Shown here piece after piece: positions 1 through 64,000 of a DNA stretch of 64,000 bases. Each line of letters starts with the position of its first letter. Position 1 is the stretch's first letter. Under the pieces are notes generated by a model that ran no database searches, had not been told where the DNA came from, and saw only the letters and a program-made list of their open reading frames with translations. Made by a program: the position numbers and the translations under genes. Origin of the DNA: Streptomyces sp. AM 2-1-1 (GTDB lineage Bacteria > Actinomycetota > Actinomycetes > Streptomycetales > Streptomycetaceae); contig NZ_CP119147.1 of the NCBI RefSeq assembly GCF_029167645.1, positions 4,172,501 to 4,236,500 on the forward strand, written 5' to 3'.

Positions 1-1029
1 CGCCAGAAGAAGGAACTGCTCAACGGGAAGTTCCTGGAGAGCGAGAGCTGGCAGAAGCACTGGCGCCTCTACGGGGCGAGCGGCACCAACGTCATCGCCG
101 AACGGTCCGTCTCCGGCTTGGTCTACGAGACCGACACCTTCGGCCGGCTCACCATGGTCGGCCGGGAGACCAACTTCATCGACTGGGCCAACCAGTACCG
201 CGGCTACAACCGCATGTGGAAGGACGCCAACCGCTGGGAGTTCGGCGCCAGCGTCGGCGGCGAGTCCGTCTACCTGCCCTACCTCACCAAGGCGATGCAG
301 CAGATCGCCCTCGACGCGGGACACGAGTTCATCGTCGACTTCGCCGTCAACCTGCTCGTCCTCGGCATCGCCTCCCTGGTCACCAGGGCGAGCTTCACCC
401 CGACCGAACTCGCCAAGGCCGCCTTCACCGCCACCATGAACTCCGCAGTCAAGAGCTTCGTCTCCGGCCTGCACCACATGGTCGGACGCGGCACCCCGTG
501 GAAGAACGGCTGGGGCCACGTCGACTACGGCTACGCCTACCAGCGCCACCCGAGCGACGACGACTGGGGCGGTGAGTGGGCCGGCCACGACAAGGTGACC
601 CGCTGGCGCGGCGGCACCTACGACTATGTCGTCGGCCTCGCCGGCGGCGTTCTGGGCGGAGTCGCCTCCGGAGCCGCTACCGCCTCGGTCTTCGGCGTGA
701 AGACCGCGAGCGGTCAGCTGATCCACCTGGGGGGGAAGGACGCCCTCATGGCCGGTGCGATGAGCGCCGTCGGCGGCACACTCGGCGGCATCTCCGTCGG
801 CGCGGCCCGCAGCATGATCCACCTCAACCTGGCCGGCCGCTGGTACCACCGTGCCGGCATGGTCGACATCTACGTGGCACCGGCCCTCGGCAAGCTCATC
901 GACAAGTCCTTCTCCGCCTTCTTCATGGGCGGGACCGTCCGCGACTGGTTCCAGCCGAGCTGGTACCTGGACGGCGGGCCGGGCGGTCACCCCAACGTCG
1001 ACTACCTTCCGCAGGGAGCAGGCACATGA
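1..1029 (+). CDS. Glycine-rich hypothetical protein, 5' end outside window
   Basis: The open frame has no stop from base 1, so this is the C-terminal 342 residues of a longer protein whose start lies to the left. An internal TTG at 118 is not needed as a start. The visible part begins with a charged stretch and then aromatic-rich sequence (motifs WANQYRGYNRMW and WGHVDYGYAY). Two hydrophobic Gly/Ala-rich segments follow: one around FAVNLLVLGIASLV, the other VVGLAGGVLGGVASGAA and AMSAVGGTLGGISVGAA. Paired glycine-zipper segments of this kind are common in membrane-inserting or secreted toxin-like proteins; here that is inference only. The stop overlaps the start of the next gene (ATGA), so the two are translationally coupled. 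No family is recognised. A substrate of a type VII secretion-like system is one possibility, given its partner. Confidence 0.75.
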   Translation, partial: RQKKELLNGKFLESESWQKHWRLYGASGTNVIAERSVSGLVYETDTFGRLTMVGRETNFIDWANQYRGYNRMWKDANRWEFGASVGGESVYLPYLTKAMQQIALDAGHEFIVDFAVNLLVLGIASLVTRASFTPTELAKAAFTATMNSAVKSFVSGLHHMVGRGTPWKNGWGHVDYGYAYQRHPSDDDWGGEWAGHDKVTRWRGGTYDYVVGLAGGVLGGVASGAATASVFGVKTASGQLIHLGGKDALMAGAMSAVGGTLGGISVGAARSMIHLNLAGRWYHRAGMVDIYVAPALGKLIDKSFSAFFMGGTVRDWFQPSWYLDGGPGGHPNVDYLPQGAGT

Positions 1030-3701
1030 CCACCACCACCGGTACCCCACCGCTGCGGGTGGGGGCCAAGGGGTGGGGCGGTCACCGCACCATCGCCTCC
1101 GCCCTCGCCGCCGCCCCCGCCGGGGCCGTGATCACCATCGCCCCCGGCGTCTACACCGAGTCCCTGCGCCTGGAGCGGCGGGTGGTGCTGGAGCCGGAAG
1201 GCGGTACCGGGACCGTGCACCTGCGCTCCCCCGGCGGACCCGTGCTCGACGTCACCGCCCCCGGATGCGAGGTGCACGGGCTCGAACTGCGCGGCAGCGA
1301 CCCCGCCGAGCCCGCCGTCCGGGTCGCCGACGCGGCGGGACTCACCCTCGCCGAGTGCGACCTGGGCAGGGGCCGGATCGACGTGCTCGGTTCCGGGGAC
1401 GACACCGGAGCCGCCGCCAACTCCGCCCTCACCTTCGCCGACACCCTGGCGCGGGCGCTGCGCGAACCGGTCGGCGGCGGGGTGCTGCTGGTGCGCGGCA
1501 GCCGGCTGCACGACGCCCGGCACGCCGCCGTCCACCTCGAAGGGGACGCCCGGGCCCGGCTGGTGGACACCTCCGTCGACACCGTCGACGGGCTCGGAGT
1601 GGCCCTCGGCGGGAGCGCCGTGCTGCTCGGCGAGCGGCTGCGCGTCAGCGCCACCGCCGGCTCCTCGCTGCGTGCCCGCGGCTCCTCCCGGGTGCTGCTG
1701 CGCGACACCCGCCTCAGCGGCCCCGGCCGTCACGGCCTGCTCATCGAGGACGAGGCCGAGGGGCTGCTGGAGGACTGCCGGATCAGCGGTTCTGCCCGCG
1801 CCGCCGTCCAGGCCGGTGGCGCGGCCACCGTGGGACTCGCCGACTGCCGCCTGGCCGGCGCCGGGACCGACGCGCTGGTCGCGCGGGGCTCGGCGCAGCT
1901 CACGGTCCACGGCTGCTGGCTCCTGGACTCGGCCGGCCACGGCATCCTGGTGTCCGGCGAGGCGGTGGTGCTGGCCGGGGACACCCTGATCGCGCGCAGC
2001 GGGGCGGCCGCCGTACGCGTCTGCGAGCTGGCCCGGGCGTCCCTGAGCGGCTGCCGGATCGGTGTCAGCGGGGAGCACGCGCTGACCGTCACCGACGCCG
2101 CCCACGCCGAACTGGCCGACACCACGCTCTCGGACGCGGCCGTGGCCGGGGTGCACACCGACGGCCGGGCCCGTCTGGAGCTGACCGGCGGCCGCATCGA
2201 GCGGGGCGAGACCGGGCTGCGGCTGCGTTCCACCGCCGAGGCGTCGGTACGGGGCACCACCGTGAGCGGCCCGAGCAAGGCGGGCGTGGAGCTCGGACCG
2301 CACGCCCGCACCACCCTGGAGGGCGTACGGATCGGATCGACCGGCAGCGCCGGCGTGGTCCTCGCCGCCGGGGCCCGGCTGGTCATGGAGGGGTGCACCA
2401 TCGAGGCCCCCGGCGGCAGCGGGATGGTCGTCTCCGCCGGTGCCGAGCCCGCGGTGAGCGGCCTGCGGATCGACCGGGCCGCGAAGAACGGCATCCTCTT
2501 CGGGCCCGGCGCGGGCGGCACGTTCGCGTACTCCGACCTGACCGGCGGAAACTTCCCCGCTCTGCACATCGGCGCGAACGCCGACCCCCGGTTCACCGGC
2601 TGCCGGGTCCTCGACTGCGGCCAGGACGTCGCCCTGGCCGACGAGGCCGCCCCCGTCTTCGAGGACTGCGTCTCGATCCGGGTCAAGAACCCGTTCCTGC
2701 CGGGGATCACCGCCGCCGGACCCGCGCCCGGTGCTCCGCCCAGGAAGCCTGCCGCCCCGGACGCGGCCGCGGGGGGAGCGGGCGGCGCCCGTACCGCCCC
2801 CGGGGGCACCGCGGCGGCCGGCGGCGGCTTCGCCTCCCTCTCCGACCTCTCCGAACTCGGTGAGCCCGAACCGGAGCCGGAGTCCCTGGAGGAGTTGCTC
2901 GCCGAACTGGACGAGCTGGTCGGGCTCGACGGGGTCAAGAGAGACGTCGGCGGCATGGTCAAGCTGATGCAGACCGTACGGCTGCGCCAGCAGGCCGGGC
3001 TCCCCGCGCCGCCGCTCAGCCGCCACCTGGTCTTCGCGGGGAACCCCGGCACCGGCAAGACCACCGTGGCCCGCCTCTACGGCAGGCTGCTGAAGGCCCT
3101 CGGCCTGCTGGAGCGCGGGCACCTGGTGGAGGTCGATCGCAGCGCCCTGGTCGGCGAGTACGTGGGTCACACCGGCCCGAAGACCACCGAGTCCTTCAAC
3201 CGCGCCCGCGGCGGCGTCCTCTTCATCGACGAGGCGTACGCGCTGGTGCCGGCCGGGGTCTCCAACGACTTCGGCCTGGAGGCGGTGGCCACCCTGGTCA
3301 AGCTGATGGAGGACCACCGCGACGAGGTCGTCGTCATCGCCGCCGGCTACCCCGGCGACATGGAGCGCTTCGTCTCCTCCAACCCGGGCCTCGCCTCCCG
3401 CTTCACCCGCAGCCTGGTCTTCGCCGACTACAGCTCCACGCAGCTGGTCCGCATCGTCGAGCACCACGCGCAGCGCCACCGCTACGAACTGAGCGACGGT
3501 GCCCGCGGAGCGCTCGGCCGGTACTTCGAGGGTGTGCCGCGCGACGCCCGCTTCGGCAACGGCCGTACCGCCCGCCAGGTCTTCCAGGCCATGACCGAGC
3601 GGCAGGCCATGCGGATCACCGAGCTGACCTCCCCGGTCGAGGCCCAGCTGGTGGTCCTCGACGAACAGGACATGCCGGAACTGGTCCCGCCGGCCGCCTG
3701 A
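1026..3701 (+). CDS. Right-handed beta-helix / CbxX-CfqX-type AAA ATPase fusion
   Basis: The 891-residue protein has two halves. Residues about 1-560 form a long run of short repeats typical of a right-handed parallel beta-helix (pectin-lyase-like), starting with a pattern close to TIASALAAAPAGAVITIAPG. A Pro/Ala/Gly linker follows. The last 270 residues or so are a CbxX/CfqX (EccA-type) AAA module, with Walker A GNPGTGKTT near residue 672, Walker B VLFIDEAYAL near 730 and an arginine-containing SRFTRSLVF segment. EccA-type ATPases act with type VII secretion systems, where their N-terminus is usually TPR; here a beta-helix takes that place. ATG 1026 was chosen because it overlaps the previous stop. 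Role inferred: a chaperone or unfoldase for the neighbouring protein or for secreted partners. Confidence 0.9.
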   Translation: MTTTTGTPPLRVGAKGWGGHRTIASALAAAPAGAVITIAPGVYTESLRLERRVVLEPEGGTGTVHLRSPGGPVLDVTAPGCEVHGLELRGSDPAEPAVRVADAAGLTLAECDLGRGRIDVLGSGDDTGAAANSALTFADTLARALREPVGGGVLLVRGSRLHDARHAAVHLEGDARARLVDTSVDTVDGLGVALGGSAVLLGERLRVSATAGSSLRARGSSRVLLRDTRLSGPGRHGLLIEDEAEGLLEDCRISGSARAAVQAGGAATVGLADCRLAGAGTDALVARGSAQLTVHGCWLLDSAGHGILVSGEAVVLAGDTLIARSGAAAVRVCELARASLSGCRIGVSGEHALTVTDAAHAELADTTLSDAAVAGVHTDGRARLELTGGRIERGETGLRLRSTAEASVRGTTVSGPSKAGVELGPHARTTLEGVRIGSTGSAGVVLAAGARLVMEGCTIEAPGGSGMVVSAGAEPAVSGLRIDRAAKNGILFGPGAGGTFAYSDLTGGNFPALHIGANADPRFTGCRVLDCGQDVALADEAAPVFEDCVSIRVKNPFLPGITAAGPAPGAPPRKPAAPDAAAGGAGGARTAPGGTAAAGGGFASLSDLSELGEPEPEPESLEELLAELDELVGLDGVKRDVGGMVKLMQTVRLRQQAGLPAPPLSRHLVFAGNPGTGKTTVARLYGRLLKALGLLERGHLVEVDRSALVGEYVGHTGPKTTESFNRARGGVLFIDEAYALVPAGVSNDFGLEAVATLVKLMEDHRDEVVVIAAGYPGDMERFVSSNPGLASRFTRSLVFADYSSTQLVRIVEHHAQRHRYELSDGARGALGRYFEGVPRDARFGNGRTARQVFQAMTERQAMRITELTSPVEAQLVVLDEQDMPELVPPAA

Positions 3702-3740
3702 GGGCGGGGCGGGGCCCGACCGGGCCGGGTGGGGCGGTGG

Positions 3741-4682
3741 TCAGCCGGCGGGACGGGACGCTCCGCGCCCGACGATCTCGCGGGCGAGCGTGGCGAGCCG
3801 GGGCAGCGCGGGGTGCCCGGGGGCGTCGCGGCGGGCGAGCAGGACGGGCAGCGGCGGGGCGTCGGTCAGGGGGACGAACACGACCCCGGAGTGCGGGTGC
3901 ACGGCGGCGGTGGACGCGGCGGACACGCCCGATCCGCGCCCGGCGGCGATGGCGGTGAGCCAGTCGTCGGTGTTCGCGACGGTCAGCGAGGTCGTGGGGC
4001 GGGCGTCGGCGGGCCAGAGCGCGAGGGTGGTCGTCCCGGAGACCGGGTTCAGTACCACCGGGTCGCCGGCCAGCTCGGCGAGGGTCAGTGCGGTGCGGCC
4101 GGCGTGCGGGCCGTCCGCCGTCACGGCCGCGACGCGGGTCTCACTGAACAGCACCTCGGTCACCAGCCCCGGGGCGTCCACCGGTCCGCGCAGCAGCGCC
4201 GCGTCCACCTCGCCCCGGGTGAGCCCGGCCGTGCGGTCGTCGATGCGCAGCAGTTCCAGCGGAGTCCGCGGATATCGCGCTTGCCACGCGCGCAGCAGCG
4301 GCGTGGTGTACGGGCCGAAGGCCGACCAGGCGTGCCCGAGCCGCAAGGGCCGGTGCCGCGAGCGCCCCGTGCCCATCGCGTCGTCGAAGGCGTCGATCGC
4401 GGCCGCGGCCCTGTCCCGGAAGGCGACGCCCTCGGGAGTGAGGGCGAGGTGATGGGTGGAGCGGTCGACGAGCCGGGTGCCGAGGCTGTTCTCCAGCGCG
4501 GCGAGCGTGCGGGAGACGGCGGGCTGGGTGAGGCCGAGGGCGGCGGCCGCCCGGGTGACGTTGTGCTCGTCGGCGACGGCGAGGAACGCCCGGAGGTGCC
4601 TCAGCTCGATCGGCCGGCCGCCCGGGCGGGGCTCCGGGTTCTCCCTGGGGTCCAGGCGCGCGTCGTCCTCACCGGCGTTCAT
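3741..4682 (-). CDS. LysR-family transcriptional regulator
   Basis: This is a 313-residue LysR-type regulator. The winged HTH lies at about residues 26-84 (key run VTRAAAALGLTQPAVSRTLAALE). An effector-binding domain follows, with the usual alpha/beta pattern ending near the C-terminus. Length is normal for the family. The ATG at 4682 (MNAGEDD) was preferred over one 11 codons upstream, because the HTH then begins at a normal distance from the start. It is divergent from an EamA exporter, a classic arrangement in which the regulator controls the transporter and itself from the shared 200-bp gap. Two overlapping palindromes lie in that gap. The effector is unknown. Confidence 0.9.
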   Translation of the reverse strand: MNAGEDDARLDPRENPEPRPGGRPIELRHLRAFLAVADEHNVTRAAAALGLTQPAVSRTLAALENSLGTRLVDRSTHHLALTPEGVAFRDRAAAAIDAFDDAMGTGRSRHRPLRLGHAWSAFGPYTTPLLRAWQARYPRTPLELLRIDDRTAGLTRGEVDAALLRGPVDAPGLVTEVLFSETRVAAVTADGPHAGRTALTLAELAGDPVVLNPVSGTTTLALWPADARPTTSLTVANTDDWLTAIAAGRGSGVSAASTAAVHPHSGVVFVPLTDAPPLPVLLARRDAPGHPALPRLATLAREIVGRGASRPAG

Positions 4683-4785
4683 GCGTGCGGAGCATAACGG
4701 GAGCACAGAAGGCATTTCACGCGCGGCGCGCCGCTGCCTACGGTGGGCGGGGGAAGGTCAGGCGGACGCGTGGTTCTTCATGATG

Positions 4786-4810
4786 TACTGCGTGGTGCAG
4801 TATGTTGCAC
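4786..4810. promoter_or_regulatory. Overlapping palindromes between lysR-type gene and eamA-type gene
   Basis: TACTGC-N5-GCAGTA (4786-4802) is a perfect inverted repeat. It overlaps a second one, GTGCA-N6-TGCAC (4795-4810). LysR regulators bind such imperfect dyads (T-N11-A class) between divergent genes. The site is a likely operator for the LysR gene at 3741-4682. The AT-rich patch here could also hold promoter elements. Seen directly; its function is inferred. Confidence 0.5.
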
Positions 4811-4881
4811 GGACAACGTGAAGCGGCCGTCCCGATCCTCCGCACCGACCCCTCGCACCCGCTCCGAAAGGCCCCCTTGCA

Positions 4882-5883
4882 GTGAACGACCCGCGCAGCG
4901 CCGTAGAGCCAGCCGCAGCCGTCACCGTTCCCGAGGCGGTGACCGCCCTGGACGGAGCCCCCGACACGTCCACCGGCGGTGCGCACGGTCCCGGCCCCGA
5001 GATGCCGAAGGGACGCGGCGCCATGCTCGTCCCGGTCGCTCTCGTGATCGGCGGGGTGGTCTCGGTCCAGTTCGGCTCGGCCGTCGCCGCACTGCTGATG
5101 CCGAGGGCCGGCGCGTTCGGTGTGGTGACACTGCGCCTGCTGGTGGCCGCCGCGGTGCTGCTCGCCGTCTGCCGCCCCCGGGTGCGGGGCCACAGCCGGG
5201 CCGACTGGGGGACGGTCGTGGCCTTCGGCGTGGCGATGGGCGCGATGAACAACCTCTTCTACCAGGCGCTCGACCGCATCCCCCTCGGTATCGCGGTCAC
5301 GCTGGAGGTCCTCGGCCCGCTCGCCCTCTCCGTCATCGCCTCCCGCCGCCTGGTCAACCTCCTGTGGGCGGGGCTCGCCCTGGTCGGGGTGGCCCTGCTC
5401 GGCGGCGCGGGCGGCTTCGGCGGCCTCGACCTCCTCGGCGCCGGGCTCGCGGTGGCGGCCGGCGTGATGTGGGCGCTGTACATCGTGTTCAGCGCCCGCA
5501 CCGGCCGCCGGTTCCCGAAGGCGGACGGCCTGGCCCTCGCCATGGCGGTCGCTGCCGTCCTCTCGCTCCCCCTCGGCATCGCCGAATCGGGTGCCGAGCT
5601 GGCGGTGCCGACCACCGTCCTCCTGGGCGCCGCGGTGGCCCTGCTCAGCTCCGTGCTCCCGTACACCCTGGAGCTGATGGCGCTGCGCCGGCTGCCCGCC
5701 TCCACCTTCGCGCTGATGATGAGCCTGGAACCGGCCATCGCCTCCCTGGCCGGCTTCCTCGTCCTGGACCAGGCCCTCTCCACCACGGACGCCCTCGCCG
5801 TCGCGCTGGTCATCGGCGCGAGCGTCGGAGCGGTACGGGGCCAGGCCGGCGGGGCGGGGAGGAAGAAGCGCCGCGCGGCGTAG
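4882..5883 (+). CDS. EamA-family (RhtA-like) transporter
   Basis: The 333-residue membrane protein has ten predicted transmembrane helices in two five-helix EamA repeats. A hydrophilic Pro/Ala-rich N-terminal tail of about 45 residues precedes them. The sequence LGIAVTLEVLGPLALSV and a second-repeat SVLPYTLELMALRRLPAS are typical of the RhtA (threonine/homoserine exporter) branch of drug/metabolite transporters. The GTG start is preceded by a weak AAAGG-like site. The role is probably export of an amino acid or small metabolite across the cytoplasmic membrane; the substrate cannot be read from sequence. The divergent LysR gene probably controls it, and a strong hairpin follows the stop. Confidence 0.88.
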   Translation: MNDPRSAVEPAAAVTVPEAVTALDGAPDTSTGGAHGPGPEMPKGRGAMLVPVALVIGGVVSVQFGSAVAALLMPRAGAFGVVTLRLLVAAAVLLAVCRPRVRGHSRADWGTVVAFGVAMGAMNNLFYQALDRIPLGIAVTLEVLGPLALSVIASRRLVNLLWAGLALVGVALLGGAGGFGGLDLLGAGLAVAAGVMWALYIVFSARTGRRFPKADGLALAMAVAAVLSLPLGIAESGAELAVPTTVLLGAAVALLSSVLPYTLELMALRRLPASTFALMMSLEPAIASLAGFLVLDQALSTTDALAVALVIGASVGAVRGQAGGAGRKKRRAA

Positions 5884-5903
5884 CCACTTTGGTGCGGGTC
5901 CGG

Positions 5904-5949
5904 GGCCCGGCCCCGCCGGGGTGTGGTGCACCTCCGGCGGGGCCGGGCC
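5904..5949 (+). terminator. Hairpin terminator after the EamA gene
   Basis: A perfect 16-bp inverted repeat (5904-5919 with 5934-5949) has a 14-nt loop and lies 20 bp after the transporter stop. It has no long T-tract, as is usual for Streptomyces terminators. Confidence 0.7.
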
Positions 5950-6048
5950 TCCGTCGTTCCACCGCTCGGCACCCCGGCCCGGGACGCCCTGTCGGTGCGG
6001 GGTGTGAGGATGCCCGGAGACCGACGGCGGGGAAGTGGGGGAGACGGC

Positions 6049-6552
6049 GTGCGAGTCCTGCCCGCGTTCGAGCCGACCGGACGCGATCCGGCCGACGACG
6101 CCGACCCCGTGATCGTGCGGACCGACTACACGGACGAGGGCGCGTGGCGGGCCGTGGCGGCCGCACTGCGCAGCGCGTGGGACGCGGAGAGCGGGGCGGA
6201 GGCGCGGTTCCACCTGATCGACGACCCGCGCTGGGACGGCGCCACCCCCGAGGAGCTCGTACGCGCGGCGCGCGGGGTGGAGAACCTCTCCGCGGTGTTC
6301 GTCGCGGACGCCGTCACCCTGCGGTCCTCCTCCCGGCCGCTCCTCGCCCTGGACCTGTGCGCCGACGAGGACGAGGACCTCGACCCCGCGTACTACCAGG
6401 AGCTGACCGACAACCCGCCGGCCCGGGAGTTCCGCACGGTGCCCGGCGAGGTCCACACCGTCCAGCTGTGCCTGGCCGTCGGGAACGTGAGCTTCCCGGA
6501 GCTTGCCGTCATGGCGTCCCAGGACGCCGAAGGCGTTCTCCGGTCGCCCTGA
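6049..6552 (+). CDS. DUF6924-like hypothetical protein
   Basis: This is a 167-residue soluble acidic protein. It contains the pattern VIVRTDYTDEGAWRAV, a central VENLSAVFVAD strand-turn and a C-terminal segment ending LCLAVGNVSFPELAVMA. I recognise this pattern from small Streptomyces proteins labelled DUF6924; no biochemical role is known to me. GTG 6049 was chosen because a GGGGGAG ribosome-binding site lies just upstream. An in-frame ATG at 6010 is possible but lacks a good site. The gene is monocistronic and convergent with the following GNAT gene. Confidence 0.75.
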   Translation: MRVLPAFEPTGRDPADDADPVIVRTDYTDEGAWRAVAAALRSAWDAESGAEARFHLIDDPRWDGATPEELVRAARGVENLSAVFVADAVTLRSSSRPLLALDLCADEDEDLDPAYYQELTDNPPAREFRTVPGEVHTVQLCLAVGNVSFPELAVMASQDAEGVLRSP

Positions 6553-6617
6553 GGGCGGGGAGGCCTAGAGGGCGGCGAGGAGCGGCCCGCAGCCGCCGCC
6601 GGTCGCGGCCCGGGCCG

Positions 6618-7100
6618 TCATCCCTCCAACCGCAGCGACAGCTCGGAGATCTCCGCTCCCCGCGCGTTCGCGAAGCTCCGTTCCTCGCCGACGACCGTGA
6701 AGCCGCACTTCTCCAGGACCCGCACCGAGCCGGTGTTGTCCGCCGCCGCCCGGGCGTGCAAGGGGCGTTCGGAGACCTCGGCGAGCAGCCCCCGCAGCGC
6801 CGCGGTCGCGATGCCCCGTCCCCAGTAGAAGCGATCGACGACGTACGTGACCTCCCGCTCGCCCGGCTCGCCGTACACGGCCGCGTGTCCGACCACGTCG
6901 CCGTCCGCGAGCACGGTGCGGGTGACGATGCCGGGCGAGGCGAGGATGCGCTCCCAGTGCGCGTCGAAGTGGTCCCGGTCCGTCGGGTCCTCGGCGGTGA
7001 AGGCGGCCATCCGGTTCGACTCGGGGTCGCTCATGTGGCGGAAGAACACCGGTAGATCGCTGGGATGCACGGGGCGCAGGGAGACATCGAGGGAAGCCAT
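6618..7100 (-). CDS. GNAT-family N-acetyltransferase
   Basis: This is a 160-residue GNAT acetyltransferase. The N-terminal pattern LRPVHPSDLPVFFRH leads into the acetyl-CoA site, with VDRFYWGRGIATAALRGLL around residues 88-106 (the Q/RxxGxG/A signature appears as RGIATA). The C-terminal motif NTGSVRVLEKCGF is typical of RimJ/RimL-like acetyltransferases that modify small molecules or protein N-termini. The ATG at 7100 gives normal family length; the open frame extends upstream only as non-coding sequence. The substrate is unknown. The gene is divergent from the catabolic operon starting at 7369. Confidence 0.88.
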   Translation of the reverse strand: MASLDVSLRPVHPSDLPVFFRHMSDPESNRMAAFTAEDPTDRDHFDAHWERILASPGIVTRTVLADGDVVGHAAVYGEPGEREVTYVVDRFYWGRGIATAALRGLLAEVSERPLHARAAADNTGSVRVLEKCGFTVVGEERSFANARGAEISELSLRLEG

Positions 7101-7295
7101 GGGCCCGACCCTAACCACCGCCGGGGAAGGGAGGGGGCGAGTCGGCCGCGATCGGCGAAGAGCCGTGCGGGGCCCTGGAGTCGTGGAGCCGGGCCGCGCC
7201 CTCGCGGCGTGCACCGCCCCTCTCCCGCACGGGTCTCCCGCGCTCCGGCCGGGGGCTCCCCGCAGGACCCGGTGAACCGGGCGGAGAAAATCATG

Positions 7296-7311
7296 CAAGC
7301 ACGCTTGCTTG
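7296..7311. promoter_or_regulatory. Palindromic TetR-type operator before the catabolic operon
   Basis: CAAGCA-N4-TGCTTG is a perfect 16-bp dyad 58 bp upstream of the first operon gene. Flanking GGAGAAA (7283-7289) and TTTCTCC (7312-7318) arms add a wider, slightly off-centre repeat. CAAGC/GCTTG half-sites are typical of TetR regulators of acyl-CoA metabolism. The TetR gene at the operon end (17503) is the natural candidate to bind here. Confidence 0.55.
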
Positions 7312-7368
7312 TTTCTCCCTCCGCTGGAATGCTCCGGGGCACCACGCCATGCCCCGAGGGGAGCGCAC

Positions 7369-8211
7369 GTGTCCGATGCCATCGCCGTGATCGACGATCT
7401 GCGAGACGAGAGCGAAGAACTCGACGCTCTGGTAGCGGAGTTGAGAGCAGAGGAGTGGGCGACGGCAACCCCCGCGCCCGGCTGGACCCTCGCGCACCAG
7501 ATCGCCCACCTGACCTGGACCGACGGGGTCGCGGTGACTGCCGCGACGGACCCCGGGGCGTTCAAGGCGGAAGTCGCGCGGGCGCTCGCCGCCCCGGAGA
7601 CCTTCGTCGACGAGGCGGCCGGTGCCGCGGTCGCCGCCGCCCGGCCCGAGGAACTGCTGCGACGGTGGCGGGCCGGACGGGAACGGCTCCAGCAGGTGTT
7701 GCGCGACGCGGCTCCCGGGACGCGCATCCCCTGGTACGGGCCGCCGATGAGCCTCGCCTCGATGGCGACCGCCCGGCTCATGGAGACCTGGGCGCACGGG
7801 CAGGACGTGGCCGACGCCCTCGGGGTCGTACGCGCGCCGACGGACCGGCTGCGGCATGTCGCCAGGATCGGCGTACGGGCCCGGGACTACGCGTACTTCG
7901 TCCGGGGTGCCACACCACCCGCTCAGGAGTTCCGAGTCGAACTCGGCACCCCTGGCGGCGAAGTGGTCGCCTTCGGGCCCGAGGGCGCGGGGCAGCGGGT
8001 GACCGGACCGCTGCTGGACTTCTGCCTCCTGGTCACCCGGCGCGCCCACCGCGACGACCTCGCGCTGCGGGCGGTCGGCGCCGAGGCCGACACCTGGCTG
8101 GACATCGCGCAGGCGTTCGCGGGCCTGCCCGGTGCGGGGCGCGCGCCGCGCGGGGGCAGGAGCGAACGAGAACCCGGCCCTTCGAACGCCCCTGGGAGTG
8201 ACGCCATATGA
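7369..8211 (+). CDS. TIGR03084-family protein (maleylpyruvate isomerase/DinB-like)
   Basis: This is a 280-residue protein of the mycothiol-dependent maleylpyruvate isomerase / DinB fold. Recognisable metal-site patterns are WTLAHQIAHLTWTD (near residue 40) and METWAHGQDVADALG (near residue 142), which supply the histidines expected in this four-helix family. It matches the TIGR03084 group that accompanies AtuA-type catabolic genes in actinobacteria. The exact reaction is unknown to me. The GTG start is preceded by GAGGGGAG. Its stop overlaps the AtuA start (ATGA), so it is the first gene of the operon reaching to 18138. Confidence 0.85.
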   Translation: MSDAIAVIDDLRDESEELDALVAELRAEEWATATPAPGWTLAHQIAHLTWTDGVAVTAATDPGAFKAEVARALAAPETFVDEAAGAAVAAARPEELLRRWRAGRERLQQVLRDAAPGTRIPWYGPPMSLASMATARLMETWAHGQDVADALGVVRAPTDRLRHVARIGVRARDYAYFVRGATPPAQEFRVELGTPGGEVVAFGPEGAGQRVTGPLLDFCLLVTRRAHRDDLALRAVGAEADTWLDIAQAFAGLPGAGRAPRGGRSEREPGPSNAPGSDAI

Positions 8212-10130
8212 CCATCCCGCCCGCGCAGTCCACGCCCGCGCAGTCCACGCCCGCGCAGTCCACGCCCGCGCAGTCCACGCCCGCGCAGTCCGTGGCCGCC
8301 CAGACCCCCGTCGTGCAGCCCGGGACCCTGGCGGGCCCCCCGCCCGCCGCACCGCCGGCCGCCTCACCGGCCGTTTCGATCCCCGTCTCCGTCACCGAGC
8401 CCGCCCCGGCCACCACCCGCCCGCTCGATCCGCCCGCGCCCACCCCGCTGCGCATCGGCAACGCCTCCGGCTTCTACGGAGACCGGTTCGACGCGATGCG
8501 CGAGATGCTGACCGGCGGCCCGCTCGACGTCCTCACCGGCGACTACCTCGCCGAGCTGACCATGCTCATCCTCGGCCGCAGCCGGCTGAAGGACCCCTCG
8601 CGCGGCTACGCCTCCACCTTCCTGCGGCAGCTCGAAGAAGGGCTCGGGCTGGCCGTCGAGCGCGGGGTGAAGATCGTCACCAATGCGGGCGGCCTCAATC
8701 CGGCCGGACTCGCCGACTCCGTGCGGGAGTTGGCCGAGAAGCTCGGCATCTCGGTGCGGGTCGCCCATGTGGAGGGCGACGCCCAGCCGGTACCGGAGGG
8801 GTTCCTCACCGCCAACGCGTACCTCGGCGGCGCCGGGATCGCCGCCTGCCTGAAGGCGGGCGCGGACATCGTCGTCACCGGCCGGGTCACCGACGCCGCC
8901 CTGGTCACCGGCCCCGCAGCCGCCCACTTCGGCTGGGGCCCCGACGACCTGGACGCCCTCGCCGGAGCCGTCGTCGCCGGCCACGTCCTGGAGTGCGGTA
9001 CGCAGGCCACCGGCGGCAACTACGCCTTCTTCGGCGACCACGACGTGCGCCGCCCCGGCTTCCCGCTCGCCGAGATCCACGCGGACGGCTCGTCCGTCAT
9101 CACCAAGCACCCCGGCACCGGCGGCGTCGTCGACCTCTCCACCGTCACCGCTCAGCTGCTGTACGAGACCGGGGGCGCCCGTTACGCCGGACCCGACGTG
9201 ACCGCCCGGCTCGACACCGTCACGCTCGCCCAGGAAGGGCAGGACCGGGTCGGGATCAGCGGGGTACGGGGCGAGGCACCGCCGCCCACGCTGAAGGTCG
9301 GGCTCAACCGGCTCGGCGGCTGGCGCAACGAGGTCGTCTTCGTGCTCACCGGACTCGACATCGAGGCCAAGTCCCGCCTGGTGCGCGAGCAGTTCGCCGA
9401 CGCGCTGGAGCGGTCCGGCAAGGCGCCCGCCGAGGTCCGCTGGGAGCTCGCCCGCACCGATCACCCCGACGCGCCCACCGAGGAGACCGCCAGCGCGCTA
9501 CTGCGGCTCGTGGTGCGCGACCAGGACGCGGAGTCCGTGGGCCGGGTGGTCTCCGGGGCCGCCGTCGAGCTCGCCCTCGGCAGCTACCCCGGCTTCCACG
9601 TCACCGCCCCGCCCGGAAAGGGAGCGCCGTACGGGGTCTTCGAGGCGGTCGCCGTGGCGGCGACCGAGGTCGCGCACACCGCCGTGCTGCCGGACGGGAC
9701 CCGGCAGGAGGTGCCCGCGCCGGCGGTGACCCTGCTGCTCGACGACGTACCCCCGCCGGCCGAGCTGCCGGCCCCGCTGCCGCCGGAGGTGACGCGGAGC
9801 GTGCCGCTCGGGCTGCTCGCCGGGGCGCGCAGCGGCGACAAAGGCGGCGACGCCAACGTCGGCGTGTGGGTGCGCGACGACCACGCCTGGCGCTGGCTGG
9901 CCCACGAGCTGACCGTGCAGCGCTTCCAGGAGCTGCTGCCGGAGACGAAGGACCTGGTGGTCGAGCGGCACGTACTGCCCCACCTGCGGGCGGTGAACTT
10001 CGTGGTCCGGGGGCTGCTCGGCGAAGGGGTCGCCGCGCAGGCGCGTTTCGACCCGCAGGCCAAGGCGCTGGGGGAGTGGCTGCGCTCCCGCCACCTCGCC
10101 GTCCCGGTCTCCCTGCTCGGGCCGGGCTGA
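8208..10130 (+). CDS. Acyclic terpene utilisation AtuA-family protein
   Basis: This is a 640-residue AtuA/DUF1446 protein. The conserved body starts at LRIGNASGFYGDR (near residue 80). It includes IVTNAGGLNPAGL, VVTGRVTDAALVTGPAA and ATGGNYAFF, which are hallmarks of AtuA. A C-terminal AtuA-like small domain follows (LLAGARSGDKGGDANVGVW). AtuA is needed for citronellol/geraniol breakdown in Pseudomonas, but its reaction is not established. The first 78 residues are an odd Ala/Pro/Ser/Thr tail with tandem AQSTP units. The ATG has GGGAG nine bases upstream; an in-frame GTG at 8289 would remove part of the tail. The gene lies directly before the carboxylase genes. Confidence 0.92.
   Translation: MTIPPAQSTPAQSTPAQSTPAQSTPAQSVAAQTPVVQPGTLAGPPPAAPPAASPAVSIPVSVTEPAPATTRPLDPPAPTPLRIGNASGFYGDRFDAMREMLTGGPLDVLTGDYLAELTMLILGRSRLKDPSRGYASTFLRQLEEGLGLAVERGVKIVTNAGGLNPAGLADSVRELAEKLGISVRVAHVEGDAQPVPEGFLTANAYLGGAGIAACLKAGADIVVTGRVTDAALVTGPAAAHFGWGPDDLDALAGAVVAGHVLECGTQATGGNYAFFGDHDVRRPGFPLAEIHADGSSVITKHPGTGGVVDLSTVTAQLLYETGGARYAGPDVTARLDTVTLAQEGQDRVGISGVRGEAPPPTLKVGLNRLGGWRNEVVFVLTGLDIEAKSRLVREQFADALERSGKAPAEVRWELARTDHPDAPTEETASALLRLVVRDQDAESVGRVVSGAAVELALGSYPGFHVTAPPGKGAPYGVFEAVAVAATEVAHTAVLPDGTRQEVPAPAVTLLLDDVPPPAELPAPLPPEVTRSVPLGLLAGARSGDKGGDANVGVWVRDDHAWRWLAHELTVQRFQELLPETKDLVVERHVLPHLRAVNFVVRGLLGEGVAAQARFDPQAKALGEWLRSRHLAVPVSLLGPG
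8221..8295. repeat. 15-bp minisatellite inside the AtuA gene
   Basis: There are four perfect head-to-tail copies of CCGCGCAGTCCACGC (8221-8280) and a fifth imperfect copy to 8295. Each encodes AQSTP. Unit gain or loss keeps the reading frame. Confidence 0.95.
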
Positions 10131-10226
10131 GCCGCCGTACGTCGAAACCCCCGGCCCGCACCGCTGAGCACCGCCCGCACCGCAGCACCGGTCCGCTCCA
10201 CCCACCCCCGTACCGGAGGTCACCGT

Positions 10227-11825
10227 ATGACCGTCCTGCCCACCGGGCTCGACACCACCGGACCCGAATACGCGGCCAACCGCGCCGCCCTGCTCACCAA
10301 ACTGGACGACCTCGCGACCGAACACGCGAAGGCGCTGGCGGGGGGCGGCGAGAAGTACGTGGAGCGCCACCGGTCGCGCGGGAAGCTGCCCGCCCGGGAG
10401 CGGATCGAGCTGCTGATCGACCCGGACACCCCGTTCCTGGAGCTGTCGCCGCTCGCCGGCTGGGGCAGCGACTACACGGTGGGCGCCTCGCTGGTCACCG
10501 GGATCGGGGTGGTGGAGGGCGTGGAGTGCCTGATCACCGCCAACGACCCGACCGTACGCGGGGGCGCCTCCAACCCGTGGACGCTGAAGAAGGCGCTGCG
10601 GGCCAACGAGATCGCCTTCGCCAACCGCCTGCCCTGCATCAGCCTGGTGGAGTCCGGGGGCGCCGACCTGCCCTCGCAGAAGGAGATCTTCATCCCCGGC
10701 GGGGCGCTCTTCCGCGACATCACCCGGCTCTCCGCCGCCGGCATCCCCACCGTGGCGGTGGTGTTCGGCAACTCCACCGCCGGAGGCGCGTACGTCCCCG
10801 GCATGTCCGACCACACCGTCATGATCAAGGACCGGTCCAAGGTCTTCCTCGGCGGGCCGCCGCTGGTGAAGATGGCCACCGGTGAGGAGAGCGACGACGA
10901 GTCCCTCGGCGGCGCCGGGATGCACGCCCGGACCTCCGGTCTCGCCGACCACTTCGCCGTCGACGAGCACGACGCGCTGCGGCAGGCCCGCCGGATCGTC
11001 GCCCGCCTCAACTGGCGCAAGGCGCACCCCGATCCGGGCCCCGCCGAGCCGCCGAAGTACGACGAGGAGGAGCTGCTCGGCATCGTCCCCGGCGACCTCA
11101 AGGTGCCGTTCGACCCGCGTGAGGTCATCGCCCGGCTGGTCGACGGCTCGGACTTCGACGCGTTCAAGCCGCTCTACGGCACCAGCCTGGTCACCGGCTG
11201 GGCCCGGCTGCACGGCTACCCGGTCGGCATCCTCGCCAACGCGCAGGGCGTCCTCTTCAGCGAGGAGTCCCAGAAGGCCGCGCAGTTCATCCAGCTCGCC
11301 AACCAGCGCGACGTCCCGCTCCTCTTCCTGCACAACACCACCGGCTACATGGTCGGCAAGGAGTACGAGCAGGGCGGCATCATCAAGCACGGCGCGATGA
11401 TGATCAACGCGGTCTCCAACTCGAAGGTCCCCCACCTCTCCGTGCTGATGGGCGCCTCCTACGGGGCCGGCCACTACGGCATGTGCGGCCGCGCCTACGA
11501 CCCCCGGTTCCTCTTCGCCTGGCCCAGCAGCAAGTCCGCCGTCATGGGCCCGCAGCAGCTCGCGGGCGTGCTCTCCCTCGTGGCCCGCGCCTCGGCCGCG
11601 GCGAAGGGCCGCCCCTACGACGACGAGGCCGACGCCGGACTGCGCGCCCTGGTGGAGCAGCAGATCGAGGCCGAATCGCTCCCGGTGTTCCTCTCCGGGC
11701 GGCTCTACGACGACGGGGTCATCGACCCCCGCGACACCAGGACCGTCCTCGGGATGTGCCTCTCCGCGATCCACACCGCACCCGTCGAAGGCGCCCGCGG
11801 CGGCTTCGGCATCTTCCGGATGTGA
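10227..11825 (+). CDS. Acyl-CoA carboxylase beta subunit (carboxyltransferase)
   Basis: This is a 532-residue carboxyltransferase of the methylcrotonyl/geranyl-CoA carboxylase type; the usual length is about 535. It transfers the carboxyl group from carboxybiotin to an enoyl-CoA. The N-terminal half has ARERIELLIDPDTPFLELS and VESGGADLPSQKE; the C-terminal half has NTTGYMVGKEYEQGGIIKHG and MGASYGAGHYGMCGRAYDPR, the oxyanion-forming glycine loops. The two spiral-fold domains are complete. With AtuA next door, geranyl-CoA or 3-methylcrotonyl-CoA are the likely substrates, but sequence reading alone cannot choose. It lies 96 bp after atuA and its stop overlaps a possible start of the alpha subunit. 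Confidence 0.93.
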   Translation: MTVLPTGLDTTGPEYAANRAALLTKLDDLATEHAKALAGGGEKYVERHRSRGKLPARERIELLIDPDTPFLELSPLAGWGSDYTVGASLVTGIGVVEGVECLITANDPTVRGGASNPWTLKKALRANEIAFANRLPCISLVESGGADLPSQKEIFIPGGALFRDITRLSAAGIPTVAVVFGNSTAGGAYVPGMSDHTVMIKDRSKVFLGGPPLVKMATGEESDDESLGGAGMHARTSGLADHFAVDEHDALRQARRIVARLNWRKAHPDPGPAEPPKYDEEELLGIVPGDLKVPFDPREVIARLVDGSDFDAFKPLYGTSLVTGWARLHGYPVGILANAQGVLFSEESQKAAQFIQLANQRDVPLLFLHNTTGYMVGKEYEQGGIIKHGAMMINAVSNSKVPHLSVLMGASYGAGHYGMCGRAYDPRFLFAWPSSKSAVMGPQQLAGVLSLVARASAAAKGRPYDDEADAGLRALVEQQIEAESLPVFLSGRLYDDGVIDPRDTRTVLGMCLSAIHTAPVEGARGGFGIFRM

Positions 11826-11833
11826 GGACTGAC

Positions 11834-13894
11834 GTGATCACCTCCCTGCTCGTCGCCAACCGGGGCGAGATCGCCTGCCGGATCTTCCGCACCTGCCGGG
11901 CGCTCGGCATCACCACCGTCGCCGTGTACTCGGACGCGGACGCCGGGGCCCTGCACGTGCGCGAGGCCGACCTCGCCGTACGGCTGCCAGGCGCCGCGCC
12001 CGCCGACACCTACCTCCGCGGTGACCTCGTCGTCGCCGCCGCGCTCGCGGCGGGGGCCGACGCGGTCCACCCCGGGTACGGCTTCCTCTCCGAGAACGCC
12101 CCCTTCGCCGCAGCCGTCCAGGACGCGGGGCTGCTCTGGGTCGGTCCGCCCGTCAAGGCGATCGAGCAGATGGCGTCGAAGACCCGCGCCAAGGAGCTGA
12201 TGGCCGCCGCCGACGTGCCGCTGCTCGCCCCCGTCGATCCCTCCACCGCCACCGAGGCGGACCTGCCGCTGCTGCTCAAGGCGGCGGCGGGCGGCGGCGG
12301 ACGCGGGATGCGGATCGTACGGGACCTGGCGTCGCTCCCCGCCGAGCTGACGGCGGCGACCGCCGAGGCGGTGTCCGCGTTCGGGGACGGCGAGGTGTTC
12401 GCCGAGCCCTACGTGGAGCGCGGCCGGCACGTCGAGGTGCAGGTGATGGCCGACGACCACGGCACCGTCTGGGCACTCGGCACCCGCGACTGCTCCCTCC
12501 AGCGCCGTCACCAGAAGGTCGTCGAGGAGGCCCCCGCGCCCGGCCTCGGCGAGGAACTGCGCACCCGGCTCCACGACGCCGCCGTCGCCGCCGCACGGGC
12601 GGTCGGCTACCGGGGCGCGGGGACCGTGGAGTTCCTGGTCTCCGCCGAGGGACGCCCGTACTTCCTGGAGATGAACACCCGCATCCAGGTCGAACACCCG
12701 GTCACGGAGGCGGTGTTCGGTCTCGACCTGGTCGCCCTCCAGCTGCGGACCGCGGAGGGTGAGCCGCTGCCCGCCCCCGGGCCGCCCGCCCCTTCGGGGC
12801 ACGCCGTGGAGGCCCGGCTCTACGCCGAGGACCCCGCCCACGACTGGCGCCCGCGGACCGGACTCCTGCGGGCGCTCGACCTGCCCGACGAGCCGGGGGT
12901 ACGGCTGGACACCGGGTACACCGGCGGCGACACCATCGGGGTGCACTACGACCCGATGCTCGCCAAGGTCGTCGCGCACGCCGCCACCCGCCCCGAGGCC
13001 GTACGGCTGCTCGCCCGCGTCCTGGAACGCGCCCGTGTGCACGGGCCGGTCACCAACCGCGACCTGCTGGTGCGCTCCCTGCGCCACCCCGACTTCCTCG
13101 CCGGCCGCCTCGACACCGGCTTCTACGAACGCCACCTCACCGCCCTCACCCCCGCGCCCGACGAGGCCGCCGTCCGGCGGGCCGCCCTCGCCGCGGCCCT
13201 CGCCGACGCGGCGGTCCGCACGAACGCGGGGGCCGCCCCGGTGCCCGCCCGCTTCGGCGCCTGGCGCAACCTCGCCTCGCAGCCCCAGAGCAAGCGCTAC
13301 CGCGCCGAACCCGACGCCGGCACCTACACGATCGCCTACCGCGCCACCCGCACCGGGCCCGTCCCGCACGATGAGCCGGGCATCCGGGTGGTGGAGGTCC
13401 GGCCCGACCGGGTCACCCTCGAACTCGACGGTGTGGTCCGGTGGTTCGACGTCGCCGCGCACGGCGACCAGGTGTACGTGGACACGGCGGACGGCTCCCA
13501 CACCTTCACCGCGCTGCCCCGCTTCACCGACCCCGCGGCCCGCAGCGAACCCGGCTCCCTGCTCGCCCCCATGCCCGGCACCGTCGTGCGCCTCGCGGAG
13601 GGCCTCGCGCCCGGCGCCGCCGTCGAGGCCGGGCAGCCGCTGATCTGGCTGGAGGCGATGAAGATGGAGCACCGCATCCTCGCCCCCGCCACCGGCATCC
13701 TCACCGCGCTTCACGCCACGCCGGGCCTCCAGGTGGAGGTGGGCGCCCTGCTCGCCGTCGTACAGGACGCGGCCGCGGTACCCGACCCGGTCGCCGCGCA
13801 GGACGCAACCGCCGCACAGGACACGCCCACCGCACAGGACACGCCCCCGCAGGACCCGTCGCACGCCCCCGCCCAGGAGGAACCGCAGCCATGA
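11834..13894 (+). CDS. Biotin-dependent acyl-CoA carboxylase alpha subunit
   Basis: This 686-residue protein carries the biotin carboxylase and the biotin carrier. The ATP-grasp carboxylase occupies residues 1 to about 445 (start SLLVANRGEIACRIFRT; glycine loop KAAAGGGGRGMRIV; EMNTRIQVEHPVTE). A linker domain follows, then a biotinyl domain with EAMKM, the biotinylated lysine being K610. An Ala/Gln/Asp/Thr-rich tail of about 45 residues (repeats of QDxxxAQDT) is unusual. GTG 11834 has GAGG eight bases upstream; GTG 11822 overlapping the previous stop is the alternative. It forms the carboxylase with the upstream beta subunit and overlaps the dehydrogenase (ATGA). Confidence 0.93.
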   Translation: MITSLLVANRGEIACRIFRTCRALGITTVAVYSDADAGALHVREADLAVRLPGAAPADTYLRGDLVVAAALAAGADAVHPGYGFLSENAPFAAAVQDAGLLWVGPPVKAIEQMASKTRAKELMAAADVPLLAPVDPSTATEADLPLLLKAAAGGGGRGMRIVRDLASLPAELTAATAEAVSAFGDGEVFAEPYVERGRHVEVQVMADDHGTVWALGTRDCSLQRRHQKVVEEAPAPGLGEELRTRLHDAAVAAARAVGYRGAGTVEFLVSAEGRPYFLEMNTRIQVEHPVTEAVFGLDLVALQLRTAEGEPLPAPGPPAPSGHAVEARLYAEDPAHDWRPRTGLLRALDLPDEPGVRLDTGYTGGDTIGVHYDPMLAKVVAHAATRPEAVRLLARVLERARVHGPVTNRDLLVRSLRHPDFLAGRLDTGFYERHLTALTPAPDEAAVRRAALAAALADAAVRTNAGAAPVPARFGAWRNLASQPQSKRYRAEPDAGTYTIAYRATRTGPVPHDEPGIRVVEVRPDRVTLELDGVVRWFDVAAHGDQVYVDTADGSHTFTALPRFTDPAARSEPGSLLAPMPGTVVRLAEGLAPGAAVEAGQPLIWLEAMKMEHRILAPATGILTALHATPGLQVEVGALLAVVQDAAAVPDPVAAQDATAAQDTPTAQDTPPQDPSHAPAQEEPQP

Positions 13895-15051
13895 GCACCG
13901 TCCTCGAATCCACCGAGCACCAGGCGCTCCGCGCCTCCGTCGCCGCCCTCGGCACGCGCTACGGGCGCGCGTACATGGCCTCCGTCGTCGCGGAGGGCCG
14001 GCACACCGACGAACTCTGGGCCGAGGCCGCCAAGCTCGGCTTCCTCGGCGTGAACCTCCCCGGGGAGTACGGCGGCGGAGGCGCCGGCATGGCGGAACTC
14101 TCCATCGTGCTGGAGGAGTTGGGCGCGGCCGGTGCCCCGCTGCTGATGATGGTGGTCTCCCCGGCGATCTGCGGCACGGTGATCTCCCGCTTCGGCACCG
14201 AGGCGCAGAAGCGGCAGTGGCTGCCCGGCCTCGCCGACGGCAGCCTCACCATGGCCTTCGGCATCACCGAGCCCGACGCCGGCTCCAACTCGCACCGGAT
14301 CACCACCACCGCCCGCCGCGACGGTGACGACTGGCTGCTCACCGGCCGCAAGGTCTTCGTCTCCGGTGTCGACATCGCGGAGGCGACGCTCATCGTCGGC
14401 CGGACCGAGGACGCCCGGACCGGGAAGCTCAAGCCCTGCCTCTTCATCGTCCCGCGCGACGCGCCCGGCTTCGGCCGCTCGCCGATCGACATGGAGCTCC
14501 ACGCCCCCGAGAAGCAGTTCGAGCTGGTCCTCGACGACGTACGGCTGCCCGCCGAGGCGCTCGTCGGCGACGAGGACGCGGGCCTCCTCCAGCTCTTCGC
14601 CGGGCTCAACCCGGAACGCATCATGACCGCCGCCTTCGGCATCGGCATGGGCCGCTACGCCCTCGCGCAGGCGGTCGAGTACGCCAAGACCCGGCAGGTG
14701 TGGAAGACCCCGATCGGCGCCCACCAGGCCATCGCGCACCCGCTCGCCGTCGCCCACGTCGAACTGGAACTGGCCCGGCTGATGATGCAGAAGGCCGCCG
14801 CCCTCTACGACGCGGGCGACGACCTCGGCGCCGGCGAGGCCGCCAACATGGCCAAGTACGCGGCGGGCGAGGCCTGCGTGAAGGCCGTCGACCAGGCGGT
14901 GCACACCCTCGGCGGGAACGGCCTCACCCGGGAGTACGGCCTCGCCTCACTCATCACCGCGGCCCGCGTCGCCCGGATCGCCCCGGTCAGCCGCGAGATG
15001 ATCCTGAACTACGTCTCGCACCAGTCGCTCGGCCTGCCCAAGTCGTACTGA
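13891..15051 (+). CDS. Acyl-CoA dehydrogenase
   Basis: This is a 386-residue FAD-dependent acyl-CoA dehydrogenase of normal length. The N-terminal helical domain includes LGFLGVNLPGEYGGGGAGM. The middle beta domain includes MAFGITEPDAGSNSHRI (FAD/substrate contact). The C-terminal domain ends HTLGGNGLTREYGL, the usual FAD-adenine loop. It introduces the alpha-beta double bond into the CoA ester. In citronellyl or isovaleryl pathways this step comes just before the carboxylase. The start overlaps the carboxylase stop and has an AGGAGG site 12 bases upstream. The position in the operon suggests an AtuD- or isovaleryl-CoA-dehydrogenase-like role; the exact acyl group is not determined. Confidence 0.93.
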   Translation: MSTVLESTEHQALRASVAALGTRYGRAYMASVVAEGRHTDELWAEAAKLGFLGVNLPGEYGGGGAGMAELSIVLEELGAAGAPLLMMVVSPAICGTVISRFGTEAQKRQWLPGLADGSLTMAFGITEPDAGSNSHRITTTARRDGDDWLLTGRKVFVSGVDIAEATLIVGRTEDARTGKLKPCLFIVPRDAPGFGRSPIDMELHAPEKQFELVLDDVRLPAEALVGDEDAGLLQLFAGLNPERIMTAAFGIGMGRYALAQAVEYAKTRQVWKTPIGAHQAIAHPLAVAHVELELARLMMQKAAALYDAGDDLGAGEAANMAKYAAGEACVKAVDQAVHTLGGNGLTREYGLASLITAARVARIAPVSREMILNYVSHQSLGLPKSY

Positions 15052-15173
15052 GAAGTACCCCGCTCCTCGCCTCTCCGCATCCGCACGCACCCCGCACCCG
15101 TACGTACCGCGCGGCGCGCCTCCCTCCACGGGGCGCGCCGCTCCCGCCGCCCGCGCGTCGACAGGGGACCGCC

Positions 15174-16778
15174 ATGGTGTTCCGCAGTGAGTACCCAGAC
15201 GTCACCATCCTCAGCACACCCATCCACGAAGCGGTCCTCGGCCGGGCCGCCGAGTTCGGGGAGACCGTCGCCCTGATCGACGGTACGAACGGGATGACGC
15301 TCACCTACGCCCAACTCGACCACTTCCACCGGCGGATCGCCGCCGCGCTCGCCGAGGCCGGCCTCCGCCAGGGCGACGTCCTGGCCCTCCACAGCCCCAA
15401 CACCATCGCCTACCCGCCGGTCTTCTACGGGGCGACGCGGGCCGGCGCCTCGGTGACCACGGTCCACCCGCTGGCCACCGCCGAGGAGTTCGCCAAGCAG
15501 CTCGCGGACGCCTCGGCGAGCTGGATCGTCACCGTCTCCCCGCTGCTGGACACCGCCCGCCGGGCCGCCGGACTCGCGGGCGGCGTACGGCAGATCTTCG
15601 TCTGTGACACCGCCGAGGGGTACACCTCGGTGCTCGACATGCTCGGCTCCACCGCCCCGGAACCGCAGGTGGAGATCGACCCCGACGAGGACGTGGCCGT
15701 CCTGCCCTACTCCTCCGGCACCACCGGCGCCCCCAAGGGTGTGATGCTCACCCACCGGTCCGTCGCGACCAACCTGGAGCAGCTCCAGCCCTTCGTCCCG
15801 CTGCTGCGGGGCGAGCCGATCCTCGCGGTCCTGCCGTTCTTCCACATCTACGGGCTGACCGCGCTGATGAACGGCCCCCTCCGGCACGGCGCCACCGTCG
15901 TCGTGCTGCCCCGCTTCGACCTCGACCAGTTCCTCGCCACGATCGAGAAGCACCGGATCGCCGGCCTGTACGTCGCCCCGCCGATCGTGCTGGCCCTCGC
16001 CAAGCACCCGGCCGTCGCCCGGTACGACCTCTCCTCGCTCCGCTACATCGTCTCCGCCGCCGCCCCGCTCGACGCGGACCTGGCCCGCGCCTGCTCCGAG
16101 CGGCTCGGGGTGCCGCCGGTCCGCCAGGCGTACGGCATGACGGAGCTCTCCCCGGGCACGCACGTCGTGCCGCTCTCCGAGGAGAACCCGCCGGACGGCA
16201 CCGTCGGCAAGCTGATCCCCGGCACCGAGATGCGGATCGTGGACCTCGCCGACCCCGGCCAGGACGTGGGGCCCGGCGCCGAGGGCGAAATCCTCATCCG
16301 GGGACCCCAGGTGATGAAGGGGTACCTCGGGCGCCCCGACGCCACCGCCGCCATGATCGACGCGGACGGCTGGGTGCACACCGGCGACGTCGGACGCGTC
16401 GACGAGGAGGGCTGGCTCTACGTCGTCGACCGGGTCAAGGAGCTGATCAAGTACAAGGGGTACCAGGTCGCCCCCGCCGAATTGGAGGCCCTGCTGCTCG
16501 GCCACGAACACCTCGTGGACGCCGCCGTCATCGGCGTGTACGACGACACCGGCAACGAGATCCCCAAGGCCTTCCTGGTCCGCTCACCGGCCGCGGAGGC
16601 GCGGAACCTCACGCCCGAGGACGTGATCGCGTACGTCGCCGAGCGCGTCGCCCCGTACAAGAAGGTGCGGCGGGCCGAGTTCGTCGACGCGGTGCCCCGG
16701 GCCGTCTCGGGCAAGATCCTGCGCCGCGAACTCCGCGACCGGGAACGCGCCACCGGCACCGACGGGAGTCCCGCATGA
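15174..16778 (+). CDS. AMP-forming acyl-CoA ligase, 4-coumarate/cinnamate:CoA ligase-like
   Basis: This is a 534-residue ANL-superfamily ligase that activates a carboxylic acid as acyl-AMP and then makes the CoA thioester. The P-loop-like motif SSGTTGAPKGV is at residues 180-190. RQAYGMTELSPG (A5), GWVHTGDVGRVDEEGW (A7) and the catalytic lysine in AVSGKILRRELR near the C-terminus are all present. Overall sequence strongly resembles the S. coelicolor cinnamate/4-coumarate:CoA ligase (SCO4383) as I remember it. The start is the ATG at 15174 after AGGGGACC. A 122-bp gap separates it from the dehydrogenase, and its stop overlaps the hydratase start. In this operon it presumably activates a terpenoid, branched or aryl acid. 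Confidence 0.93.
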   Translation: MVFRSEYPDVTILSTPIHEAVLGRAAEFGETVALIDGTNGMTLTYAQLDHFHRRIAAALAEAGLRQGDVLALHSPNTIAYPPVFYGATRAGASVTTVHPLATAEEFAKQLADASASWIVTVSPLLDTARRAAGLAGGVRQIFVCDTAEGYTSVLDMLGSTAPEPQVEIDPDEDVAVLPYSSGTTGAPKGVMLTHRSVATNLEQLQPFVPLLRGEPILAVLPFFHIYGLTALMNGPLRHGATVVVLPRFDLDQFLATIEKHRIAGLYVAPPIVLALAKHPAVARYDLSSLRYIVSAAAPLDADLARACSERLGVPPVRQAYGMTELSPGTHVVPLSEENPPDGTVGKLIPGTEMRIVDLADPGQDVGPGAEGEILIRGPQVMKGYLGRPDATAAMIDADGWVHTGDVGRVDEEGWLYVVDRVKELIKYKGYQVAPAELEALLLGHEHLVDAAVIGVYDDTGNEIPKAFLVRSPAAEARNLTPEDVIAYVAERVAPYKKVRRAEFVDAVPRAVSGKILRRELRDRERATGTDGSPA

Positions 16779-17515
16779 GCAGCCTCGCCGCCCCCGTCCG
16801 CGACCGGGGCATCACCACACTCACCCTGGACGCCCCCGCCCGCCGCAACGCCCTCTCCGCCGAGCTGGTCGGCGAACTGTCCGGGGCGCTCGACGCCTGC
16901 GCGGCCGACACCGCCGTGCGCGCGGTCGTCCTGACCCACACCGGTACCACCTTCTGCGCCGGGGCCGACCTCACCTCCCCGGCCGATCCGCAGGAGTTCG
17001 TCGCCCTGCTGCGGAAGATCGTCGCCCTCCCGAAGCCCGTGGTCGGCCGGGTCACCGGCCACGTCCGGGCCGGCGGGCTCGGGCTGCTCGGCGCGTGCGA
17101 CATCGCGGCCGCGGGCCCCGGGGCGAGCTTCGCGCTCACCGAATCGCGGCTCGGGCTCGCCCCCGCCGTGATCTCCCTGACGCTGCTGCCCCGGCTGGAC
17201 CGGTCGGCGGCGGCCCGCTACTACCTCACCGGGGAGCGGTTCGACGCGGCCGAGGCCGCCCGCATCTCCCTGATCACCCTCGCCACCGAGGACGAGGTGG
17301 ACAAGGCGCTCGAACCCGTACTCGACGGACTGCGCAGAGCCTCCCCGCAGGGGCTGATGGCGTCGAAGCAGCTGGTCACGGCTACCGTGCTGGAGAGTTT
17401 CGACCAACACGCCGAAGACCTCGTCGCCCTGTCCACCGCGCTCTTCGCCTCCGACGAAGCACGGGAAGGGATGACGGCCTTCCTCGAACGACGGGACCCC
17501 GCATGGGTGTGGTGA
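16775..17515 (+). CDS. Enoyl-CoA hydratase/isomerase family protein
   Basis: This is a 246-residue crotonase-fold protein. Oxyanion-hole segments are visible: the first in TTFCAGADLTSP (residues about 52-63), the second in GHVRAGGLGLLGACDIAAAG (about 92-111). The catalytic region reads TESRLGLAPAVISLTLLPR, close to hydratases acting in branched-chain and terpenoid degradation. It would hydrate the carboxylated or dehydrogenated enoyl-CoA. It overlaps the ligase stop (ATGA) and is overlapped by the TetR gene. Its length is slightly short but complete. Confidence 0.9.
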   Translation: MSSLAAPVRDRGITTLTLDAPARRNALSAELVGELSGALDACAADTAVRAVVLTHTGTTFCAGADLTSPADPQEFVALLRKIVALPKPVVGRVTGHVRAGGLGLLGACDIAAAGPGASFALTESRLGLAPAVISLTLLPRLDRSAAARYYLTGERFDAAEAARISLITLATEDEVDKALEPVLDGLRRASPQGLMASKQLVTATVLESFDQHAEDLVALSTALFASDEAREGMTAFLERRDPAWVW

Positions 17516-18138
17516 CGCCCCCGAACGACCCGCTCCCGAGCGACCCGCCCTCCAGCGGCACGCCTCAGGTCAAGGCACCCAAGCAGGACCGCAGCCGGGC
17601 CACCCGGCAGCGGCTCCTGGAGGCAGCCGTGGCGTGTCTCGCCGCCCACGGCTGGGCCGGCTCCACGGTCTCCGTCGTCGCCGAACGGGCCGGGGTCTCC
17701 CGGGGCGCGGCCCAGCACCACTTCCCCACCCGCGAGGACCTGTTCACCGGGGCGGTCGAGTACGTCGCGGAGGAGCGGTCCGCCGCCCTGCGGGCGCTCC
17801 CGGTCCAGGGCCGCGCGGAGGTGGTCGCCGCACTCGTCGACCTGTACACCGGGCCGCTCTTCCGCGCCGCGCTCCAGCTCTGGGTGGCCGCCTCCAACGA
17901 GCCCCAGCTGCGGCCCCGGGTCACCGAACTCGAAGCCCGGGTCGGCCGGGAGACCCACCACATCGCCGTCGAACTCCTGCGCGCCGACGAGAGCCGCCCG
18001 GGGGTGCGCGAGACGGTCCAGGGCCTCCTGGACATGGCCCGGGGGCTCGGCCTCGCCAACCTCCTCACCGACGACACCGCCCGGCGCCGGAAGGTGGTGG
18101 CGCAGTGGGCGGCGCTGGTGGACGGCGCGTTGGGGTGA
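17503..18138 (+). CDS. TetR-family regulator, likely controls the catabolic operon
   Basis: The 211-residue TetR repressor has a Pro/Ser-rich tail of about 25 residues. Its HTH lies at about residues 30-75 (TVSVVAERAGVSRGAAQHHF, with HFPTREDLF) and is followed by an all-helical ligand domain. Last in the operon, it overlaps the hydratase gene. The start may be ATG 17503 or GTG 17512; GTG 17512 would give the usual GTGA overlap. A ligand such as an acyl-CoA made by the pathway, and binding to the CAAGCA/TGCTTG dyad at 7296-7311, are inferences from position and half-site type. Confidence 0.9.
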   Translation: MGVVTPPNDPLPSDPPSSGTPQVKAPKQDRSRATRQRLLEAAVACLAAHGWAGSTVSVVAERAGVSRGAAQHHFPTREDLFTGAVEYVAEERSAALRALPVQGRAEVVAALVDLYTGPLFRAALQLWVAASNEPQLRPRVTELEARVGRETHHIAVELLRADESRPGVRETVQGLLDMARGLGLANLLTDDTARRRKVVAQWAALVDGALG

Positions 18139-18549
18139 GCGCGGCGGACGGGCACGTCGTCGTCGAGCGGACGGTGGCGGCCGCGCTCGCCCGGGAAAGG
18201 CGTGCTCAACGGGGACGGGCGATGTCTCGGGTGCGACGGTGGCCGTCACCGGCGACATCCGGGTCCTGCTCCCGGCCCACGACGCCGCCGACCTCGCCGG
18301 GGAGGCGGCCACGGGACCGTGGTCCACGGCGGCGGGATCGTCCACCACGGCTCCACCGCCTCGTTGCTTGCCCGCCCTCACGCCGACGCCGCCGGGCACC
18401 GTCGCGGGCCGGGCGGCGGAGGGCGCCTACACCGCCCCGCTCCGCGACAGCGGCGCCAGGGCCTGATCGGCGCCCTCCCCGGAGCACGGAGCCCTCCCCG
18501 GAGCACGGAGCCCTCCCCGGAGCACGGAGCCCGGTGCGGGGCCCGGTCG
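18139..18549. other. Intergenic region with decayed-looking coding remnants
   Basis: This 411-bp gap lies between the TetR and citrate synthase stops. Short open stretches in different frames look like pieces of protein: GHVVVERTVAA right after the TetR stop, and AVTGDIRVLLPAHDAADLAGE near 18240-18305. None has a good start or full length. The region may hold a broken gene. The only clear structure is a 19-bp tandem repeat at its end. Confidence 0.4.
18472..18528. repeat. Three tandem 19-bp repeats
   Basis: Three perfect head-to-tail copies of GCCCTCCCCGGAGCACGGA lie just before the citrate synthase stop. They may act as part of the transcription end or may be a slippage product. No coding function is seen. 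Confidence 0.95.
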
Positions 18550-19659
18550 TCAGCCGACGACCGGGGTGATCGAGTCGAACCCCTCGATCTCCCGCGGGTC
18601 CCGCGACGCCGGGCCCACGTACTGGGCCGAGGGCCGTACCAGCCGGCCCGTGCGCTTCTGCTCCAGGATGTGCGCCGACCAGCCGGCCGTGCGGGCGCAG
18701 GTGAACATCGAGGTGAACATGTGCGCCGGGACCTCCGCGAAGTCCAGCACGATCGCCGCCCAGAACTCCACGTTGGTCGCCAGCACCCGGTCCGGCCGGC
18801 GGGCGTGCAGCTCCTCCAGCGCCGCCTTCTCCAGCGCCTGGGCCACCTCGAAGCGGGGCGCGGCCAGTTCGCGGGCGGTGCGCCGCAGCACCCGGGCGCG
18901 CGGGTCCTCGGCGCGGTAGACGCGGTGGCCGAAGCCCATCAGCCGCTCGCCCCTGTCGAGTGCCCGCTTCACGTACGCGGTGGCGTCCCCGGTCCGCTCG
19001 ATCTCCTCGATCATCCCGAGCACCCGCGACGGGGCGCCGCCGTGCAGCGGCCCCGACATCGCGCCGACCGCGCCGGAGAGCGCCGCCGCCACGTCCGCGC
19101 CGGTCGAGGCGATGACCCGGGCGGTGAACGTGGAGGCGTTCATGCCGTGTTCGGCCGCGGACGTCCAGTAGGCGTCGACCGCCTTGACGTGCCGCGGGTC
19201 CGGCTCGCCGCGCCAGCGGATCATGAACCGCTCGACCACCGACTCCGCCTTGTCGATCTCGCGCTGCGGCACCATCGCGTGCCCCTGCCCGCGCGCCGAC
19301 TGGGCCACGTACGACAGGGCCATCACGGCCGCCCGCGCGAGGTCGTCGCGGGCCGTCGCCTCGTCGATGTCGAGCAGCGGCTTCAGACCCCACACCGGGG
19401 CGAGCATCGCCAGCGCCGACTGCACGTCCACCCGGATGTCACCGGAGTGGACCGGGATGGGGAACGGCTCGGCGGCGGGCAGTCCGGGGTTGAACGCCCC
19501 GTCCACCAGCAGTCCCCAGACATTGCCGAAGGACACCTGGCCGACGAGGTTCTCGATGTCGATCCCGCGATACCGGAGCGCCCCGCCCTCCCTGTCCGGT
19601 TCGGCGATCTCCGTCTCGAACGCGACGACTCCCTCGAGTCCGGGTACGAATGCGGACAT
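18550..19659 (-). CDS. Citrate synthase (second type, SCO4388-like)
   Basis: This is a 369-residue citrate synthase, which condenses acetyl-CoA with oxaloacetate or a related 2-oxo acid. Catalytic histidine motifs are seen in EHGMNASTFTARV and in GFGHRVYRAEDPRA. GPLHGGAPSRVL is the substrate loop, and FTCARTAGWSAHILEQ carries the C-terminal arginine site. It is shorter than the main hexameric citrate synthases (about 430 residues) and fits the compact citrate/methylcitrate-synthase class. ATG 19659 gives the family N-terminus; the frame runs upstream only as noise. It is divergent from pdxH. It may be a spare citrate synthase or a methylcitrate synthase. Confidence 0.9.
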   Translation of the reverse strand: MSAFVPGLEGVVAFETEIAEPDREGGALRYRGIDIENLVGQVSFGNVWGLLVDGAFNPGLPAAEPFPIPVHSGDIRVDVQSALAMLAPVWGLKPLLDIDEATARDDLARAAVMALSYVAQSARGQGHAMVPQREIDKAESVVERFMIRWRGEPDPRHVKAVDAYWTSAAEHGMNASTFTARVIASTGADVAAALSGAVGAMSGPLHGGAPSRVLGMIEEIERTGDATAYVKRALDRGERLMGFGHRVYRAEDPRARVLRRTARELAAPRFEVAQALEKAALEELHARRPDRVLATNVEFWAAIVLDFAEVPAHMFTSMFTCARTAGWSAHILEQKRTGRLVRPSAQYVGPASRDPREIEGFDSITPVVG

Positions 19660-19866
19660 CAGGCGGCTCCCTCTGTGCGGCGGCAAGCGGCTGCGAGCTG
19701 TGTCCCCGAAGGCCCTCGGTACGAAGGCCCCCCCGACGGGACCTGACCCCTGATAGTGGCGCCTCCCCCCGGGGCAAGGAAGGGTGATGTCCGGCACAGC
19801 ACCCGCGTGTCGCGGGGTGACACCCCACGAGCCACCGGGCACGGACCGCTGCGGCAGGATGGCCCC

Positions 19867-20580
19867 GTGCCCACAGCTGACCCGACACCTCCGTCCGCTC
19901 CTCGTCCGGCCGATTCCCCCGCTTCCGATTGCACCATCGATCCGGCGGCCATGCGCGAGCAGTACCGTTCCGAGGCGTTCGCCGAGCGGGATCTCGCCCC
20001 GGACCCCATGGAACAGTTCGCCCGCTGGTTCCGGCAGGTCGCCGCCGGGGGCGTCCTGCACGAGCCGAACGCCATGGTCGTCTCCACCGCCGCACCCGAC
20101 GGCCGCCCGTCCTCCCGCACGGTGCTGCTCAAGGGCTTCGACGCGCGCGGCTTCGTCTTCTACACCAACTACGAGTCCCGCAAGGGCCGCGAGCTGGCCG
20201 CCAACCCCCACGTCTCGCTGCTCTTCCCCTGGCACCCGCTCGCCCGCCAGGTCGTCGTCACGGGCATCGCGGAGCGGGTGGGCCGCGAGGAGACCGTCGC
20301 GTACTTCCGTACCCGTCCGCACGGCTCGCAGCTCGGCGCGTGGGCGAGCGCGCAGTCCACGGTCATCGGCTCCCGCGAGGAGCTCACCGAACGGTACGGG
20401 GAACTCGCCGCCCGCTACCCGGAGGGCGAGAAGGTGCCCGTCCCGCCGCACTGGGGCGGCTTCCGGGTGGCGCCGGAGACGGTGGAGTTCTGGCAGGGGC
20501 ACGAGAACCGGCTGCACGACCGGCTGCGCTACGTCCGCCGCGCGGAGGCCGGCTGGCGCGTGGAGCGGCTCTGCCCCTGA
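19867..20580 (+). CDS. pdxH: Pyridoxamine 5'-phosphate oxidase
   Basis: The 237-residue FMN enzyme oxidises pyridoxine or pyridoxamine 5'-phosphate to PLP. The motifs are all in order: [35 protein letters not shown] with SRKGREL (FMN phosphate and substrate), [25 protein letters not shown] and [17 protein letters not shown], ending in LRYVRR and RLCP. The length suits the family plus a short Pro-rich tail. GTG 19867 was chosen because nothing conserved lies upstream. It sits divergent to citrate synthase, and a strong bidirectional hairpin follows. Confidence 0.95.
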
Positions 20581-20608
20581 GGATCCGGCGGGCAGGCGGA
20601 AAAGCAGA

Positions 20609-20671
20609 ACCCGCAGGCTCGGGTCCCTCCGTGAGGAGGGGCCGGCCGGATCTACCGGCGAGCCTGCGGGT
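20609..20671. terminator. Long hairpin terminator shared by pdxH and the minus-strand small RNA
   Basis: A perfect 13-bp inverted repeat (20609-20621 with 20659-20671) encloses further small stems. Read on the minus strand it is followed by a T-rich tail. On the plus strand it lies 28 bp after the pdxH stop. Confidence 0.75.
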
Positions 20672-20733
20672 CGGTGACTGCTCGGGTTTCGGCAGGCAGC
20701 CTGCCGAGGTGCACGATGTGCGACGACGGGCCG

Positions 20734-20772
20734 TCAGCCCGCAGCCACCTCACGAATCCGATGGGACTGCAC
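20734..20772 (-). CDS. Twelve-residue small ORF with an exceptionally strong ribosome-binding site
   Basis: A GTG-started frame encodes VQSHRIREVAAG and stop. The site upstream reads GAAAGGAGGTGGTCC. It can pair along 15 bases with the 3' end of 16S rRNA (one pair G-U), far more than normal genes. Spacing from AGGAGG to GTG is 10 bases. The peptide contains no run of a single amino acid that would suggest classic attenuation. It may be a real micro-peptide, or the sequence may serve to bind ribosomes within a regulatory RNA. Confidence 0.45.
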   Translation of the reverse strand: MQSHRIREVAAG

Positions 20773-20804
20773 TTTCGGACCACCTCCTTTCAGCGTGTGC
20801 CACC

Positions 20805-20833
20805 AGCCTAGGAACCGCGTCCTCGTCGCACAA
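20805..20833 (-). promoter_or_regulatory. HrdB-type promoter of the small minus-strand unit
   Basis: A -35 TTGTGC (20828-20833) is separated by exactly 17 bp from a -10 TAGGCT (20805-20810). Both are close to the Streptomyces vegetative consensus. This is among the clearest promoters in the window. Confidence 0.65.
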
Positions 20834-20972
20834 CCTATTTATCCGAAGCGGGTGTGCGCCGGGTCACAGTCGAGTTCAATGGGTTGTTGACGTGCGGAAA
20901 CGCACGCGGACACGCGCACGGCGAGGTCAGCGGTGCGTACAGCGGAGGCGTCACGTTCTGCGGGGGTACGCA

Positions 20973-22367
20973 ATGGGTCCGTCCATGGGCAGCGGCACGG
21001 CCGACGCGTCGGACGCCTCGGCCGCCTCGGACACCCCGGCCGGTGTGCCGGCTCCCCGGGCCGGGGAACAGGGCCCCGGTGCGGGCCTCCTCGCCGCGCT
21101 CCTCGACGGCATGGACACCGCACTCTTCGCCCTCGACGCCGACGGCACCGTCACCCACTGGAACCGCCGGGCCGAACGCGTCCTCGGCTGGTCCGCCGCC
21201 GAGGCCGTCGGCCGGGACGGCTTCGCGGGGTGGGCGGTGCGCGGAGCCGACGCCGACGAGGTGCGCCGGCGGCTGATGGCGATCCAGGACTCCGCGGCCC
21301 GCCAGGTCCACGAGTTCGCCCTGGTCCGCAAGGACGGCGGCCGGGTCCTGGTCCGCATGCAGGCCGCCGGGATGCGCGGCCGGGACGGCGGACCCGCCGG
21401 GGTCTACTGCGCGTTCAGCGAGGCGCACGCCCAGATCGACCTGGAGCGCTCCATCGCGCTGAGCGAGGCGCTCTTCCAGGACGGCCCCTGGGGCGTGGTC
21501 CTGGTCGACGCCGACCTGCGGCCCACCGTCGTCAACGCGCACGCGGCGCGGGCCCTCGGCGGTGGCCGGACCTCCCTGCTCGGGCGGCCCCTCGGCGAGG
21601 TCGTCCTCCAGGGCGTCGAGGACCTCGAAGGCGCCTTCCACCACGTGCTCGCCGCCGGGGCGCCCCCCGCGCCCGCCGAGCTCTGGGTGACCCTGCGCAG
21701 CCGCGAGGGCGAACGGCAGCGCTGCTGGCGCAGCGGCTTCCTGCGGCTCAGCTCGCCGCTCACCGAGGAGGCGGTCCCCCTCGGGGTCGCCTGGCTGTTC
21801 CAGGACGTGACCGAGGCGCGTACCGCCGAGCAGTCCTCGGCCCGGCTGCGGTTCCGCTCCGCCCAGCTGCACCGCGCCGCCCGGGCCGCCGCCGAGTGCG
21901 AGGACCCCTGGGAAGCGGCGACGACCACCCTCGACTTCTCCCTGGCGGGCTTCGCCGACCACGCGCTGCTCGACCTGGTGGCGGGGGAGCGGCTGGTCCG
22001 TGCGGCGGCCACCCCGGTGGACGCCCCGGGCCCCTGCCTGCGGGTGGCCGGCGGCTCACTGCCGGCCCGGTACGGCCCCGGGCACCCGGCACTCCAGTCG
22101 CTGGACCGGATCGCCCCGGTCCGGGTGAGCGGGGGCGCGGCCGGCGGGGGATGGGCGGCCGACCACCACTGGCCCCGGCACACGGCGCACGCCCTGTGCG
22201 TGGCACTGCGCAGCCGCGGCCGGAGCATCGGGGTCGTCACCTTCCTGCGGACGGCGGACCGCCCCGCCTTCGAGCGGGAGGACGCCGCCCACGCGGAGAG
22301 CGCGGCGGTCCGGGTGGCCTCGGCGGTGGACCTGGCGCTGCTGCTGGAGGGCCGCGCGGCCGGCTGA
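20973..22367 (+). CDS. PAS/GAF-domain sensor protein
   Basis: This is a 464-residue soluble protein. A first PAS domain (about residues 35-150) has LDGMDTALFALDADGTVTHW and NRRAERVLGWSAAEAVG. A second PAS-like domain (about 160-290) has GPWGVVLVDADLRPTVVN and ends in WLFQDVTEAR. A GAF-like region (about 300-460) follows, with a short CVALRSRGRSIGVVTFLR core. No kinase, phosphatase, GGDEF or HTH output is visible, so it may sense a signal and act through protein contacts. Proteins of this layout in streptomycetes often precede PP2C phosphatases; here the output domain is absent. The ATG follows a CGGGGGT site. Confidence 0.8.
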   Translation: MGPSMGSGTADASDASAASDTPAGVPAPRAGEQGPGAGLLAALLDGMDTALFALDADGTVTHWNRRAERVLGWSAAEAVGRDGFAGWAVRGADADEVRRRLMAIQDSAARQVHEFALVRKDGGRVLVRMQAAGMRGRDGGPAGVYCAFSEAHAQIDLERSIALSEALFQDGPWGVVLVDADLRPTVVNAHAARALGGGRTSLLGRPLGEVVLQGVEDLEGAFHHVLAAGAPPAPAELWVTLRSREGERQRCWRSGFLRLSSPLTEEAVPLGVAWLFQDVTEARTAEQSSARLRFRSAQLHRAARAAAECEDPWEAATTTLDFSLAGFADHALLDLVAGERLVRAAATPVDAPGPCLRVAGGSLPARYGPGHPALQSLDRIAPVRVSGGAAGGGWAADHHWPRHTAHALCVALRSRGRSIGVVTFLRTADRPAFEREDAAHAESAAVRVASAVDLALLLEGRAAG

Positions 22368-22401
22368 CCCGGGGTGCGGGCGCCGGTCGCGGGCGGCGGG
22401 A

Positions 22402-23157
22402 TCAGTGCTGGTAGAAGATCCGGTCCCGGTTCTCCGCGAAGACGCGCCGGTTCCAGTCGTGGCCGCCGTCGACGTTGCCCGAGCGCAGCAGCGGCGGCTC
22501 GATGCCGCGGGCGGCCAGCGCCTCGGCGGCGGCGGCCATCGTCGCCTGCATCAGCGCGCTGGTCACGACGGTGGACGCGGGAGCGAACGGGGCGCCGGCC
22601 CCCGCGGTGGTCAGCTCCGCGTCGCCCACCGCGATCTTGCTGTCGAGGACGATGTCGCAGTGGTCGAGCAGGAAGCCGCCGGTCGCGGCCCGGGACGAGG
22701 TGGCCGCCGCGTACGCCACCGAGGTCACCCCGATCACGGTGATGCCGCGCGCCCGCGCCTCCCGGGCCATCTCGACGGGCAGGGTGTTGCGGCCCGAGAG
22801 CGAGATGACCACCAGCAGGTCGCCCTCGCCGGCCGGGCTGGCCGCGAGCACGGTGGTGGCGAGCCCTTCCACCCGTTCCAGCGCCGAGCCCAGGGTGGCG
22901 GGCATCACGTCGACCCCGACCGTGCCCGGTACCGCGAGGAGGTTCATCAGAGCGGGGCCGCCCGCGCGGTAGACCACGTCCTGGGCGGCGAGCGAGGAGT
23001 GCCCGGCACCGAAGGCGAAGAGCCGGCCGCCCGAGGCGATGGTGTCGGCGACGGCCGCTCCGGCCGCGGCGATGGAGGCGGACTCCTCGTCGCGGACCCG
23101 GGCCAGCAGCGCGATGGCCGCGTCGAAGAACTGGCCGGCCAGCTTGCTCTCGCTCAT
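22402..23157 (-). CDS. SIS-domain (phosphosugar-binding) protein
   Basis: The 251-residue protein has a sugar isomerase (SIS) fold. The phosphosugar-binding segments are FAFGAGHSSLAAQDVVYRAGG (about residues 45-65) and LLVVISLSGRNTLPVEMA with GITVIGVTSVAY (about 116-150). HCDIVLDSKIAVGDAEL follows, and the C-terminus RIFYQH is typical of the N-acetylmuramic-acid-6-phosphate-etherase-like SIS group (YdjI/SIS_2). ATG 23157 carries a GAAAGGGCC site upstream; the longer frame is not conserved. Its role in amino-sugar phosphate metabolism is inferred. It is convergent with the PAS/GAF gene and divergent from desR. Confidence 0.85.
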   Translation of the reverse strand: MSESKLAGQFFDAAIALLARVRDEESASIAAAGAAVADTIASGGRLFAFGAGHSSLAAQDVVYRAGGPALMNLLAVPGTVGVDVMPATLGSALERVEGLATTVLAASPAGEGDLLVVISLSGRNTLPVEMAREARARGITVIGVTSVAYAAATSSRAATGGFLLDHCDIVLDSKIAVGDAELTTAGAGAPFAPASTVVTSALMQATMAAAAEALAARGIEPPLLRSGNVDGGHDWNRRVFAENRDRIFYQH

Positions 23158-23404
23158 CGGAAAGGCCCTTTCGGAAGGAATCGGCCGGTACCGGTGGGAA
23201 CGGGGAGGGGGGTGGTGCCCGGTGCCGCGGATCACGTTGCGGTCTGGACCACTGGGCTGTCAAGGGTGGGCAGGCCCGTCCCGCACGCGCCGGTGGCCGA
23301 GCCGGCACGGTTGACGGCGCGATGCGTCAGAATTGGACGAGGGCCACAGCACGGCGGCATCACGGCAGCATGGCGTTTCACCGTCACAGTTATGAGGGGC
23401 ACGA

Positions 23405-24097
23405 ATGTCCGGACTGATCGACACCACGGAGATGTATCTCCGCACCATCCTCGAACTGGAAGAGGAAGGCGTGGTCCCGATGCGCGCCCGTATCGCTGAG
23501 CGGCTGGACCAGTCGGGTCCGACGGTCAGTCAGACGGTGGCCCGGATGGAGCGCGACGGTCTGGTCCAGGTCGCCGGGGACCGCCACCTGGAGCTGACCG
23601 AGGAGGGACGCCGGCTGGCCACCCGGGTCATGCGCAAGCACCGCCTCGCGGAGTGCCTGCTCGTCGACGTGATCGGCCTGGAGTGGGAGCAGGTGCACGC
23701 CGAGGCCTGCCGCTGGGAGCACGTGATGAGCGAGGCCGTGGAGCGGCGGGTGCTGGAGCTGCTGCGCCACCCCACGGAGTCCCCGTACGGCAACCCGATC
23801 CCCGGGCTGGAGGAGCTGGGCGAGCCCGCCGAGGCCGACCCGTTCCTGGGGCAGGGCATGGTGAGCCTGGCGGAGCTGGACCCGGGCAGCGACGGCAAGA
23901 CCGTCGTGATCCGCCGGATCGGCGAGCCCATCCAGACCGACGCCCAGCTGATGTACACGCTCCGGCGCGCGGGGGTCCAGCCGGGCGCCGTCGTCAGTGT
24001 GACGGCGGCGGCGGGCGGGGTGCTGGTCGGCTCGGGCGGTGAGGCGGCGGAGCTGGACAGCGTGGTCGCCTCGCACGTCTTCGTCGCCAAGCGCTGA
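23405..24097 (+). CDS. desR: Iron-dependent repressor, DtxR/IdeR family (DesR-like)
   Basis: This 230-residue protein is close to C. diphtheriae DtxR over its full length. The HTH is at about residues 26-50 (ARIAERLDQSGPTVSQTVAR). Metal ligands sit at the exact DtxR numbers: ancillary site H79, E83, H98; primary site M10, C102, E105, H106. A C-terminal SH3-like domain follows a Pro-rich linker. It binds Fe(II) and represses siderophore (desferrioxamine) and other iron-uptake genes. ATG 23405 matches the family N-terminus (LIDTTEMYLRTI). A classic terminator lies downstream. I see no iron box at its own promoter. Confidence 0.95.
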   Translation: MSGLIDTTEMYLRTILELEEEGVVPMRARIAERLDQSGPTVSQTVARMERDGLVQVAGDRHLELTEEGRRLATRVMRKHRLAECLLVDVIGLEWEQVHAEACRWEHVMSEAVERRVLELLRHPTESPYGNPIPGLEELGEPAEADPFLGQGMVSLAELDPGSDGKTVVIRRIGEPIQTDAQLMYTLRRAGVQPGAVVSVTAAAGGVLVGSGGEAAELDSVVASHVFVAKR

Positions 24098-24220
24098 CCC
24101 CGGCGGCGCCCGTGCCGTACGCCCCCGACCGCGCCGGAGCGCCGCCCACCAGGCGCTTCCTGCACGCCGCGGACCCACCGCACGCACACCACGCCCCGCG
24201 CTCCCCGGCGCGGCGGCGCC

Positions 24221-24267
24221 GGAGGCGGGCGTCACGCAACCCGACCGTGACGCCCGCTTCCTCTTTT
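24221..24267 (+). terminator. Intrinsic terminator of desR
   Basis: A 12-bp perfect stem (24225-24236 with 24246-24257), extendable to 16 bp, has a 9-nt loop and is followed by TTCCTCTTTT. It is one of the few T-tailed terminators here. Confidence 0.8.
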
Positions 24268-24557
24268 CCGTACGGAATCGCAGCGGCCGGGCGCCCCGCG
24301 TGCCAGGCTGAAGCCAGGCATATGACCTGAGGTCGCCGGTCCGGGGGGCCGTGCGGCAGGGGAGGGAGCAGGTAATGCGCCCGTCGTACCAGCATGTGCA
24401 GCGGTACGCACCCCCCGTGTGCCCGCGCCCGCCCGTACCGGACAGCGCCGGACCGCGAAGGCGGTCGGTCCCGTCGTCCGCGGGACTCCGCACGCGCGCC
24501 GTCGCACGCGTCCCCGGCGCGGTCGTGCCGACGGCCCGGGGGAGACCCGCGAGAGAA

Positions 24558-24585
24558 GACCCCGGCGCCCGTGGGCGCCGGGGTC
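24558..24585. terminator. Strong GC hairpin before the hydrolase-like gene
   Basis: GACCCCGGCGCCC and its exact complement are separated by only two bases (13-bp stem). It lies 186 bp before the next gene and could end transcription in either direction. Confidence 0.6.
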
Positions 24586-24770
24586 CGTCCTCCCCGGTGC
24601 CGACCCGGAGCCCCGAGCTCCCAGGGTCGTTCCCGCGGACCGTCATCCCCGAGCGGCCCGCTCCCCGCTGAACATCTCCCCAGGTCGGCGGCGGTCAATC
24701 ATGGAAAGCAGTCACCCGAACGAGCGGTGTTGGACGCCGGATCGCCGTTTTCGAATAAAGGTTCGATAGT

Positions 24771-25715
24771 GTGAGCGGCGGGGCCACCCGTGACGGAGAA
24801 CCAGAGGGGATGCCACGACATATGGTGCGGCGCATCGATGTGACGGGCTCGGACGGCGTCCGGCTCGCGGCCTGGGAGTTCGCCGATCCGCCCAAGGGGC
24901 GCGCGGACGAGGCGAGTGCGCCGGGGGTCTTACTGCTGCACGGTCTGATGGGCCGGGCCACCCACTGGGCCGCCACGGCCCGCTGGCTCTCCGAGCGGTA
25001 CCGCCCCGTCGGGCTCGACCAGCGCGGCCACGGCCGCAGCGAGAAGCCCGAAGGCGGGCCGTACACCCGGGACGCCTACGTCGACGACGTGGAGCGCGCG
25101 GTCGAGCAGCTCGGCCTGGGCCCGGTGATCCTCGTCGGCCACGCCATGGGCGCCCTCACCGCCTGGCAGTTCGCCGCCAAGCGCCCCGACCTCGTCCGCG
25201 CCCTGGTCATCTGCGACATGCGGGCCTCCGCCCCCGGAGCCGCCTCCCAGCGGGAGTGGAGCGGCTGGCTCGACTCCTGGCCGCTGCCCTTCGCGACCCT
25301 CGCCGAGGTGCGCAAGTGGTTCGGCGAGGACGACCCGTGGGTGGAGCGCCCCAACCCCGCGCGGGGCGAGTTCTTCGCCGAGGTGATGGCCGAGGGCGAC
25401 GACGGCTGGCGGCCGGTCTTCTCCCGCCGCCAGATGCTGGAGTCCCGGGCCACCTGGGTCCTCGACGCGCACTGGGAGGAGCTGGCGCAGGTCCGCTGCC
25501 CGACCCTGGTGCTGCGCGGGATCGAGGGCCAGCTGGGCCGCGCCGAGGCCCAGGAGATGGTCCGGGTCCTGCCCCAGGGGCAGTACGCCGAGATACCGGA
25601 CGCCGGACACCTCGCCCACTACGACCGGCCCGACGCCTGGCGGGCGGCGGTCGAACCCTTCCTGGACCAGCTCGCCGGCCCCGCGCCGGAGCACCCGGAG
25701 CACGGGAGACCCTGA
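24771..25715 (+). CDS. Alpha/beta-hydrolase-fold protein lacking the nucleophilic serine
   Basis: This 314-residue protein has a full alpha/beta-hydrolase fold: oxyanion loop LLLHGLMGRATHW (about residue 50), GLDQRGHGRSEKPEGG, and a C-terminal PDAGHLAHYDRPDAW supplying the histidine. The nucleophile elbow reads GHAMG where active enzymes have GxSxG: the codon is GCC (Ala). The usual acid position (LRGIEGQLG) also lacks the common Asp. It may therefore be a non-catalytic binding protein or use another mechanism. GTG 24771 is the first in-frame start; ATG 24822 before VRRIDVTGSDGVRL is another option. It is convergent with the ABC transporter genes. Confidence 0.85.
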   Translation: MSGGATRDGEPEGMPRHMVRRIDVTGSDGVRLAAWEFADPPKGRADEASAPGVLLLHGLMGRATHWAATARWLSERYRPVGLDQRGHGRSEKPEGGPYTRDAYVDDVERAVEQLGLGPVILVGHAMGALTAWQFAAKRPDLVRALVICDMRASAPGAASQREWSGWLDSWPLPFATLAEVRKWFGEDDPWVERPNPARGEFFAEVMAEGDDGWRPVFSRRQMLESRATWVLDAHWEELAQVRCPTLVLRGIEGQLGRAEAQEMVRVLPQGQYAEIPDAGHLAHYDRPDAWRAAVEPFLDQLAGPAPEHPEHGRP

Positions 25716-25754
25716 GGGACCCGCCCGCCCGGTCACCGGGCGGGCGCGGCTGCC

Positions 25755-27416
25755 TCACCCCTTGCCGACCGCCGCCAGGATCTCCGGCAGCCGGACCGCC
25801 GTGCGCGCCGCCGCGAGCCGGAGCCCCGCCCAGGCGACGAAGACGCCGTACACCGCCCCGACCGGCACCACCAGCCAGAGCGAGCCGTGGTCCGAGACGG
25901 TCACCACCACCGTCAGCACGATCACCGGCGCGGCCACCACCACCGAGCCCACCATGCCGCCCAGGGCCGACAGCATGGCCAGCCCGCCCTGCCCGGGCGC
26001 CACGTTCTTGAAGCCGCCCTCCTGCGGGATCGAGTACGGGAAGAACGCCGACGCCAGCGCCCCCGTCCCGAGCATCCCGCCGAGCAGCGCGAGCGACACC
26101 CCGGCGACCCCCGTCAGCGACCCCCAGGCGTCCAGCAGCCCGGCGGTCAACGCGCCCACCAGAAGCGTGTACGGCACGGTGACGACCGCCAGTGCCAGGG
26201 CCCGGGCCCGCAGTTCCCCGTACGCGTCGCGGGGCGTGGAGATGGTCTGCGCCACCATCCAGAAGGCGGAGGTGTCCTGCCCGAACTGGTTGAACATCTG
26301 CATGCCCAGCAGGGCCGGCGCGAAGCAGGCGAAGTAGACCGATCCGGCGCCCTGGACGGCGTTGATCACCGGTACGATCAGCCCGACCGCCAGCGAGGTG
26401 ATCCAGGCCCCCTTCGTCTTCGGGTCCCGCAGGACGTACCGCAGGCTCCGGCCCATCACGGTCCGGGTCCGGCCCTCGGGCAGCAGCCGGCCCAACCGGC
26501 TCGGCCCGGAGCCGTCGCCCTTCGCGCGCGAGCTCCGCGACGGTTCGGCGGCGGCGATCGTCGACCCGTCCGGCGCCGTCATCAGCTTCGAAAGACCGGC
26601 CTGCCACCACCACAGCAGCCCGCCCAACGCCACCGCCGAGACGAGCAGTTGCAGGGCCGCCCGCCCGTGGGCCCCCACCGAGGCGGAGTCGACCGCGCCG
26701 ATCGCCGAGGCGGCGGGGAGCCAGCGCACCACGTCGGCGGCCGGCTCCAGGGCGGAGAGCCCCCCGGCCTGCCCGATGCGCTGGGCGCCGAAGTTGACGA
26801 ACTGGATGCCGACCGCGATCACCAGCCCGCTCAGCACCGCGAGGTCGCGGCCCTTGCGCGAGGTCAGCAGCCGGACGTTGGCGGTGGCGACGGACCGCGC
26901 CAGCGCCACGCAGATCAGCAGAGCCAGCGGTACGGCCACCACACCGACGGCCACGCCGGCCGCCCCGTGCGCCACCGCCAGCACCGAGCCCACCAGCAGG
27001 CAGAGCGCGAACAGCGGACCGATGCCGACCAACGACGCCACCAGCAGGGCCCGCACCAGCGGACGCGGACGCAGCGGCAGCATCACCAGCCGGCTCGGGT
27101 CCAGCGTCTCGTCCCCGCTGGGGAAGAAGAGCGGCAGTACCGCCCACCCCAGGGCGAGCACCCCGGTGAGCAGCACCACCAGGGTGGCCGCGTCGCGCCC
27201 CTCGCCGCGCAGCAGTACGAGCCCCAGCACCTGCCCCGCCGCGAGCAGCACCACCACCACGAGGGAGACCACGAACGCCGCCCGCCGCCCGCCCGACTGC
27301 CGCAGGCCGTTGCGGAGCAACGCCACCTTGAGCCGTGCGAACACGGCGACGAGCCCTTCGGCCCCCGCGCTCCGGACGGCCGGCGCCCGCCCCGCGCGGC
27401 GGTCGGCCACGCTCAT
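25755..27416 (-). CDS. ABC transporter membrane protein (exporter type)
   Basis: This 553-residue multi-pass membrane protein has about 12 hydrophobic helices, two of them near the N-terminus (AAFVVSLVVVVLLAAG and LVVLLTGVLALGWAVL). A central cytoplasmic Ser/Arg-rich loop (about residues 285-325) carries GRSLRYVLRDPKTKGAW, typical of ABC-2-like permeases of actinobacteria. It is coupled to the ATPase gene just upstream on the same strand (start and stop overlap at 27413-27416). Together they form an exporter. The substrate is not deducible. Confidence 0.87.
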   Translation of the reverse strand: MSVADRRAGRAPAVRSAGAEGLVAVFARLKVALLRNGLRQSGGRRAAFVVSLVVVVLLAAGQVLGLVLLRGEGRDAATLVVLLTGVLALGWAVLPLFFPSGDETLDPSRLVMLPLRPRPLVRALLVASLVGIGPLFALCLLVGSVLAVAHGAAGVAVGVVAVPLALLICVALARSVATANVRLLTSRKGRDLAVLSGLVIAVGIQFVNFGAQRIGQAGGLSALEPAADVVRWLPAASAIGAVDSASVGAHGRAALQLLVSAVALGGLLWWWQAGLSKLMTAPDGSTIAAAEPSRSSRAKGDGSGPSRLGRLLPEGRTRTVMGRSLRYVLRDPKTKGAWITSLAVGLIVPVINAVQGAGSVYFACFAPALLGMQMFNQFGQDTSAFWMVAQTISTPRDAYGELRARALALAVVTVPYTLLVGALTAGLLDAWGSLTGVAGVSLALLGGMLGTGALASAFFPYSIPQEGGFKNVAPGQGGLAMLSALGGMVGSVVVAAPVIVLTVVVTVSDHGSLWLVVPVGAVYGVFVAWAGLRLAAARTAVRLPEILAAVGKG

Positions 27417-28264
27417 CGCCCGCCGCCCAGCCAGTCGAGGCCGTCAGCGCCGTCCGCGCCACGCGCCCCCACCAGGTCCAGGAACGCCTGCTGGAGCGAG
27501 GGTGCCCCGCCCCGTACCTCGGCGAGCGTGCCCTGCGCCGAGATCCGGCCCGCCGCCATCACCGCCACCCAGTCGCAGAGCGACTCCACCAGCTCCATCA
27601 CATGACTGGAGAAGACGACGGTCGCCCCCGAGCGGGTGTAACGCTCCAGCACCCCCCGGATCGCCTGCGCGGAGACCGGGTCCACCCCCTCGAACGGCTC
27701 GTCCAGGAAGAGCACTTCGGGATTGTGCAGCAGGGCGGCGGCGAGCCCGATCTTCTTCCGCATCCCGGTCGAGTAGTCGACGACGAGCTTGTGCTGGGCG
27801 CCGGCCAGGTCCAGCACGTCCAGCAGCTGAGTCGCCCGCTTGTCGGTCTCGGCGCCCGCGATGCCCCGCAAACGGCCGGTGTAGGCGAGCAGTTCACGTC
27901 CGGAGAGCCGCTCGAAGAGCCGCAGCCCTTCGGGCAGGACGCCGATCCGCGACTTGACCGCGACCGGGTCGGCCCACACGTCGTGGCCGCCGATCTCGAC
28001 CGTTCCCCGGTCGGGCCGGAGCAGCCCGGTCACCATGGAGAGGGTGGTCGTCTTGCCCGCGCCGTTCGGCCCCACCAGACCGATGAACCGGCCTGCCGGG
28101 AGGTCCAGGTCGACCCCGGAGACGGCCACCTGCCCCCCGAAACGCTTCCACAGCCCGCGCACCCGCACGGCGGGCGGCGCCGGCGGGGCGTCGGCCGCCC
28201 CTCCGGTCGGGACGTCTTCGGTTTCTGTCCGGTCCGGCACGGCACGCCCTCTCGGTATCCCCAT
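27413..28264 (-). CDS. ABC transporter ATP-binding protein
   Basis: This is a 283-residue ATPase. Walker A is GPNGAGKTTTLSMVTGLLRP, the signature is DYSTGMRKKIGLAAALL, Walker B is PEVLFLDEPFEGVDP and the H-loop is VVFSSHVMELVE. The class resembles CcmA/DrrA-type export ATPases. ATG 28264 was chosen since upstream frame sequence is basic and non-conserved. It powers the permease encoded immediately downstream. A Gly/Ala-rich C-terminal tail follows the ATPase core. Confidence 0.92.
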   Translation of the reverse strand: MGIPRGRAVPDRTETEDVPTGGAADAPPAPPAVRVRGLWKRFGGQVAVSGVDLDLPAGRFIGLVGPNGAGKTTTLSMVTGLLRPDRGTVEIGGHDVWADPVAVKSRIGVLPEGLRLFERLSGRELLAYTGRLRGIAGAETDKRATQLLDVLDLAGAQHKLVVDYSTGMRKKIGLAAALLHNPEVLFLDEPFEGVDPVSAQAIRGVLERYTRSGATVVFSSHVMELVESLCDWVAVMAAGRISAQGTLAEVRGGAPSLQQAFLDLVGARGADGADGLDWLGGGR

Positions 28265-28277
28265 GGTGGGGACCACC

Positions 28278-28979
28278 TTACGAAAGGCGCGTCCGGGCGT
28301 CCGCCGCTTCGCGCGCACAGGCGTACGACAACGGGCTGACCAGCTCCTCGGCTTCGGGCAGCCAGCGGTTGGCCGTGGTGGGGCGGCGGGCCCACTGGAC
28401 CGCGCCCCGGCCGCCGATCCGGGTCGGCGGGGCCGCTACGTAGTGGCCCTCGCCCCGGGCGAGGAGGTCGATCGACGCGGCGTTCCAGCCGAGGTGCATC
28501 ACCAGGTCGGGGATTTTCGCCGCGGCGCCGGGGGCGACGAAGAAGAGCATGCGGCGGTCGGGGGTGCAGGTGGCGGGACCGAGGGTCAGCTCCATGCGTT
28601 CCATCCGCGCCAGCGCCAGGAACCCGGCCGACTCCGGTACGTCGATCACGTCGAAGTTCCGGCCGGTCGGCAGCAGGACGGAGGCGTTCGGGTGCTTGGA
28701 CCACATCCGGCGGGCCGCCGCCCCGCTGCCGGTCGCCTGGCCCGCCCAGTCGGACCGCAGGGCGTGTGCGCCGGGGAGGGCGCAGTGCGCGTCCCCGCAG
28801 CAGCACCGCTCGTGCCCGTCCACCGCCTCCAGCCAGCTGCCCGGGAACACGTCCCAGTGGCGTTCCTCCGCGTACCGCACGGCGGCGTCGAGCGGTTGCT
28901 CGCCGCGCTGCGGGGGGAGCGGGGCGTTTCCCGTGACTGTGATCGGCTTTTCCACGTCCAGCACAACTCCCGGCATCAC
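28278..28979 (-). CDS. Bifunctional DNA primase/polymerase (Prim-Pol) domain protein
   Basis: This 233-residue protein has the small prim-pol domain found in many streptomycete chromosomal and plasmid proteins. A Cys cluster (RCCCGDAHCALPGAH) follows the N-terminal helix. Conserved patterns are SKHPNASVLLPTGRNFDVIDVP (with the DxxD acid pair) and LARGEGHYVAAPPTRIGG. Full replication proteins have a helicase part that is missing here, so this is a stand-alone domain. Catalytic activity is not assured. The start could also be the GTG a few codons inside. It lies 13 bp upstream of the ABC ATPase gene on the same strand and may share its transcript. Confidence 0.82.
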   Translation of the reverse strand: MMPGVVLDVEKPITVTGNAPLPPQRGEQPLDAAVRYAEERHWDVFPGSWLEAVDGHERCCCGDAHCALPGAHALRSDWAGQATGSGAAARRMWSKHPNASVLLPTGRNFDVIDVPESAGFLALARMERMELTLGPATCTPDRRMLFFVAPGAAAKIPDLVMHLGWNAASIDLLARGEGHYVAAPPTRIGGRGAVQWARRPTTANRWLPEAEELVSPLSYACAREAADARTRLS

Positions 28980-29291
28980 GGGGGGTTACGGCCCTACCCG
29001 GCCGCGCTGCCGGGGTACCGGCTCCGCACACGGGGCGCATGGGTGCACGGCCGGGGGCGCGTGCGGGGCGGGGCGCCGATGTGCGGGTAGGGAACGCCAG
29101 GGCCGTGCGTCGGCCCGGTCGCCGGGCCTGTCCGGAGCCGCGGGACGGGACGCACGGGTCTTTTGCGTGAATGGCCGAAAATCAGCAGCTCTCGTGCTGC
29201 TCGTGCCGATTGCAGAGAAATGGGCGCATTGCTTGCGCCGGCGACGGGCAGTGATGCAAACCACCCATCACCGCGTTCCCAGGGGGAGTAC
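28980..29291. other. Divergent promoter region of the prim-pol and NsdA-like genes
   Basis: This 312-bp gap lies between two divergently read genes. It is less GC-rich than its surroundings from about 29160 on. It has a small dyad AGCAGC-N6-GCTGCT (29184-29201). No clear -35/-10 pair stands out. Confidence 0.5.
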
Positions 29292-30674
29292 ATGGCCGCC
29301 AGACCACTCGTAGCCCGACAGCCGAACGAACGGCTCCAGACGCTCATCCAGGAGGCGGCGTGTTCCAACGCGGGCCTGGCCCGCCGGGTCAACATGGTCG
29401 GCGCGGAGCGGGGACTCGATCTCCGGTACGACAAGACCTCCGTGGCCCGCTGGCTGCGCGGGCAGCAGCCCAGGGGCCGGGCGCCGGGGATCATCGCCGA
29501 GGCGATCGGCCGCAAACTCGGCCGCACCGTCACCATCGACGAGATCGGCATGGCCAACGGCAAGAACCTCGCCTCCGGCGTCGGCCTCCAGTTCGCCCCG
29601 ACCGTGCTCGGCGCCATCGAGCAGGTCTGCGAGCTGTGGCGCAGTGACGTGGGACGCCGGGACCTGCTCTCCGGCTCCACCGTCGCCTCCTCCGCGCTCG
29701 TCGAGCCCAGCCGGGACTGGCTGATCACCGGCGCCGACCCCCAGGTCGCCCGCAACGCCGGTGCCCGGGTGGGCCGCTCGGACGTGGACGCGGTGCGTGC
29801 GATGACCACCGCGCTGGTCGACCTCGACCACCGTTTCGGCAGTGGCCACGTCCGCCCGGTCCTGGTCCACTACCTCAACAGCGTGGTCTCCGGACTGCTC
29901 TCCGGCGCCTACCGCGAGAGCGTCGGACGGGAGCTGTTCGGCGCGGTGGCCCGACTCACCGAATTGGGCGGCTACATGGCGATCGACACCGGCCAACCCG
30001 GCCTCGCCCAGCGCTACTACATCCAGGCGCTGCGTCTCGCGCAGGCGGCGGGCGACCGGGCCTACGGCGGCTACGTGCTGGCCGCCTCGATGAGCCACCT
30101 CGCCGCACAGCTCGGCAACCCCCGGGAGATCGCGCAGCTGGCCCGCGCCGCCCAGGAGGGCGCGCGCGGTCAGGTGACGCCGCGTGCGGAAGCGATGTTC
30201 CTCGCCGCCGAGGCGCGCGGGCACGCGGCCCTGGGCGACGCCACGACCTGTGAGGAGGTGGCCGGGCGGGCGGTGGAGGCGCTGGAGCGCGCCCACCCGG
30301 ACGCCGGCGACGACCCGTCCTGGATCGCGCACTTCGACGAGGGGTACCTCGCGGACGAACTCGCCCACTGCCACCGCGATCTGGGCCAGGGCGCCGCCGC
30401 CGCCCGCCGGGCGGAGGAGGCGCTCGCCGCGCTCCCGGAGACCAGGGCCCGCCGGCGCGGCATCGCGCTGGTGCTCCTCGCCTCGGCCCAGGTCCAGCAG
30501 CGCGAGGTCGAACAGGCCTGCGCCACGGGGATGCGGGCGGCGGAGCTGCTGGAGACGGTGCGTTCCAGCCGGGGTGCGGAGTACCTCGACGACCTCCAGC
30601 AGCGCCTGCTGCCGTACGGGGAGGAGGCGACGGTCCGCGAGTTCAGCGCACGTCTGGAGCTGCAGGCCGCCTGA
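29292..30674 (+). CDS. NsdA/NsdB-like regulatory protein with TPR-like repeats
   Basis: This is a 460-residue protein of the type that negatively regulates differentiation and antibiotics in Streptomyces (NsdA, NsdB). The N-terminal region (RQPNERLQTLIQEAACSNAG and DKTSVARWLRGQQPRG) resembles an XRE-like DNA-binding fold. A long helical repeat domain follows (FGAVARLTELGGYMAIDTG, PGLAQRYYIQALRLAQAAGD), as in TPR regulators. The ATG at 29292 has a strong AGGGGGAG site. I recognise the family by pattern only, and which Nsd paralogue is closest is unknown. It is monocistronic. Confidence 0.8.
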   Translation: MAARPLVARQPNERLQTLIQEAACSNAGLARRVNMVGAERGLDLRYDKTSVARWLRGQQPRGRAPGIIAEAIGRKLGRTVTIDEIGMANGKNLASGVGLQFAPTVLGAIEQVCELWRSDVGRRDLLSGSTVASSALVEPSRDWLITGADPQVARNAGARVGRSDVDAVRAMTTALVDLDHRFGSGHVRPVLVHYLNSVVSGLLSGAYRESVGRELFGAVARLTELGGYMAIDTGQPGLAQRYYIQALRLAQAAGDRAYGGYVLAASMSHLAAQLGNPREIAQLARAAQEGARGQVTPRAEAMFLAAEARGHAALGDATTCEEVAGRAVEALERAHPDAGDDPSWIAHFDEGYLADELAHCHRDLGQGAAAARRAEEALAALPETRARRRGIALVLLASAQVQQREVEQACATGMRAAELLETVRSSRGAEYLDDLQQRLLPYGEEATVREFSARLELQAA

Positions 30675-31064
30675 GCGGCGGCGCACGGGTGCGCGAGCGC
30701 ACGGGGGAGCACGCCGTCCGCCTCCCGGTGCGCCGTGCGTCTTCGCCCGCGCGGTCGGCGCCCGCGCGCGTGCGGGGCGCCACCCGTCGCCCGGCCGACG
30801 TGGCGGACGTCTCCGCGCGGCGGCCCGTCCCCGGCCGTGGGATCCGCTCCCGGCAGGGGTGGCCCACCGGCCGGCCCGCGCCTGAGCTGGGGGTTCTTCC
30901 GTGCGCGGAGGACCGGCGTCCGTGGTCGCCGCGCACCGCGCGGGGCGGTACGCGGCCCCGCGGCAGTGAAGGGACGGTGAGGTGCGCGGATGCGCTTGGC
31001 GAAGCCGGGCACTCACCCGATAGCGTGAGCCGACGATTCCGTAGGTTGACACGTAGGAGTCCCG
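30675..31064. other. Intergenic region upstream of the Gln/Pro-rich membrane protein
   Basis: This 390-bp gap has no convincing gene. Near its end a -10-like TAGGTT (31042-31047) sits about 20 bp before the next start, with a TAGGAG ribosome site in between. I cannot place a good -35. Confidence 0.5.
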
Positions 31065-32552
31065 GTGACGCAGAGCGGACAGGGTGACGATCAGCAGCCT
31101 CCTGCTGGACGGCCCGCCCACGAAGGGGTCGTGCTGCCCCCGGACGGTGGTGCCCCCTGGAACCCGGCGGCGGACGGCCGGCCGCAGGAGCCCGCCCCCG
31201 GCGGCCCTCCGTGGGACGGCCAGGCATGGGGGTCCCAGGCGCCGCAGCAGCAGCACCCGGGCGACCCCGCACAGGGGCAGCAGCCGGGCCCCTACGCACA
31301 GCAGGGCGGTTATCCGCAGCAGGACGGCTACCCGCAGCAGGGCGGGTACGCCCAGCCCGATCCGTACCAGCAGGCCCAGCAGACGCAGTACCTCCCGGCG
31401 TCCGACGGGTACCGCGGCGGACAGCCGGACGCCTATCAGCAGCAGGGGCAGCAGGTGCCCCCGGCGCAGCCCCAGCCCTACGCCCAGCCGCTGCCGCCGG
31501 AGGCCGTACCGGGCCGGGCGCCGGGCGGGGACTCCGACGCCACGCAGTTCATCGCGCCGGTCCCGGCCGCGCGGGACGGCGACGCGACCCAGTACATCCC
31601 GCCGGCCACGGCCGCCGCCCCGTACGACATCCGTCCGGGCGCCCCCGAGGACCGGCGGCCCCCCGCCGAGTTCGACAACCTCTTCCGCAACGACGAACCG
31701 GCCGGCGCCACCACGCAGATGCCCCGGATCGACCCCGCGCACCAGCAGCCGCCCGCGCACCAGCAGTACGGCCGCCCCCAGGGACCGCCCCAGCCGCACG
31801 GCCAGGGCTACCCCGGCGGCCAACTGCCGCCCCAGACGCAGCAGCAGGGGTACGCGCCCGGGTACCAGGGCCCGCAGGGGTACGAGAACCCGCAGGCGGC
31901 CTACGACCCCGGTCCCGAGCCGCGCCGCAGGTCCGCGCACATCCCGCTCATCGCCGCCGTGGTGATCGGCTGCGCGGTCGTCGGGCTCGGTGCCGGCGCG
32001 CTGCTGAGCGGCGGCGACGAGCCGAAGGACGCCAAGCAGCCGGTGGCGTCGGCCAGTTCGCAGCCGGCCGACTCCTCGGCGCCGCCCGCCGAGGACCCCG
32101 CGCAGCCGCAGGCGGTGGAGCTGGACAAGCTCCTCGCCGACAGCAACAGCAGCCGCACGACGGTGATCAACGCCGTGGAGAAGATCAAGGGCTGCAAGGA
32201 CCTGGACCAGGCGGCCGCCGACCTCACCGGCGCCGCCCAGCAGCGCCGCGACCTGGTGACCCGCCTCAAGGAGGTCGAGGTCGACCGGCTGCCGGACAAC
32301 GCCGCGCTCACCGCCGCGCTGACCCGCGGCTGGGAGGCGTCCGCCTCGGCCGACGAGCACTACGCGGCCTGGGCACGACAGGCGAAGAACAAGAAGGTCT
32401 GCAAGAGCGGTACCGCCGCCGCGACCAACGAGAAGAACAAGGCCGGCCAGAAGAGCGGTGAGGCGACCACCGCGAAGAAGCAGGCCTCCGGCCTGTGGAA
32501 CACCATCGCCCAGAAGTACGGCCTCACCTCGCGGTCCTACACGGAGCTCTGA
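31065..32552 (+). CDS. Pro/Gln/Tyr-rich single-pass membrane protein
   Basis: This 495-residue protein has a cytoplasmic disordered N-terminal half of some 290 residues, rich in Gln, Pro, Gly and Tyr (repeats of GYPQQ and QQGGY). A charged RRRSAH anchor precedes one transmembrane helix (about residues 293-315, IPLIAAVVIGCAVVGLGAGALL). The outside part has a coiled, Ala/Lys-rich helical domain with two cysteines (KIKGCKDLDQ and KKVCKSG) that could form a disulphide. The role is unknown; the layout suits cell-envelope proteins with phase-separating tails. GTG 31065 is preceded by TAGGAG. It is convergent with the lipoprotein gene across a perfect palindrome. Confidence 0.82.
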   Translation: MTQSGQGDDQQPPAGRPAHEGVVLPPDGGAPWNPAADGRPQEPAPGGPPWDGQAWGSQAPQQQHPGDPAQGQQPGPYAQQGGYPQQDGYPQQGGYAQPDPYQQAQQTQYLPASDGYRGGQPDAYQQQGQQVPPAQPQPYAQPLPPEAVPGRAPGGDSDATQFIAPVPAARDGDATQYIPPATAAAPYDIRPGAPEDRRPPAEFDNLFRNDEPAGATTQMPRIDPAHQQPPAHQQYGRPQGPPQPHGQGYPGGQLPPQTQQQGYAPGYQGPQGYENPQAAYDPGPEPRRRSAHIPLIAAVVIGCAVVGLGAGALLSGGDEPKDAKQPVASASSQPADSSAPPAEDPAQPQAVELDKLLADSNSSRTTVINAVEKIKGCKDLDQAAADLTGAAQQRRDLVTRLKEVEVDRLPDNAALTAALTRGWEASASADEHYAAWARQAKNKKVCKSGTAAATNEKNKAGQKSGEATTAKKQASGLWNTIAQKYGLTSRSYTEL

Positions 32553-32592
32553 GCCTCCGGGGGCCCGGCACCGCCCGGGCCCCCGCGCACGA

Positions 32593-32644
32593 GAACGGCC
32601 GGGAGCCGCGTCCCCCCCGGGGGGGACGCGGCTCCCGGCCGTTC
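32593..32644. terminator. 52-bp perfect palindrome between convergent genes
   Basis: Twenty-six bases on each side of the centre (32618/32619) are exact complements, with no loop, through seven C and seven G at the apex. It lies 40 bp after one stop and 11 bp before the other, so it should end transcription from both sides. See the separate finding. Confidence 0.85.
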
Positions 32645-32655
32645 ATCCGTTCCGG

Positions 32656-33948
32656 TTACGCGCCCTCGGCGTCCGACAGGGTCTCCGTGACGTCCGTGAA
32701 CCCCGTCTTCTGCGACACCAGCCGCCCGTCGCGCACCACTTGGAAGGTGACCCGCCCGTTGACGATCCGGGGGTAGGCGGCCGATCCGAGCATGTCCTGG
32801 TAGCGCCAGCGCAGTTCGGGGGTGAGGCCGCCGGTGTCCACCGCCAGCCCGTGGTTCAGCACGGAGGTGGCCGCCGCCGCGTCGACCTCGCCGTCGCCCA
32901 GCGCCTCGACGACCGCCTTCAGCACGGTGTACGCGACCCAGGTGGTCTGCACCCCCGCGTCGTGCGGGTCGATGGTGTCGTCCGCGAAGGCGTACTTGCG
33001 GACCGCCTCGCGCATCTCGGCCCAGCGGGCGTCCGAGGTCACCGGGTACCACCCGGTGACGAAGGCCCCCTCGAAGGGGCTGTCGCGGCCGCCGGTGCTG
33101 TCGATCAGCGGCTGGCTGACGCTGCCGAGCACCGAGGAGATGTCGGCCCCGCCGTCGTTCCCGGGCAGCCGGCGGAACGAGTCGAAGAAGGTCCCCGTCC
33201 GGTCGCCGAGGACAGCGGTGACGCACCCGTCCGGCGCCCCGTCGAGCGCCTCGGCCGCTTCGGCGTCGTACGAGGTCGCCGCCACGGGGGCGACCACGTC
33301 GGTGGCGGCCGCCCGGTGGCCGAGGGCCAGCCCGGCGTCGAGCAGGGTCGCCATGTCGTCGCCGACGACGGAGTCGGGACGGACCAGCGACACCTTCGCG
33401 CAGCCGCCCGCCAACTGCCTGCCGTTGCCCGCCAGCAGCGCCGCCTGGCCGCCGTTGACCGGGTACGAGACGAAGCTCTCGAACTCCTCGTCGGAGGCGC
33501 CGTACCCGCCGATGTAGGGGATGCCGGCCGCCTCCAGCGGGGCCATGAAGGTCTGCCCGTGCCGGCTGTAGGAGCCGACCACCGCCGTGACGTCACGGTC
33601 GACCGCCTCCCGGGCGCACTTCTCCGCGCCCTCCAGGGAGTCCTCCTCGTCGCAGGTGAGCACCTTCAGCTCGCGCCCGCCGACGCCGCCCTGCGCGTTG
33701 ACCCACTTCGCGTAGGTGACCGCCGTCGCCGTCACCCCGGCCATCGTCACGGAGTCCGCGTCGTCCGAGGCGCCCGGCGCCCAGGTCATCACCGTGACGG
33801 TGCCCCCCGGGCCGCCCTCCGCCCCGGGGAGCGCGCCGCACCCGGAGAGCAGCAGGGATCCGGCCGCCGCAGCTCCCACCAGGAGCCGGCGCGTGCCGAG
33901 GGGGCCGAAGGTGCCGAGAAGAGGAGGGGCGTGTCGCCGTCCGGTCAT
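32656..33948 (-). CDS. Branched-chain amino acid-type substrate-binding lipoprotein
   Basis: This is a 430-residue periplasmic-binding-fold type I protein (Leu/Ile/Val-binding, ABC-type). A lipoprotein signal ends LLLSGCG, giving a lipidated cysteine near residue 37. The mature part starts TVTVMTWAP and shows VNAQGGVGGRELKVLTCD, VTAVVGSYSRHGQTFMAPLE and GIPYIGGYGASDEEF, typical of this fold. ATG 33948 was chosen to give a normal signal peptide. No permease or ATPase gene lies nearby, so it is an orphan and may serve a distant transporter or a sensor. It is divergent from the SCO4402-family gene. Confidence 0.88.
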   Translation of the reverse strand: MTGRRHAPPLLGTFGPLGTRRLLVGAAAAGSLLLSGCGALPGAEGGPGGTVTVMTWAPGASDDADSVTMAGVTATAVTYAKWVNAQGGVGGRELKVLTCDEEDSLEGAEKCAREAVDRDVTAVVGSYSRHGQTFMAPLEAAGIPYIGGYGASDEEFESFVSYPVNGGQAALLAGNGRQLAGGCAKVSLVRPDSVVGDDMATLLDAGLALGHRAAATDVVAPVAATSYDAEAAEALDGAPDGCVTAVLGDRTGTFFDSFRRLPGNDGGADISSVLGSVSQPLIDSTGGRDSPFEGAFVTGWYPVTSDARWAEMREAVRKYAFADDTIDPHDAGVQTTWVAYTVLKAVVEALGDGEVDAAAATSVLNHGLAVDTGGLTPELRWRYQDMLGSAAYPRIVNGRVTFQVVRDGRLVSQKTGFTDVTETLSDAEGA

Positions 33949-34070
33949 GGACACGAACCTGCCGTCCCCGGGGTAACGGCGCTGTGTGCGAACAGCAACG
34001 GCGGGTGGCCGGGTGGTGAATTCCGGGGGGCCGCTCGGACCCGGAGCGGGGGAACGTACGATCGACAACC

Positions 34071-34568
34071 GTGCAGCAAGGTTCGGAGAACACTTCCCGT
34101 CGCGGCCGCCGCTCCTCCACCATGGACGGCATGCCGCTCAACGACATGCCGTGGTGGCGCTGGCGCAGCAACGTGCGCTCGGCGCTGCACATGCTCTCCG
34201 ACCCCGTCTTCCACCACGAGTGCTGGCTCGCCGGCCGGGAAGGGTACGGCGACGTCACCGACGCCGTCTACCGCCTGGTCGAGGACACCTGGCTCGACAA
34301 CTGGTCCGCCGAGAAGTACATCGGCACGATCTTCCGCGACCCGGCCGAAGCCGCCGCCGTGGACGCCGCCGTGCTGCGGGTGCTGCGCATCCTGCACCAG
34401 GTCGGCGCCGACGCGCCCGTCTCGGCCTATCTGGAGCACCCGGGGTGGCCGGAGGCAGTCCGGGCGACCCGGGAGGCCCACGTGCTGCTCGCGGGGAACG
34501 ACGGCGACGATCCGGACGCCCCGCCGCGGTCGCTGGACGTCCTGCGCATCATGACCGGATCGGCCTGA
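34071..34568 (+). CDS. SCO4402-family small protein
   Basis: The 165-residue acidic helical protein contains MPLNDMPWWRWRSNVRSALHM and LVEDTWLDNWSAEKYIGTIF, which I recognise as the SCO4402 family of streptomycetes. Its function is unknown. GTG 34071 is the first start. It sits 28 bp before purU on the same strand, so the two are probably co-transcribed; a link to formate or one-carbon metabolism is only by proximity. Confidence 0.82.
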   Translation: MQQGSENTSRRGRRSSTMDGMPLNDMPWWRWRSNVRSALHMLSDPVFHHECWLAGREGYGDVTDAVYRLVEDTWLDNWSAEKYIGTIFRDPAEAAAVDAAVLRVLRILHQVGADAPVSAYLEHPGWPEAVRATREAHVLLAGNDGDDPDAPPRSLDVLRIMTGSA

Positions 34569-34596
34569 GAACGGGCGGATGTGGCACGCTACGGAC

Positions 34597-35490
34597 ATGA
34601 CCGCGCCGCAGCCCGCTTCCCCCGCCTCGGACGCCGCCGACTCCGAGCAGTACGTCCTCATCCTGTCCTGCCCCGACAAACAGGGCATCGTGCACGCCGT
34701 GTCGAGTTACCTCTTCATGACCGGGTGCAACATCGAGGACAGCCAGCAGTTCGGCGACCACGACACGGGCCTCTTCTTCATGCGGGTCCACTTCTCGGCG
34801 ACCTCGCCGGTGTCGGTGGAGAAGCTGCGGGCCAGTTTCGCCGCGATCGGTGACTCCTTCCACATGGAGTGGCAGATCCACCTCGCGTCGGAGCGGATGC
34901 GGGTGGTGCTGATGGTCAGCAAGTTCGGCCACTGCCTCAACGACCTGCTCTTCCGGTCCCGGATCGGCGCCCTGCCGGTGGACATCGCCGCCGTCGTCTC
35001 CAACCACACCGACTTCGCCGAGCTGGTGGCCTCGTACGCCGTGCCCTTCCGGCACATCCCCGTCACCCGGGACAACAAGGCCGAGGCGGAGGCGGAGCTG
35101 CTGGAGCTGGTCCGCGCGGAGAACGTCGAACTCGTCGTCCTCGCCCGCTACATGCAGGTCCTCTCCGACGACCTCTGCAAGGAGCTGAGCGGCCGGATCA
35201 TCAACATCCACCACTCCTTCCTGCCGAGCTTCAAGGGCGCCCGCCCCTACCACCAGGCCCACGCACGGGGCGTGAAGCTGATCGGTGCCACCGCGCACTA
35301 CGTGACGGCCGACCTCGACGAGGGCCCGATCATCGAGCAGGAGGTCGAGCGGGTCGGCCACGGCGTCACCCCGGACCAGCTGGTCGCGATCGGCCGCGAC
35401 GTGGAGTGCCGGGCGCTGGCCCGCGCGGTGAAGTGGCACGGCGAGCGGCGCATCCTGCTCAACGGCCGCCGTACGGTGATCTTCGCCTGA
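34597..35490 (+). CDS. purU: Formyltetrahydrofolate deformylase
   Basis: The 297-residue enzyme hydrolyses 10-formyl-THF to formate and THF. An N-terminal ACT domain has YVLILSCPDKQGIVHAVSSY and DHDTGLFFMRVHF. The C-terminal formyltransferase-like domain has VLMVSKFGHCLNDLLFRSR, IAAVVSNHTDF and NIHHSFLPSFKGARPYHQA, with H and D of the catalytic site (HxSFLPxFxG and YVTADLDEGPIIEQ). Length is normal. ATG 34597 starts the conserved region; an in-frame upstream ATG at 34579 lacks a good site. It probably forms a unit with the SCO4402-family gene. Confidence 0.95.
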   Translation: MTAPQPASPASDAADSEQYVLILSCPDKQGIVHAVSSYLFMTGCNIEDSQQFGDHDTGLFFMRVHFSATSPVSVEKLRASFAAIGDSFHMEWQIHLASERMRVVLMVSKFGHCLNDLLFRSRIGALPVDIAAVVSNHTDFAELVASYAVPFRHIPVTRDNKAEAEAELLELVRAENVELVVLARYMQVLSDDLCKELSGRIINIHHSFLPSFKGARPYHQAHARGVKLIGATAHYVTADLDEGPIIEQEVERVGHGVTPDQLVAIGRDVECRALARAVKWHGERRILLNGRRTVIFA

Positions 35491-35524
35491 CCGCTCCCCC
35501 CCGGCCGTCCGCGGGGACGCCGCG

Positions 35525-36949
35525 TCACATCCGGCTGAGTGAGGCCGCCGCGAAGAGCACGTCGCGGATGGCCTCGCGGTCGCCGACCTGCCCCGCCGCG
35601 GCTTCCACCGGCGGCACGCGGCCCGCGACGAGCTCGCAGAACTCCACGCCGTCGAGGGCGATCCGCGCCACCGCGAAGTCGGCGCACCCCACGGCGGCGG
35701 GCGAGTCCAGCGGGATGTACCAGTCCCCGCCGCCCCGGCCCTCGACCTCCAGATGGAGCGAGCGCCCCGGCTCGCCCGCCGCGACCAGCTGTCGGGCGGG
35801 CGCGGCCAGCCCTGCCCGGCGGCGTACCGCCAGCGCGCCGGGGAGCAGCCGGGCGGCGAGGTCCACCATCCGGTGGAGGTGGACGGCGGCCGGCGGGTCG
35901 TACGGATAGTGGACCGCCCGCGCGATGTCCCAGCCGTGCACCCAGCACTCGAAGGCCCGCTCCAGCAGCGCGTCCCGGACCGACAGCGAGAAGTTCCCGT
36001 ACGGGACGGAGTCGTCGGCCACCCCGTGCTCCGCGAACGAGACCGCACGGAGCAGCCGGTGGCTCTGCTCGCGCCACGGCGTGCGGATGCTCCGGGTCAT
36101 CGGGCGGTCCGCCCGTGACCAGAGGGAATCGGTGCGCTCGGCGGGCGTACGGGGCGCCTGCCGCCCGCCCGGCGCGGGGTGCGTGCCGAGCGCGTCGGCC
36201 ACCACGCCGTCGACGGCGAGCAGATGGGCGATGACACCGGCCACCGTCGTCTTGCGGGTCGCGGGTTCCTCGTTCTCGAACCACCTGAGCCGCACCGGGG
36301 CGTGCCACTCCGCGTCCCCGAAGTCCCGCAGCAGCGCGTCGAGCCGGGCCGTCTCCGCGTCGTAGGGCGCCGCCCACTCGGGCAACGGCACACCGGCGGG
36401 ACGCCGTTCCAGGCAGCCCTCGATGACCCGGCTGCGGAGCTTGGGGTCGAGGTCCAGCGAACGGTCGGTGTGCAGCAGCCCCACCGCGTCGCGCAGCCGG
36501 GTCGCCTCCTCGCGGCAGGGCGGGCAGACGGTGAGGTGCTCCTCGACGGCCGCGCTCTCCTCCGCCGGACAGGCGGCCAGCGCCCACGCGCCGAGGAGCG
36601 ACCGGAGCGCGGAGTGCGAGGACTCGGGGACGGGTACCGCCGGCGGCGGCACGACCGGCGGGACGAACGGCACGTGCTCCGGCCGCTTCCGGCGGGGCCG
36701 GCGCGCGGGCTCCGGCTCCCGCGCGGGCTCGGGCGCGCCCGGTGCGTCCGGGGACGCCTGCGCGCCGGGCAGGTCCCGGACGTCCGCGAGGTCGGTGAGG
36801 TCGGTGAGGTCGGTCAGGTCCGAGGGGAGCACCGGGCGCGGCACGGCGTCGAGGGCCAGGTCGTCCGGGGCGCTGCGGGGGCCCGGTATGCGCCGGGCCG
36901 GCCGCACCTCGTCCCCGGCGGAGTCGTTCCCGTCACCCCGGCCGCTCAC
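35525..36949 (-). CDS. Zinc-finger anti-sigma factor fused to a maleylpyruvate-isomerase-like domain
   Basis: This is a 474-residue protein. A long Pro/Arg/Asp-rich N-terminal stretch with DLTDLTDLTDL repeats comes first. An anti-sigma zinc motif HLTVCPPC (HxxxCxxC, with an upstream His/Cys possibly in ACPAEES) follows. The C-terminal 300 residues look like the mycothiol-dependent maleylpyruvate isomerase (MDMPI) type: WHAPVRLRWF, VAGVIAHLLAVDGVVADALG and RAFECWVHGWDIARAVHYP. The GTG start overlaps the sigma-factor stop (GTGA), so the pair is coupled. It is a likely redox or thiol-sensing anti-sigma factor; no transmembrane helix is present. Confidence 0.85.
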   Translation of the reverse strand: MSGRGDGNDSAGDEVRPARRIPGPRSAPDDLALDAVPRPVLPSDLTDLTDLTDLADVRDLPGAQASPDAPGAPEPAREPEPARRPRRKRPEHVPFVPPVVPPPAVPVPESSHSALRSLLGAWALAACPAEESAAVEEHLTVCPPCREEATRLRDAVGLLHTDRSLDLDPKLRSRVIEGCLERRPAGVPLPEWAAPYDAETARLDALLRDFGDAEWHAPVRLRWFENEEPATRKTTVAGVIAHLLAVDGVVADALGTHPAPGGRQAPRTPAERTDSLWSRADRPMTRSIRTPWREQSHRLLRAVSFAEHGVADDSVPYGNFSLSVRDALLERAFECWVHGWDIARAVHYPYDPPAAVHLHRMVDLAARLLPGALAVRRRAGLAAPARQLVAAGEPGRSLHLEVEGRGGGDWYIPLDSPAAVGCADFAVARIALDGVEFCELVAGRVPPVEAAAGQVGDREAIRDVLFAAASLSRM

Positions 36950-37545
36950 AGAGCACGTCCGTATCCGGGCGGCGAGAACCCGTCCACCGGAGCCAGATTG
37001 GCCGTGGCGAGCAGCTGGAGCCCCAGCCGCAGTCTGCGCCGCGCCTCCATCTCGGTCACCCCGAGGTCGGCGGCGGTCTGCCGGTAGTCGCGGCGCTGGA
37101 TGTACGCCAGCTCCAGCGCGGCCCGCAGCGGCTCCGGCAGGGTGGCCGCGATGTAGTCGGCGCGGGCCGCGGCGGTCGCCCTGCGCAGCCGTTCGTCCAG
37201 GTCCGCGGTGTCGTGCGGGGCGTCGCCGTCCCCGGCCGGACCGCTGTCGCATCCGTCGCGCTCGGCCGAGCGCAGGCGCTCCACGGAACGCCGGTGGGCC
37301 AGCCGCGCCACCCACGAACGCATGGATCCCAGCCTGGGGTCGTAGGCGTCCGGGTTCTCCCAGACGTGGGCGAAGACCTCGCGGGTCACGATGTCGGCGG
37401 CGGCCTCGTCGTCGAGCATCCGATGGGCCTGGCTGTGGACGAGCGCGGCGAACCGGTCGTAGAGCTCGCCGAGAGCCGCCGCCTCACCGCCTGCCAGCCG
37501 TTGCTGCATCCTGCGGTCCCAGCGGGGAGGCGCGCCGTACACCAT
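36946..37545 (-). CDS. ECF RNA polymerase sigma factor
   Basis: This is a 199-residue group-4 sigma factor. Region 2 has LGELYDRFAALVHSQAHRM, DDEAAADIVTREVFAHVWE and SMRSWVARLAHRRSVERLRS. Region 4 has TLPEPLRAALELAYIQRRDYR and QTAADLGVTEMEARRRLRLG. It starts from ATG 37545; the longer frame upstream is non-coding. It directs RNA polymerase to unknown promoters and is held in check by the coupled anti-sigma protein downstream. A stress regulon, possibly oxidative, is inferred from its partner. Confidence 0.92.
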   Translation of the reverse strand: MVYGAPPRWDRRMQQRLAGGEAAALGELYDRFAALVHSQAHRMLDDEAAADIVTREVFAHVWENPDAYDPRLGSMRSWVARLAHRRSVERLRSAERDGCDSGPAGDGDAPHDTADLDERLRRATAAARADYIAATLPEPLRAALELAYIQRRDYRQTAADLGVTEMEARRRLRLGLQLLATANLAPVDGFSPPGYGRAL

Positions 37546-37912
37546 GAAACCCCCAGCCCTGCGCCCTGCGGTCGGTCCCGAAACGTGCCCCCGTGTCCCA
37601 CGTGCCTCCCGAATGTAGTCCGCGACCCCGTCCGGACACGAACCTTTGCGCCAACTACCTCGCCACGGGGCCGTGAATGGTAAGGGGTGCCCGCCGACGG
37701 GGAGGCGGGCGACGGGCGGCCGGCCCGCATGCGGAGGGGTGCCCGGGCTCCTTTCCGCCGGCGGTCCGGACAAACCCGCGTGCACACCACGGGGTGGTGC
37801 GGTGTTTCATGGGGGAGCGAATGGGCAGCCGCGAGGTGGAACGGAAACCTCCGCATCGGCACCGGCACGGCACCGGTCTCGTCGGGAGCCCCGGAACGAG
37901 AGGTCCAGTCGC

Positions 37913-38287
37913 GTGACGCTGAAGGTGGACGAGGCCGAGCAGGGCGACTGGACCGTGCTCCGGATCAACGGCGAGCTCGACCTGGTGACGTCACCCGTCG
38001 TCCGTCAGTCCGTGCACGGCGCCGTCGCGGCCGGACGGCACCAGGTCGTCCTCGACCTGACCGAGGTCCTCTTCTGCGACTCCAGCGGTGTCGGCGTGCT
38101 GATCGCCTCCCGTCGGCTGATGAAGTCCTGCGGGGGCCGGTTGCGGCTCATCCTGCCTGCCCGGGGCGCCGAGGACGGCTCCCACGTGAACCGGGTGCTC
38201 GCCGCGCTGGGGGTGCGCCGCCTCTTCGAGGTCTACCCCGACGCCGACGCCGCCGTCGACGAGTCGGCCTCCCCGCTCCCCGCCTGA
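37913..38287 (+). CDS. STAS-domain anti-sigma factor antagonist
   Basis: The 124-residue SpoIIAA/RsbV-type protein has INGELDLVTSPVVRQSV and LDLTEVLFCDSSGVGVLIAS, where the DSSG serine is the usual phosphorylation site for an RsbW-type kinase. It would bind its anti-sigma kinase when dephosphorylated. The GTG 37913 start follows GAGAGG. It is divergent from the ECF sigma gene. The RsbW-like kinase at 39675 lies 1.4 kb downstream and may be its partner, but streptomycetes have many such pairs. Confidence 0.92.
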   Translation: MTLKVDEAEQGDWTVLRINGELDLVTSPVVRQSVHGAVAAGRHQVVLDLTEVLFCDSSGVGVLIASRRLMKSCGGRLRLILPARGAEDGSHVNRVLAALGVRRLFEVYPDADAAVDESASPLPA

Positions 38288-38391
38288 CGACCCGCCATCC
38301 CGCCCGCGCGGTGTGCTTGTCGTACCGCCGTTTCACACGGTCGTCGCGCCGCGGTGACACGTGACGCTCCGGGGCGTCGTACGCTCCCGGC

Positions 38392-38940
38392 ATGGACAGC
38401 GCAGAATACGAGCGAAAGATCGCGCACCGCTTCGCCGCCTTCGACCAGGACGGCAGTGGCTACATCGACCGGGTCGACTTCGACGCCGCCGCGGCCCGTC
38501 TGCTCGCCGAGTTCGGCACGACGGCCCGGTGCGACAAGGGGCAGGCGCTCTACAGCGGGGCGGAGGCGTTCTGGCAGGGCATGGCCGGGATCGCCGACGT
38601 CGACGGTGACCAGCGCGTCACGCGCGAGGAGTTCGTGGGCGGGGCGGTGAAGCGGCTCCGGGACAGCCCCGAACGGCTCGCGGAGATCGCCCGCCCCTTC
38701 CTGCGCGCGGCCCTCGACGTCGCCGCCGCGGACGGCGCGCCCTTCCAAGGGGCTTCGCCGGCCTCCGGTACCGCACCGGTCGCCGCGGTGGAGCGGGCCC
38801 TGCGGGTGCTCGGCGCGGACGCCGACGTCGCCCGCGTCGCCGCCCGGGTGCTCGACGCCGACCAGGACGGGCAGGTCGCGGAGGACGACGCCGTGGCGGC
38901 GCTCGCCGCGTACGTCACGGTGGTCGAGCCGGACGCCTGA
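38392..38940 (+). CDS. EF-hand calcium-binding protein
   Basis: This is a 182-residue acidic calmodulin-like protein of the actinobacterial calerythrin type. Three EF-hand loops are visible: DQDGSGYIDRVDF (about residues 18-30), DVDGDQRVTREEF (about 68-80) and DADQDGQVAEDDA (about 157-169). A fourth, degenerate hand likely lies between the second and third. It would bind Ca2+ as a buffer or sensor in the cytoplasm. The start is ATG 38392. It is separated by 104 bp from the STAS gene. Confidence 0.92.
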   Translation: MDSAEYERKIAHRFAAFDQDGSGYIDRVDFDAAAARLLAEFGTTARCDKGQALYSGAEAFWQGMAGIADVDGDQRVTREEFVGGAVKRLRDSPERLAEIARPFLRAALDVAAADGAPFQGASPASGTAPVAAVERALRVLGADADVARVAARVLDADQDGQVAEDDAVAALAAYVTVVEPDA

Positions 38941-39674
38941 CGGAGCGCCCGGCGCGGCCCCCGGCCGGCCCGGGTGACGGGGCGTCGGGCGTCCGGCCGG
39001 GCGGTCGGCGCGGCGTCCGGCCGGATGTTCCGCCGGGCGCCCGGTACCGCGCTGCCGTCGCCGTGCCGAAGGCGCGGCCGCCCCCCGCGCCCCGTCCGCA
39101 CGCTCCGGAGTACGCCGGGGCGTGCGGGCGGGCGTGCATTCGCTCATGCGTCCTGCCTCCCTCTTCGCGCAGATGTCCGGCCGAGTCGGAGAAGGGAGCC
39201 GGAGGGAAACGTTCCGCCAGAGGCACGGGCCGTCTTCCCCCGCGGTGACGTGCGGTAACGCAGTGCAGTCGGCGCGCTCACCGGCCCGATCACACCACGT
39301 GGCCCTTCCGTCACGGCAAGGGGTCGTCGGCGTGCTCGGGTACGCTCCGTGGGATGCGAGTGCTTGTGGAACCGACCAGTCCGGAGGCGGCCCGCGCGGC
39401 GGCCGAGGGCCGGGTGCGGTGCCTTGCTCGTACCTCAAGGAGCTGCACCGGGCCGGGCCGGACGTCGACGCCGGGGGCGCGGAGGTCCGCCGCGGCGGCC
39501 TCCCGTCGCATGCGCCGCACAGTATGCACCACGCGTACTCCTTCGCGCGTGAATATGCCCGAAGCGCTTGTTGCGGTGACTGTACGTCAACCATGCTGTC
39601 GCGCACAGGAATCACGTTCCGTGATCCTGAGGAGGCGCGAGGCGATGTGTCCGCCGGTTCGGATGGTGTGAGCG
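38941..39674. other. Intergenic region with possible leaderless frameshifted gene
   Basis: This 734-bp gap has lower GC in its second half. A -10-like TACGCT lies seven bases before an ATG at 39354. This would start MRVLVEPTSPEAARAAAEGR, a coding-looking run that then loses codon bias; another frame continues with coding-like SYLKELHRAGPDVDAGGAEV. The gap may hold a frameshifted or non-functional small gene. Nothing else is recognised. Confidence 0.4.
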
Positions 39675-40187
39675 GTGCAGGTGCTTCAGGTTCAGCTGGA
39701 GGTCGGGGCGGATCCCGCGGAGGTGGGCCGGGCCCGCAGATGGGCGCGGTCGCGCCTGGAGGGATCGGGGATAAGGGAGGACGAGCCGCTCGCCGAGACG
39801 CTCATCCTGCTCATCTCGGAACTGGTCACCAACGCGGTCGTGCACACGGGCTGTCCGGCCGTGCTGCGGATGCTCTTCGGCCCGGTGGGGCCGACCGGTG
39901 CGCCCGGGAAGGGCGACACCGTACGCGTCGAGGTCGCGGACACCAGCGCCCGCCCGCCGAAGCAGCGTCACGCGGAGGGCGACGACACCAACGGCCGGGG
40001 CCTGGAGCTGGTCGACGGGCTCGCCGACCGGTGGGGCTGGATGCCGGAGGGCACCGGTAAGCAGATCTGGTGCGAGGTCGACCGGTACGGCCGGGCGGCG
40101 GCGCAGGAGCGCGACGAGGCCCCGGCCGCACTGGGTGCCGGGGACCCCCTGCTCGCTTTCACCGATCTCTTCCCCGACCTGACCTGA
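39675..40187 (+). CDS. RsbW-like ATP-binding anti-sigma / serine kinase protein
   Basis: This is a 170-residue HATPase_c-fold protein. The N-box is ETLILLISELVTNAVVHTG; the G1 box is VRVEVADTS and the G2 box is GRGLELVDGLADRWGW. It has no transmembrane part. Such proteins phosphorylate a STAS antagonist or hold a sigma factor. A GTG start at 39675 is used; upstream in-frame codons hit a stop. A 16-bp tandem repeat begins at its stop codon. Its likely STAS partner is at 37913, but that is inference. Confidence 0.9.
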   Translation: MQVLQVQLEVGADPAEVGRARRWARSRLEGSGIREDEPLAETLILLISELVTNAVVHTGCPAVLRMLFGPVGPTGAPGKGDTVRVEVADTSARPPKQRHAEGDDTNGRGLELVDGLADRWGWMPEGTGKQIWCEVDRYGRAAAQERDEAPAALGAGDPLLAFTDLFPDLT

Positions 40188-40249
40188 CCGGCCTCTTCGC
40201 GGACCGGCCTCTTCGCGGACCGGTCGCTTCCCTGACCGGCCTCTTCCCT
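40186..40249. repeat. Four 16-bp tandem repeats after the kinase-like gene
   Basis: There are four head-to-tail units of GACCGGCCTCTTCGCG/GACCGGCCTCTTCCCT type (the third has one internal change) and a fifth partial unit. They begin inside the stop codon region and may fold as a weak terminator. Confidence 0.9.
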
Positions 40250-40290
40250 GACCGGCCGTGATCCGGGTCCGCCGGTGCTCCCCGGGCCGC

Positions 40291-41283
40291 TCACCCGCGG
40301 GTGCCGGCCGTCGCCCGGAAGGTTCTGCGGTAAGCGGTCGGGGCGACGCCCAGGGCGGCCTGGAAGTGCTGGCGGAGCGAGGCGGCGGAGCCGAACCCGG
40401 ACTGGCGGGCGATCCGGTCGACGGTGAGACCGGAGGACTCCAGCAGCCGGCGGGCGAGCTCCACCCGCTGCTGGGTGACCCACTGCCCGGGGCTGAGACC
40501 GGTCTCCTCGCGGAAGCGGCGGGTGAAGGTCCGGACGCTCATCGACTCGCGCTCCGCCATGTCCCGCAGCTGGATCGGCCCCTCCAGCCGGCCGAGCGCC
40601 CACGACCGGGCCGCCGTCGTGGTGGCGAAGAGGGGCTCGGGCACCGGGCGTTGGATGTACTGGCGCTGACCGCCGTCGCGGTGCGGCGGGACGACGGTGC
40701 GGCGGGCCACGTCGTTGGCGACGGCGGTCCCGTGGTCACGCCGCACGAGGTGCAGGCAGAGATCGATCCCGGCGGCCACCCCGGCGGAGGTGAGCACGTC
40801 CCCGTCGTCGACGAAGAGCACGTCCGGATCGACCCGGACCCTCGGGAAGAGCCGCTGGAAGTGGTCGGCCGACGCCCAGTGGGTGGTGGCGGGCCGGCCG
40901 TCCAGCCGGCCGGCGGCGGCCAGGACGTACCCGCCGGTGCAGATGGCGACCAGCCGGGTGCCGGGCCCGATGTGGGCGAAGGCTGCCGCGAGTTCGCCGG
41001 TCAGCCGGCCCTCGTCGTACACCGGGCCCAGTTCGTACGAGGCGGGGACCACGACGGTGTCGGCGGTGGAGAGGGTTTCCGGGCCGTTGCGGACCATGAC
41101 CGAGAAGTCGCCGTCCGTCTCGACCGGTCCGGGCGGCCGGACCGAACAGGTCACCACCTCGTACAGGTTCTCGCCCCGGCCGTGCGGCCCGAGGGCTTGG
41201 GCGATCCCGAAAATCCGCTGCGGGATGCCCAGTTCGAAGGGGAGCACCCCGTCCAGCGCGAGCACGACCACGCGGTGCGGCAC
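40291..41283 (-). CDS. GlxA-like AraC-family regulator with DJ-1/PfpI domain
   Basis: The 330-residue regulator joins a DJ-1/PfpI-like sensor domain (residues 1-190; VVLALDGVLPFELGIPQRI, AICTGGYVLAAAGRLDGR and HWASADHFQRLF) to a C-terminal AraC HTH pair. That pair is RDMAERESMSVRTFTRRFRE, TGLSPGQWVTQQRVELARR and IARQSGFGSAASLRQHFQ. GTG 41283 has GAGGAGG just upstream and gives the usual N-terminus; ATG 41328 is a longer alternative. GlxA in S. coelicolor affects galactose-oxidase-like genes, but the family has many members. It is divergent from the DUF2809 gene, which it may control. Confidence 0.9.
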   Translation of the reverse strand: MPHRVVVLALDGVLPFELGIPQRIFGIAQALGPHGRGENLYEVVTCSVRPPGPVETDGDFSVMVRNGPETLSTADTVVVPASYELGPVYDEGRLTGELAAAFAHIGPGTRLVAICTGGYVLAAAGRLDGRPATTHWASADHFQRLFPRVRVDPDVLFVDDGDVLTSAGVAAGIDLCLHLVRRDHGTAVANDVARRTVVPPHRDGGQRQYIQRPVPEPLFATTTAARSWALGRLEGPIQLRDMAERESMSVRTFTRRFREETGLSPGQWVTQQRVELARRLLESSGLTVDRIARQSGFGSAASLRQHFQAALGVAPTAYRRTFRATAGTRG

Positions 41284-41319
41284 GACCGCCTCCTCGGCGT
41301 TCTGGTAGATCTCTCCGGT

Positions 41320-41829
41320 GTGACACATCCACAGCCCGGCGAGCGACGTGACGGAGCCGGGCGCGTTCCCCGTACCCGGGCTTTCAGCACCCGGGCTTTC
41401 AGCACCCGGGCTTTCCGTACCCGGGCGGTCGCCGCCGCGGCGGCCGTACTGACCGTCGCCGCGGCCCTCTCCGTCCGCGCGCTCGCCGGCGGGGGGTTCG
41501 CCAAGTACGCCGGCGACGCGCTCTACACCGTGCTGGTCCACGCCCTGCTGGTGTTCCTCGCCCCGCGCGTGCGTCCTTTGCTCGCCGCCGGAGGAGCACT
41601 GGTGTTCAGCTGCGCCGTCGAGTTCGCCCAACTGTCGGACGTCCCGGCGCGTTTGTCGGCGCGCTCGGGGGCGGCCCGGCTGGTGCTCGGTTCCACCTTC
41701 AACGCCCCGGACCTGCTGTGGTACGCGGTCGGCGCGGGCGCCGGCTGGTGGGTGCACCGGTGGGCGGGGCGGCGGAGGCCGTCGCGGGCCGTTCAGCCCT
41801 TCGCACGGGACCTCTCCTCGGACTCCTGA
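41320..41829 (+). CDS. DUF2809-family membrane protein
   Basis: This is a 169-residue protein with four to five hydrophobic helices (VAAAAAVLTVAAALSVRALA, LYTVLVHALLVFLAPRV). The family signature is FAKYAGDALYTVLVHALLVF with VEFAQLSDVPARLSARSGAARL and LVLGSTFNAPDLLWYAVGA. Its function is unknown. The first 40 residues carry a TRAFS tandem repeat from a 15-bp minisatellite. GTG 41320 is the only reasonable start in frame but has a weak ribosome site. Its 3' end overlaps the convergent gene at 41793 by 37 bp. Confidence 0.82.
   Translation: MTHPQPGERRDGAGRVPRTRAFSTRAFSTRAFRTRAVAAAAAVLTVAAALSVRALAGGGFAKYAGDALYTVLVHALLVFLAPRVRPLLAAGGALVFSCAVEFAQLSDVPARLSARSGAARLVLGSTFNAPDLLWYAVGAGAGWWVHRWAGRRRPSRAVQPFARDLSSDS
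41374..41418. repeat. Three 15-bp tandem repeats in the DUF2809 gene
   Basis: Units ACCCGGGCTTTCAGC, twice, and ACCCGGGCTTTCCGT, once, are followed by a partial unit. They encode TRAFS/R repeats. Confidence 0.95.
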
Positions 41830-42203
41830 ATCTCCAGGAGCCGCAGCACGTGGGCGGTGGTGCGGCGGCGGGTGCTGCCGGAGACCCAGAGCGCCGCGCC
41901 GGTCACGCCGAACGGCACCGCGAGGCCGAGGATGCCCACGAACTCGGGCCACTGGCGCTCGTCCGCGCAGACGTTCCGGCTCCCCGGGGAGTACACCGAC
42001 GAGATCGGGGCGTCGCACTCCACCTCCCGGGAGCCGGACTCGACACTGGTGGGCACCGTCAGCAGACAGCCCAGCCACACCAGCAGCAGGGCGGCGACGG
42101 CCGTCAGGGCCATGCCCCAGGCAGTCAGTCTCGACGCGCGGCGGTCGAACTCCGTGCGGGCTTCCCAGTACATGGGGTCGGTCCTCGTCTCAGGTCGGAG
42201 CAT
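41793..42203 (-). CDS. Small membrane protein, unknown function
   Basis: This 136-residue protein has two transmembrane helices. The first is at about residues 28-48 (LTAWGMALTAVAALLLVWLG), the second around FVGILGLAVPFGVTGAALWV. The loop between has two cysteines (REVECDAP and RNVCADE) that may lie outside and form a disulphide. A charged tail ends in SEERSRAKG. The start is ATG 42203, or ATG 42173 (MYWEART). No family is recognised. It is convergent, with a 37-bp overlap, with the DUF2809 gene. Confidence 0.75.
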   Translation of the reverse strand: MLRPETRTDPMYWEARTEFDRRASRLTAWGMALTAVAALLLVWLGCLLTVPTSVESGSREVECDAPISSVYSPGSRNVCADERQWPEFVGILGLAVPFGVTGAALWVSGSTRRRTTAHVLRLLEIQESEERSRAKG

Positions 42204-42337
42204 GCGGGCCGTGTCACGCACGACCAGCCCGTCGACAGGCGATCGTACGCACATGCGCACGGCCCGTGGCCCGATCCTTGCGACAGGTGTCCCTCAGGCC
42301 GCTCGTGCGCGCTCCGCCCCCGCCGCATGCTTCTCCC

Positions 42338-43705
42338 GTGAAGCAGAGAACCCAGAGCGCCGCCAGGGACGACGACGGGGGCGCGACCCCCGGCCCGGCC
42401 GTCACGTCCGCCGCGACAGAGCGTCGTTCGCCCCGGACCCGGCGCCTCCTCCCGATCCACCGCGCCTGGATCGTCGCCGCCGTGGCCTTCGTGACGATCA
42501 TCGGCGGGGCGGCCTTCAACGCCCTGCCCGGCCTCCTCATCGACCCCCTGCACACGGAGTTCGGCTGGTCCCGGGGCGAGATCGGCCTCGCCGTGTCGAT
42601 CGACCTCGCGCTGTACGGGATCACCGCACCGTTCGCCGCGGCGCTGATGGACCGGTTCGGGATCCGCCGCATCGTCGCCGGCGCGCTGACCGTGGTGGCC
42701 GCCGGTGCGCTGGGCAGCGTCTGGATGACGGCGTCCTGGCAGCTGATGGTCTACTGGGGCCTGCTGGTCGGGCTCGGCACGGGTTCCATGGCGATGTCCT
42801 TCTCCGCGACCGTCACCAACCGCTGGTTCGTCACCCGGCACGGCCTGGTCGCCGGCATCCTCACCGCCGCCGGCGCCTCCGGCCAGTTGATCTTCCTGCC
42901 GCTCTGCGCCTGGATCGTCAAGGAGCACGGCTGGCGGCCCGCCTCGGTGACCGTCGCCCTCGCCGCGCTGACCGTCGTGCCCCTCGTCTGGTTCCTGCTC
43001 CGCGACCATCCCGCCGACGTGGGACTCGCCCCCTACGGCGGTACGTACGCCGACAAGCCCGCTCCCGCGCGGGGCGCCGCGGCCAGGACGCTGCGGGTGC
43101 TGTTCGACGCGGCCCGCACCGGACCGTTCTGGCTGCTGGCCGGGGCGTTCGCCATCTGCGGCGCGTCGACCAACGGTCTGATCCGCACGCACTTCGTACC
43201 CTCCGCCCACGACCACCACATGCCGATCACGGCCGCCGCCTCGCTGCTCGCCGTGATCGGGGTCTTCGACATCATCGGCACGGTCTTCTCCGGCTGGCTC
43301 ACCGACCGCTTCGACTCCCGCCGGCTGCTCGCCGTCTACTACGCGCTGCGCGGGGTCTCGCTCCTCTTCCTGCCCCTGCTGATGGCGCCGTCGGTGCACC
43401 CGCCGATGGTCTTCTTCATCGTCTTCTACGGTCTGGACTGGGTCGCCACCGTCCCGCCCACGATCGCCCTCTGCCGGGAGCAGTACGGCGACGACAGCGC
43501 GATCGTCTTCGGCTGGGTGCTGGCCTCGCACCAGATCGGGGCGGCCGTCGTCGCGTTCCTCGGCGGAGTGGCCCGGGACGCCTTCGGCTCGTACGACGTC
43601 GTCTGGTACGCCGCCGGCGCACTGTGCGCGGTGGCCGCACTGATGTCCCTCGTCGTCCGCCGCAAGGCGCTCCCCTCCGGCGTGCAGCCGGTGGCGGCGG
43701 CCTGA
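42338..43705 (+). CDS. MFS transporter
   Basis: The 455-residue major facilitator has 12 helices. The inter-helix motif A is visible as MDRFGIRRIVAGAL (between helices 2 and 3) and again as LTDRFDSRRLLAVYY (between 8 and 9). The overall pattern (PGLLIDPLHTEFGWSRGEIG; TNRWFVTRHGLVAGILTAAG) resembles the oxalate/formate antiporter-like group. GTG 42338 is chosen; an in-frame GTG at 42266 would add 24 residues. The substrate is not known. It is followed 63 bp later by the two-TM/STAND pair. Confidence 0.87.
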   Translation: MKQRTQSAARDDDGGATPGPAVTSAATERRSPRTRRLLPIHRAWIVAAVAFVTIIGGAAFNALPGLLIDPLHTEFGWSRGEIGLAVSIDLALYGITAPFAAALMDRFGIRRIVAGALTVVAAGALGSVWMTASWQLMVYWGLLVGLGTGSMAMSFSATVTNRWFVTRHGLVAGILTAAGASGQLIFLPLCAWIVKEHGWRPASVTVALAALTVVPLVWFLLRDHPADVGLAPYGGTYADKPAPARGAAARTLRVLFDAARTGPFWLLAGAFAICGASTNGLIRTHFVPSAHDHHMPITAAASLLAVIGVFDIIGTVFSGWLTDRFDSRRLLAVYYALRGVSLLFLPLLMAPSVHPPMVFFIVFYGLDWVATVPPTIALCREQYGDDSAIVFGWVLASHQIGAAVVAFLGGVARDAFGSYDVVWYAAGALCAVAALMSLVVRRKALPSGVQPVAAA

Positions 43706-43768
43706 CGTACGGGGACGCGCCCCGGCAACTCCGGTACAGGAAGCGGCGGTCGGCGCGAGAATGGCCCC

Positions 43769-44179
43769 ATGACGGGGTGGCGCGGTGCGAGCAGGACGAC
43801 GTGGTGGGTGCTGGCCGGGGCCGGGGCGGCGGTGGCGGCCGGACTGCTGGTGTGGGTGACGGCGGCGGACCTGGAGCGTTCCAGTCAGATCGCGGGCGTG
43901 CTCGGCACGGTGGTGGGCGTCGTCGCGCTGGGGGTGGCGTGCCGGCAGCTCCGGGGCGGTACTCCCGCCGGACCCGCACCCGCACCCGTACCCGAATCCG
44001 TACGGGCGGCCGGCGGTTCCAACGCGGCACGCGGCACCATCCGGGCCGCCTCCGCGCACGACACGGCACCCGGCCCCGCGGTCCCCGGAGGGGCGGAGAG
44101 CCCCGGCATCACCGCGACCGGAGGTTCGAACGCGGCCGGCGGCGACATCGACGGCTCGACGGCGCGGCACGGCTCGTGA
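43769..44179 (+). CDS. Two-TM protein with two C-terminal GGSNAAxGxI motifs
   Basis: This 136-residue protein has two transmembrane helices at about residues 11-31 and 40-58, then a Pro/Ala-rich linker. Two copies of a Gly/Ser/Asn motif follow: GGSNAARGTI at residues 82-91 and GGSNAAGGDI at 118-127. The same motif occurs once near the N-terminus of the next gene's product. Its stop overlaps the next start (GTGA), so the two are tightly coupled. The layout (small membrane part plus motif tail next to an NLR-like protein) matches effector proteins of amyloid-motif signalling pairs. That function is inferred, not shown. Confidence 0.82.
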   Translation: MTGWRGASRTTWWVLAGAGAAVAAGLLVWVTAADLERSSQIAGVLGTVVGVVALGVACRQLRGGTPAGPAPAPVPESVRAAGGSNAARGTIRAASAHDTAPGPAVPGGAESPGITATGGSNAAGGDIDGSTARHGS

Positions 44180-46860
44180 AGCGCGAGCCGTCGGCCCCGG
44201 ACACCCCTCCGCCTCCCGGCGTCCTCGCGCACGCGGGTTCCAACGCGGCCGGCCGGGACATCCTCAACTCCGTCGCCCTGCACGTCGCCCACGCCACCCT
44301 GCCGCCCCCGGAGGCCTACGGCCCCATCCCGTCCGGTGCCGTGGGCGACGGGCTGGCGAACGTGCCGCGCGGCACCCTCTTCGTGGGCCGGTCCGCCGCC
44401 CTCGACGCCCTGGACGCGGCGTTCGAGGAGCCGGGCGGGGTGGTACTGCGGGCGGTGAGCGGACTGGGCGGCGTCGGGAAGTCGGCCCTCGCCGCCCACT
44501 GGGCGGCCGAGCACGCCACGGACCGGCTGCGGTGGTGGATCAGCGCCGACAGCGCGGCGGCCGTCGAGACCGGCCTCGCGGGGCTGGCGCGCGCCCTCCA
44601 GCCGGGGCTGGCCGGGCTCCCGCAGGAGTTGCAGCGCGAACGCGCGCTCGCCTGGCTCGCGGCCCACGACCACTGGCTGCTGGTGCTCGACAACGTCGAC
44701 CACCCCGACGACGTACGCCCGCTGCTCGACCGGCTCGGTGGCGGCGGACGGGTCCTGATCACCACCCGCCTCGCCACCGGCTGGCACCGCCTGGCCACCA
44801 CCGTCCGCCTCGGCGTCTTCGACCCCGCCGAATCCGTCGAGCTGTTCCACCGCGTCCTCACCCAGGACGGCCCGCGCGACACCGAAGGCGCCGCCGAGGT
44901 GTGCGAGGAGGTCGGCCACCTGGCGCTCGCGGTCGAGCAGGCCGCCGCGTACTGCCACGAGAACGGCACCACCCCGCGCGCCTACCTCGACATGCTGCGC
45001 TCCTGGCCCGCCGAGACGTACGCGACCGGCGCGGAGACCACCGACGCGGACCGCACGGTGGCCCGGGTCTGGCGCGTCACCCTGGACCGTCTCGCCGACA
45101 CCCCGGTCGCCGGTGACGTGCTGCGGACCCTCGCCTGGTACGCCCCCGACCACATCCCCCGCCTGCTGCTGAACGGGCTCGCCCCGCCGCCCTCGCTCGC
45201 CAAGGCGATCGGCCGGCTGGTGGCCCACAGCATGGTCTCGGTCGGGCCGGACGGTGACCTGTCGGTGCACCGCTTGGTGCAGGCACTCGCCCGCACCTCC
45301 GACCCGGACGACCGGCACCGCGCGGCGGCCGCCGTCGCGGAGGCCCGGGAGAGAGCGACCGACGGACTCCTGAGAGCCGTGCCGGACGAGGAGAAGCCGG
45401 GCACTCCGCGCCTGGGCCGGCAGCTCCTCGTCCACGCCCAGGCGCTGGCCGGGAACAGCCTGCCCGAGGACGATACGGAGGCGATGGCGCAACTGCTGGG
45501 CTGGATGGCGAGTCACCAGCTGGAGCAAGAAGCCCTGGGCACTGCCGCTGCCCTCTTCCGCCGGGCGATGACGGCCCTGATCGCGATCGAGGGTGAGAGC
45601 CACCCGGATCTGTGGACCATCCGGAGCAACCTCGCGGGCATCCGCATGGACCAGGGAGAGCCGGAGCAGGCGGGCGAGCTCCTCGAAGACGTGCTCGCGG
45701 GGATGCGGCGGCTCCTGGGGGAGGACCACCGGCACGTTCTCGGCGTCCGGATCAACCTGGCCAGCGCCGCGTACCGGGCCGGAGACATCGTCCGGGCGGA
45801 ATCCCTCTTCGACCGCGCCCTCGCCGAGGCGCTCCGGATCGGGGGCGCCGAAGACCCGTACACCCTGGACATCAGATACCGCTTGGCCCAGCTGCACGAG
45901 GCACGGGGCGACTACCGGCAGGCGCTGACGCTGCAGAAAGAGGTGCTCGCCGACCGGATGCGCATACTCGGGGACGACCATCTCGACACCCTCTCCTCGC
46001 GCGACGCCCTCGCGTACGTCCACGAGCGGAGCGGGAACCCCGTCCTGGCGGTTCCGTTGCTCCGCAGGAACCTGGACGGCCATCTGCGTCTGCTGGGCGA
46101 GGACCACACCACGACACTCCGTACCCGGAGCCATCTGGCCGAGGTGTACCGGGCGGTGGGCAACACCGGGCGAGCCCTTCTCCTGCACCGCCAGAACCTC
46201 ACCGACGCGGAACGCCACCTGGGCCGGGACCACTCGACGACGCTGGTGTACCGCCACCGTCTGGCGGACTTCTACCAGCAGACGCAGAGGCACGACGAGT
46301 CGGTCCCGCTGTACGAGCACAACGCCGCCGAGCGCACCCGGTTGAACGGCGAGGACGACCCCGACGCGCTGCGTGCCCGCCACCACCTGGCGGTCGCCCT
46401 CGCCGAGGCCGGGGAGCACGAACGCGCGCACGCGCTTCACGAGAAGAGCCTCGCCGACATGACGCGGGTCCTCGGCAAGGAGCACCGCGACACCCTCGTG
46501 GCCCGGTTCAGCATCGCGCAGAACCTTCTCGTCTCGGGCAGACCCGAAGTGGCCCTGCGGATGCACGAGCTGATCGCCGCGGACCGCTCCCGCCTCCTCG
46601 GCCCGGACCACCCGGACACCCTGTCGTCCCGGAGCCAGGTGGCGATGGCCCTCCTCCTGGTCTTCCGCCCGGCGGAAGGGATCGCCCTGCTGGAACGGAC
46701 GGTCGCCGACTGCGCTCGGGCGCTCGGAGCGGACCACCCCCAGACCGTGGCGCTGCGGGAGGACCTCGCCGAAGCGATCGAAACCGTCAGCGGGGCGCTC
46801 GGGCGATCCGGTGCGCGATCTTCACCGCGTCCCGGGCCATCTCGCGGAACATTCCGCTGA
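44176..46860 (+). CDS. NB-ARC / TPR STAND NTPase (NLR-like)
   Basis: This is an 894-residue STAND protein. The N-terminal tail holds AGSNAAGRDILNSVALHVA (residues 20-38), matching the motif of the preceding gene. An NB-ARC domain follows (FVGRSAALDALDAAF; Walker A GLGGVGKS with K102; Walker B HWLLVLDNVD; ITTRLATGW; a LALAVEQAAAY segment). The C-terminal half is kinesin-light-chain-type TPR repeats (LGEDHxxTLxxRxxLA recurs about eight times, for example GEDHTTTLRTRSHLAEVYR). GTG 44176 overlaps the previous stop. It is probably a ligand-gated switch that oligomerises. The 3' end overlaps the convergent monooxygenase by 74 bp. Confidence 0.92.
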   Translation: MKREPSAPDTPPPPGVLAHAGSNAAGRDILNSVALHVAHATLPPPEAYGPIPSGAVGDGLANVPRGTLFVGRSAALDALDAAFEEPGGVVLRAVSGLGGVGKSALAAHWAAEHATDRLRWWISADSAAAVETGLAGLARALQPGLAGLPQELQRERALAWLAAHDHWLLVLDNVDHPDDVRPLLDRLGGGGRVLITTRLATGWHRLATTVRLGVFDPAESVELFHRVLTQDGPRDTEGAAEVCEEVGHLALAVEQAAAYCHENGTTPRAYLDMLRSWPAETYATGAETTDADRTVARVWRVTLDRLADTPVAGDVLRTLAWYAPDHIPRLLLNGLAPPPSLAKAIGRLVAHSMVSVGPDGDLSVHRLVQALARTSDPDDRHRAAAAVAEARERATDGLLRAVPDEEKPGTPRLGRQLLVHAQALAGNSLPEDDTEAMAQLLGWMASHQLEQEALGTAAALFRRAMTALIAIEGESHPDLWTIRSNLAGIRMDQGEPEQAGELLEDVLAGMRRLLGEDHRHVLGVRINLASAAYRAGDIVRAESLFDRALAEALRIGGAEDPYTLDIRYRLAQLHEARGDYRQALTLQKEVLADRMRILGDDHLDTLSSRDALAYVHERSGNPVLAVPLLRRNLDGHLRLLGEDHTTTLRTRSHLAEVYRAVGNTGRALLLHRQNLTDAERHLGRDHSTTLVYRHRLADFYQQTQRHDESVPLYEHNAAERTRLNGEDDPDALRARHHLAVALAEAGEHERAHALHEKSLADMTRVLGKEHRDTLVARFSIAQNLLVSGRPEVALRMHELIAADRSRLLGPDHPDTLSSRSQVAMALLLVFRPAEGIALLERTVADCARALGADHPQTVALREDLAEAIETVSGALGRSGARSSPRPGPSRGTFR

Positions 46861-47992
46861 TGGGGTTGGAGAACCCGGTGAAGTACAGCCCCGGCGCCTC
46901 CTCGGGGGACCTGGCGCCGTGCGCCACCGGCCGCCCCCGCCGGTCCAGCACGCCGAGGTGCCCGACCAGACCTTCCAGGCCCCGCCGGTAGCCGGTCGCC
47001 GCGATCACCGCGTCCGGCGTCAGCCGCGTCCCGTCGGTCAGCACCACCGCCGACTTCTCGAACGAGGCGATGGCCGCGACCGGCCGCACCCGCCCCGCCC
47101 TCACCGCGTCGATCAGCCCCACGTCCTGCACCGGGATCGCCCCGTCCCTGACCCGTGAGTACAAGCCGGTGTCCGGGCGCGGCAGCCCCTGCGCCGCGAG
47201 GTCCGGCACCGCCGCCCTCGCCATCAGCGCGCCCGCCCGGTCGACCAGCCGCACCGGCAGCCGCCGCACCAGGATGCCGGTCGCCTGCGCGGGCCATCCG
47301 GCCGTCGACCGCCGCACGATGTGCGGGACCGTGCGCACCGCGATCCGCACCTCGGACGCCCCGCCCTCCACCAGGTCCACGGCGATCTCGGCCCCGGTGT
47401 TCCCGATCCCCGCGACGAGCACACTCCGCCCCGCGTACGGCGCCGGGTTCCGGTACCGGGCGGCGTGCACCACATCCCCGCCCCACGACTCCCGGCCGGG
47501 CCAGTCGGGCACGTGCGGCGTGTGGTTGAAGCCCGTCGCGACGACGACCGCACGACCCGTGAGCACCCGCCCACCGGTCGCCGAGAGCACCCAGCCGGCC
47601 CCGTCCGGCGCCCGGTCGATACGGGAGACCTCGACGCCGGTGATCACTTCCAGCTCGTGGAACGCGGCGTACTTCTCCAGGTACCGCACCACGTCGTCCC
47701 GGCCCACCCACCGTCCGAACTTCCGCGGCATCGCCAGCCCCGGCAGCGCCGACCAGCGCCGGGTGGTGTGCAGGTGGAGCCGGTCGTAGTGGCCACGCCA
47801 CGAGGCGCCGACCTCCGCGGCCTTCTCCAGGACGACGACCCGCACCCCCCGCGCGCGCAGCGCCGCAGCCGCCGCGAGGCCGCCGGGCCCGCCCCCGATC
47901 ACGTAGACGGGACGGTCCTCCGTACGGTCGATGGAGGCCGGGATCGCGGCGGGGCGAGCGGAACTGCCGTCAGTGGGCGCGGTGTCGGACAT
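46787..47992 (-). CDS. Flavin-containing NAD(P)-binding monooxygenase/oxidoreductase
   Basis: This is a 401-residue two-dinucleotide-domain enzyme. The N-terminal FAD fingerprint is YVIGGGPGGLAAAAALRARG. The NAD(P) fingerprint is LVAGIGNTGAEIAVDLVEGG in mid-sequence. A Baeyer-Villiger/FMO-like FAD-binding segment (VVVATGFNHTPHVPDWPG) is present, and ATGYR stands near the C-terminus. It probably oxygenates a small hydrophobic substrate using NADPH and O2; the exact type is not clear. The start is ATG 47992. It overlaps the convergent STAND gene by 74 bp, which is unusual. Confidence 0.88.
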   Translation of the reverse strand: MSDTAPTDGSSARPAAIPASIDRTEDRPVYVIGGGPGGLAAAAALRARGVRVVVLEKAAEVGASWRGHYDRLHLHTTRRWSALPGLAMPRKFGRWVGRDDVVRYLEKYAAFHELEVITGVEVSRIDRAPDGAGWVLSATGGRVLTGRAVVVATGFNHTPHVPDWPGRESWGGDVVHAARYRNPAPYAGRSVLVAGIGNTGAEIAVDLVEGGASEVRIAVRTVPHIVRRSTAGWPAQATGILVRRLPVRLVDRAGALMARAAVPDLAAQGLPRPDTGLYSRVRDGAIPVQDVGLIDAVRAGRVRPVAAIASFEKSAVVLTDGTRLTPDAVIAATGYRRGLEGLVGHLGVLDRRGRPVAHGARSPEEAPGLYFTGFSNPISGMFREMARDAVKIAHRIARAPR

Positions 47993-48203
47993 GAGCGTCG
48001 AGCCTAATCGCGTGCAGCGTGAATGGGTCTCGACGGAGAGGGGATCCCGTTGCGAATCGATCACGGGGCGGGGGCGGTTGAGCCCTCGTCGGTCCTGGTG
48101 CAGGGCGGGCCGTCCCGTCCGGCTGGTCCGGGCCAGGATGGCGACGGCGGCCCCGGCGGTCGGAGGGAGTTGCGGAGCCGGGGAGTGGTGCCGTATCCGT
48201 CGC

Positions 48204-48679
48204 TCACACGTCCCCTTCCTCCGCCTCCTCCCACGCCAACTGCGCCCGCACCAACCCGTGCCAAAGCTCCGGGTCCACGTACTCGCCCTCCTCCGGTGCC
48301 CCACACCGCCAGCTCAGCGGATACGTATTGCCCTCGGCGGCCGGGACGCCGACCCAGTGGTCCCGGGCGGCCGGTCCGAAACGGGTGGCACCGGGAGGCC
48401 AGTCGAACTCCTTGCTGGATCCGGGGGGAATCAGGAAATACGTCCACCGCGCCCCGGCGACCTCGCGCACCACGGGGCCGGGCTCACCCGCAGTGAGCGA
48501 GATCAGGTGACGGACGATCGCCTCACCCCGTACGCCCTTCAGTCGCGGATCGCGTCGAAGTGGGTTCCGGTCAGGTGCACTTGGTGTCCGCCACTGGGAT
48601 CCATGCGGGGAGTCTCTTGCTCGTCGTGGCTACGAGAATCCTGCTGGTCGCCCAGCGTGACCAGCGCGACACGGTCCAC
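48204..48679 (-). pseudogene. Frameshifted small hypothetical gene
   Basis: The first part reads from GTG 48679 (or ATG 48604): DRVALVTLGDQQDSRSHDEQ and then MDPSGGHQVHLTGTHFDAIR, hitting a stop at 48539. The next frame continues without a break in sense: RLKGVRGEAIVRHLISLTAG, then RWTYFLIPPGSSKEFDWPPG and WVGVPAAEGNTYPLSWRCG, to the stop at 48204. Both halves together look like one protein of about 157 residues of a type common in streptomycetes, so a 1-base indel near 48540 is likely. It could be a sequencing error. The 3' half alone has a GTG start at 48473. No function is known. Confidence 0.6.
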
Positions 48680-48752
48680 ATCGGAGCGATGTGGAGGAGA
48701 GAGTGGCGGCTGTGGGAACGAGTGGTGGGCCCACGCGGGTGCGCCGGCTCAT

Positions 48753-48887
48753 GGGGGCCTGATCCGGATCCACCGGACACGCGCCGGACTCACACAGAAG
48801 GAGTCGGCGGACCGGTTCCTCATCTCCGAATCGTTGATGATGGGCGCCTACGGACGCGCCGAGCGCATCACGTCGTCGGAGTCAGGT
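48753..48887 (+). pseudogene. XRE-family HTH remnant
   Basis: A short stretch reads GGLIRIHRTRAGLTQKESAD, then RFLISESLMMGAYGRAERIT. This is clearly the helix-turn-helix of the XRE/DUF5753 regulators common in Streptomyces. It has no start and no sensor domain; the frame runs into unrelated sequence and a stop near 48945. It is a gene fragment, probably from a longer XRE-DUF397 pair. Confidence 0.6.
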
Positions 48888-48965
48888 GATGAACCCGGCG
48901 GAGGGACGCAGTCGTGTGTTCGTGGAGGGCCGAGGCGGCGATGAGTTGATCTCCAAGTCCGAGCA

Positions 48966-49129
48966 GGCTCAAGTCCGGCCACAGCGACAACGACGGTGGC
49001 GCCTGTGCCGAGGTCGCCGCCTGTCCGCACACCGTCCACGTGCGCGACTCCGAGGTGACCGACGGCCCGGTCTTCGCGGTCGCGCCCGACGCCACGAGCG
49101 CGTTCGTCACCGGGACCGTCGGCGCCTGA
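48966..49129 (+). pseudogene. DUF397 remnant
   Basis: In a frame without a start codon the sequence reads KSGHSDNDGGACAEVAACP, HTVHVRDSEVTDGPVFAVAP and SAFVTGTVGA to the stop at 49127-49129. This is the DUF397 pattern (KSSYS..GG.C.EVA...VAVRDSKDPDGP). An in-frame stop lies just before it. It normally pairs with an XRE regulator, and the XRE remnant lies 80 bp upstream. Confidence 0.65.
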
Positions 49130-49156
49130 CCCGTACCCACCCGGCGTACGTACGTC

Positions 49157-49741
49157 CTACAGGCCCGGCGCCCCCCACACCGGGAACCACCGGGCCAGCT
49201 CCTTCTCCACCCGCAGGTCGTCCCCGAGTGCGGCGCGGACCTGGAGCTCCAGGCCGTTGTCCCGCTTCTCCCCGGCGCCGGTGAGCGGGGCGAACGGGTA
49301 GAAGGTGCCGCGCTTGTAGAGGTACACCAGTGCCAGCGAGCGGCCCTCCGGGTCGCGGAAGCCGATCAGCGAGCAGAGCAGGTGCGGGCCGAAGCCGCCG
49401 TCCTGGAGCAGTGTGTTCACCGCGTGCAGGTCGTTGACGAGGGCGGCCAGGTCGTCCGGGGGCTGCTGCGCGAGCAGCCAGGTGTAGCCGTACGCGTCCT
49501 GGCTGATCGTGACCGGTTCCCCGCCCCGGCCCGTGTCGGCGTCCAGTAGCTCTCGTACGTCGTCCTGGAGGCGGGCGAAGGTGCCGCCCTCCACCCCCGC
49601 GAAGCAGACCGAGCCGAGACCGGACGGGGCGAATCCGGTGGCGGCCTGCAGGGTCAGGGCGGCGGACGGTACGGCGAAGAGCTGGTCGAGATCGGGACGG
49701 GCCGGCTTGCTCCGGCCGAGGATCGCGTCGAACAGACCCAC
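49157..49741 (-). CDS. PspA-associated protein PspAB
   Basis: This is a 194-residue cytoplasmic protein starting VGLFDAILGRSKPARPDLDQ with LFAVPSAALTLQAATGF, which I recognise as PspAB, a partner of the phage-shock protein A system in actinobacteria. It ends with PFAPLTGAGEKRDNGLELQ and an RWFPVWGAPGL tail. GTG 49741 has GGAGG nine bases upstream. It lies 95 bp downstream of htpX on the same strand, a known pairing of envelope-stress genes, and is likely co-transcribed with it. Confidence 0.88.
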   Translation of the reverse strand: MGLFDAILGRSKPARPDLDQLFAVPSAALTLQAATGFAPSGLGSVCFAGVEGGTFARLQDDVRELLDADTGRGGEPVTISQDAYGYTWLLAQQPPDDLAALVNDLHAVNTLLQDGGFGPHLLCSLIGFRDPEGRSLALVYLYKRGTFYPFAPLTGAGEKRDNGLELQVRAALGDDLRVEKELARWFPVWGAPGL

Positions 49742-49835
49742 GGAGGTTCCTCCAGGATGACCGGGACCGGCGGGAATCACAGGACTGCGGGAAGCACGGG
49801 ACGTCGGGATTCACTGGACGTCGGGGATGCCGGGC

Positions 49836-50747
49836 CTACGGGCGGGACAGGTCGGCGGAGATGCGGGCCAGCTGGTCGAGGCGCTGCTCCAGCGTCGGGT
49901 GCGAGGAGATCAGCCGGCTGAAGCTCTCCTTCGAGGAGAACGCGGGGACGAAGTAGAAGGCGTTGTACGGCTCAGCTTTCCGCAGGTCCTCGGTGGGTAT
50001 GCGCGCCATCTGCCCGCTGACCTTCGTCAGGGCGGAGGCGAGGGCCGAGGGGCGGCCCGTGAGCAGGGCGGCGGTGCGGTCGGCCGAGAGCTCGCGGTAG
50101 CGGGAGAGCAACCGCGTGAGCAGGAAACTCAGTGCGTAGACGACCGCGCTGATCAACGGGATCAGCATGAGGATGACACCCGCCGGGTCGTTGCCCCGGC
50201 TGTTGCGGGCGAAGCCGCCCCACAGGGCCACTCGGGTGATGATCCCCGCCAGCACGCCCAGGAACGACGCGATGGTCATGACCGCCACGTCCCGGTGGGC
50301 GACGTGCGACATCTCGTGCGCGAGGACACCCTCCAGCTCCTCGGGCTCCAGCCTCCGCAGCAGCCCGGTGGTGGCGCAGACCAGGGCCGTCTTCTCGTTC
50401 CGGCCGGTCGCGAAGGCGTTCGGTACGTCACTCCGCGCGATGGCGACCCGGGGTTTCTCCATGTTCGCCAGGGCGCAGATCCGGTCGATCGCCCCGTGCA
50501 GCTCCGGAGCCTCCTCGGGCGTGACCACGCGGGCCCCCATCCCGTAGGCGGCGATCCGGTCGCTGAACCAGAACTGCACGACGAACAGCCCGCCGGTGAT
50601 GATCAGGATCACCGGCCAGGAGCCGCGCAGCACGGCGAGCAGCACCCCGACGAGGACCACGTACAGCAGACCGATGAAGAACATGGTCGACACCATGCGG
50701 GTGGTCAGGCCCCGGTCGGGGGCGTAACGGGATCTGGCTCTGGCCAT
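49836..50747 (-). CDS. htpX: Zinc metalloprotease HtpX homologue
   Basis: The 303-residue membrane M48 protease has two N-terminal helices (MVSTMFFIGLLYVVLVGVLL and SWPVILIITGGLFVVQFWF). The zinc motif is VLAHEMSHVAHRD (HExxH), followed by more helices (FLGVLAGIITRVALWGG, LILMLIPLISAVVYALSFLL-like). The third ligand region is RYRELSADRTAALLTG. It degrades misfolded membrane proteins in the cytoplasmic membrane. The start is ATG 50747 with GGAGGCA upstream. It is paired with pspAB downstream. Confidence 0.95.
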   Translation of the reverse strand: MARARSRYAPDRGLTTRMVSTMFFIGLLYVVLVGVLLAVLRGSWPVILIITGGLFVVQFWFSDRIAAYGMGARVVTPEEAPELHGAIDRICALANMEKPRVAIARSDVPNAFATGRNEKTALVCATTGLLRRLEPEELEGVLAHEMSHVAHRDVAVMTIASFLGVLAGIITRVALWGGFARNSRGNDPAGVILMLIPLISAVVYALSFLLTRLLSRYRELSADRTAALLTGRPSALASALTKVSGQMARIPTEDLRKAEPYNAFYFVPAFSSKESFSRLISSHPTLEQRLDQLARISADLSRP

Positions 50748-50904
50748 CGGTGCCTCCTGTGCCTCGCCTCGTACGCCTTCCATGGTGCTCCTGCCCGGCG
50801 GAAAGGGGCGGGTCCCCGGGGGAGGCGGCGCCGGATAGCGTGATCGGCGACGTGCGGAGACGTCCGGCGGCCGGACGGCGGACACGGACAGGAGAGAGGC
50901 GACG

Positions 50905-51273
50905 ATGCCGAAGCCCGAGATCGAACCCCCCGCGGGCGATCCGCCCACCGACCTGCTGATCAGGGACCTCGTGGTCGGGGACGGTGAGGAGGCGAGGCGC
51001 GGCCAGGTGGTCTGGGTGCACTACGTCGGGATCACCTTCGCGACGGGCAAGGAGTTCGACTCGTCCTGGGAGCGGGACGAGCCGTTCAAGTTCGCCGTCG
51101 GGGGCGGCCGGGCCATCAAGGGGTGGGACCGGGGCGTCGTCGGCATGAGGGTCGGCGGCCGGCGCGAACTCGTCGTCCCCCCGCGCCTCGCCTACGGCAA
51201 GCAGTCCCCCTCCTCCCTGATCCCCCCGGGCTCGACCCTCGTCTTCGTGGTGGACCTGGTGCGGGTGGCGTGA
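50905..51273 (+). CDS. FKBP-type peptidyl-prolyl cis-trans isomerase
   Basis: The 122-residue protein is one FKBP domain: GQVVWVHYVGITFATGKEFD, SSWERDEPFKFAVGGGRAIK, GWDRGVVGMRVGGRRELVVP and PPGSTLVFVVDLVRV. The active-site residues (Tyr, Asp, Phe, Trp and a final Phe) are all present. It has no signal peptide, so it is cytoplasmic. The start is ATG 50905 after GAGAGAGG. It is divergent from htpX and may help folding under the same stress, by proximity only. Confidence 0.95.
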   Translation: MPKPEIEPPAGDPPTDLLIRDLVVGDGEEARRGQVVWVHYVGITFATGKEFDSSWERDEPFKFAVGGGRAIKGWDRGVVGMRVGGRRELVVPPRLAYGKQSPSSLIPPGSTLVFVVDLVRVA

Positions 51274-51409
51274 CACGGGAAGGCGCGTCGTCCGACTGCG
51301 GTGTCGTGCCAGGCGCCCGGCCGACGAGACGGGTCGGCGGACAAATTCCGTGAGGACGTGGCCGTGCCCCCGTTAACGTGACGGGACATGGTCAATCTTG
51401 GGGGGCCGG

Positions 51410-52390
51410 ATGATCGAGACCGTTTTCCGCAGCGAGGATTTACCGCCGGACGACCGCCTGGAATGGTGGCGGGAGCTGACTTCGCAGGCGCTGTCGCCCA
51501 CCGTGATAGTCCCCGATCGAGCCGACGACTTCCGGGCGGGCCTCCGTCTCCTGTCACTGGGGGCCACGCAGGTGGCGACCTTGTCCTACCCGGCGTTGCG
51601 TTCGCGTCGCACACCCGCGATGATCCGCCGCTCGGACCCGGAGCAGTACCACCTGTGCCTGGCGCTGAAGGGCGGGCAGAGCATCTGCCACGGAGGGCGT
51701 GACACGGCGATGCGGGCCGGTGACCTCCTGCTGTACGACAGCTCCCGTCCGTCCGATGCGAGGGTCTTTCCCCCGCCCGGTGAGGCGGTCGAGGGGATCA
51801 TCGTGAGTGTGCCGCGAGCGGTGTTCCCCCTTCCTCCGGCCAAGGTCGATCGCCTCCTTGCCACCCGCCTCCCCGGCGACCGGGGCACGGGCGCGCTCTT
51901 GTCCCACTTCCTCACCCGTATGACCGCCGAGTGCGCCGCTCTCGGGCCGCACGACGCCGTACGCCTGGACGCGGTCACCCTCGATCTGGTCACCGCGTTC
52001 CTGGGGCAGCATCTGGACGCGACCGACGCCGTCCCCGCGGAGCACCGTCAGGGCGCCCTGCTGGTCGGCATCCACTCCTTCATCGAGCGGAACCTGGGCG
52101 ACCCGCAGCTGTCACCAGCCCTGATCGCCGCTGCGCACCACATCTCCGTGCGGTACCTGCACCTGCTCTTCCAACAGCGCGGCGGCAGCACGGTCTCCAC
52201 CTGGATACGCCGGAGCAGACTCGAACGATGTCGACGGGACCTGCGCGACCCCCTGCTGCGGCACCTGCCTCTCCGCAGCATCGCGGCCCGGTGGGGCTTC
52301 CAGCACCCGGCGGAGTTCAGCCGCGTGTTCCGCGCCGTCCACGGGATGCCACCGCGGGACTACCGGCAGCAGGCCCAGCACAGCGCGTAG
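51410..52390 (+). CDS. AraC-family regulator (AraC-binding-like N-domain)
   Basis: This is a 326-residue regulator. The N-terminal AraC-binding-like domain has RSEDLPPDDRLEWWRELTSQ, SDPEQYHLCLALKGGQSICH and GDLLLYDSSRPSDA. The C-terminal double HTH has LIAAAHHISVRYLHLLFQQR and STVSTWIRRSRLERCRRDL, then SIAARWGFQHPAEFSRVFR. It resembles the NitR/FeaR-like group common in Streptomyces. The ATG at 51410 has a GGGGGG site; an earlier TTG at 51398 is less likely. Its target is unknown; the following small secreted protein is a candidate. Confidence 0.9.
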   Translation: MIETVFRSEDLPPDDRLEWWRELTSQALSPTVIVPDRADDFRAGLRLLSLGATQVATLSYPALRSRRTPAMIRRSDPEQYHLCLALKGGQSICHGGRDTAMRAGDLLLYDSSRPSDARVFPPPGEAVEGIIVSVPRAVFPLPPAKVDRLLATRLPGDRGTGALLSHFLTRMTAECAALGPHDAVRLDAVTLDLVTAFLGQHLDATDAVPAEHRQGALLVGIHSFIERNLGDPQLSPALIAAAHHISVRYLHLLFQQRGGSTVSTWIRRSRLERCRRDLRDPLLRHLPLRSIAARWGFQHPAEFSRVFRAVHGMPPRDYRQQAQHSA

Positions 52391-52605
52391 TGCGCCCCGT
52401 GCCAAGACCACTGCGCGGGCCATCAACGACTTCGGCCGCCGCCTCGTGGAAAGTCGTACCCGCAAGCCGAGGGGCGTACATGACGCGCCCGTCCGGGGAG
52501 CCCCGCGCAGGCACCCGTCCGGTGTTCCCGGACGGGTGCCGCTGCCCGGGCATCTCCGTACCAGCGGCGAGAGACGGCCCTGGATCCAGGGACGAAGGAG
52601 TCACC

Positions 52606-52989
52606 ATGGGAATGCGGCAGATGAAGCGCAAGGCTGGGGCGGTGCTCGTGGCGACCGCGCTCCTGACGGGCGTGTCCGGGTTCGCCGCGGCGAGCTCGGC
52701 CCAGGCGGCGGAAGCCGCGACCTGCTGGGGTACGAACGTGACGAACAACTCCAGCCTCGAAACCACGATGAAAGGCACGTACAACCTGAAGGTGGGCGTC
52801 GGCACGGTCTGCGGCAACGTCCGCTCCGTGAGTACCGGATCCACCTTCTACGTGTGGTGCGGAGCCATCAACCCGGACTCGGGCGTGCTGTGGTTCTTGG
52901 GCAGGGTCAAGGGCGACCCCACCTCCAAGATCGGCTACATGTCCTCCGACAACCTGAACTACGTCAGCGGTACCTGGAGTTACTGCTGA
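52606..52989 (+). CDS. Small secreted protein, unknown function
   Basis: This is a 127-residue protein with a signal peptide (KRKAGAVLVATALLTGVSGF, cleavage near AQAAEA). The mature part is about 95 residues, rich in Ser/Thr/Asn/Gly, with four cysteines (ATCWG, GTVCGN, YVWCGA and a final SYC) that can form two disulphides. Repeating strands such as FYVWCGAINPDSGVLWFLGR hint at an SH3-like beta fold. ATG 52606 has AAGGAG nine bases upstream. A strong hairpin follows the stop. Confidence 0.82.
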   Translation: MGMRQMKRKAGAVLVATALLTGVSGFAAASSAQAAEAATCWGTNVTNNSSLETTMKGTYNLKVGVGTVCGNVRSVSTGSTFYVWCGAINPDSGVLWFLGRVKGDPTSKIGYMSSDNLNYVSGTWSYC

Positions 52990-52995
52990 GACGGC

Positions 52996-53036
52996 ACCGC
53001 GGCGGGCGGACGACGATGCCGTCCGCCCGCCGCGGT
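52996..53036 (+). terminator. Hairpin terminator of the small secreted protein gene
   Basis: A perfect 16-bp stem (52996-53011 with 53021-53036) has a 9-nt loop and starts 7 bp after the stop. Confidence 0.8.
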
Positions 53037-53292
53037 CCGGCGCGGTGCCCGGTGCGCGGAGATCGGTTCGACCGTGACCGGGCGGCGCCGGCCCCGCCCG
53101 GCAGGAAGGTCGGCATGCGTACCCGTCGGAGTACGGGGCGGGTTCGCCCGTGTCGGGGTCGAGGCCGGACTCCATGCCTCGCTGTTCCTCGCGCCAGTGG
53201 ACGAAGTGCGGGGACGAGGCTCGTCAGAGGGACGCGTCACTGAGCCGTGTTCTTCACTTGTGCACGGAAGGTGCCCGGGCCGCCGACTGAGC

Positions 53293-53338
53293 CCTCTGTG
53301 TGAGCACTGCCGGCGTGCGGGCCGTACTCACACAGAGG
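53293..53338 (-). terminator. Hairpin after the tyrosine phosphatase gene
   Basis: CCTCTGTGTGAG and CTCACACAGAGG (53293-53304, 53327-53338) form a perfect 12-bp stem with a 22-nt loop, 20 bp past the phosphatase stop. It is unusually AT-rich for this genome. Confidence 0.65.
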
Positions 53339-53358
53339 ACCAGTGGCGCCCTGGGGTC

Positions 53359-54462
53359 TCAGCCGACCAGCAGCGAGGCCTTCAGCTCCCTGATCTCCTT
53401 CGAGGAGAGGCCGAGGCCCTTCTTCTCGTAGTTCTCGAACGAACCGAACCGGGCCCCGACCTCGTCGAAGCCGGAGTTCAGGTACTCGGCGCGGACGTCC
53501 AGCAGCGGCTTGTACGCGGCGGCCATCCCGGCCGGCATCGCTTCGAGCGCGGCGGCGTTCGCCTCGGCGCGGTAGGTGTTGCTGGCGAGGTAGTCCTGCA
53601 TCACGGTGGCCCTCGGCACGCCCAGCGCGGTCAGCAGGGCGGCGTTCGCCCAGCCCGTGCGGTCCTTGCCCGCCGAGCAGTGGAAGAGCACCGCGTGCCG
53701 GTCGTCGTCGGCCAGACCCGCGAAGACCAGCCGGTAGGCGGCCTTGCCGGTGGCGGAGCTGACCATCGCCTTCTCACCGTCCACCATGTACTGGGCGGAC
53801 TTCTCGGCCGAGGACAGGTCGATCGCCGTCGTGATGTCGCCGCCGATGACGTCGGCGACCACGTACGTCGCGCCGGCCGGGACGGTGTCCGGGGCGGAGG
53901 TGCGCTCACCGGCGGTACGCAGGTCGTAGTCGACCTCGATGCCGAGGCGGCTCAGCTTGGCGACATCGGCGGGGGTGAGGGTGTTCAGCGCCCCGGAGCG
54001 GTAGACCTCGCCCATCCTGACCCACTGGCCGGTGCTGGTGCGGTATCCGCCCGCGTCACGGAAGTTGACCGTGCCGGACAACTGGATCTCGCGGTCGGCG
54101 AGGCGGAGCGAACCGCCCCGGGCCGGGACGAAGTCGAACCACTGGCGGTCGGCGGCCGGCAGGCCCTTGACGGTCACGGTGGCGTGGCTGCCGCCTCGGG
54201 CGACGACCCTGCCGTTCGCCCTGACGACGACCTGCCGGACCCCGGGCGCGGTCCAGGAGAGGGTGTACGAACCGTTGTCGTTCGCGGTGACGGTCGCGGC
54301 GGTGAACGGTATCCGCTGGTGGTGCTCCCGCGAGGCGGACGGCTTGCCCTGGGGTGCGGAAGCGTGGTGGGGGGCTGCCGAAGCGGCCGAGGTGCCGGCG
54401 CCGACGAGCAGGGCGGCGGCGGCGACGGCCGCGGAGACCCGGGCGCGGTTCATGGTGTTCAT
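53359..54462 (-). CDS. Secreted tyrosine-protein phosphatase
   Basis: This is a 367-residue secreted protein: signal peptide ARVSAAVAAAALLVGAGTSA with cleavage near ASA-APHH. It has an Ig-like beta domain (NDNGSYTLSWTAPGVRQVVV, about residues 60-120). The phosphatase domain has SGTVNFRDAGGYRTSTGQWV, IEVDYDLRTAGER and the P-loop VLFHCSAGKDRTGWANA (nucleophile Cys). A helical end follows (YLNSGFDEVGARFGSFENY). The family is that of PtpB/Tyr-phosphatase type 3, and it acts outside the cell. The start is ATG 54462; the alternative is ATG 54453. Confidence 0.92.
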   Translation of the reverse strand: MNTMNRARVSAAVAAAALLVGAGTSAASAAPHHASAPQGKPSASREHHQRIPFTAATVTANDNGSYTLSWTAPGVRQVVVRANGRVVARGGSHATVTVKGLPAADRQWFDFVPARGGSLRLADREIQLSGTVNFRDAGGYRTSTGQWVRMGEVYRSGALNTLTPADVAKLSRLGIEVDYDLRTAGERTSAPDTVPAGATYVVADVIGGDITTAIDLSSAEKSAQYMVDGEKAMVSSATGKAAYRLVFAGLADDDRHAVLFHCSAGKDRTGWANAALLTALGVPRATVMQDYLASNTYRAEANAAALEAMPAGMAAAYKPLLDVRAEYLNSGFDEVGARFGSFENYEKKGLGLSSKEIRELKASLLVG

Positions 54463-54623
54463 GGGGGTGAGCCTGCTTTTGCCGTGCGAGCAGGGGGAGA
54501 ACCCTGGATGAATTGCCGGCCAAGTCGGGCTGCACCTCTGCTCCGGTGTGCTGCGGGCCCCGCCGCCCCGGCCGCCTCTCCGCCCGTACCCGTGCCCCGT
54601 GCCCCGTATCTCGGCCGCGTTCC

Positions 54624-55310
54624 TCACGGCCAGAGCAGCTCCCGCACCCACCCCGCGCCCTGCCGGCGGTAGCGGAGCCGTACGTGGCGGCGGCGGGCGT
54701 CGCCCTGGAAGAACTCGACCTCCTCGGGCCGGACGACGTACCGCCGCCAGCTCGGAACCTCCGCGTCGGGTTCGTCACGAGCCCGCTGCCACGCGGCGTC
54801 CGAAGCGCGGGCCAGCTCCCCGGCGTCCGCCAGCACCTCGCTCTGGCGGCCGACCAGGCCCGAGGCGAGCGCACCGGTGGAGCGGGCGTGCAGATCGGCC
54901 CGGCTCTCCTCGGCGGAGCCGGGGGCGACGGGGCCCCGTACCCGTACCGAGCGGCCCTGGACCGGCCAGTAGAAGTCGAGGGCGGCGTGCGGGTGGGCGG
55001 CGAGCTGGTGGCCCTTGGCGCTGGTCGCGTGGGTCGCGAAACGCCAGCCGCGCTCGTCCGCGTCGTGCAGCATCAGTGTCCGCACGTCCGGACGGCCGTA
55101 CGCGTCCACCGTCGCCAGCGCCATGGTGTGCGGCTCGGGCTGTCCGGCGGCCACCGCCTCGGCGAACCACGCGTGGAAGAGCGGGACGGGGGCCCCGGGC
55201 GCGGTGGCCGGGTCGAAGCCGGGCAGGTCGGTGTCCCACACGCGCTGGGCGTGCAGCAGACGGAGGAAGGTGGTGTGCGCGTCGGTACGGGACGCTTCGT
55301 CGTCGCTCAT
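54624..55310 (-). CDS. PNPOx-family flavin oxidase (pdxH paralogue)
   Basis: The 228-residue FMN-binding protein resembles pyridoxamine 5'-phosphate oxidase. It has MALATVDAYGRPDVRTLMLH, RGWRFATHATSAKGHQLAAH, LDFYWPVQGRSVRVRGPV and RYVVRPEEVEFFQGDARRRH, with LRYRRQGAGWVRELLWP at the end. The RTVLLKG motif of true pdxH is here RTLMLHD, so substrate specificity probably differs. The window already has pdxH at 19867. The start is ATG 55310. Role inferred: flavin-dependent oxidation or reduction of a small molecule. Confidence 0.87.
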   Translation of the reverse strand: MSDDEASRTDAHTTFLRLLHAQRVWDTDLPGFDPATAPGAPVPLFHAWFAEAVAAGQPEPHTMALATVDAYGRPDVRTLMLHDADERGWRFATHATSAKGHQLAAHPHAALDFYWPVQGRSVRVRGPVAPGSAEESRADLHARSTGALASGLVGRQSEVLADAGELARASDAAWQRARDEPDAEVPSWRRYVVRPEEVEFFQGDARRRHVRLRYRRQGAGWVRELLWP

Positions 55311-55464
55311 ACGGCCAATTCCAGCAGCAGCGGAGGGGACCCGGGTGCACCGACGGCGGGCCACATCGTGCGTGTGGCCCGCCGTCGGTGAGACAGGATG
55401 TCGGGCGACCGGGGTCGCCGTGCGCCGCCCGGTGAAGGGGGAGGGGGACCTTCGTCGCGGGCGC

Positions 55465-56115
55465 CTACTTCGTGGGCTTCTTGCCGGTGACGCCCAGGTG
55501 CACCAAGAGGGCCAGGTTCGGGCGGAGTTCGCCGGCCTTGACGCCCGTGCCGGTGGTCAGGGCCTTCTGGTGCGAGGCGACGGCGGCCAGCATGGCGACG
55601 AGCGATCCCGCCACCGCCGCCGGATTGACGTCCTTGTCGACCTTGCCCTTGCCCTGCAGTTCCTTCACCGCGTCCGTGAGCGAGTTGGTGAACGAACTGA
55701 GGATCTTCACGCGGAGCTTGTTGAACCGCTTGTCGCCCTCGGCCGCACCGAGGTCGATCACGCGGAGAATCGCGTCGTTGCGTCGCCAGAAGTCGAGGAA
55801 TCCGTCCACCAGTTCCTCGGCCGCCTGCCATCCCGCCCGGCCGACCCACGAGCGACCGGAGGCCAGTTCGCCCAGTCCGGTCCCCTCTTTGGCCAGTTCG
55901 TCGGCGACTTCGAGGACGGCGCCTTCCACATCCGGGAAGTACTGGTAGAAAGTCGCGGGTGAAGTCCCCGCCTTCCGTGCGACGTCGATGACTTTGACGT
56001 CCCGGTACGGCGAGGATCTGAGCATCTCGCTGAGGCAGTCGAGCAGCTTCTGCCGCGTCGCCTGACCGCGTCGACCGGCCACGCGGCCGTCGACGGTGCG
56101 TACTTGTCCTGTCAT
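55465..56115 (-). CDS. TetR-family regulator
   Basis: This is a 216-residue TetR regulator. The HTH lies at about residues 35-57 (KVIDVARKAGTSPATFYQYF). A helical C-terminal domain with RNDAILRVIDLGAAEGDKRF follows. The Lys-rich tail ends KKPTK. The start is ATG 56115. It is well conserved next to afsK in streptomycetes as I recall. It stands alone on its strand, so it may control itself or the divergent region holding DnaA-like boxes. Confidence 0.9.
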   Translation of the reverse strand: MTGQVRTVDGRVAGRRGQATRQKLLDCLSEMLRSSPYRDVKVIDVARKAGTSPATFYQYFPDVEGAVLEVADELAKEGTGLGELASGRSWVGRAGWQAAEELVDGFLDFWRRNDAILRVIDLGAAEGDKRFNKLRVKILSSFTNSLTDAVKELQGKGKVDKDVNPAAVAGSLVAMLAAVASHQKALTTGTGVKAGELRPNLALLVHLGVTGKKPTK

Positions 56116-56673
56116 GCCGTCAGCTTACCGACGGGTGAACGGAGCGCGATTCGGCCGAGTGCAAATGGGGAATTACCCAGCGCGCAGAGGGCGACGGGTG
56201 GTATTTCGGCCATCTTTTTTCGAGTGATCCGCACGCGCCCACAGGAACTTCCGGGGCTCTCGCGGCCGGGATCTTCCGGAGGGGTTCCGGGGGCGATTGT
56301 CCGGGCGGTAAGTGTTATCAACAGCCTGTGGACAACTTCGGTGGACAACTCTCCCGGTAGTCGAGACGGAGGGGCGGCTTCCTTGGACACCTTTCACCCC
56401 AAAAGGAGCGGTCGCCTTACGAGCTGGAGCAGGGAGAACGAAAACGACGGCCATTTCGCGGAGGCGTCGGCAGCCGTTCCTCGGGACCGGTTCGCGTCGC
56501 CGTTCCCGCGCATCTTCTGAGCGGGAACGGAGGCGCCGCGACGTGGAGCCGACCCCATCGGCGGGCGGGGGAGAGCGGGCGCCGTTACGTTGGCCGGGAG
56601 AGCGTCACGCACACGTGGCGCGCCCGGCCGTGCGGTACGGCCGGTCGCTCCCGGCGAGGGAAGGACCCGGCCA
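56116..56673. other. AT-richer intergenic region with DnaA-box-like sites
   Basis: This 558-bp gap between divergent genes is the least GC-rich stretch of the window. It holds a cluster of DnaA-box-like nonamers between 56297 and 56348. No plausible protein frame is supported; the longest frames (56104-56520 region) show poor codon use. Confidence 0.6.
56315..56348. promoter_or_regulatory. Three DnaA-box-like nonamers
   Basis: TGTGGACAA (56327-56335) is the exact complement of the Streptomyces DnaA box TTGTCCACA. TTATCAACA (56315-56323) and GGTGGACAA (56340-56348) each differ by one base from DnaA boxes. A further TTGTCC core lies at 56298-56303. Confidence 0.5.
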
Positions 56674-57492
56674 ATGGCGGCATTCGCGCACTCCGTTCCC
56701 TGCTGGGTGGAGGTGCACCTCTCCGACCTCGAAGCGGGCAAGCGCTTCTACGGCGGGCTCTTCGGCTGGACCTTCCGCGCCGGGGACGGCATGCCCTTCG
56801 CCGACGCCTACAGCGAGGGCCGGCTCGTCGCCGCGCTCGCCGCCAAGACGGACGGCCGGATGCCCACCACCTGGGGCGTCCACTTCGCCACCGACGACAT
56901 CCGGGCGACCGTCCACGCGATCCGTGCGGAGGGCGGGCAGATCATCACCGACCCCGTCCGCGCGGGCCGCGCCGGGATCCTCGCCCAGGCCGTGGACCCC
57001 GACGGAGCCGCCTTCTGGCTCTGGCAGGCCGAGGAGCGGCCCGGCTTCGAGAAGCAGAACGAGCCCGGTTCGTACTGCTGGACCGAGCTCTACACCCGGC
57101 GCCCCGACCGGGTCGATCCCTTCTACGAGCGCGTCTTCGGCTTCCGCAGCACCGACCTGAACGCCGGCACCGACGCGGGCGGGGAGACCGGACCGGCCGG
57201 GAACGGCATCGACTTCCGCATGTGGTCCCCGCCCGGCGCGACCCCCGGCCCCGACACCGCGGTCGGCGGCCGGAGCGTCATCACCGACGCGTTCCCGGAG
57301 ATGATGCCCAGCCACTTCCTGACGTACTTCGCCGTCGCCGACTGCGACCGCGCCGCCGAACGGGTGACGGAACTGGGCGGTCGTGTCACGGCCGCGCCCT
57401 TCGACATCGCGTACGGACGGATGGCGGCGTTCCAGGACGACCAGAGCGCCGCGTTCGCCGTGCTCCAGCCGTCGGAGCCGACGCTGCCGTAG
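56674..57492 (+). CDS. VOC-family (glyoxalase-like) protein
   Basis: This 272-residue protein has two tandem vicinal-oxygen-chelate domains. The first has WVEVHLSDLEAGKRFYGGLF with GWTF and VHFATDDIRATVHAIRAEGG. The second has WTELYTRRPDRVDPFYERVF, then FLTYFAVADCDRAAERVTEL. Metal-ligand positions suit a two-domain VOC enzyme such as a dioxygenase or a small-molecule-binding protein, but the substrate is unknown. The start is ATG 56674 after GAGGGAAGGA. It is followed four bases later by a small open frame. Confidence 0.9.
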   Translation: MAAFAHSVPCWVEVHLSDLEAGKRFYGGLFGWTFRAGDGMPFADAYSEGRLVAALAAKTDGRMPTTWGVHFATDDIRATVHAIRAEGGQIITDPVRAGRAGILAQAVDPDGAAFWLWQAEERPGFEKQNEPGSYCWTELYTRRPDRVDPFYERVFGFRSTDLNAGTDAGGETGPAGNGIDFRMWSPPGATPGPDTAVGGRSVITDAFPEMMPSHFLTYFAVADCDRAAERVTELGGRVTAAPFDIAYGRMAAFQDDQSAAFAVLQPSEPTLP

Positions 57493-57495
57493 GCG

Positions 57496-57789
57496 GTGTC
57501 GACGGTCCCGGGCCCGGGGCGGGGGCCGGACGGGGGCCGGTCCGGGCGGGGCCGGGCCGGACGGGGCCCGCGCGCCGCTGCGCTGGTGGACCTCGCTGGT
57601 GGACCTGTGGACCTGCCGACGGGGACGAGGGCGCCGGACGTGCGGTCGGCTTCGCTGCGCGATCCGGTGCACGTGGACGGGGGAGCCCGAATCACCGCGT
57701 GCACCTTCGGGGGACCGGTTCTGGGCGCCTGGACGCCGCCGGAGGCGGAACAGGCGCTCGCGGCACTGCGCGGGACCGCCACGAGCTGA
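57496..57789 (+). CDS. Small hypothetical protein
   Basis: This 97-residue frame has coding-like third-position bias in its second half (DPVHVDGGARITACTFGGPV, LGAWTPPEAEQALAALRG). The first half is Gly/Arg/Pro-rich, and the GTG start, four bases after the VOC stop, may be too early. A start within (GTG 57586 or 57607) would give a 60-68-residue protein. It is possibly co-translated with the VOC gene. No family is recognised. Confidence 0.45.
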   Translation: MSTVPGPGRGPDGGRSGRGRAGRGPRAAALVDLAGGPVDLPTGTRAPDVRSASLRDPVHVDGGARITACTFGGPVLGAWTPPEAEQALAALRGTATS

Positions 57790-58187
57790 GCCGCGGAGCC
57801 GATCGGTCGACGGCCGGCGGGGTCGGGTGGCTGACGGGTTGTCGTCGGCCGGTACGCGGCGCGCGACCCGCCCGTGCGCGGGGCCCGCGACACGTAACAC
57901 CGGCTCGCACCGGTGCACTTCGCCGTACGCCGTGCTCCACGCACGCCCCGGCCCTCGCCCGTACGGCGGTTGTGCGGGGCCGTTTCCTTACCAGCGGGCC
58001 CGATGCCGTCGCCACCTGCGTGGCCGATGACACCCCGATTCGCCCCCGGGTTCGCAACTGGGGGCCGCGCCAGGAAGAATCGGGGTGCGCACCGCCAGGT
58101 GGTGCCCGGTGGTGAGACGCTGCACGGGGCGGGAATTCACGGGCCGGGGTCATGGGACCAGGGCCCGTACGGGGAGGTGGCAGGCAA
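57790..58187. other. Upstream region of afsK
   Basis: This 398-bp gap is GC-rich and Arg/Pro-like in all frames. I see no gene and no clear -35/-10 pair. It presumably contains the afsK promoter. Confidence 0.55.
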
Positions 58188-60602
58188 GTGGAGCAGCTGA
58201 CGCAGCACGACCCGAGACGGATCGGCCCGTTCGAGGTGCTGGGACGGCTCGGAGCCGGCGGCATGGGGCTCGTCTATCTCGCACGCTCGGCGTCGGGCCG
58301 GCGGGTGGCGATCAAGACCGTCCGCACCGAGCTCGCCGAGGACCAGCTCTTCCGCGTCCGGTTCACCCGCGAGGTGGAGGCCGCCCGTGCGGTGAGCGGG
58401 TTCTACACCGCCGCCGTGGTGGACGCCGACCCGCGCGCCGCCGTGCCGTGGCTGGCCACCGCCTACGTACCGGCCCCCTCGCTCGAAGAGATAGTGAACG
58501 AGTGCGGGCCGATGCCCACCCAGGCCGTCCGCTGGCTGGCCGCCGGAATCGCGGAGGCTCTTCAGTCCATCCATGGCGCCGGGCTCGTCCACCGCGACCT
58601 GAAGCCGTCCAACGTGCTCGTCGTGGAGGACGGCCCCCGGGTCATCGACTTCGGCATCGCCTCCGGGGTCTCCAACACCCGGCTGACCATGACGAACGTC
58701 GCCGTGGGTACCCCCGCCTACATGTCGCCCGAGCAGGCCCGCGACTCGCGCAGCGTCACCGGGGCGAGCGACGTCTTCTCGCTCGGCTCGACCCTCGTCT
58801 TCGCGGCCACCGGACACGCCCCCTTCCACGGCGCGAACCCGGTCGAGACCGTCTTCATGCTGCTGCGCGAGGGCCCCGACACCGAGGGCCTGCCGGACGA
58901 ACTCCGTCCGCTGATCGAGTCCTGCATGCTGATGGACCCGACCCGCCGTCCGAGCCCCGCCGACCTCCAGTCACAGCTCGCCCCGCACCTGTTCGCCTCG
59001 GGCAGCGACGACAGCGGCACCGCCTCCGCCTGGCTGCCCGGCCGGGCCACCGCGATGATCGAGCAGCGGCGCGGCGGCGGACGCACCATGGCCCCCGCCC
59101 CCGCGCAGCTGGTGGCCCCGCCGCCGCCCCCGCGCCCGCCGGCCGGCGACTGGGACACCAACCGGATGCCCGAGACCGCCCCGATGCCCCCGCCGTCCCA
59201 CGCGCGGCCCGCGCCGGTGGGACGCGGGCTCGCCGGACCGGCGGCCCCGTCGACCGACGGCGGCCCGGTGCGGCTGATCGGTGCGAAGGTCGCCATCGGG
59301 CCCGGGCCGCGCGCCGCCGAGATCCGGGGAGCCGCCGCCGCGCACCCGGCCGCCGCCACCGGCTGGGTCCGCCCGCCCGCCGGGATGGGCGGGGCGCACG
59401 CCGCCCCGGCCACCGCCCCCGTGCCGGCGCCGACGACCGCCCCCGAGGCGGCCCCGGCCGCGCCGGACCGCTGGCGCCCCTGGCGGTTCCGCATGTCCAA
59501 CGATGTCTGGGGCACCCCGGTCGTCGCCGACGGACTGCTCTACGTCACGTCCTTCGAGATCCACGCCCTCGACACCGGCAACGGCCGCCGCCAGTTCAAG
59601 ACCCGGGACGTCGCCTGGGCGATGGCCGTCGACGACGGGGTCATCCACGCCTCGGACGGACCCTCCCTCTACGCGCTCGACGCGACGAGCGGCACCGAGC
59701 GGTGGCGGGTACGTACCGACGCCTGGATCTACTCGCTCAGGGCCGACCGGGGCACCGTCCTGACCGGCACCCGGGGCGGCGGTGTCCAGGCCTGGGACGC
59801 CGCCGGCGGCGAACCGCTCTGGGAGATCGACGGCGCACAGACCGACTTCGAGACGGCGGAAGCCGGCCCGGCGCTCCACGACGGCACCGCCTATGTCTGG
59901 AAGGACGCCCGGCTGCGCGCGCTCGACGCCCGTACCGGCTCCGAGCGCTGGTCCTACCCGATCGGGGACGCGGCCTCCTGCGGAGGCGTTCCGGTCCGGG
60001 TGACACCGGCGCCGGACGGCAACGCGTACGTCGCGGCGGGTACCCGGGTGCTGGCCGTGGACATCGCCTCCGGCCACGTGCGCTGGCACTTCGAGGCCCC
60101 CGCCGTCTTCCTCTCGCCGCCCGCCTTCGCGGCCGGCCCGGCGGTGACCGGCGGGGGCGTCTACCTCGCCGACTACCTCGGCACGGTGTACGCGCTCGAC
60201 GCGGTGAACGGCAAGGACCGCTGGCGCATCGCCACCGAGGCCCGCCACGCCATCGAGCCGGTGCTGGTCGCCGACGGCAACGTGCACGTGGGCAGCGGCA
60301 GCGCGCTCTACACCCTGGACGCGGTGACCGGCACCCCCAAGTGGCGTTTCGCGGCCGGCGGCGACGTCGTCGGCAGCCCCGTGGTGGCGGAGGGGCGGGT
60401 GCACTTCGGTTCCGCCGACCACGTCCTCTACACCCTGGACGCGGCGGGCGGCACCCTGCGCTGGAAGCTCGCCACCGGCGGTGAGATCACCGGCTCCCCG
60501 GTGGCGCGCGACGGAGTCGTCTACGCCTGCAGCAAGGACCGGTGCGTGTACGCGCTGGACGCGCTGAAGGGTACGGGGACGGGGAACAACCGGCCCCGGT
60601 AG
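58188..60602 (+). CDS. afsK: Serine/threonine protein kinase AfsK
   Basis: The 804-residue kinase closely matches AfsK of S. coelicolor (about 799 residues). The N-terminal kinase domain starts [19 protein letters not shown]. The Gly loop is GAGGMGLVY and the catalytic Lys is K43 (VAIKT). HRDLKPSN has D137 and DFG has D154. T167 in the activation loop ([18 protein letters not shown]) corresponds to the autophosphorylated Thr168 of S. coelicolor AfsK. A Pro/Ala linker (about 290-425) leads to a C-terminal PQQ-type beta-propeller with repeated YALDAxxGxxxW patterns. AfsK autophosphorylates and phosphorylates AfsR; it lies on the inner face of the membrane. GTG 58188 follows GGAGGTGGCAGG. Confidence 0.95.
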
Positions 60603-60648
60603 CCGGGAACCGGGTGTCGGCGACCGTCCTCGCCGCGGCGTCGGGCTC

Positions 60649-61338
60649 TCAGGGATCCTCGCGGCCGCGGGGGTCGCCCGGTCCTCCGGGACCGTCGGGC
60701 TGTTCCGGGCGTCCCGCGCCGTACGGACCGCCCGCGCCGTACGGGCCGTGCGGGCCCCTCGGGCCGTGCGGGCCTTCCGGTCCGGTGTACGGGTGGGGTT
60801 CCGGCTCGGGCCACGGTGTCGTCTGCGTGGAAGGGCCCGGTTCCTGGGTGGGCGGCCAGGTGTCCGGGTGCCGGCCGTCGGGCGGGGGATACGGTTCCAG
60901 CCGCTCGTCCGGCCGGCGACCGCGACGGCGGCGGCCCGACATCAGCAGCGCTCCGATCAGCTGCAGGAGACCGCCGCCCATCGCCAGCACCACGCCCCAT
61001 TGGAGCCCGGAGCCGTCGGAGTCCACCGTCAGGCTCCCCGCCGCCTGACCCTGACGGACCATCCACAGCACGGTGAAGCCGAGCACCAGCACTCCGGCGA
61101 GCGCGACGACGAGCCGCGACCGGAACGCCACCCCGACGATCGTCAGCACCGCGGCGACGAGGAACGGCAGGAACAGCGAGGCCATCACCCCCGACGGGGT
61201 CGCGGTGATGCCTTCGAAGAGGTCCCCGACGCGGTAACCACGCCCGGGGCGGCCGTCGTACCAGTCGCGGAAGGGGCTCAGGACGGCGGCCGCCGCTCCG
61301 GCGAGAGCGACGACGGAGCCGAGGACGTTGCGGATCAT
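60649..61338 (-). CDS. Four-TM membrane protein with a Gly/Pro-rich tail
   Basis: This 229-residue protein has about four hydrophobic helices: NVLGSVVALAGAAAAVLSPF, VMASLFLPFLVAAVLTIVGV, LVVALAGVLVLGFTVLWMV and WGVVLAMGGGLLQLIGALLM. A basic RRRRGRR stop-transfer then precedes a long Pro/Gly/His/Tyr-rich cytoplasmic tail (GPHGPRGPHGPYGAGGPYG). The family is unknown. ATG 61338 has GGGAGG six bases upstream; ATG 61341 is adjacent. It is convergent with afsK, 46 bp apart. Confidence 0.82.
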   Translation of the reverse strand: MIRNVLGSVVALAGAAAAVLSPFRDWYDGRPGRGYRVGDLFEGITATPSGVMASLFLPFLVAAVLTIVGVAFRSRLVVALAGVLVLGFTVLWMVRQGQAAGSLTVDSDGSGLQWGVVLAMGGGLLQLIGALLMSGRRRRGRRPDERLEPYPPPDGRHPDTWPPTQEPGPSTQTTPWPEPEPHPYTGPEGPHGPRGPHGPYGAGGPYGAGRPEQPDGPGGPGDPRGREDP

Positions 61339-61649
61339 CATCAGCCTCCCGTGCCGTGCGCGTGCGTACGTACCGGTGCCCGAGGAATGCGCACCTCTCC
61401 GTACCGGCAGCACGCGCGCGGACCTGTGCGTGCCGCTCTCGTCCTCGACGCTACGCCCGGCCCTCCGCCTCCGCGAGCGCGGCGTGCCCCGGGACTTCGG
61501 CTCCCACCCGGCACACCATGACCCATCTGTGACAGGGTCATGACTCTGCGAGGAGTCCGCGCCGCGATGCTGGAGCGGACACGAGAAGGCCCGAAGGCGC
61601 CGCGAGAAGGCGCCCGACGACGAAGACGAGATGCAAGGGGGGCTGCATC
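61339..61649. other. Divergent intergenic region
   Basis: This 311-bp gap lies between two divergently read genes. No open frame of note is present. Short AT-rich patches near 61500-61560 may hold promoters, which I cannot place. Confidence 0.5.
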
Positions 61650-62195
61650 ATGGTGCGGCAACAGGTGAAAATGGCGGCGGTCCTGGCGGTGGTGGTACTC
61701 GCACTCACCGGGTTCTCCACGTCGAGCCACGGCCACGGCGGATCGAGCCACCACTCCGGCGGCGGAGGCGGCTGCTCCAGCTCCAAGAAGAGCAACGGGG
61801 ACTACGACGCCAACAACAACACCTACGACGACGATGACGATGACTACTATTCGGACTCGTCCACGGCGGATCCGACCACCGACGCCACCACGGAAGCCGC
61901 CACCACCGACCCGACCGTCCGCGTCGTCAGGTGCGCCGAACCGGCGAAGGGCTCCAGGAAGGCGGTGACGGTCTCGACGGTCGAGCTCACCCCGACCGGC
62001 TCCGGCACCGCGCGGGTGGACCTCACGGTGACCTTCTGGGACTCCGCCGGCAACTCGGTCGACACCGGGACCCGGCAGGTCACCCTCGACGCCGACTCGC
62101 CCCTCGACACGCAGGACTTCACGGTTCCGATGGCGCACCCGGCCACGGTCGACGAGGTGTACCGGTGCACCGCCGAAGCGGTCCTCGCCGGCTGA
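61650..62195 (+). CDS. Secreted Ser/Asp-rich protein
   Basis: This is a 181-residue protein with a signal peptide (VKMAAVLAVVVLALTGFS). A short His/Gly/Ser stretch with one Cys (GGGGGCSSSKK) comes next, then a very acidic tract with DDDDDDYYSDSS. A small beta-sandwich-like domain (VRVVRCAEPAKGSRKAVTVS, ARVDLTVTFWDSAGNSVDTG and VDEVYRCTAEAVLAG) ends it, with two cysteines that may bond. Its role is unknown; the acidic tract could bind cations in the envelope. The start ATG 61650 has GGGGGG upstream. A strong hairpin (62218-62252) follows. Confidence 0.82.
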   Translation: MVRQQVKMAAVLAVVVLALTGFSTSSHGHGGSSHHSGGGGGCSSSKKSNGDYDANNNTYDDDDDDYYSDSSTADPTTDATTEAATTDPTVRVVRCAEPAKGSRKAVTVSTVELTPTGSGTARVDLTVTFWDSAGNSVDTGTRQVTLDADSPLDTQDFTVPMAHPATVDEVYRCTAEAVLAG

Positions 62196-62217
62196 CGATC
62201 CGTACGGCCGCACGGAT

Positions 62218-62252
62218 CGGGGCCCGCCGCGACACCGTCGCGACGGGCCCCG
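62218..62252 (+). terminator. Terminator after the secreted Asp-rich protein gene
   Basis: A 16-bp stem (62218-62233 with 62237-62252; one G-T pair) has a 3-nt loop and lies 22 bp past the stop. Confidence 0.75.
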
Positions 62253-62314
62253 AGCCCGTACCGGAACCCCCGTACCGGAACCCTCGCGGTGTGCCCGCCG
62301 GCCGAGGACGCACG

Positions 62315-62353
62315 ACGGCCGCGGTGGCTCCCCCTCCGCGCCACCGCGGCCGT
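62315..62353 (-). terminator. Terminator of afsS
   Basis: A perfect 14-bp stem (62315-62328 with 62340-62353) has an 11-nt loop. It lies 56 bp beyond the afsS stop on its strand. Confidence 0.7.
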
Positions 62354-62409
62354 TCCCCCGTGCCCCGCGGCTCCCCCGAACCCCGGGCCCCCGTTGCGAA
62401 AAAAGTCCG

Positions 62410-62598
62410 TCAGGTGACGGGCTCCGACGTGGCGTGCATGTCGTCGGTCGTCGCCGTACCACCGGTGGCGTGCATGTCCAGCGGCTTCACCGTTCCCGAG
62501 GCCGACGCGGAGAGCGTGGCCGGCTCCCCGGCGACCTCGGTGCCGGTGGCGTGCATGTCCTGCGTCGTGAGTCCGGAGTCCTTCTTGGCGTTTGCCAT
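62410..62598 (-). CDS. afsS: AfsS, small activator of secondary metabolism
   Basis: This is a 62-residue protein with three copies of the AfsS repeat TxxDMHAT: TTQDMHAT (residues 11-18), KPLDMHAT (about 38-45) and TTDDMHAT (50-57). AfsS (AfsR2) of S. coelicolor and S. lividans has repeats of this type and raises actinorhodin and undecylprodigiosin production by an unknown mechanism. ATG 62598 has GGGAG eight bases upstream. It lies directly downstream of afsR on the same strand, as in S. coelicolor, with its own promoter and operator in the 205-bp gap. Confidence 0.93.
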   Translation of the reverse strand: MANAKKDSGLTTQDMHATGTEVAGEPATLSASASGTVKPLDMHATGGTATTDDMHATSEPVT

Positions 62599-62745
62599 GT
62601 TCCGCTCCCTGCGATTCTTCGTGTTGAGTGGGCGAGACGCGTCCGGCTGCTCCCCCGAGACCGCCGGACACGCCTCGTCTGCGCCGCTTGCCCTGATGCC
62701 GCGGCCCGCGGGTCACACCGTCCGCCCCCCGGCGCGACGGATCGA

Positions 62746-62787
62746 CTGATAGGAAGAGTGCCGGGCCGCGATAAACGAATGATGAAC
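62746..62787 (-). promoter_or_regulatory. AfsR/PhoP-type direct repeats and -10 of the afsS promoter
   Basis: On the minus strand GTTCATC (62781-62787) and GTTTATC (62770-62776) are spaced 11 bp apart, the repeat spacing of SARP and PhoP sites. A -10-like TATCAG (62746-62751) follows 18 bp after the second repeat. In S. coelicolor AfsR binds the afsS promoter at such a direct repeat overlapping the -35 region. Confidence 0.65.
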
Positions 62788-62803
62788 GACGACCGACGCC
62801 GTG

Positions 62804-64000
62804 TCACGCGGGCATCACTGAGGCGAACCGGTCGAGCAGGGCGCGCACGTCGGCGGCCTCGGGGGAGCCCGACTCGTCGTAGACGGCGAGCGCCTCGCGC
62901 CAGCAGACCCGCGCCCGGCCGAACTGGCCGATCCGGACCAGAGCCCGCCCGAGGACCGTCAGGACGTTGGCCTTCCGCCACTCGCCCCCGATCCCGCGCA
63001 GCGCGGTGAGCGACTGCTCGGCCTCGGCGGCGGCCTCCACCGCACGCCCGGCGGCGAGATCCACCTCCGCCAGACGGAACAGGGTCATCCCCACCCACAG
63101 CCGCTGCCGGCTCTCCCGGAACACCCGCAGGGCCTCCTGCAGACGGTCGGTGGCATCCGCGTACAACTCGCGCTGGGTGAGCGCCATGCCCAGGGCGTAA
63201 CGGCCGTTGGCGCTCCGCAGCGCGTGCCCCATGCCGTCGTAGATGTCGGTGCCCCGCTGCGCCAGCTCCACCGCGCTGGCGGTGCGGCCGGTCGCCAGAT
63301 GGATACGGCTGAGGTTGCACAGCGCGCTCGCCTCGCCCGGCCGGTCACCGATCAGCCGGAACGCATCGATGGCCTGCGAGAAGAACGTCTCACCATCGCT
63401 GTGACGGCTCTGGTAAAGGGCCATGATCCCGAGGGCGTTCGAGGCCCAGCAGCCCGGCAGCGGATCGAGGGCGGGCTCCACGAGCGCCATGATCCGCGTC
63501 GCCTCCTGCTCGGCCTGGTCGAAGCGCCCCGACGCGTGGTGCACGTCCGCGAGGGTGACCAGGGCACGCACCTCCGCCCGCCGGTCGCCGCACGCCCCCG
63601 CCGCCTCCAGCACCGCCAGCGCGGTCGCCTCGTACTGCTTCGCGTTGGCACCCGACTCGCCGAGGTCCAGCGCCGCCCAGAGCAGATCGACCGCGCGGCG
63701 CAGAGTGTCCGCACCGCAGGACTGGCGCACACAGGCGAGGATCGTGGCCGCCTCCGTGTACAGCCAGTCCAGGGCCGCCTGCCGGTCGGTGAAGACGAGC
63801 CCGGCCCGGCCGGCCGGCTCCAGATGGTCCACCAGGCGGTCGCCCGGCCGCTCCAGCGCGTACACGCTCGTGGCCGTCGCCAGGTAGAAGTCGATCAGCC
63901 GGGAGAGGGCCCGCGCCCGCTGCTCCGGGGGATGCTCGTCGCGCTCGGCGCACGCACGCGCGTAGAGCCGGACGAGATCGTGGTAGCGGTAGCGCCCCGG
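62804..64000 (-). CDS. afsR: AfsR, SARP-family regulator, 3' part only
   Basis: The open frame continues through base 64000, so the N-terminal SARP and ATPase domains lie outside. The visible 398 residues start in the winged helix after NB-ARC (RYRYHDLVRLYARACAERD), then TPR-type repeats: ALVTLADVHHASGRFDQAEQ, EASALCNLSRIHLATGRTAS and RLFRLAEVDLAAGRAVEAAA-like units, ending RALLDRFASVMPA. Position next to afsS and afsK and the fold identify AfsR (993 residues in S. coelicolor), a global activator phosphorylated by AfsK. Confidence 0.93.
   Translation of the reverse strand, partial: PGRYRYHDLVRLYARACAERDEHPPEQRARALSRLIDFYLATATSVYALERPGDRLVDHLEPAGRAGLVFTDRQAALDWLYTEAATILACVRQSCGADTLRRAVDLLWAALDLGESGANAKQYEATALAVLEAAGACGDRRAEVRALVTLADVHHASGRFDQAEQEATRIMALVEPALDPLPGCWASNALGIMALYQSRHSDGETFFSQAIDAFRLIGDRPGEASALCNLSRIHLATGRTASAVELAQRGTDIYDGMGHALRSANGRYALGMALTQRELYADATDRLQEALRVFRESRQRLWVGMTLFRLAEVDLAAGRAVEAAAEAEQSLTALRGIGGEWRKANVLTVLGRALVRIGQFGRARVCWREALAVYDESGSPEAADVRALLDRFASVMPA

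Follow-up and report, generated by a model that had tools for sequence, protein, structure and literature searches.

Two overlapping genes in the window, the whole 64,000-nucleotide stretch of Streptomyces DNA that was analysed, encode a small membrane protein and a large NLR-like protein that have a short Gly-Ser-Asn motif in common, which raises the question of whether they act together in amyloid-type signalling. Bacterial amyloid signalling sequence (BASS) systems join a Bell effector to an NLR (PMC7889193, PMC8086366, PMC9815663); in the available excerpts of these papers, as in the window pair, the genes are adjacent or overlapping and a short motif is placed at the effector C-terminus and the NLR N-terminus. 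In the fungal HET-S/NWD2 system, according to the available part of the source, a membrane-associated effector carries two repeats and the N-terminus of the adjacent STAND protein carries one (PMC4344463). At a probability of roughly 60%, we read the window pair as a two-gene NLR signalling module with paired motifs that resembles HET-S/NWD2 and BASS and has a non-Bell effector with two transmembrane helices (two-TM).

Architecture of the gene pair

The reading frames 43769-44179 and 44176-46860 confirm the GTGA overlap reported in the preliminary description. Its account of both proteins also holds: two transmembrane helices followed by two GGSNAAxGxI copies (residues 82-91 and 118-127) are seen in the sequence, the hydropathy and the AlphaFold2 model, and AGSNAAGRDI (residues 20-29) lies near the receptor N-terminus, ahead of NB-ARC and TPRs. 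The features are:

43769..44179, + strand: small membrane protein, putative effector (ATG start, 136 aa)
43787..43864, + strand: transmembrane helix 1, residues 7-32 (hydropathy, AlphaFold2)
43889..43957, + strand: transmembrane helix 2, residues 41-63 (hydropathy, AlphaFold2)
44012..44041, + strand: effector motif copy 1, GGSNAARGTI, residues 82-91 (kept in A1; strands predicted around the copy)
44120..44149, + strand: effector motif copy 2, GGSNAAGGDI, residues 118-127 (kept in A1; matches the strict pattern)
44176..44179, + strand: GTGA shared by the effector stop and the receptor start (suggests translational coupling)
44176..46860, + strand: NB-ARC/TPR STAND receptor, NLR-like (GTG start, 894 aa as read here)
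44233..44262, + strand: receptor motif AGSNAAGRDI, residues 20-29 (in the tail predicted to be disordered, residues 1-36; matches the strict pattern)
44350..45315, + strand: NB-ARC-type NTPase module, about residues 59-380 (Walker A GLGGVGKS at 96-103)
45694..46782, + strand: kinesin-light-chain-type TPR array, putative sensor, about residues 507-869 (Pfam TPR_10/TPR_12; PDB sequence matches)

Hydrophobic stretches of the effector span about residues 12-33 and 38-61 (19-residue windows), and the AlphaFold2 model places helices at 7-32 and 41-63. Both motif copies are predicted as strands, with pLDDT values of 75-84 in the 10-residue blocks there, in a model with a pTM of 0.37 and a mean pLDDT that runs from 66.7 to 52.6 across five models. 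A Foldseek comparison of the model with the PDB gave no structural match, no Pfam family reached its cut-off, no enzymatic domain was recognised, and a PDB sequence search with A1 returned three weak matches (E 0.07-0.12). In NCBIfam, a PspM-like small protein is matched only weakly, at 15 bits where the cut-off is 80.

The effector belongs to a wider family. Counting weak and fused matches, a profile of the TM hairpin only matches in 107 of 295 Streptomyces genomes. The twin motif is seen as an internal repeat that scores above all 30 own shuffles in 49 of 62 effectors. Beyond the family, the hairpin was found in 8 of 346 genomes of the phylum (E up to 1e-6), five of the eight in the genus of the window. 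One match outside the genus (L135) sits in an apparent long, multi-TM, transporter-like protein and another (L136) has no visible motif. One genome, G491, has two loci (L134 and L139) with twin-like tails.

The predicted fold of the receptor is that of an NB-ARC STAND NTPase with a Walker A motif, and the AlphaFold model resembles Apaf-1, CED-4 and plant NLRs. Its NB-ARC match of 16.7 bits is below the Pfam cut-off of 23.5, and three of six scanned relatives (P0103, P0141 and P0040) exceed that cut-off. Neither protein of the pair matches any PADLOC family; in a PADLOC scan of ten partners from other classes of motif, L119 and L063 gave strong STAND_TPR matches and three partners gave weak matches only.

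Motif matching across genomes

The preliminary description had asked whether the motif is common in unrelated low-complexity tails. The strict motif was not found scattered in this way: it has six matches in 199 Streptomyces genomes, and all six fall in three such pairs, one each in the effector and the adjacent receptor. The reversed strict pattern, used as a control, has no match in the same 199 genomes, and a variant pattern has two, each in the N-terminal part of a P-loop protein. A strongly relaxed pattern at the DNA level does not rise above background in the window's own genome: 47 sites match, the window's three copies among them, compared with 55 for the reversed control. For the window pair alone, the motif likeness exceeds chance only moderately, since 93 of 20,000 composition-preserving shuffles score at least as high as the observed 10-mer, whereas across genomes the excess is clear. 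At the codon level, the window copies differ synonymously at only one of seven shared codons, and the strict-match copies at seven of seven in G104 and three of seven in G194.

The twin C-terminal motifs vary widely among effectors yet match the N-terminus of the adjacent receptor. For 62 non-redundant pairs, the matched scores sum to 3937; shuffled pairings average 2695 (sd 138) and peak at 3220 in 20,000 shuffles. Of these pairs, 44 beat at least 99% of 300 shuffles of their own while 18 fail. A second set (n = 21, with three loci common to the first) gave 1300 against 891 (sd 53), a value reached in none of 20,000 shuffles. With TM-domain and NTPase relatedness controlled, the partial correlation over the 21 pairs is 0.79 (0 of 5000), a value that is biased because the choice of motifs drew on the matched pair; when the partner played no part in that choice, it is 0.33 (4 of 5000). 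Hence, the co-variation of the two copies that had been suggested as a check is found in both sets, and the proposed placement at the receptor N-terminus and the neighbour's C-terminus recurs in many relatives. At least 5 of the 21 pairs in the second set (L156, L161, L163, L165 and L173) have no convincing partner motif. Some of the non-matching pairs are wrong-ORF picks, broken frames or loci in reversed order, and others resemble orphan effectors.

Gene order varies as well: in five of seven inspected loci the receptor is upstream, and the motif is still near the receptor N-terminus. For two of the reversed loci, L113 and L115, the motif scores are only slightly ahead of the next best ORF (49 against 47 and 48 against 45), so these loci rest on position and on reading by eye. 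In proteins in which the TM hairpin and the NTPase are fused, no motif is visible by eye in any of the eight inspected linkers. Three of these fusions (L059, L066 and L107) have a hairpin of the same family and match the window receptor across the NTPase, and differ from the window pair in being one polypeptide with no visible motif; L112 matches through the TPRs. The exception is L085, in which TM hairpin and NTPase share one ORF and a single motif copy is retained between them.

Comparison with known systems

The same motif at the effector C-terminus and at the N-terminus of the adjacent NLR, one of the criteria for BASS, is present in the window pair. The available excerpts also place BASS in filamentous actinobacteria and in several motif families, as is the case for the present system. 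The effector itself is different: in place of Bell it has a two-TM hairpin of roughly 60 residues with twin motif copies. We compared it with effectors found via the published BASS3 peptide, whose Bell status is inferred from motif and partner; they were taken as Bell-type because there was no Bell reference sequence to compare. Nine such effectors with a BASS3-like C-terminal motif (eight of them distinct) score 3.1 bits or less against the hairpin profile, and one gives an hhalign probability of 0.1%, which rules out Bell membership of the hairpin to the extent that the inferred status of the comparators holds. The earlier claim that known pairs have exactly this arrangement therefore stands for the motif positions, but the effector is unmatched to Bell-type effectors. 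By eye, GSNAA is unlike the BASS3 example peptide, BASS3 being the one family of BASS1-10 that was compared.

As in HET-S/NWD2, there are two repeats on the effector and one on the receptor. However, no HeLo domain was recognised in the window effector, for which a two-helix hairpin is predicted. Relative to the HET-S/NWD2 beta-solenoid, strands are predicted in both copies, in a model with low pTM and no structural match.

Coupling through effector-associated domains (EADs) in bacterial conflict systems is a further precedent. One copy is found on a core component and another on the adjacent effector, with neighbours' copies most alike (PMC7159879), and TPR-GreA/B-C-PIN proteins reportedly carry effectors or an EAD in their N-terminal slot (PMC8195603). 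The likeness, as far as the available parts of both sources describe these systems, is a homotypic module common to an NTPase protein and a neighbouring effector; the EADs are small folded domains, whereas the window module is a short tandem motif. No family named EAD was among the Pfam matches at E up to 1. We found no paper describing this effector and motif pair, a weak indication because Dyrka 2020 was outside the search, and four motif strings returned only two unrelated papers.

Mechanism, alternatives and parallel systems

The matching motifs probably let the receptor, acting as a switch, recruit or template the membrane protein. The TPR array would sense a cue, upon which the NB-ARC NTPase would exchange nucleotide and oligomerise in the manner of Apaf-1, CED-4 and plant NLRs, as its predicted fold suggests. 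Oligomerisation would gather the flexible N-terminal motif tails, which would then engage the twin motifs in the two-TM protein's tail, assumed to be cytosolic. This cognate homotypic coupling is well supported by co-variation, by position and by absence of the motif in fusions, and tail clustering and coupling jointly are very likely. The tails would next, most likely, form a beta-arch or beta-solenoid nucleus that templates the effector tails, with one receptor copy and two effector copies as in NWD2/HET-S; that this step is amyloid-like templating rather than finite docking is somewhat favoured. Finally, the clustered two-TM hairpins may perturb the membrane and lead to dormancy or death against an invader, an outcome we consider reasonably likely.

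Finite homotypic docking, with the motif as a recruitment plug engaged by beta-augmentation in a defined complex and no self-propagating amyloid, is rather unlikely, even though the co-variation, fusion and position results fit any homotypic coupling and the EADs offer a precedent. Branched aliphatic residues are typical of known signalling amyloids, and the GSNAA motif is weakly hydrophobic and poor in Ile/Val/Gln compared with VQVG-type motifs, which also favours docking. Against it, the motif is about 15-20 residues long with no EAD family matched, it is duplicated on the effector and predicted as strands, and L104 combines this hairpin with a RHIM-like IQIG motif that its partner matches. 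A role for the two-TM protein as membrane anchor or brake, with the receptor held at the membrane and killing or signalling done elsewhere, is improbable. The hairpin protein, only a putative toxin, does lack a recognised enzymatic domain, but in the fusions the hairpin occupies the receptor's N-terminal slot. In TPR-GreA/B-C-PIN proteins this slot reportedly houses effectors or an EAD, whereas one such protein of the window's own genome carries a motif there that pairs with a two-TM neighbour.

The two remaining explanations deny a functional pair. That the receptor is an FxSxx-COOH system TPR protein and the small protein incidental is highly improbable: the receptor does pass the cut-off of 300 bits for NCBIfam NF040586, with 416, but none of eight scanned neighbouring proteins (39.7 to 50.9 kb) is a radical-SAM or FxSxx component, although a short precursor gene could escape such a scan, and no defence genes were among them. 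Moreover, other loci conserve the small protein together with its motif, again matched to the receptor, and the MFS and FMO flanks of the window were not found in 12 such related loci. Motif similarity as a by-product of low-complexity tails or of tandem DNA duplication at the junction is barely conceivable. The tails are Gly/Ala-rich, and the single-pair shuffles, the loose pattern and the near-identical window codons would fit it; chance or low complexity is ruled out by the rarity of the strict, pair-specific motif and by matched versus shuffled pairings, and duplication across the junction by the reversed-order loci. The synonymous differences in G104 and G194 and the eight fusions with no visible motif also speak against it.

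For the signalling module, a broader reading is tentative and falls slightly short of even odds: sensors of the NB-ARC, NACHT and TPR-GreA/B-C-PIN types would be connected to the two-TM effector through exchangeable, prion-like twin motifs, an address code that can insulate parallel death pathways within one mycelium and is usually dispensable after fusion. Bacterial amyloid-type NLR signalling has been described mainly through Bell and ten motif families, and a second, simpler membrane effector with exchangeable twin motifs would reveal the motif as a portable address. If true, these loci would provide natural motif-swap and motif-loss experiments for templating and a minimal 60-residue membrane executor, and genomes with two differently matched systems would make pathway insulation in prion-like signalling directly testable in laboratory Streptomyces. 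The motif classes seen are GSNAA, RSVAAGGDIG..TGD, ..AAGGDITGNAIG, NTGV and the RHIM-like IQIG. Four genomes hold two systems each. In G660 and G632 the two systems have different motifs, each matched by its own partner; in G635 the motifs are similar, and in G658 the partner of one system was not found. The window's own genome likewise has two systems with different matched motifs.

The effector and receptor genes

The preliminary description proposed an overlapping two-transmembrane (TM)/STAND gene pair carrying GSNAA motif copies, and open reading frames (ORFs) and motif positions confirm it:

43769-44179, + strand: effector gene, 136 aa (ORF reading)
44176-46860, + strand: receptor gene, 894 aa (ORF reading)
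Effector, residue 82: motif copy GGSNAARGTI
Effector, residue 118: motif copy GGSNAAGGDI
Receptor, residue 20: motif AGSNAAGRDI

The genes overlap at GTGA. In the effector, two hydrophobic helices are present and no Pfam family passes its cut-off; the receptor has TPRs and weak AAA_16/NB-ARC matches in Pfam and the NCBIfam label FxSxx_TPR, and a PADLOC scan of both proteins gave no match. On the minus strand at 49157-50948, some 2.3 kb downstream from the receptor, PspA-associated protein B (PspAB) adjoins an M48 peptidase; a 155-aa ORF at 41793-42260 (minus strand) matches no Pfam family and, by eye, contains a single hydrophobic stretch.

An AlphaFold2 model of the effector from 24 sequences predicts helices at 7-32 and 41-63 and short strands within and around both motif copies, with pLDDT 75-84 in the motif blocks at a pTM of only 0.37; the model matched no fold in the PDB. 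The AlphaFold2 model of receptor residues 1-430 reached a pTM of 0.81 and a mean pLDDT of 85 (under 50 for residues 1-36), and Foldseek matched it to Apaf-1, CED-4 and plant resistosomes. The receptor TPRs are of the kinesin-light-chain type.

A protein search with the effector returned 24 proteins, the top one 99% identical to the query and the remainder from Streptomyces, Embleya and unnamed sources. Their best conserved regions include both motif copies, which vary in concert (GAIAA in both copies of P0020 and P0021; GSVAA/GSIAA in P0015). Full-length relatives occur in 25/295 genus genomes (E up to 1e-3) and, using the 24-sequence profile, in 21/200 family genomes from 5/17 genera (E up to 1e-8). 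A profile of the two-TM part alone (the hairpin) matches 107/295 genus genomes (E up to 1e-3), the weakest of which may be false. Across the phylum 8/346 genomes match (E up to 1e-6): five belong to the genus, and at least one match among the three outside it appears to be false.

Among the 120 receptor relatives listed of 1,539, 90 match the motif expression upstream of Walker A, although inspection shows the P0136 match to be false, and P0093, which does contain GAIVAGGNV, was matched at a different segment. By reading, the remaining 30 comprise 22 that start at or just after the motif, four with a variant motif (P0084, P0097, P0101, P0121) and four with a different N-terminus (P0103, P0139, P0141, P0143). 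Since these 22 annotated starts (among P0025-P0144, for example P0036-P0039) lie at or just downstream of the motif site, databases may hide the motif; in P0036, the one checked, GSNAAGRDV is encoded in the DNA (L034) ahead of the annotated start. Another relative, P0040, lacks a TPR match and carries, besides GSNAAGRDV and NB-ARC, a lantibiotic dehydratase C-terminal domain.

Specificity and co-variation of the motif copies

A degenerate DNA version of GSNAAG[RG]D[ILMV] gave six matches in 199 genus genomes, confined to three genomes with one match each in the effector and the adjacent receptor; the reversed pattern gave none in the same 199. Effector and receptor matches differ synonymously at 7/7 shared codons in G104, 3/7 in G194 and 1/7 in the window. 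The variant G[SA]IVAG[GR][DN][IV] matched twice in the 199 genomes, each time N-terminal of a P-loop protein. A much looser pattern was at background in the window's own genome (47 matches versus 55 for the control), and for the window pair alone 93/20,000 shuffles reached the observed motif score.

The preliminary description called for a test of co-variation between the two proteins' motif copies, and it is present. We examined 91 loci (80 regions fetched at stronger hairpin matches, the window and ten further loci), setting aside nine long (fused or long-ORF) proteins and six loci without a candidate partner. For each of the 76 remaining effectors the partner was chosen without reference to the motif, as the longest downstream ORF on the same strand, and removal of near-duplicates left 62 pairs, one of which, L066, is actually a fusion with a cut frame. 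Summed local alignment scores of effector tails against their own partners reached 3937, compared with 2695 (sd 138, maximum 3220) over 20,000 re-pairings. With close relatives competing, the own partner ranked first in 16/62 and in the top three in 27/62 (median 5.5). By a second criterion, 44/62 pairs beat at least 99% of 300 of their own shuffles. Among the 18 failures, the wrong ORF was chosen in L053, whose true receptor has GSIAAGGDI; the frame is broken in L072, L066 is a fusion, and the receptor gene precedes the effector gene in L081, L082, L113 and L115. Partner motifs are weak at best in L065, L083, L099, L117 and L119, and others, L051, L060, L064 and L078 among them, are possible orphans.

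A second set of 21 pairs, three of them (L170-L172) shared with the first and a 22nd locus (L160) lacking a partner, scored 1300 versus 891 (sd 53), a value reached by 0/20,000 re-pairings, with at least five pairs lacking a convincing partner motif. For 21 NB-ARC-relative pairs, controlling for TM and NTPase similarity, the partial correlation of motif distances was 0.79 (0/5000) with segments taken from matched alignments, and hence biased, and 0.33 (4/5000) with segments picked blind to the partner. Coupling of cognate receptor-effector pairs by the common motif is well supported, with a probability of about 85%.

Relation to known amyloid signalling pairs

The window system works like a bacterial amyloid signalling sequence (BASS) pair in joining an effector and a receptor with a common motif, but it lacks Bell, the defining BASS effector. 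Excerpts of BASS reviews and follow-ups, including PMC8086366 and PMC12261475, describe Bell, the equivalent of HeLo in bacteria, as a bundle of helices containing a hydrophobic TM helix. A search with the published BASS3 peptide matched 8/246 genus genomes (E up to 0.1); the effectors there carry the motif C-terminally, and at L140, L142, L143/L148 and L146 the next protein has a BASS3-like motif near its N-terminus. These effectors, taken as Bell-type from motif and partner rather than by comparison with a Bell reference sequence, did not match the hairpin profile, which places the window system as BASS-like without the defining effector. With two motif repeats on the effector against a single one on the receptor, the window pair has the stoichiometry of the fungal amyloid pair HET-S/NWD2 (PMC4344463). 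The effector probably damages membranes, and amyloid templating of it by the motif is somewhat favoured.

Other motif classes, fusions and gene order

Hairpins with GSNAA/GSIAA/GSVAA/GAIVA motifs are one class among several. Others on the same hairpin include RSVAAGGDIG..TGD, ..AAGGDITGNAIG and G.A.A.GG.ANTGV, as well as a RHIM-like class (effector SIQIGQAGGSVRI, partner NIQIGCAGGDVNV), a likeness judged by visual comparison with the VQVG peptide of PMC8086366. Pfam scans of ten partners from non-GSNAA classes found NB-ARC-TPR in L092, NACHT in L100, L129, L063 and L101, weak STAND or AAA in L097 and L119, a TPR-GreA/B-C-PIN protein in L084 and nothing in L104 or L106.

L084 (G000:C1:2252100-2259100), in the window's own genome, encodes a second two-TM effector with a weak hairpin score (E 2.5e-4) and twin motifs GSVVAGGNITASAIG / DGIAAGGDITDSALG; the adjacent TPR-GreA/B-C-PIN protein has GAVVAGGSIIASAVG at its N-terminus. 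The two form a second system, whose matched motif differs from that of the window pair. Among four genomes that each hold two systems, the motifs differ and match their own partners in G660 and G632 and are similar in G635; in G658 no motif was found for one of the partners. In L104, L097, L106 and L103 the hairpin's motif is RHIM-like or rich in Asn/Gln (IQIG, QRSGNDSINLQ) and has a matching counterpart in the following gene. The separate twin-motif class G.A.A.GG.ANTG[VF] (L067, L075, L076, L099, L100, L117, L119, L127, L129) has SNTG/ANSG-type N-terminal partner motifs in L067, L076, L100, L117, L119, L127 and L129. In L083 and L108 the next gene encodes a matching motif (weak and strong, respectively) followed by an apparent transmembrane segment, not an NTPase.

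L059 and L066 each encode the hairpin joined to an NTPase that shares 42% and 54% identity, respectively, with the window receptor across the aligned region; the L107 fusion matches that receptor across the NTPase (31%), the L112 fusion in the TPRs, and further fusions are L116, L121, L123 and L124. By eye, none of these eight linkers contains the motif. L085 differs: its single ORF comprises the hairpin, one copy of the motif and an NTPase, and may reflect a recent fusion or a change of frame. In 5/7 loci inspected the receptor gene lies upstream (L081, L082, L109, L113, L115), with the motif score in L113 and L115 only slightly above the next best ORF. In these loci the effector still carries the motif at its C-terminus and the receptor near its N-terminus, which ties the arrangement to the proteins and not to the DNA junction.
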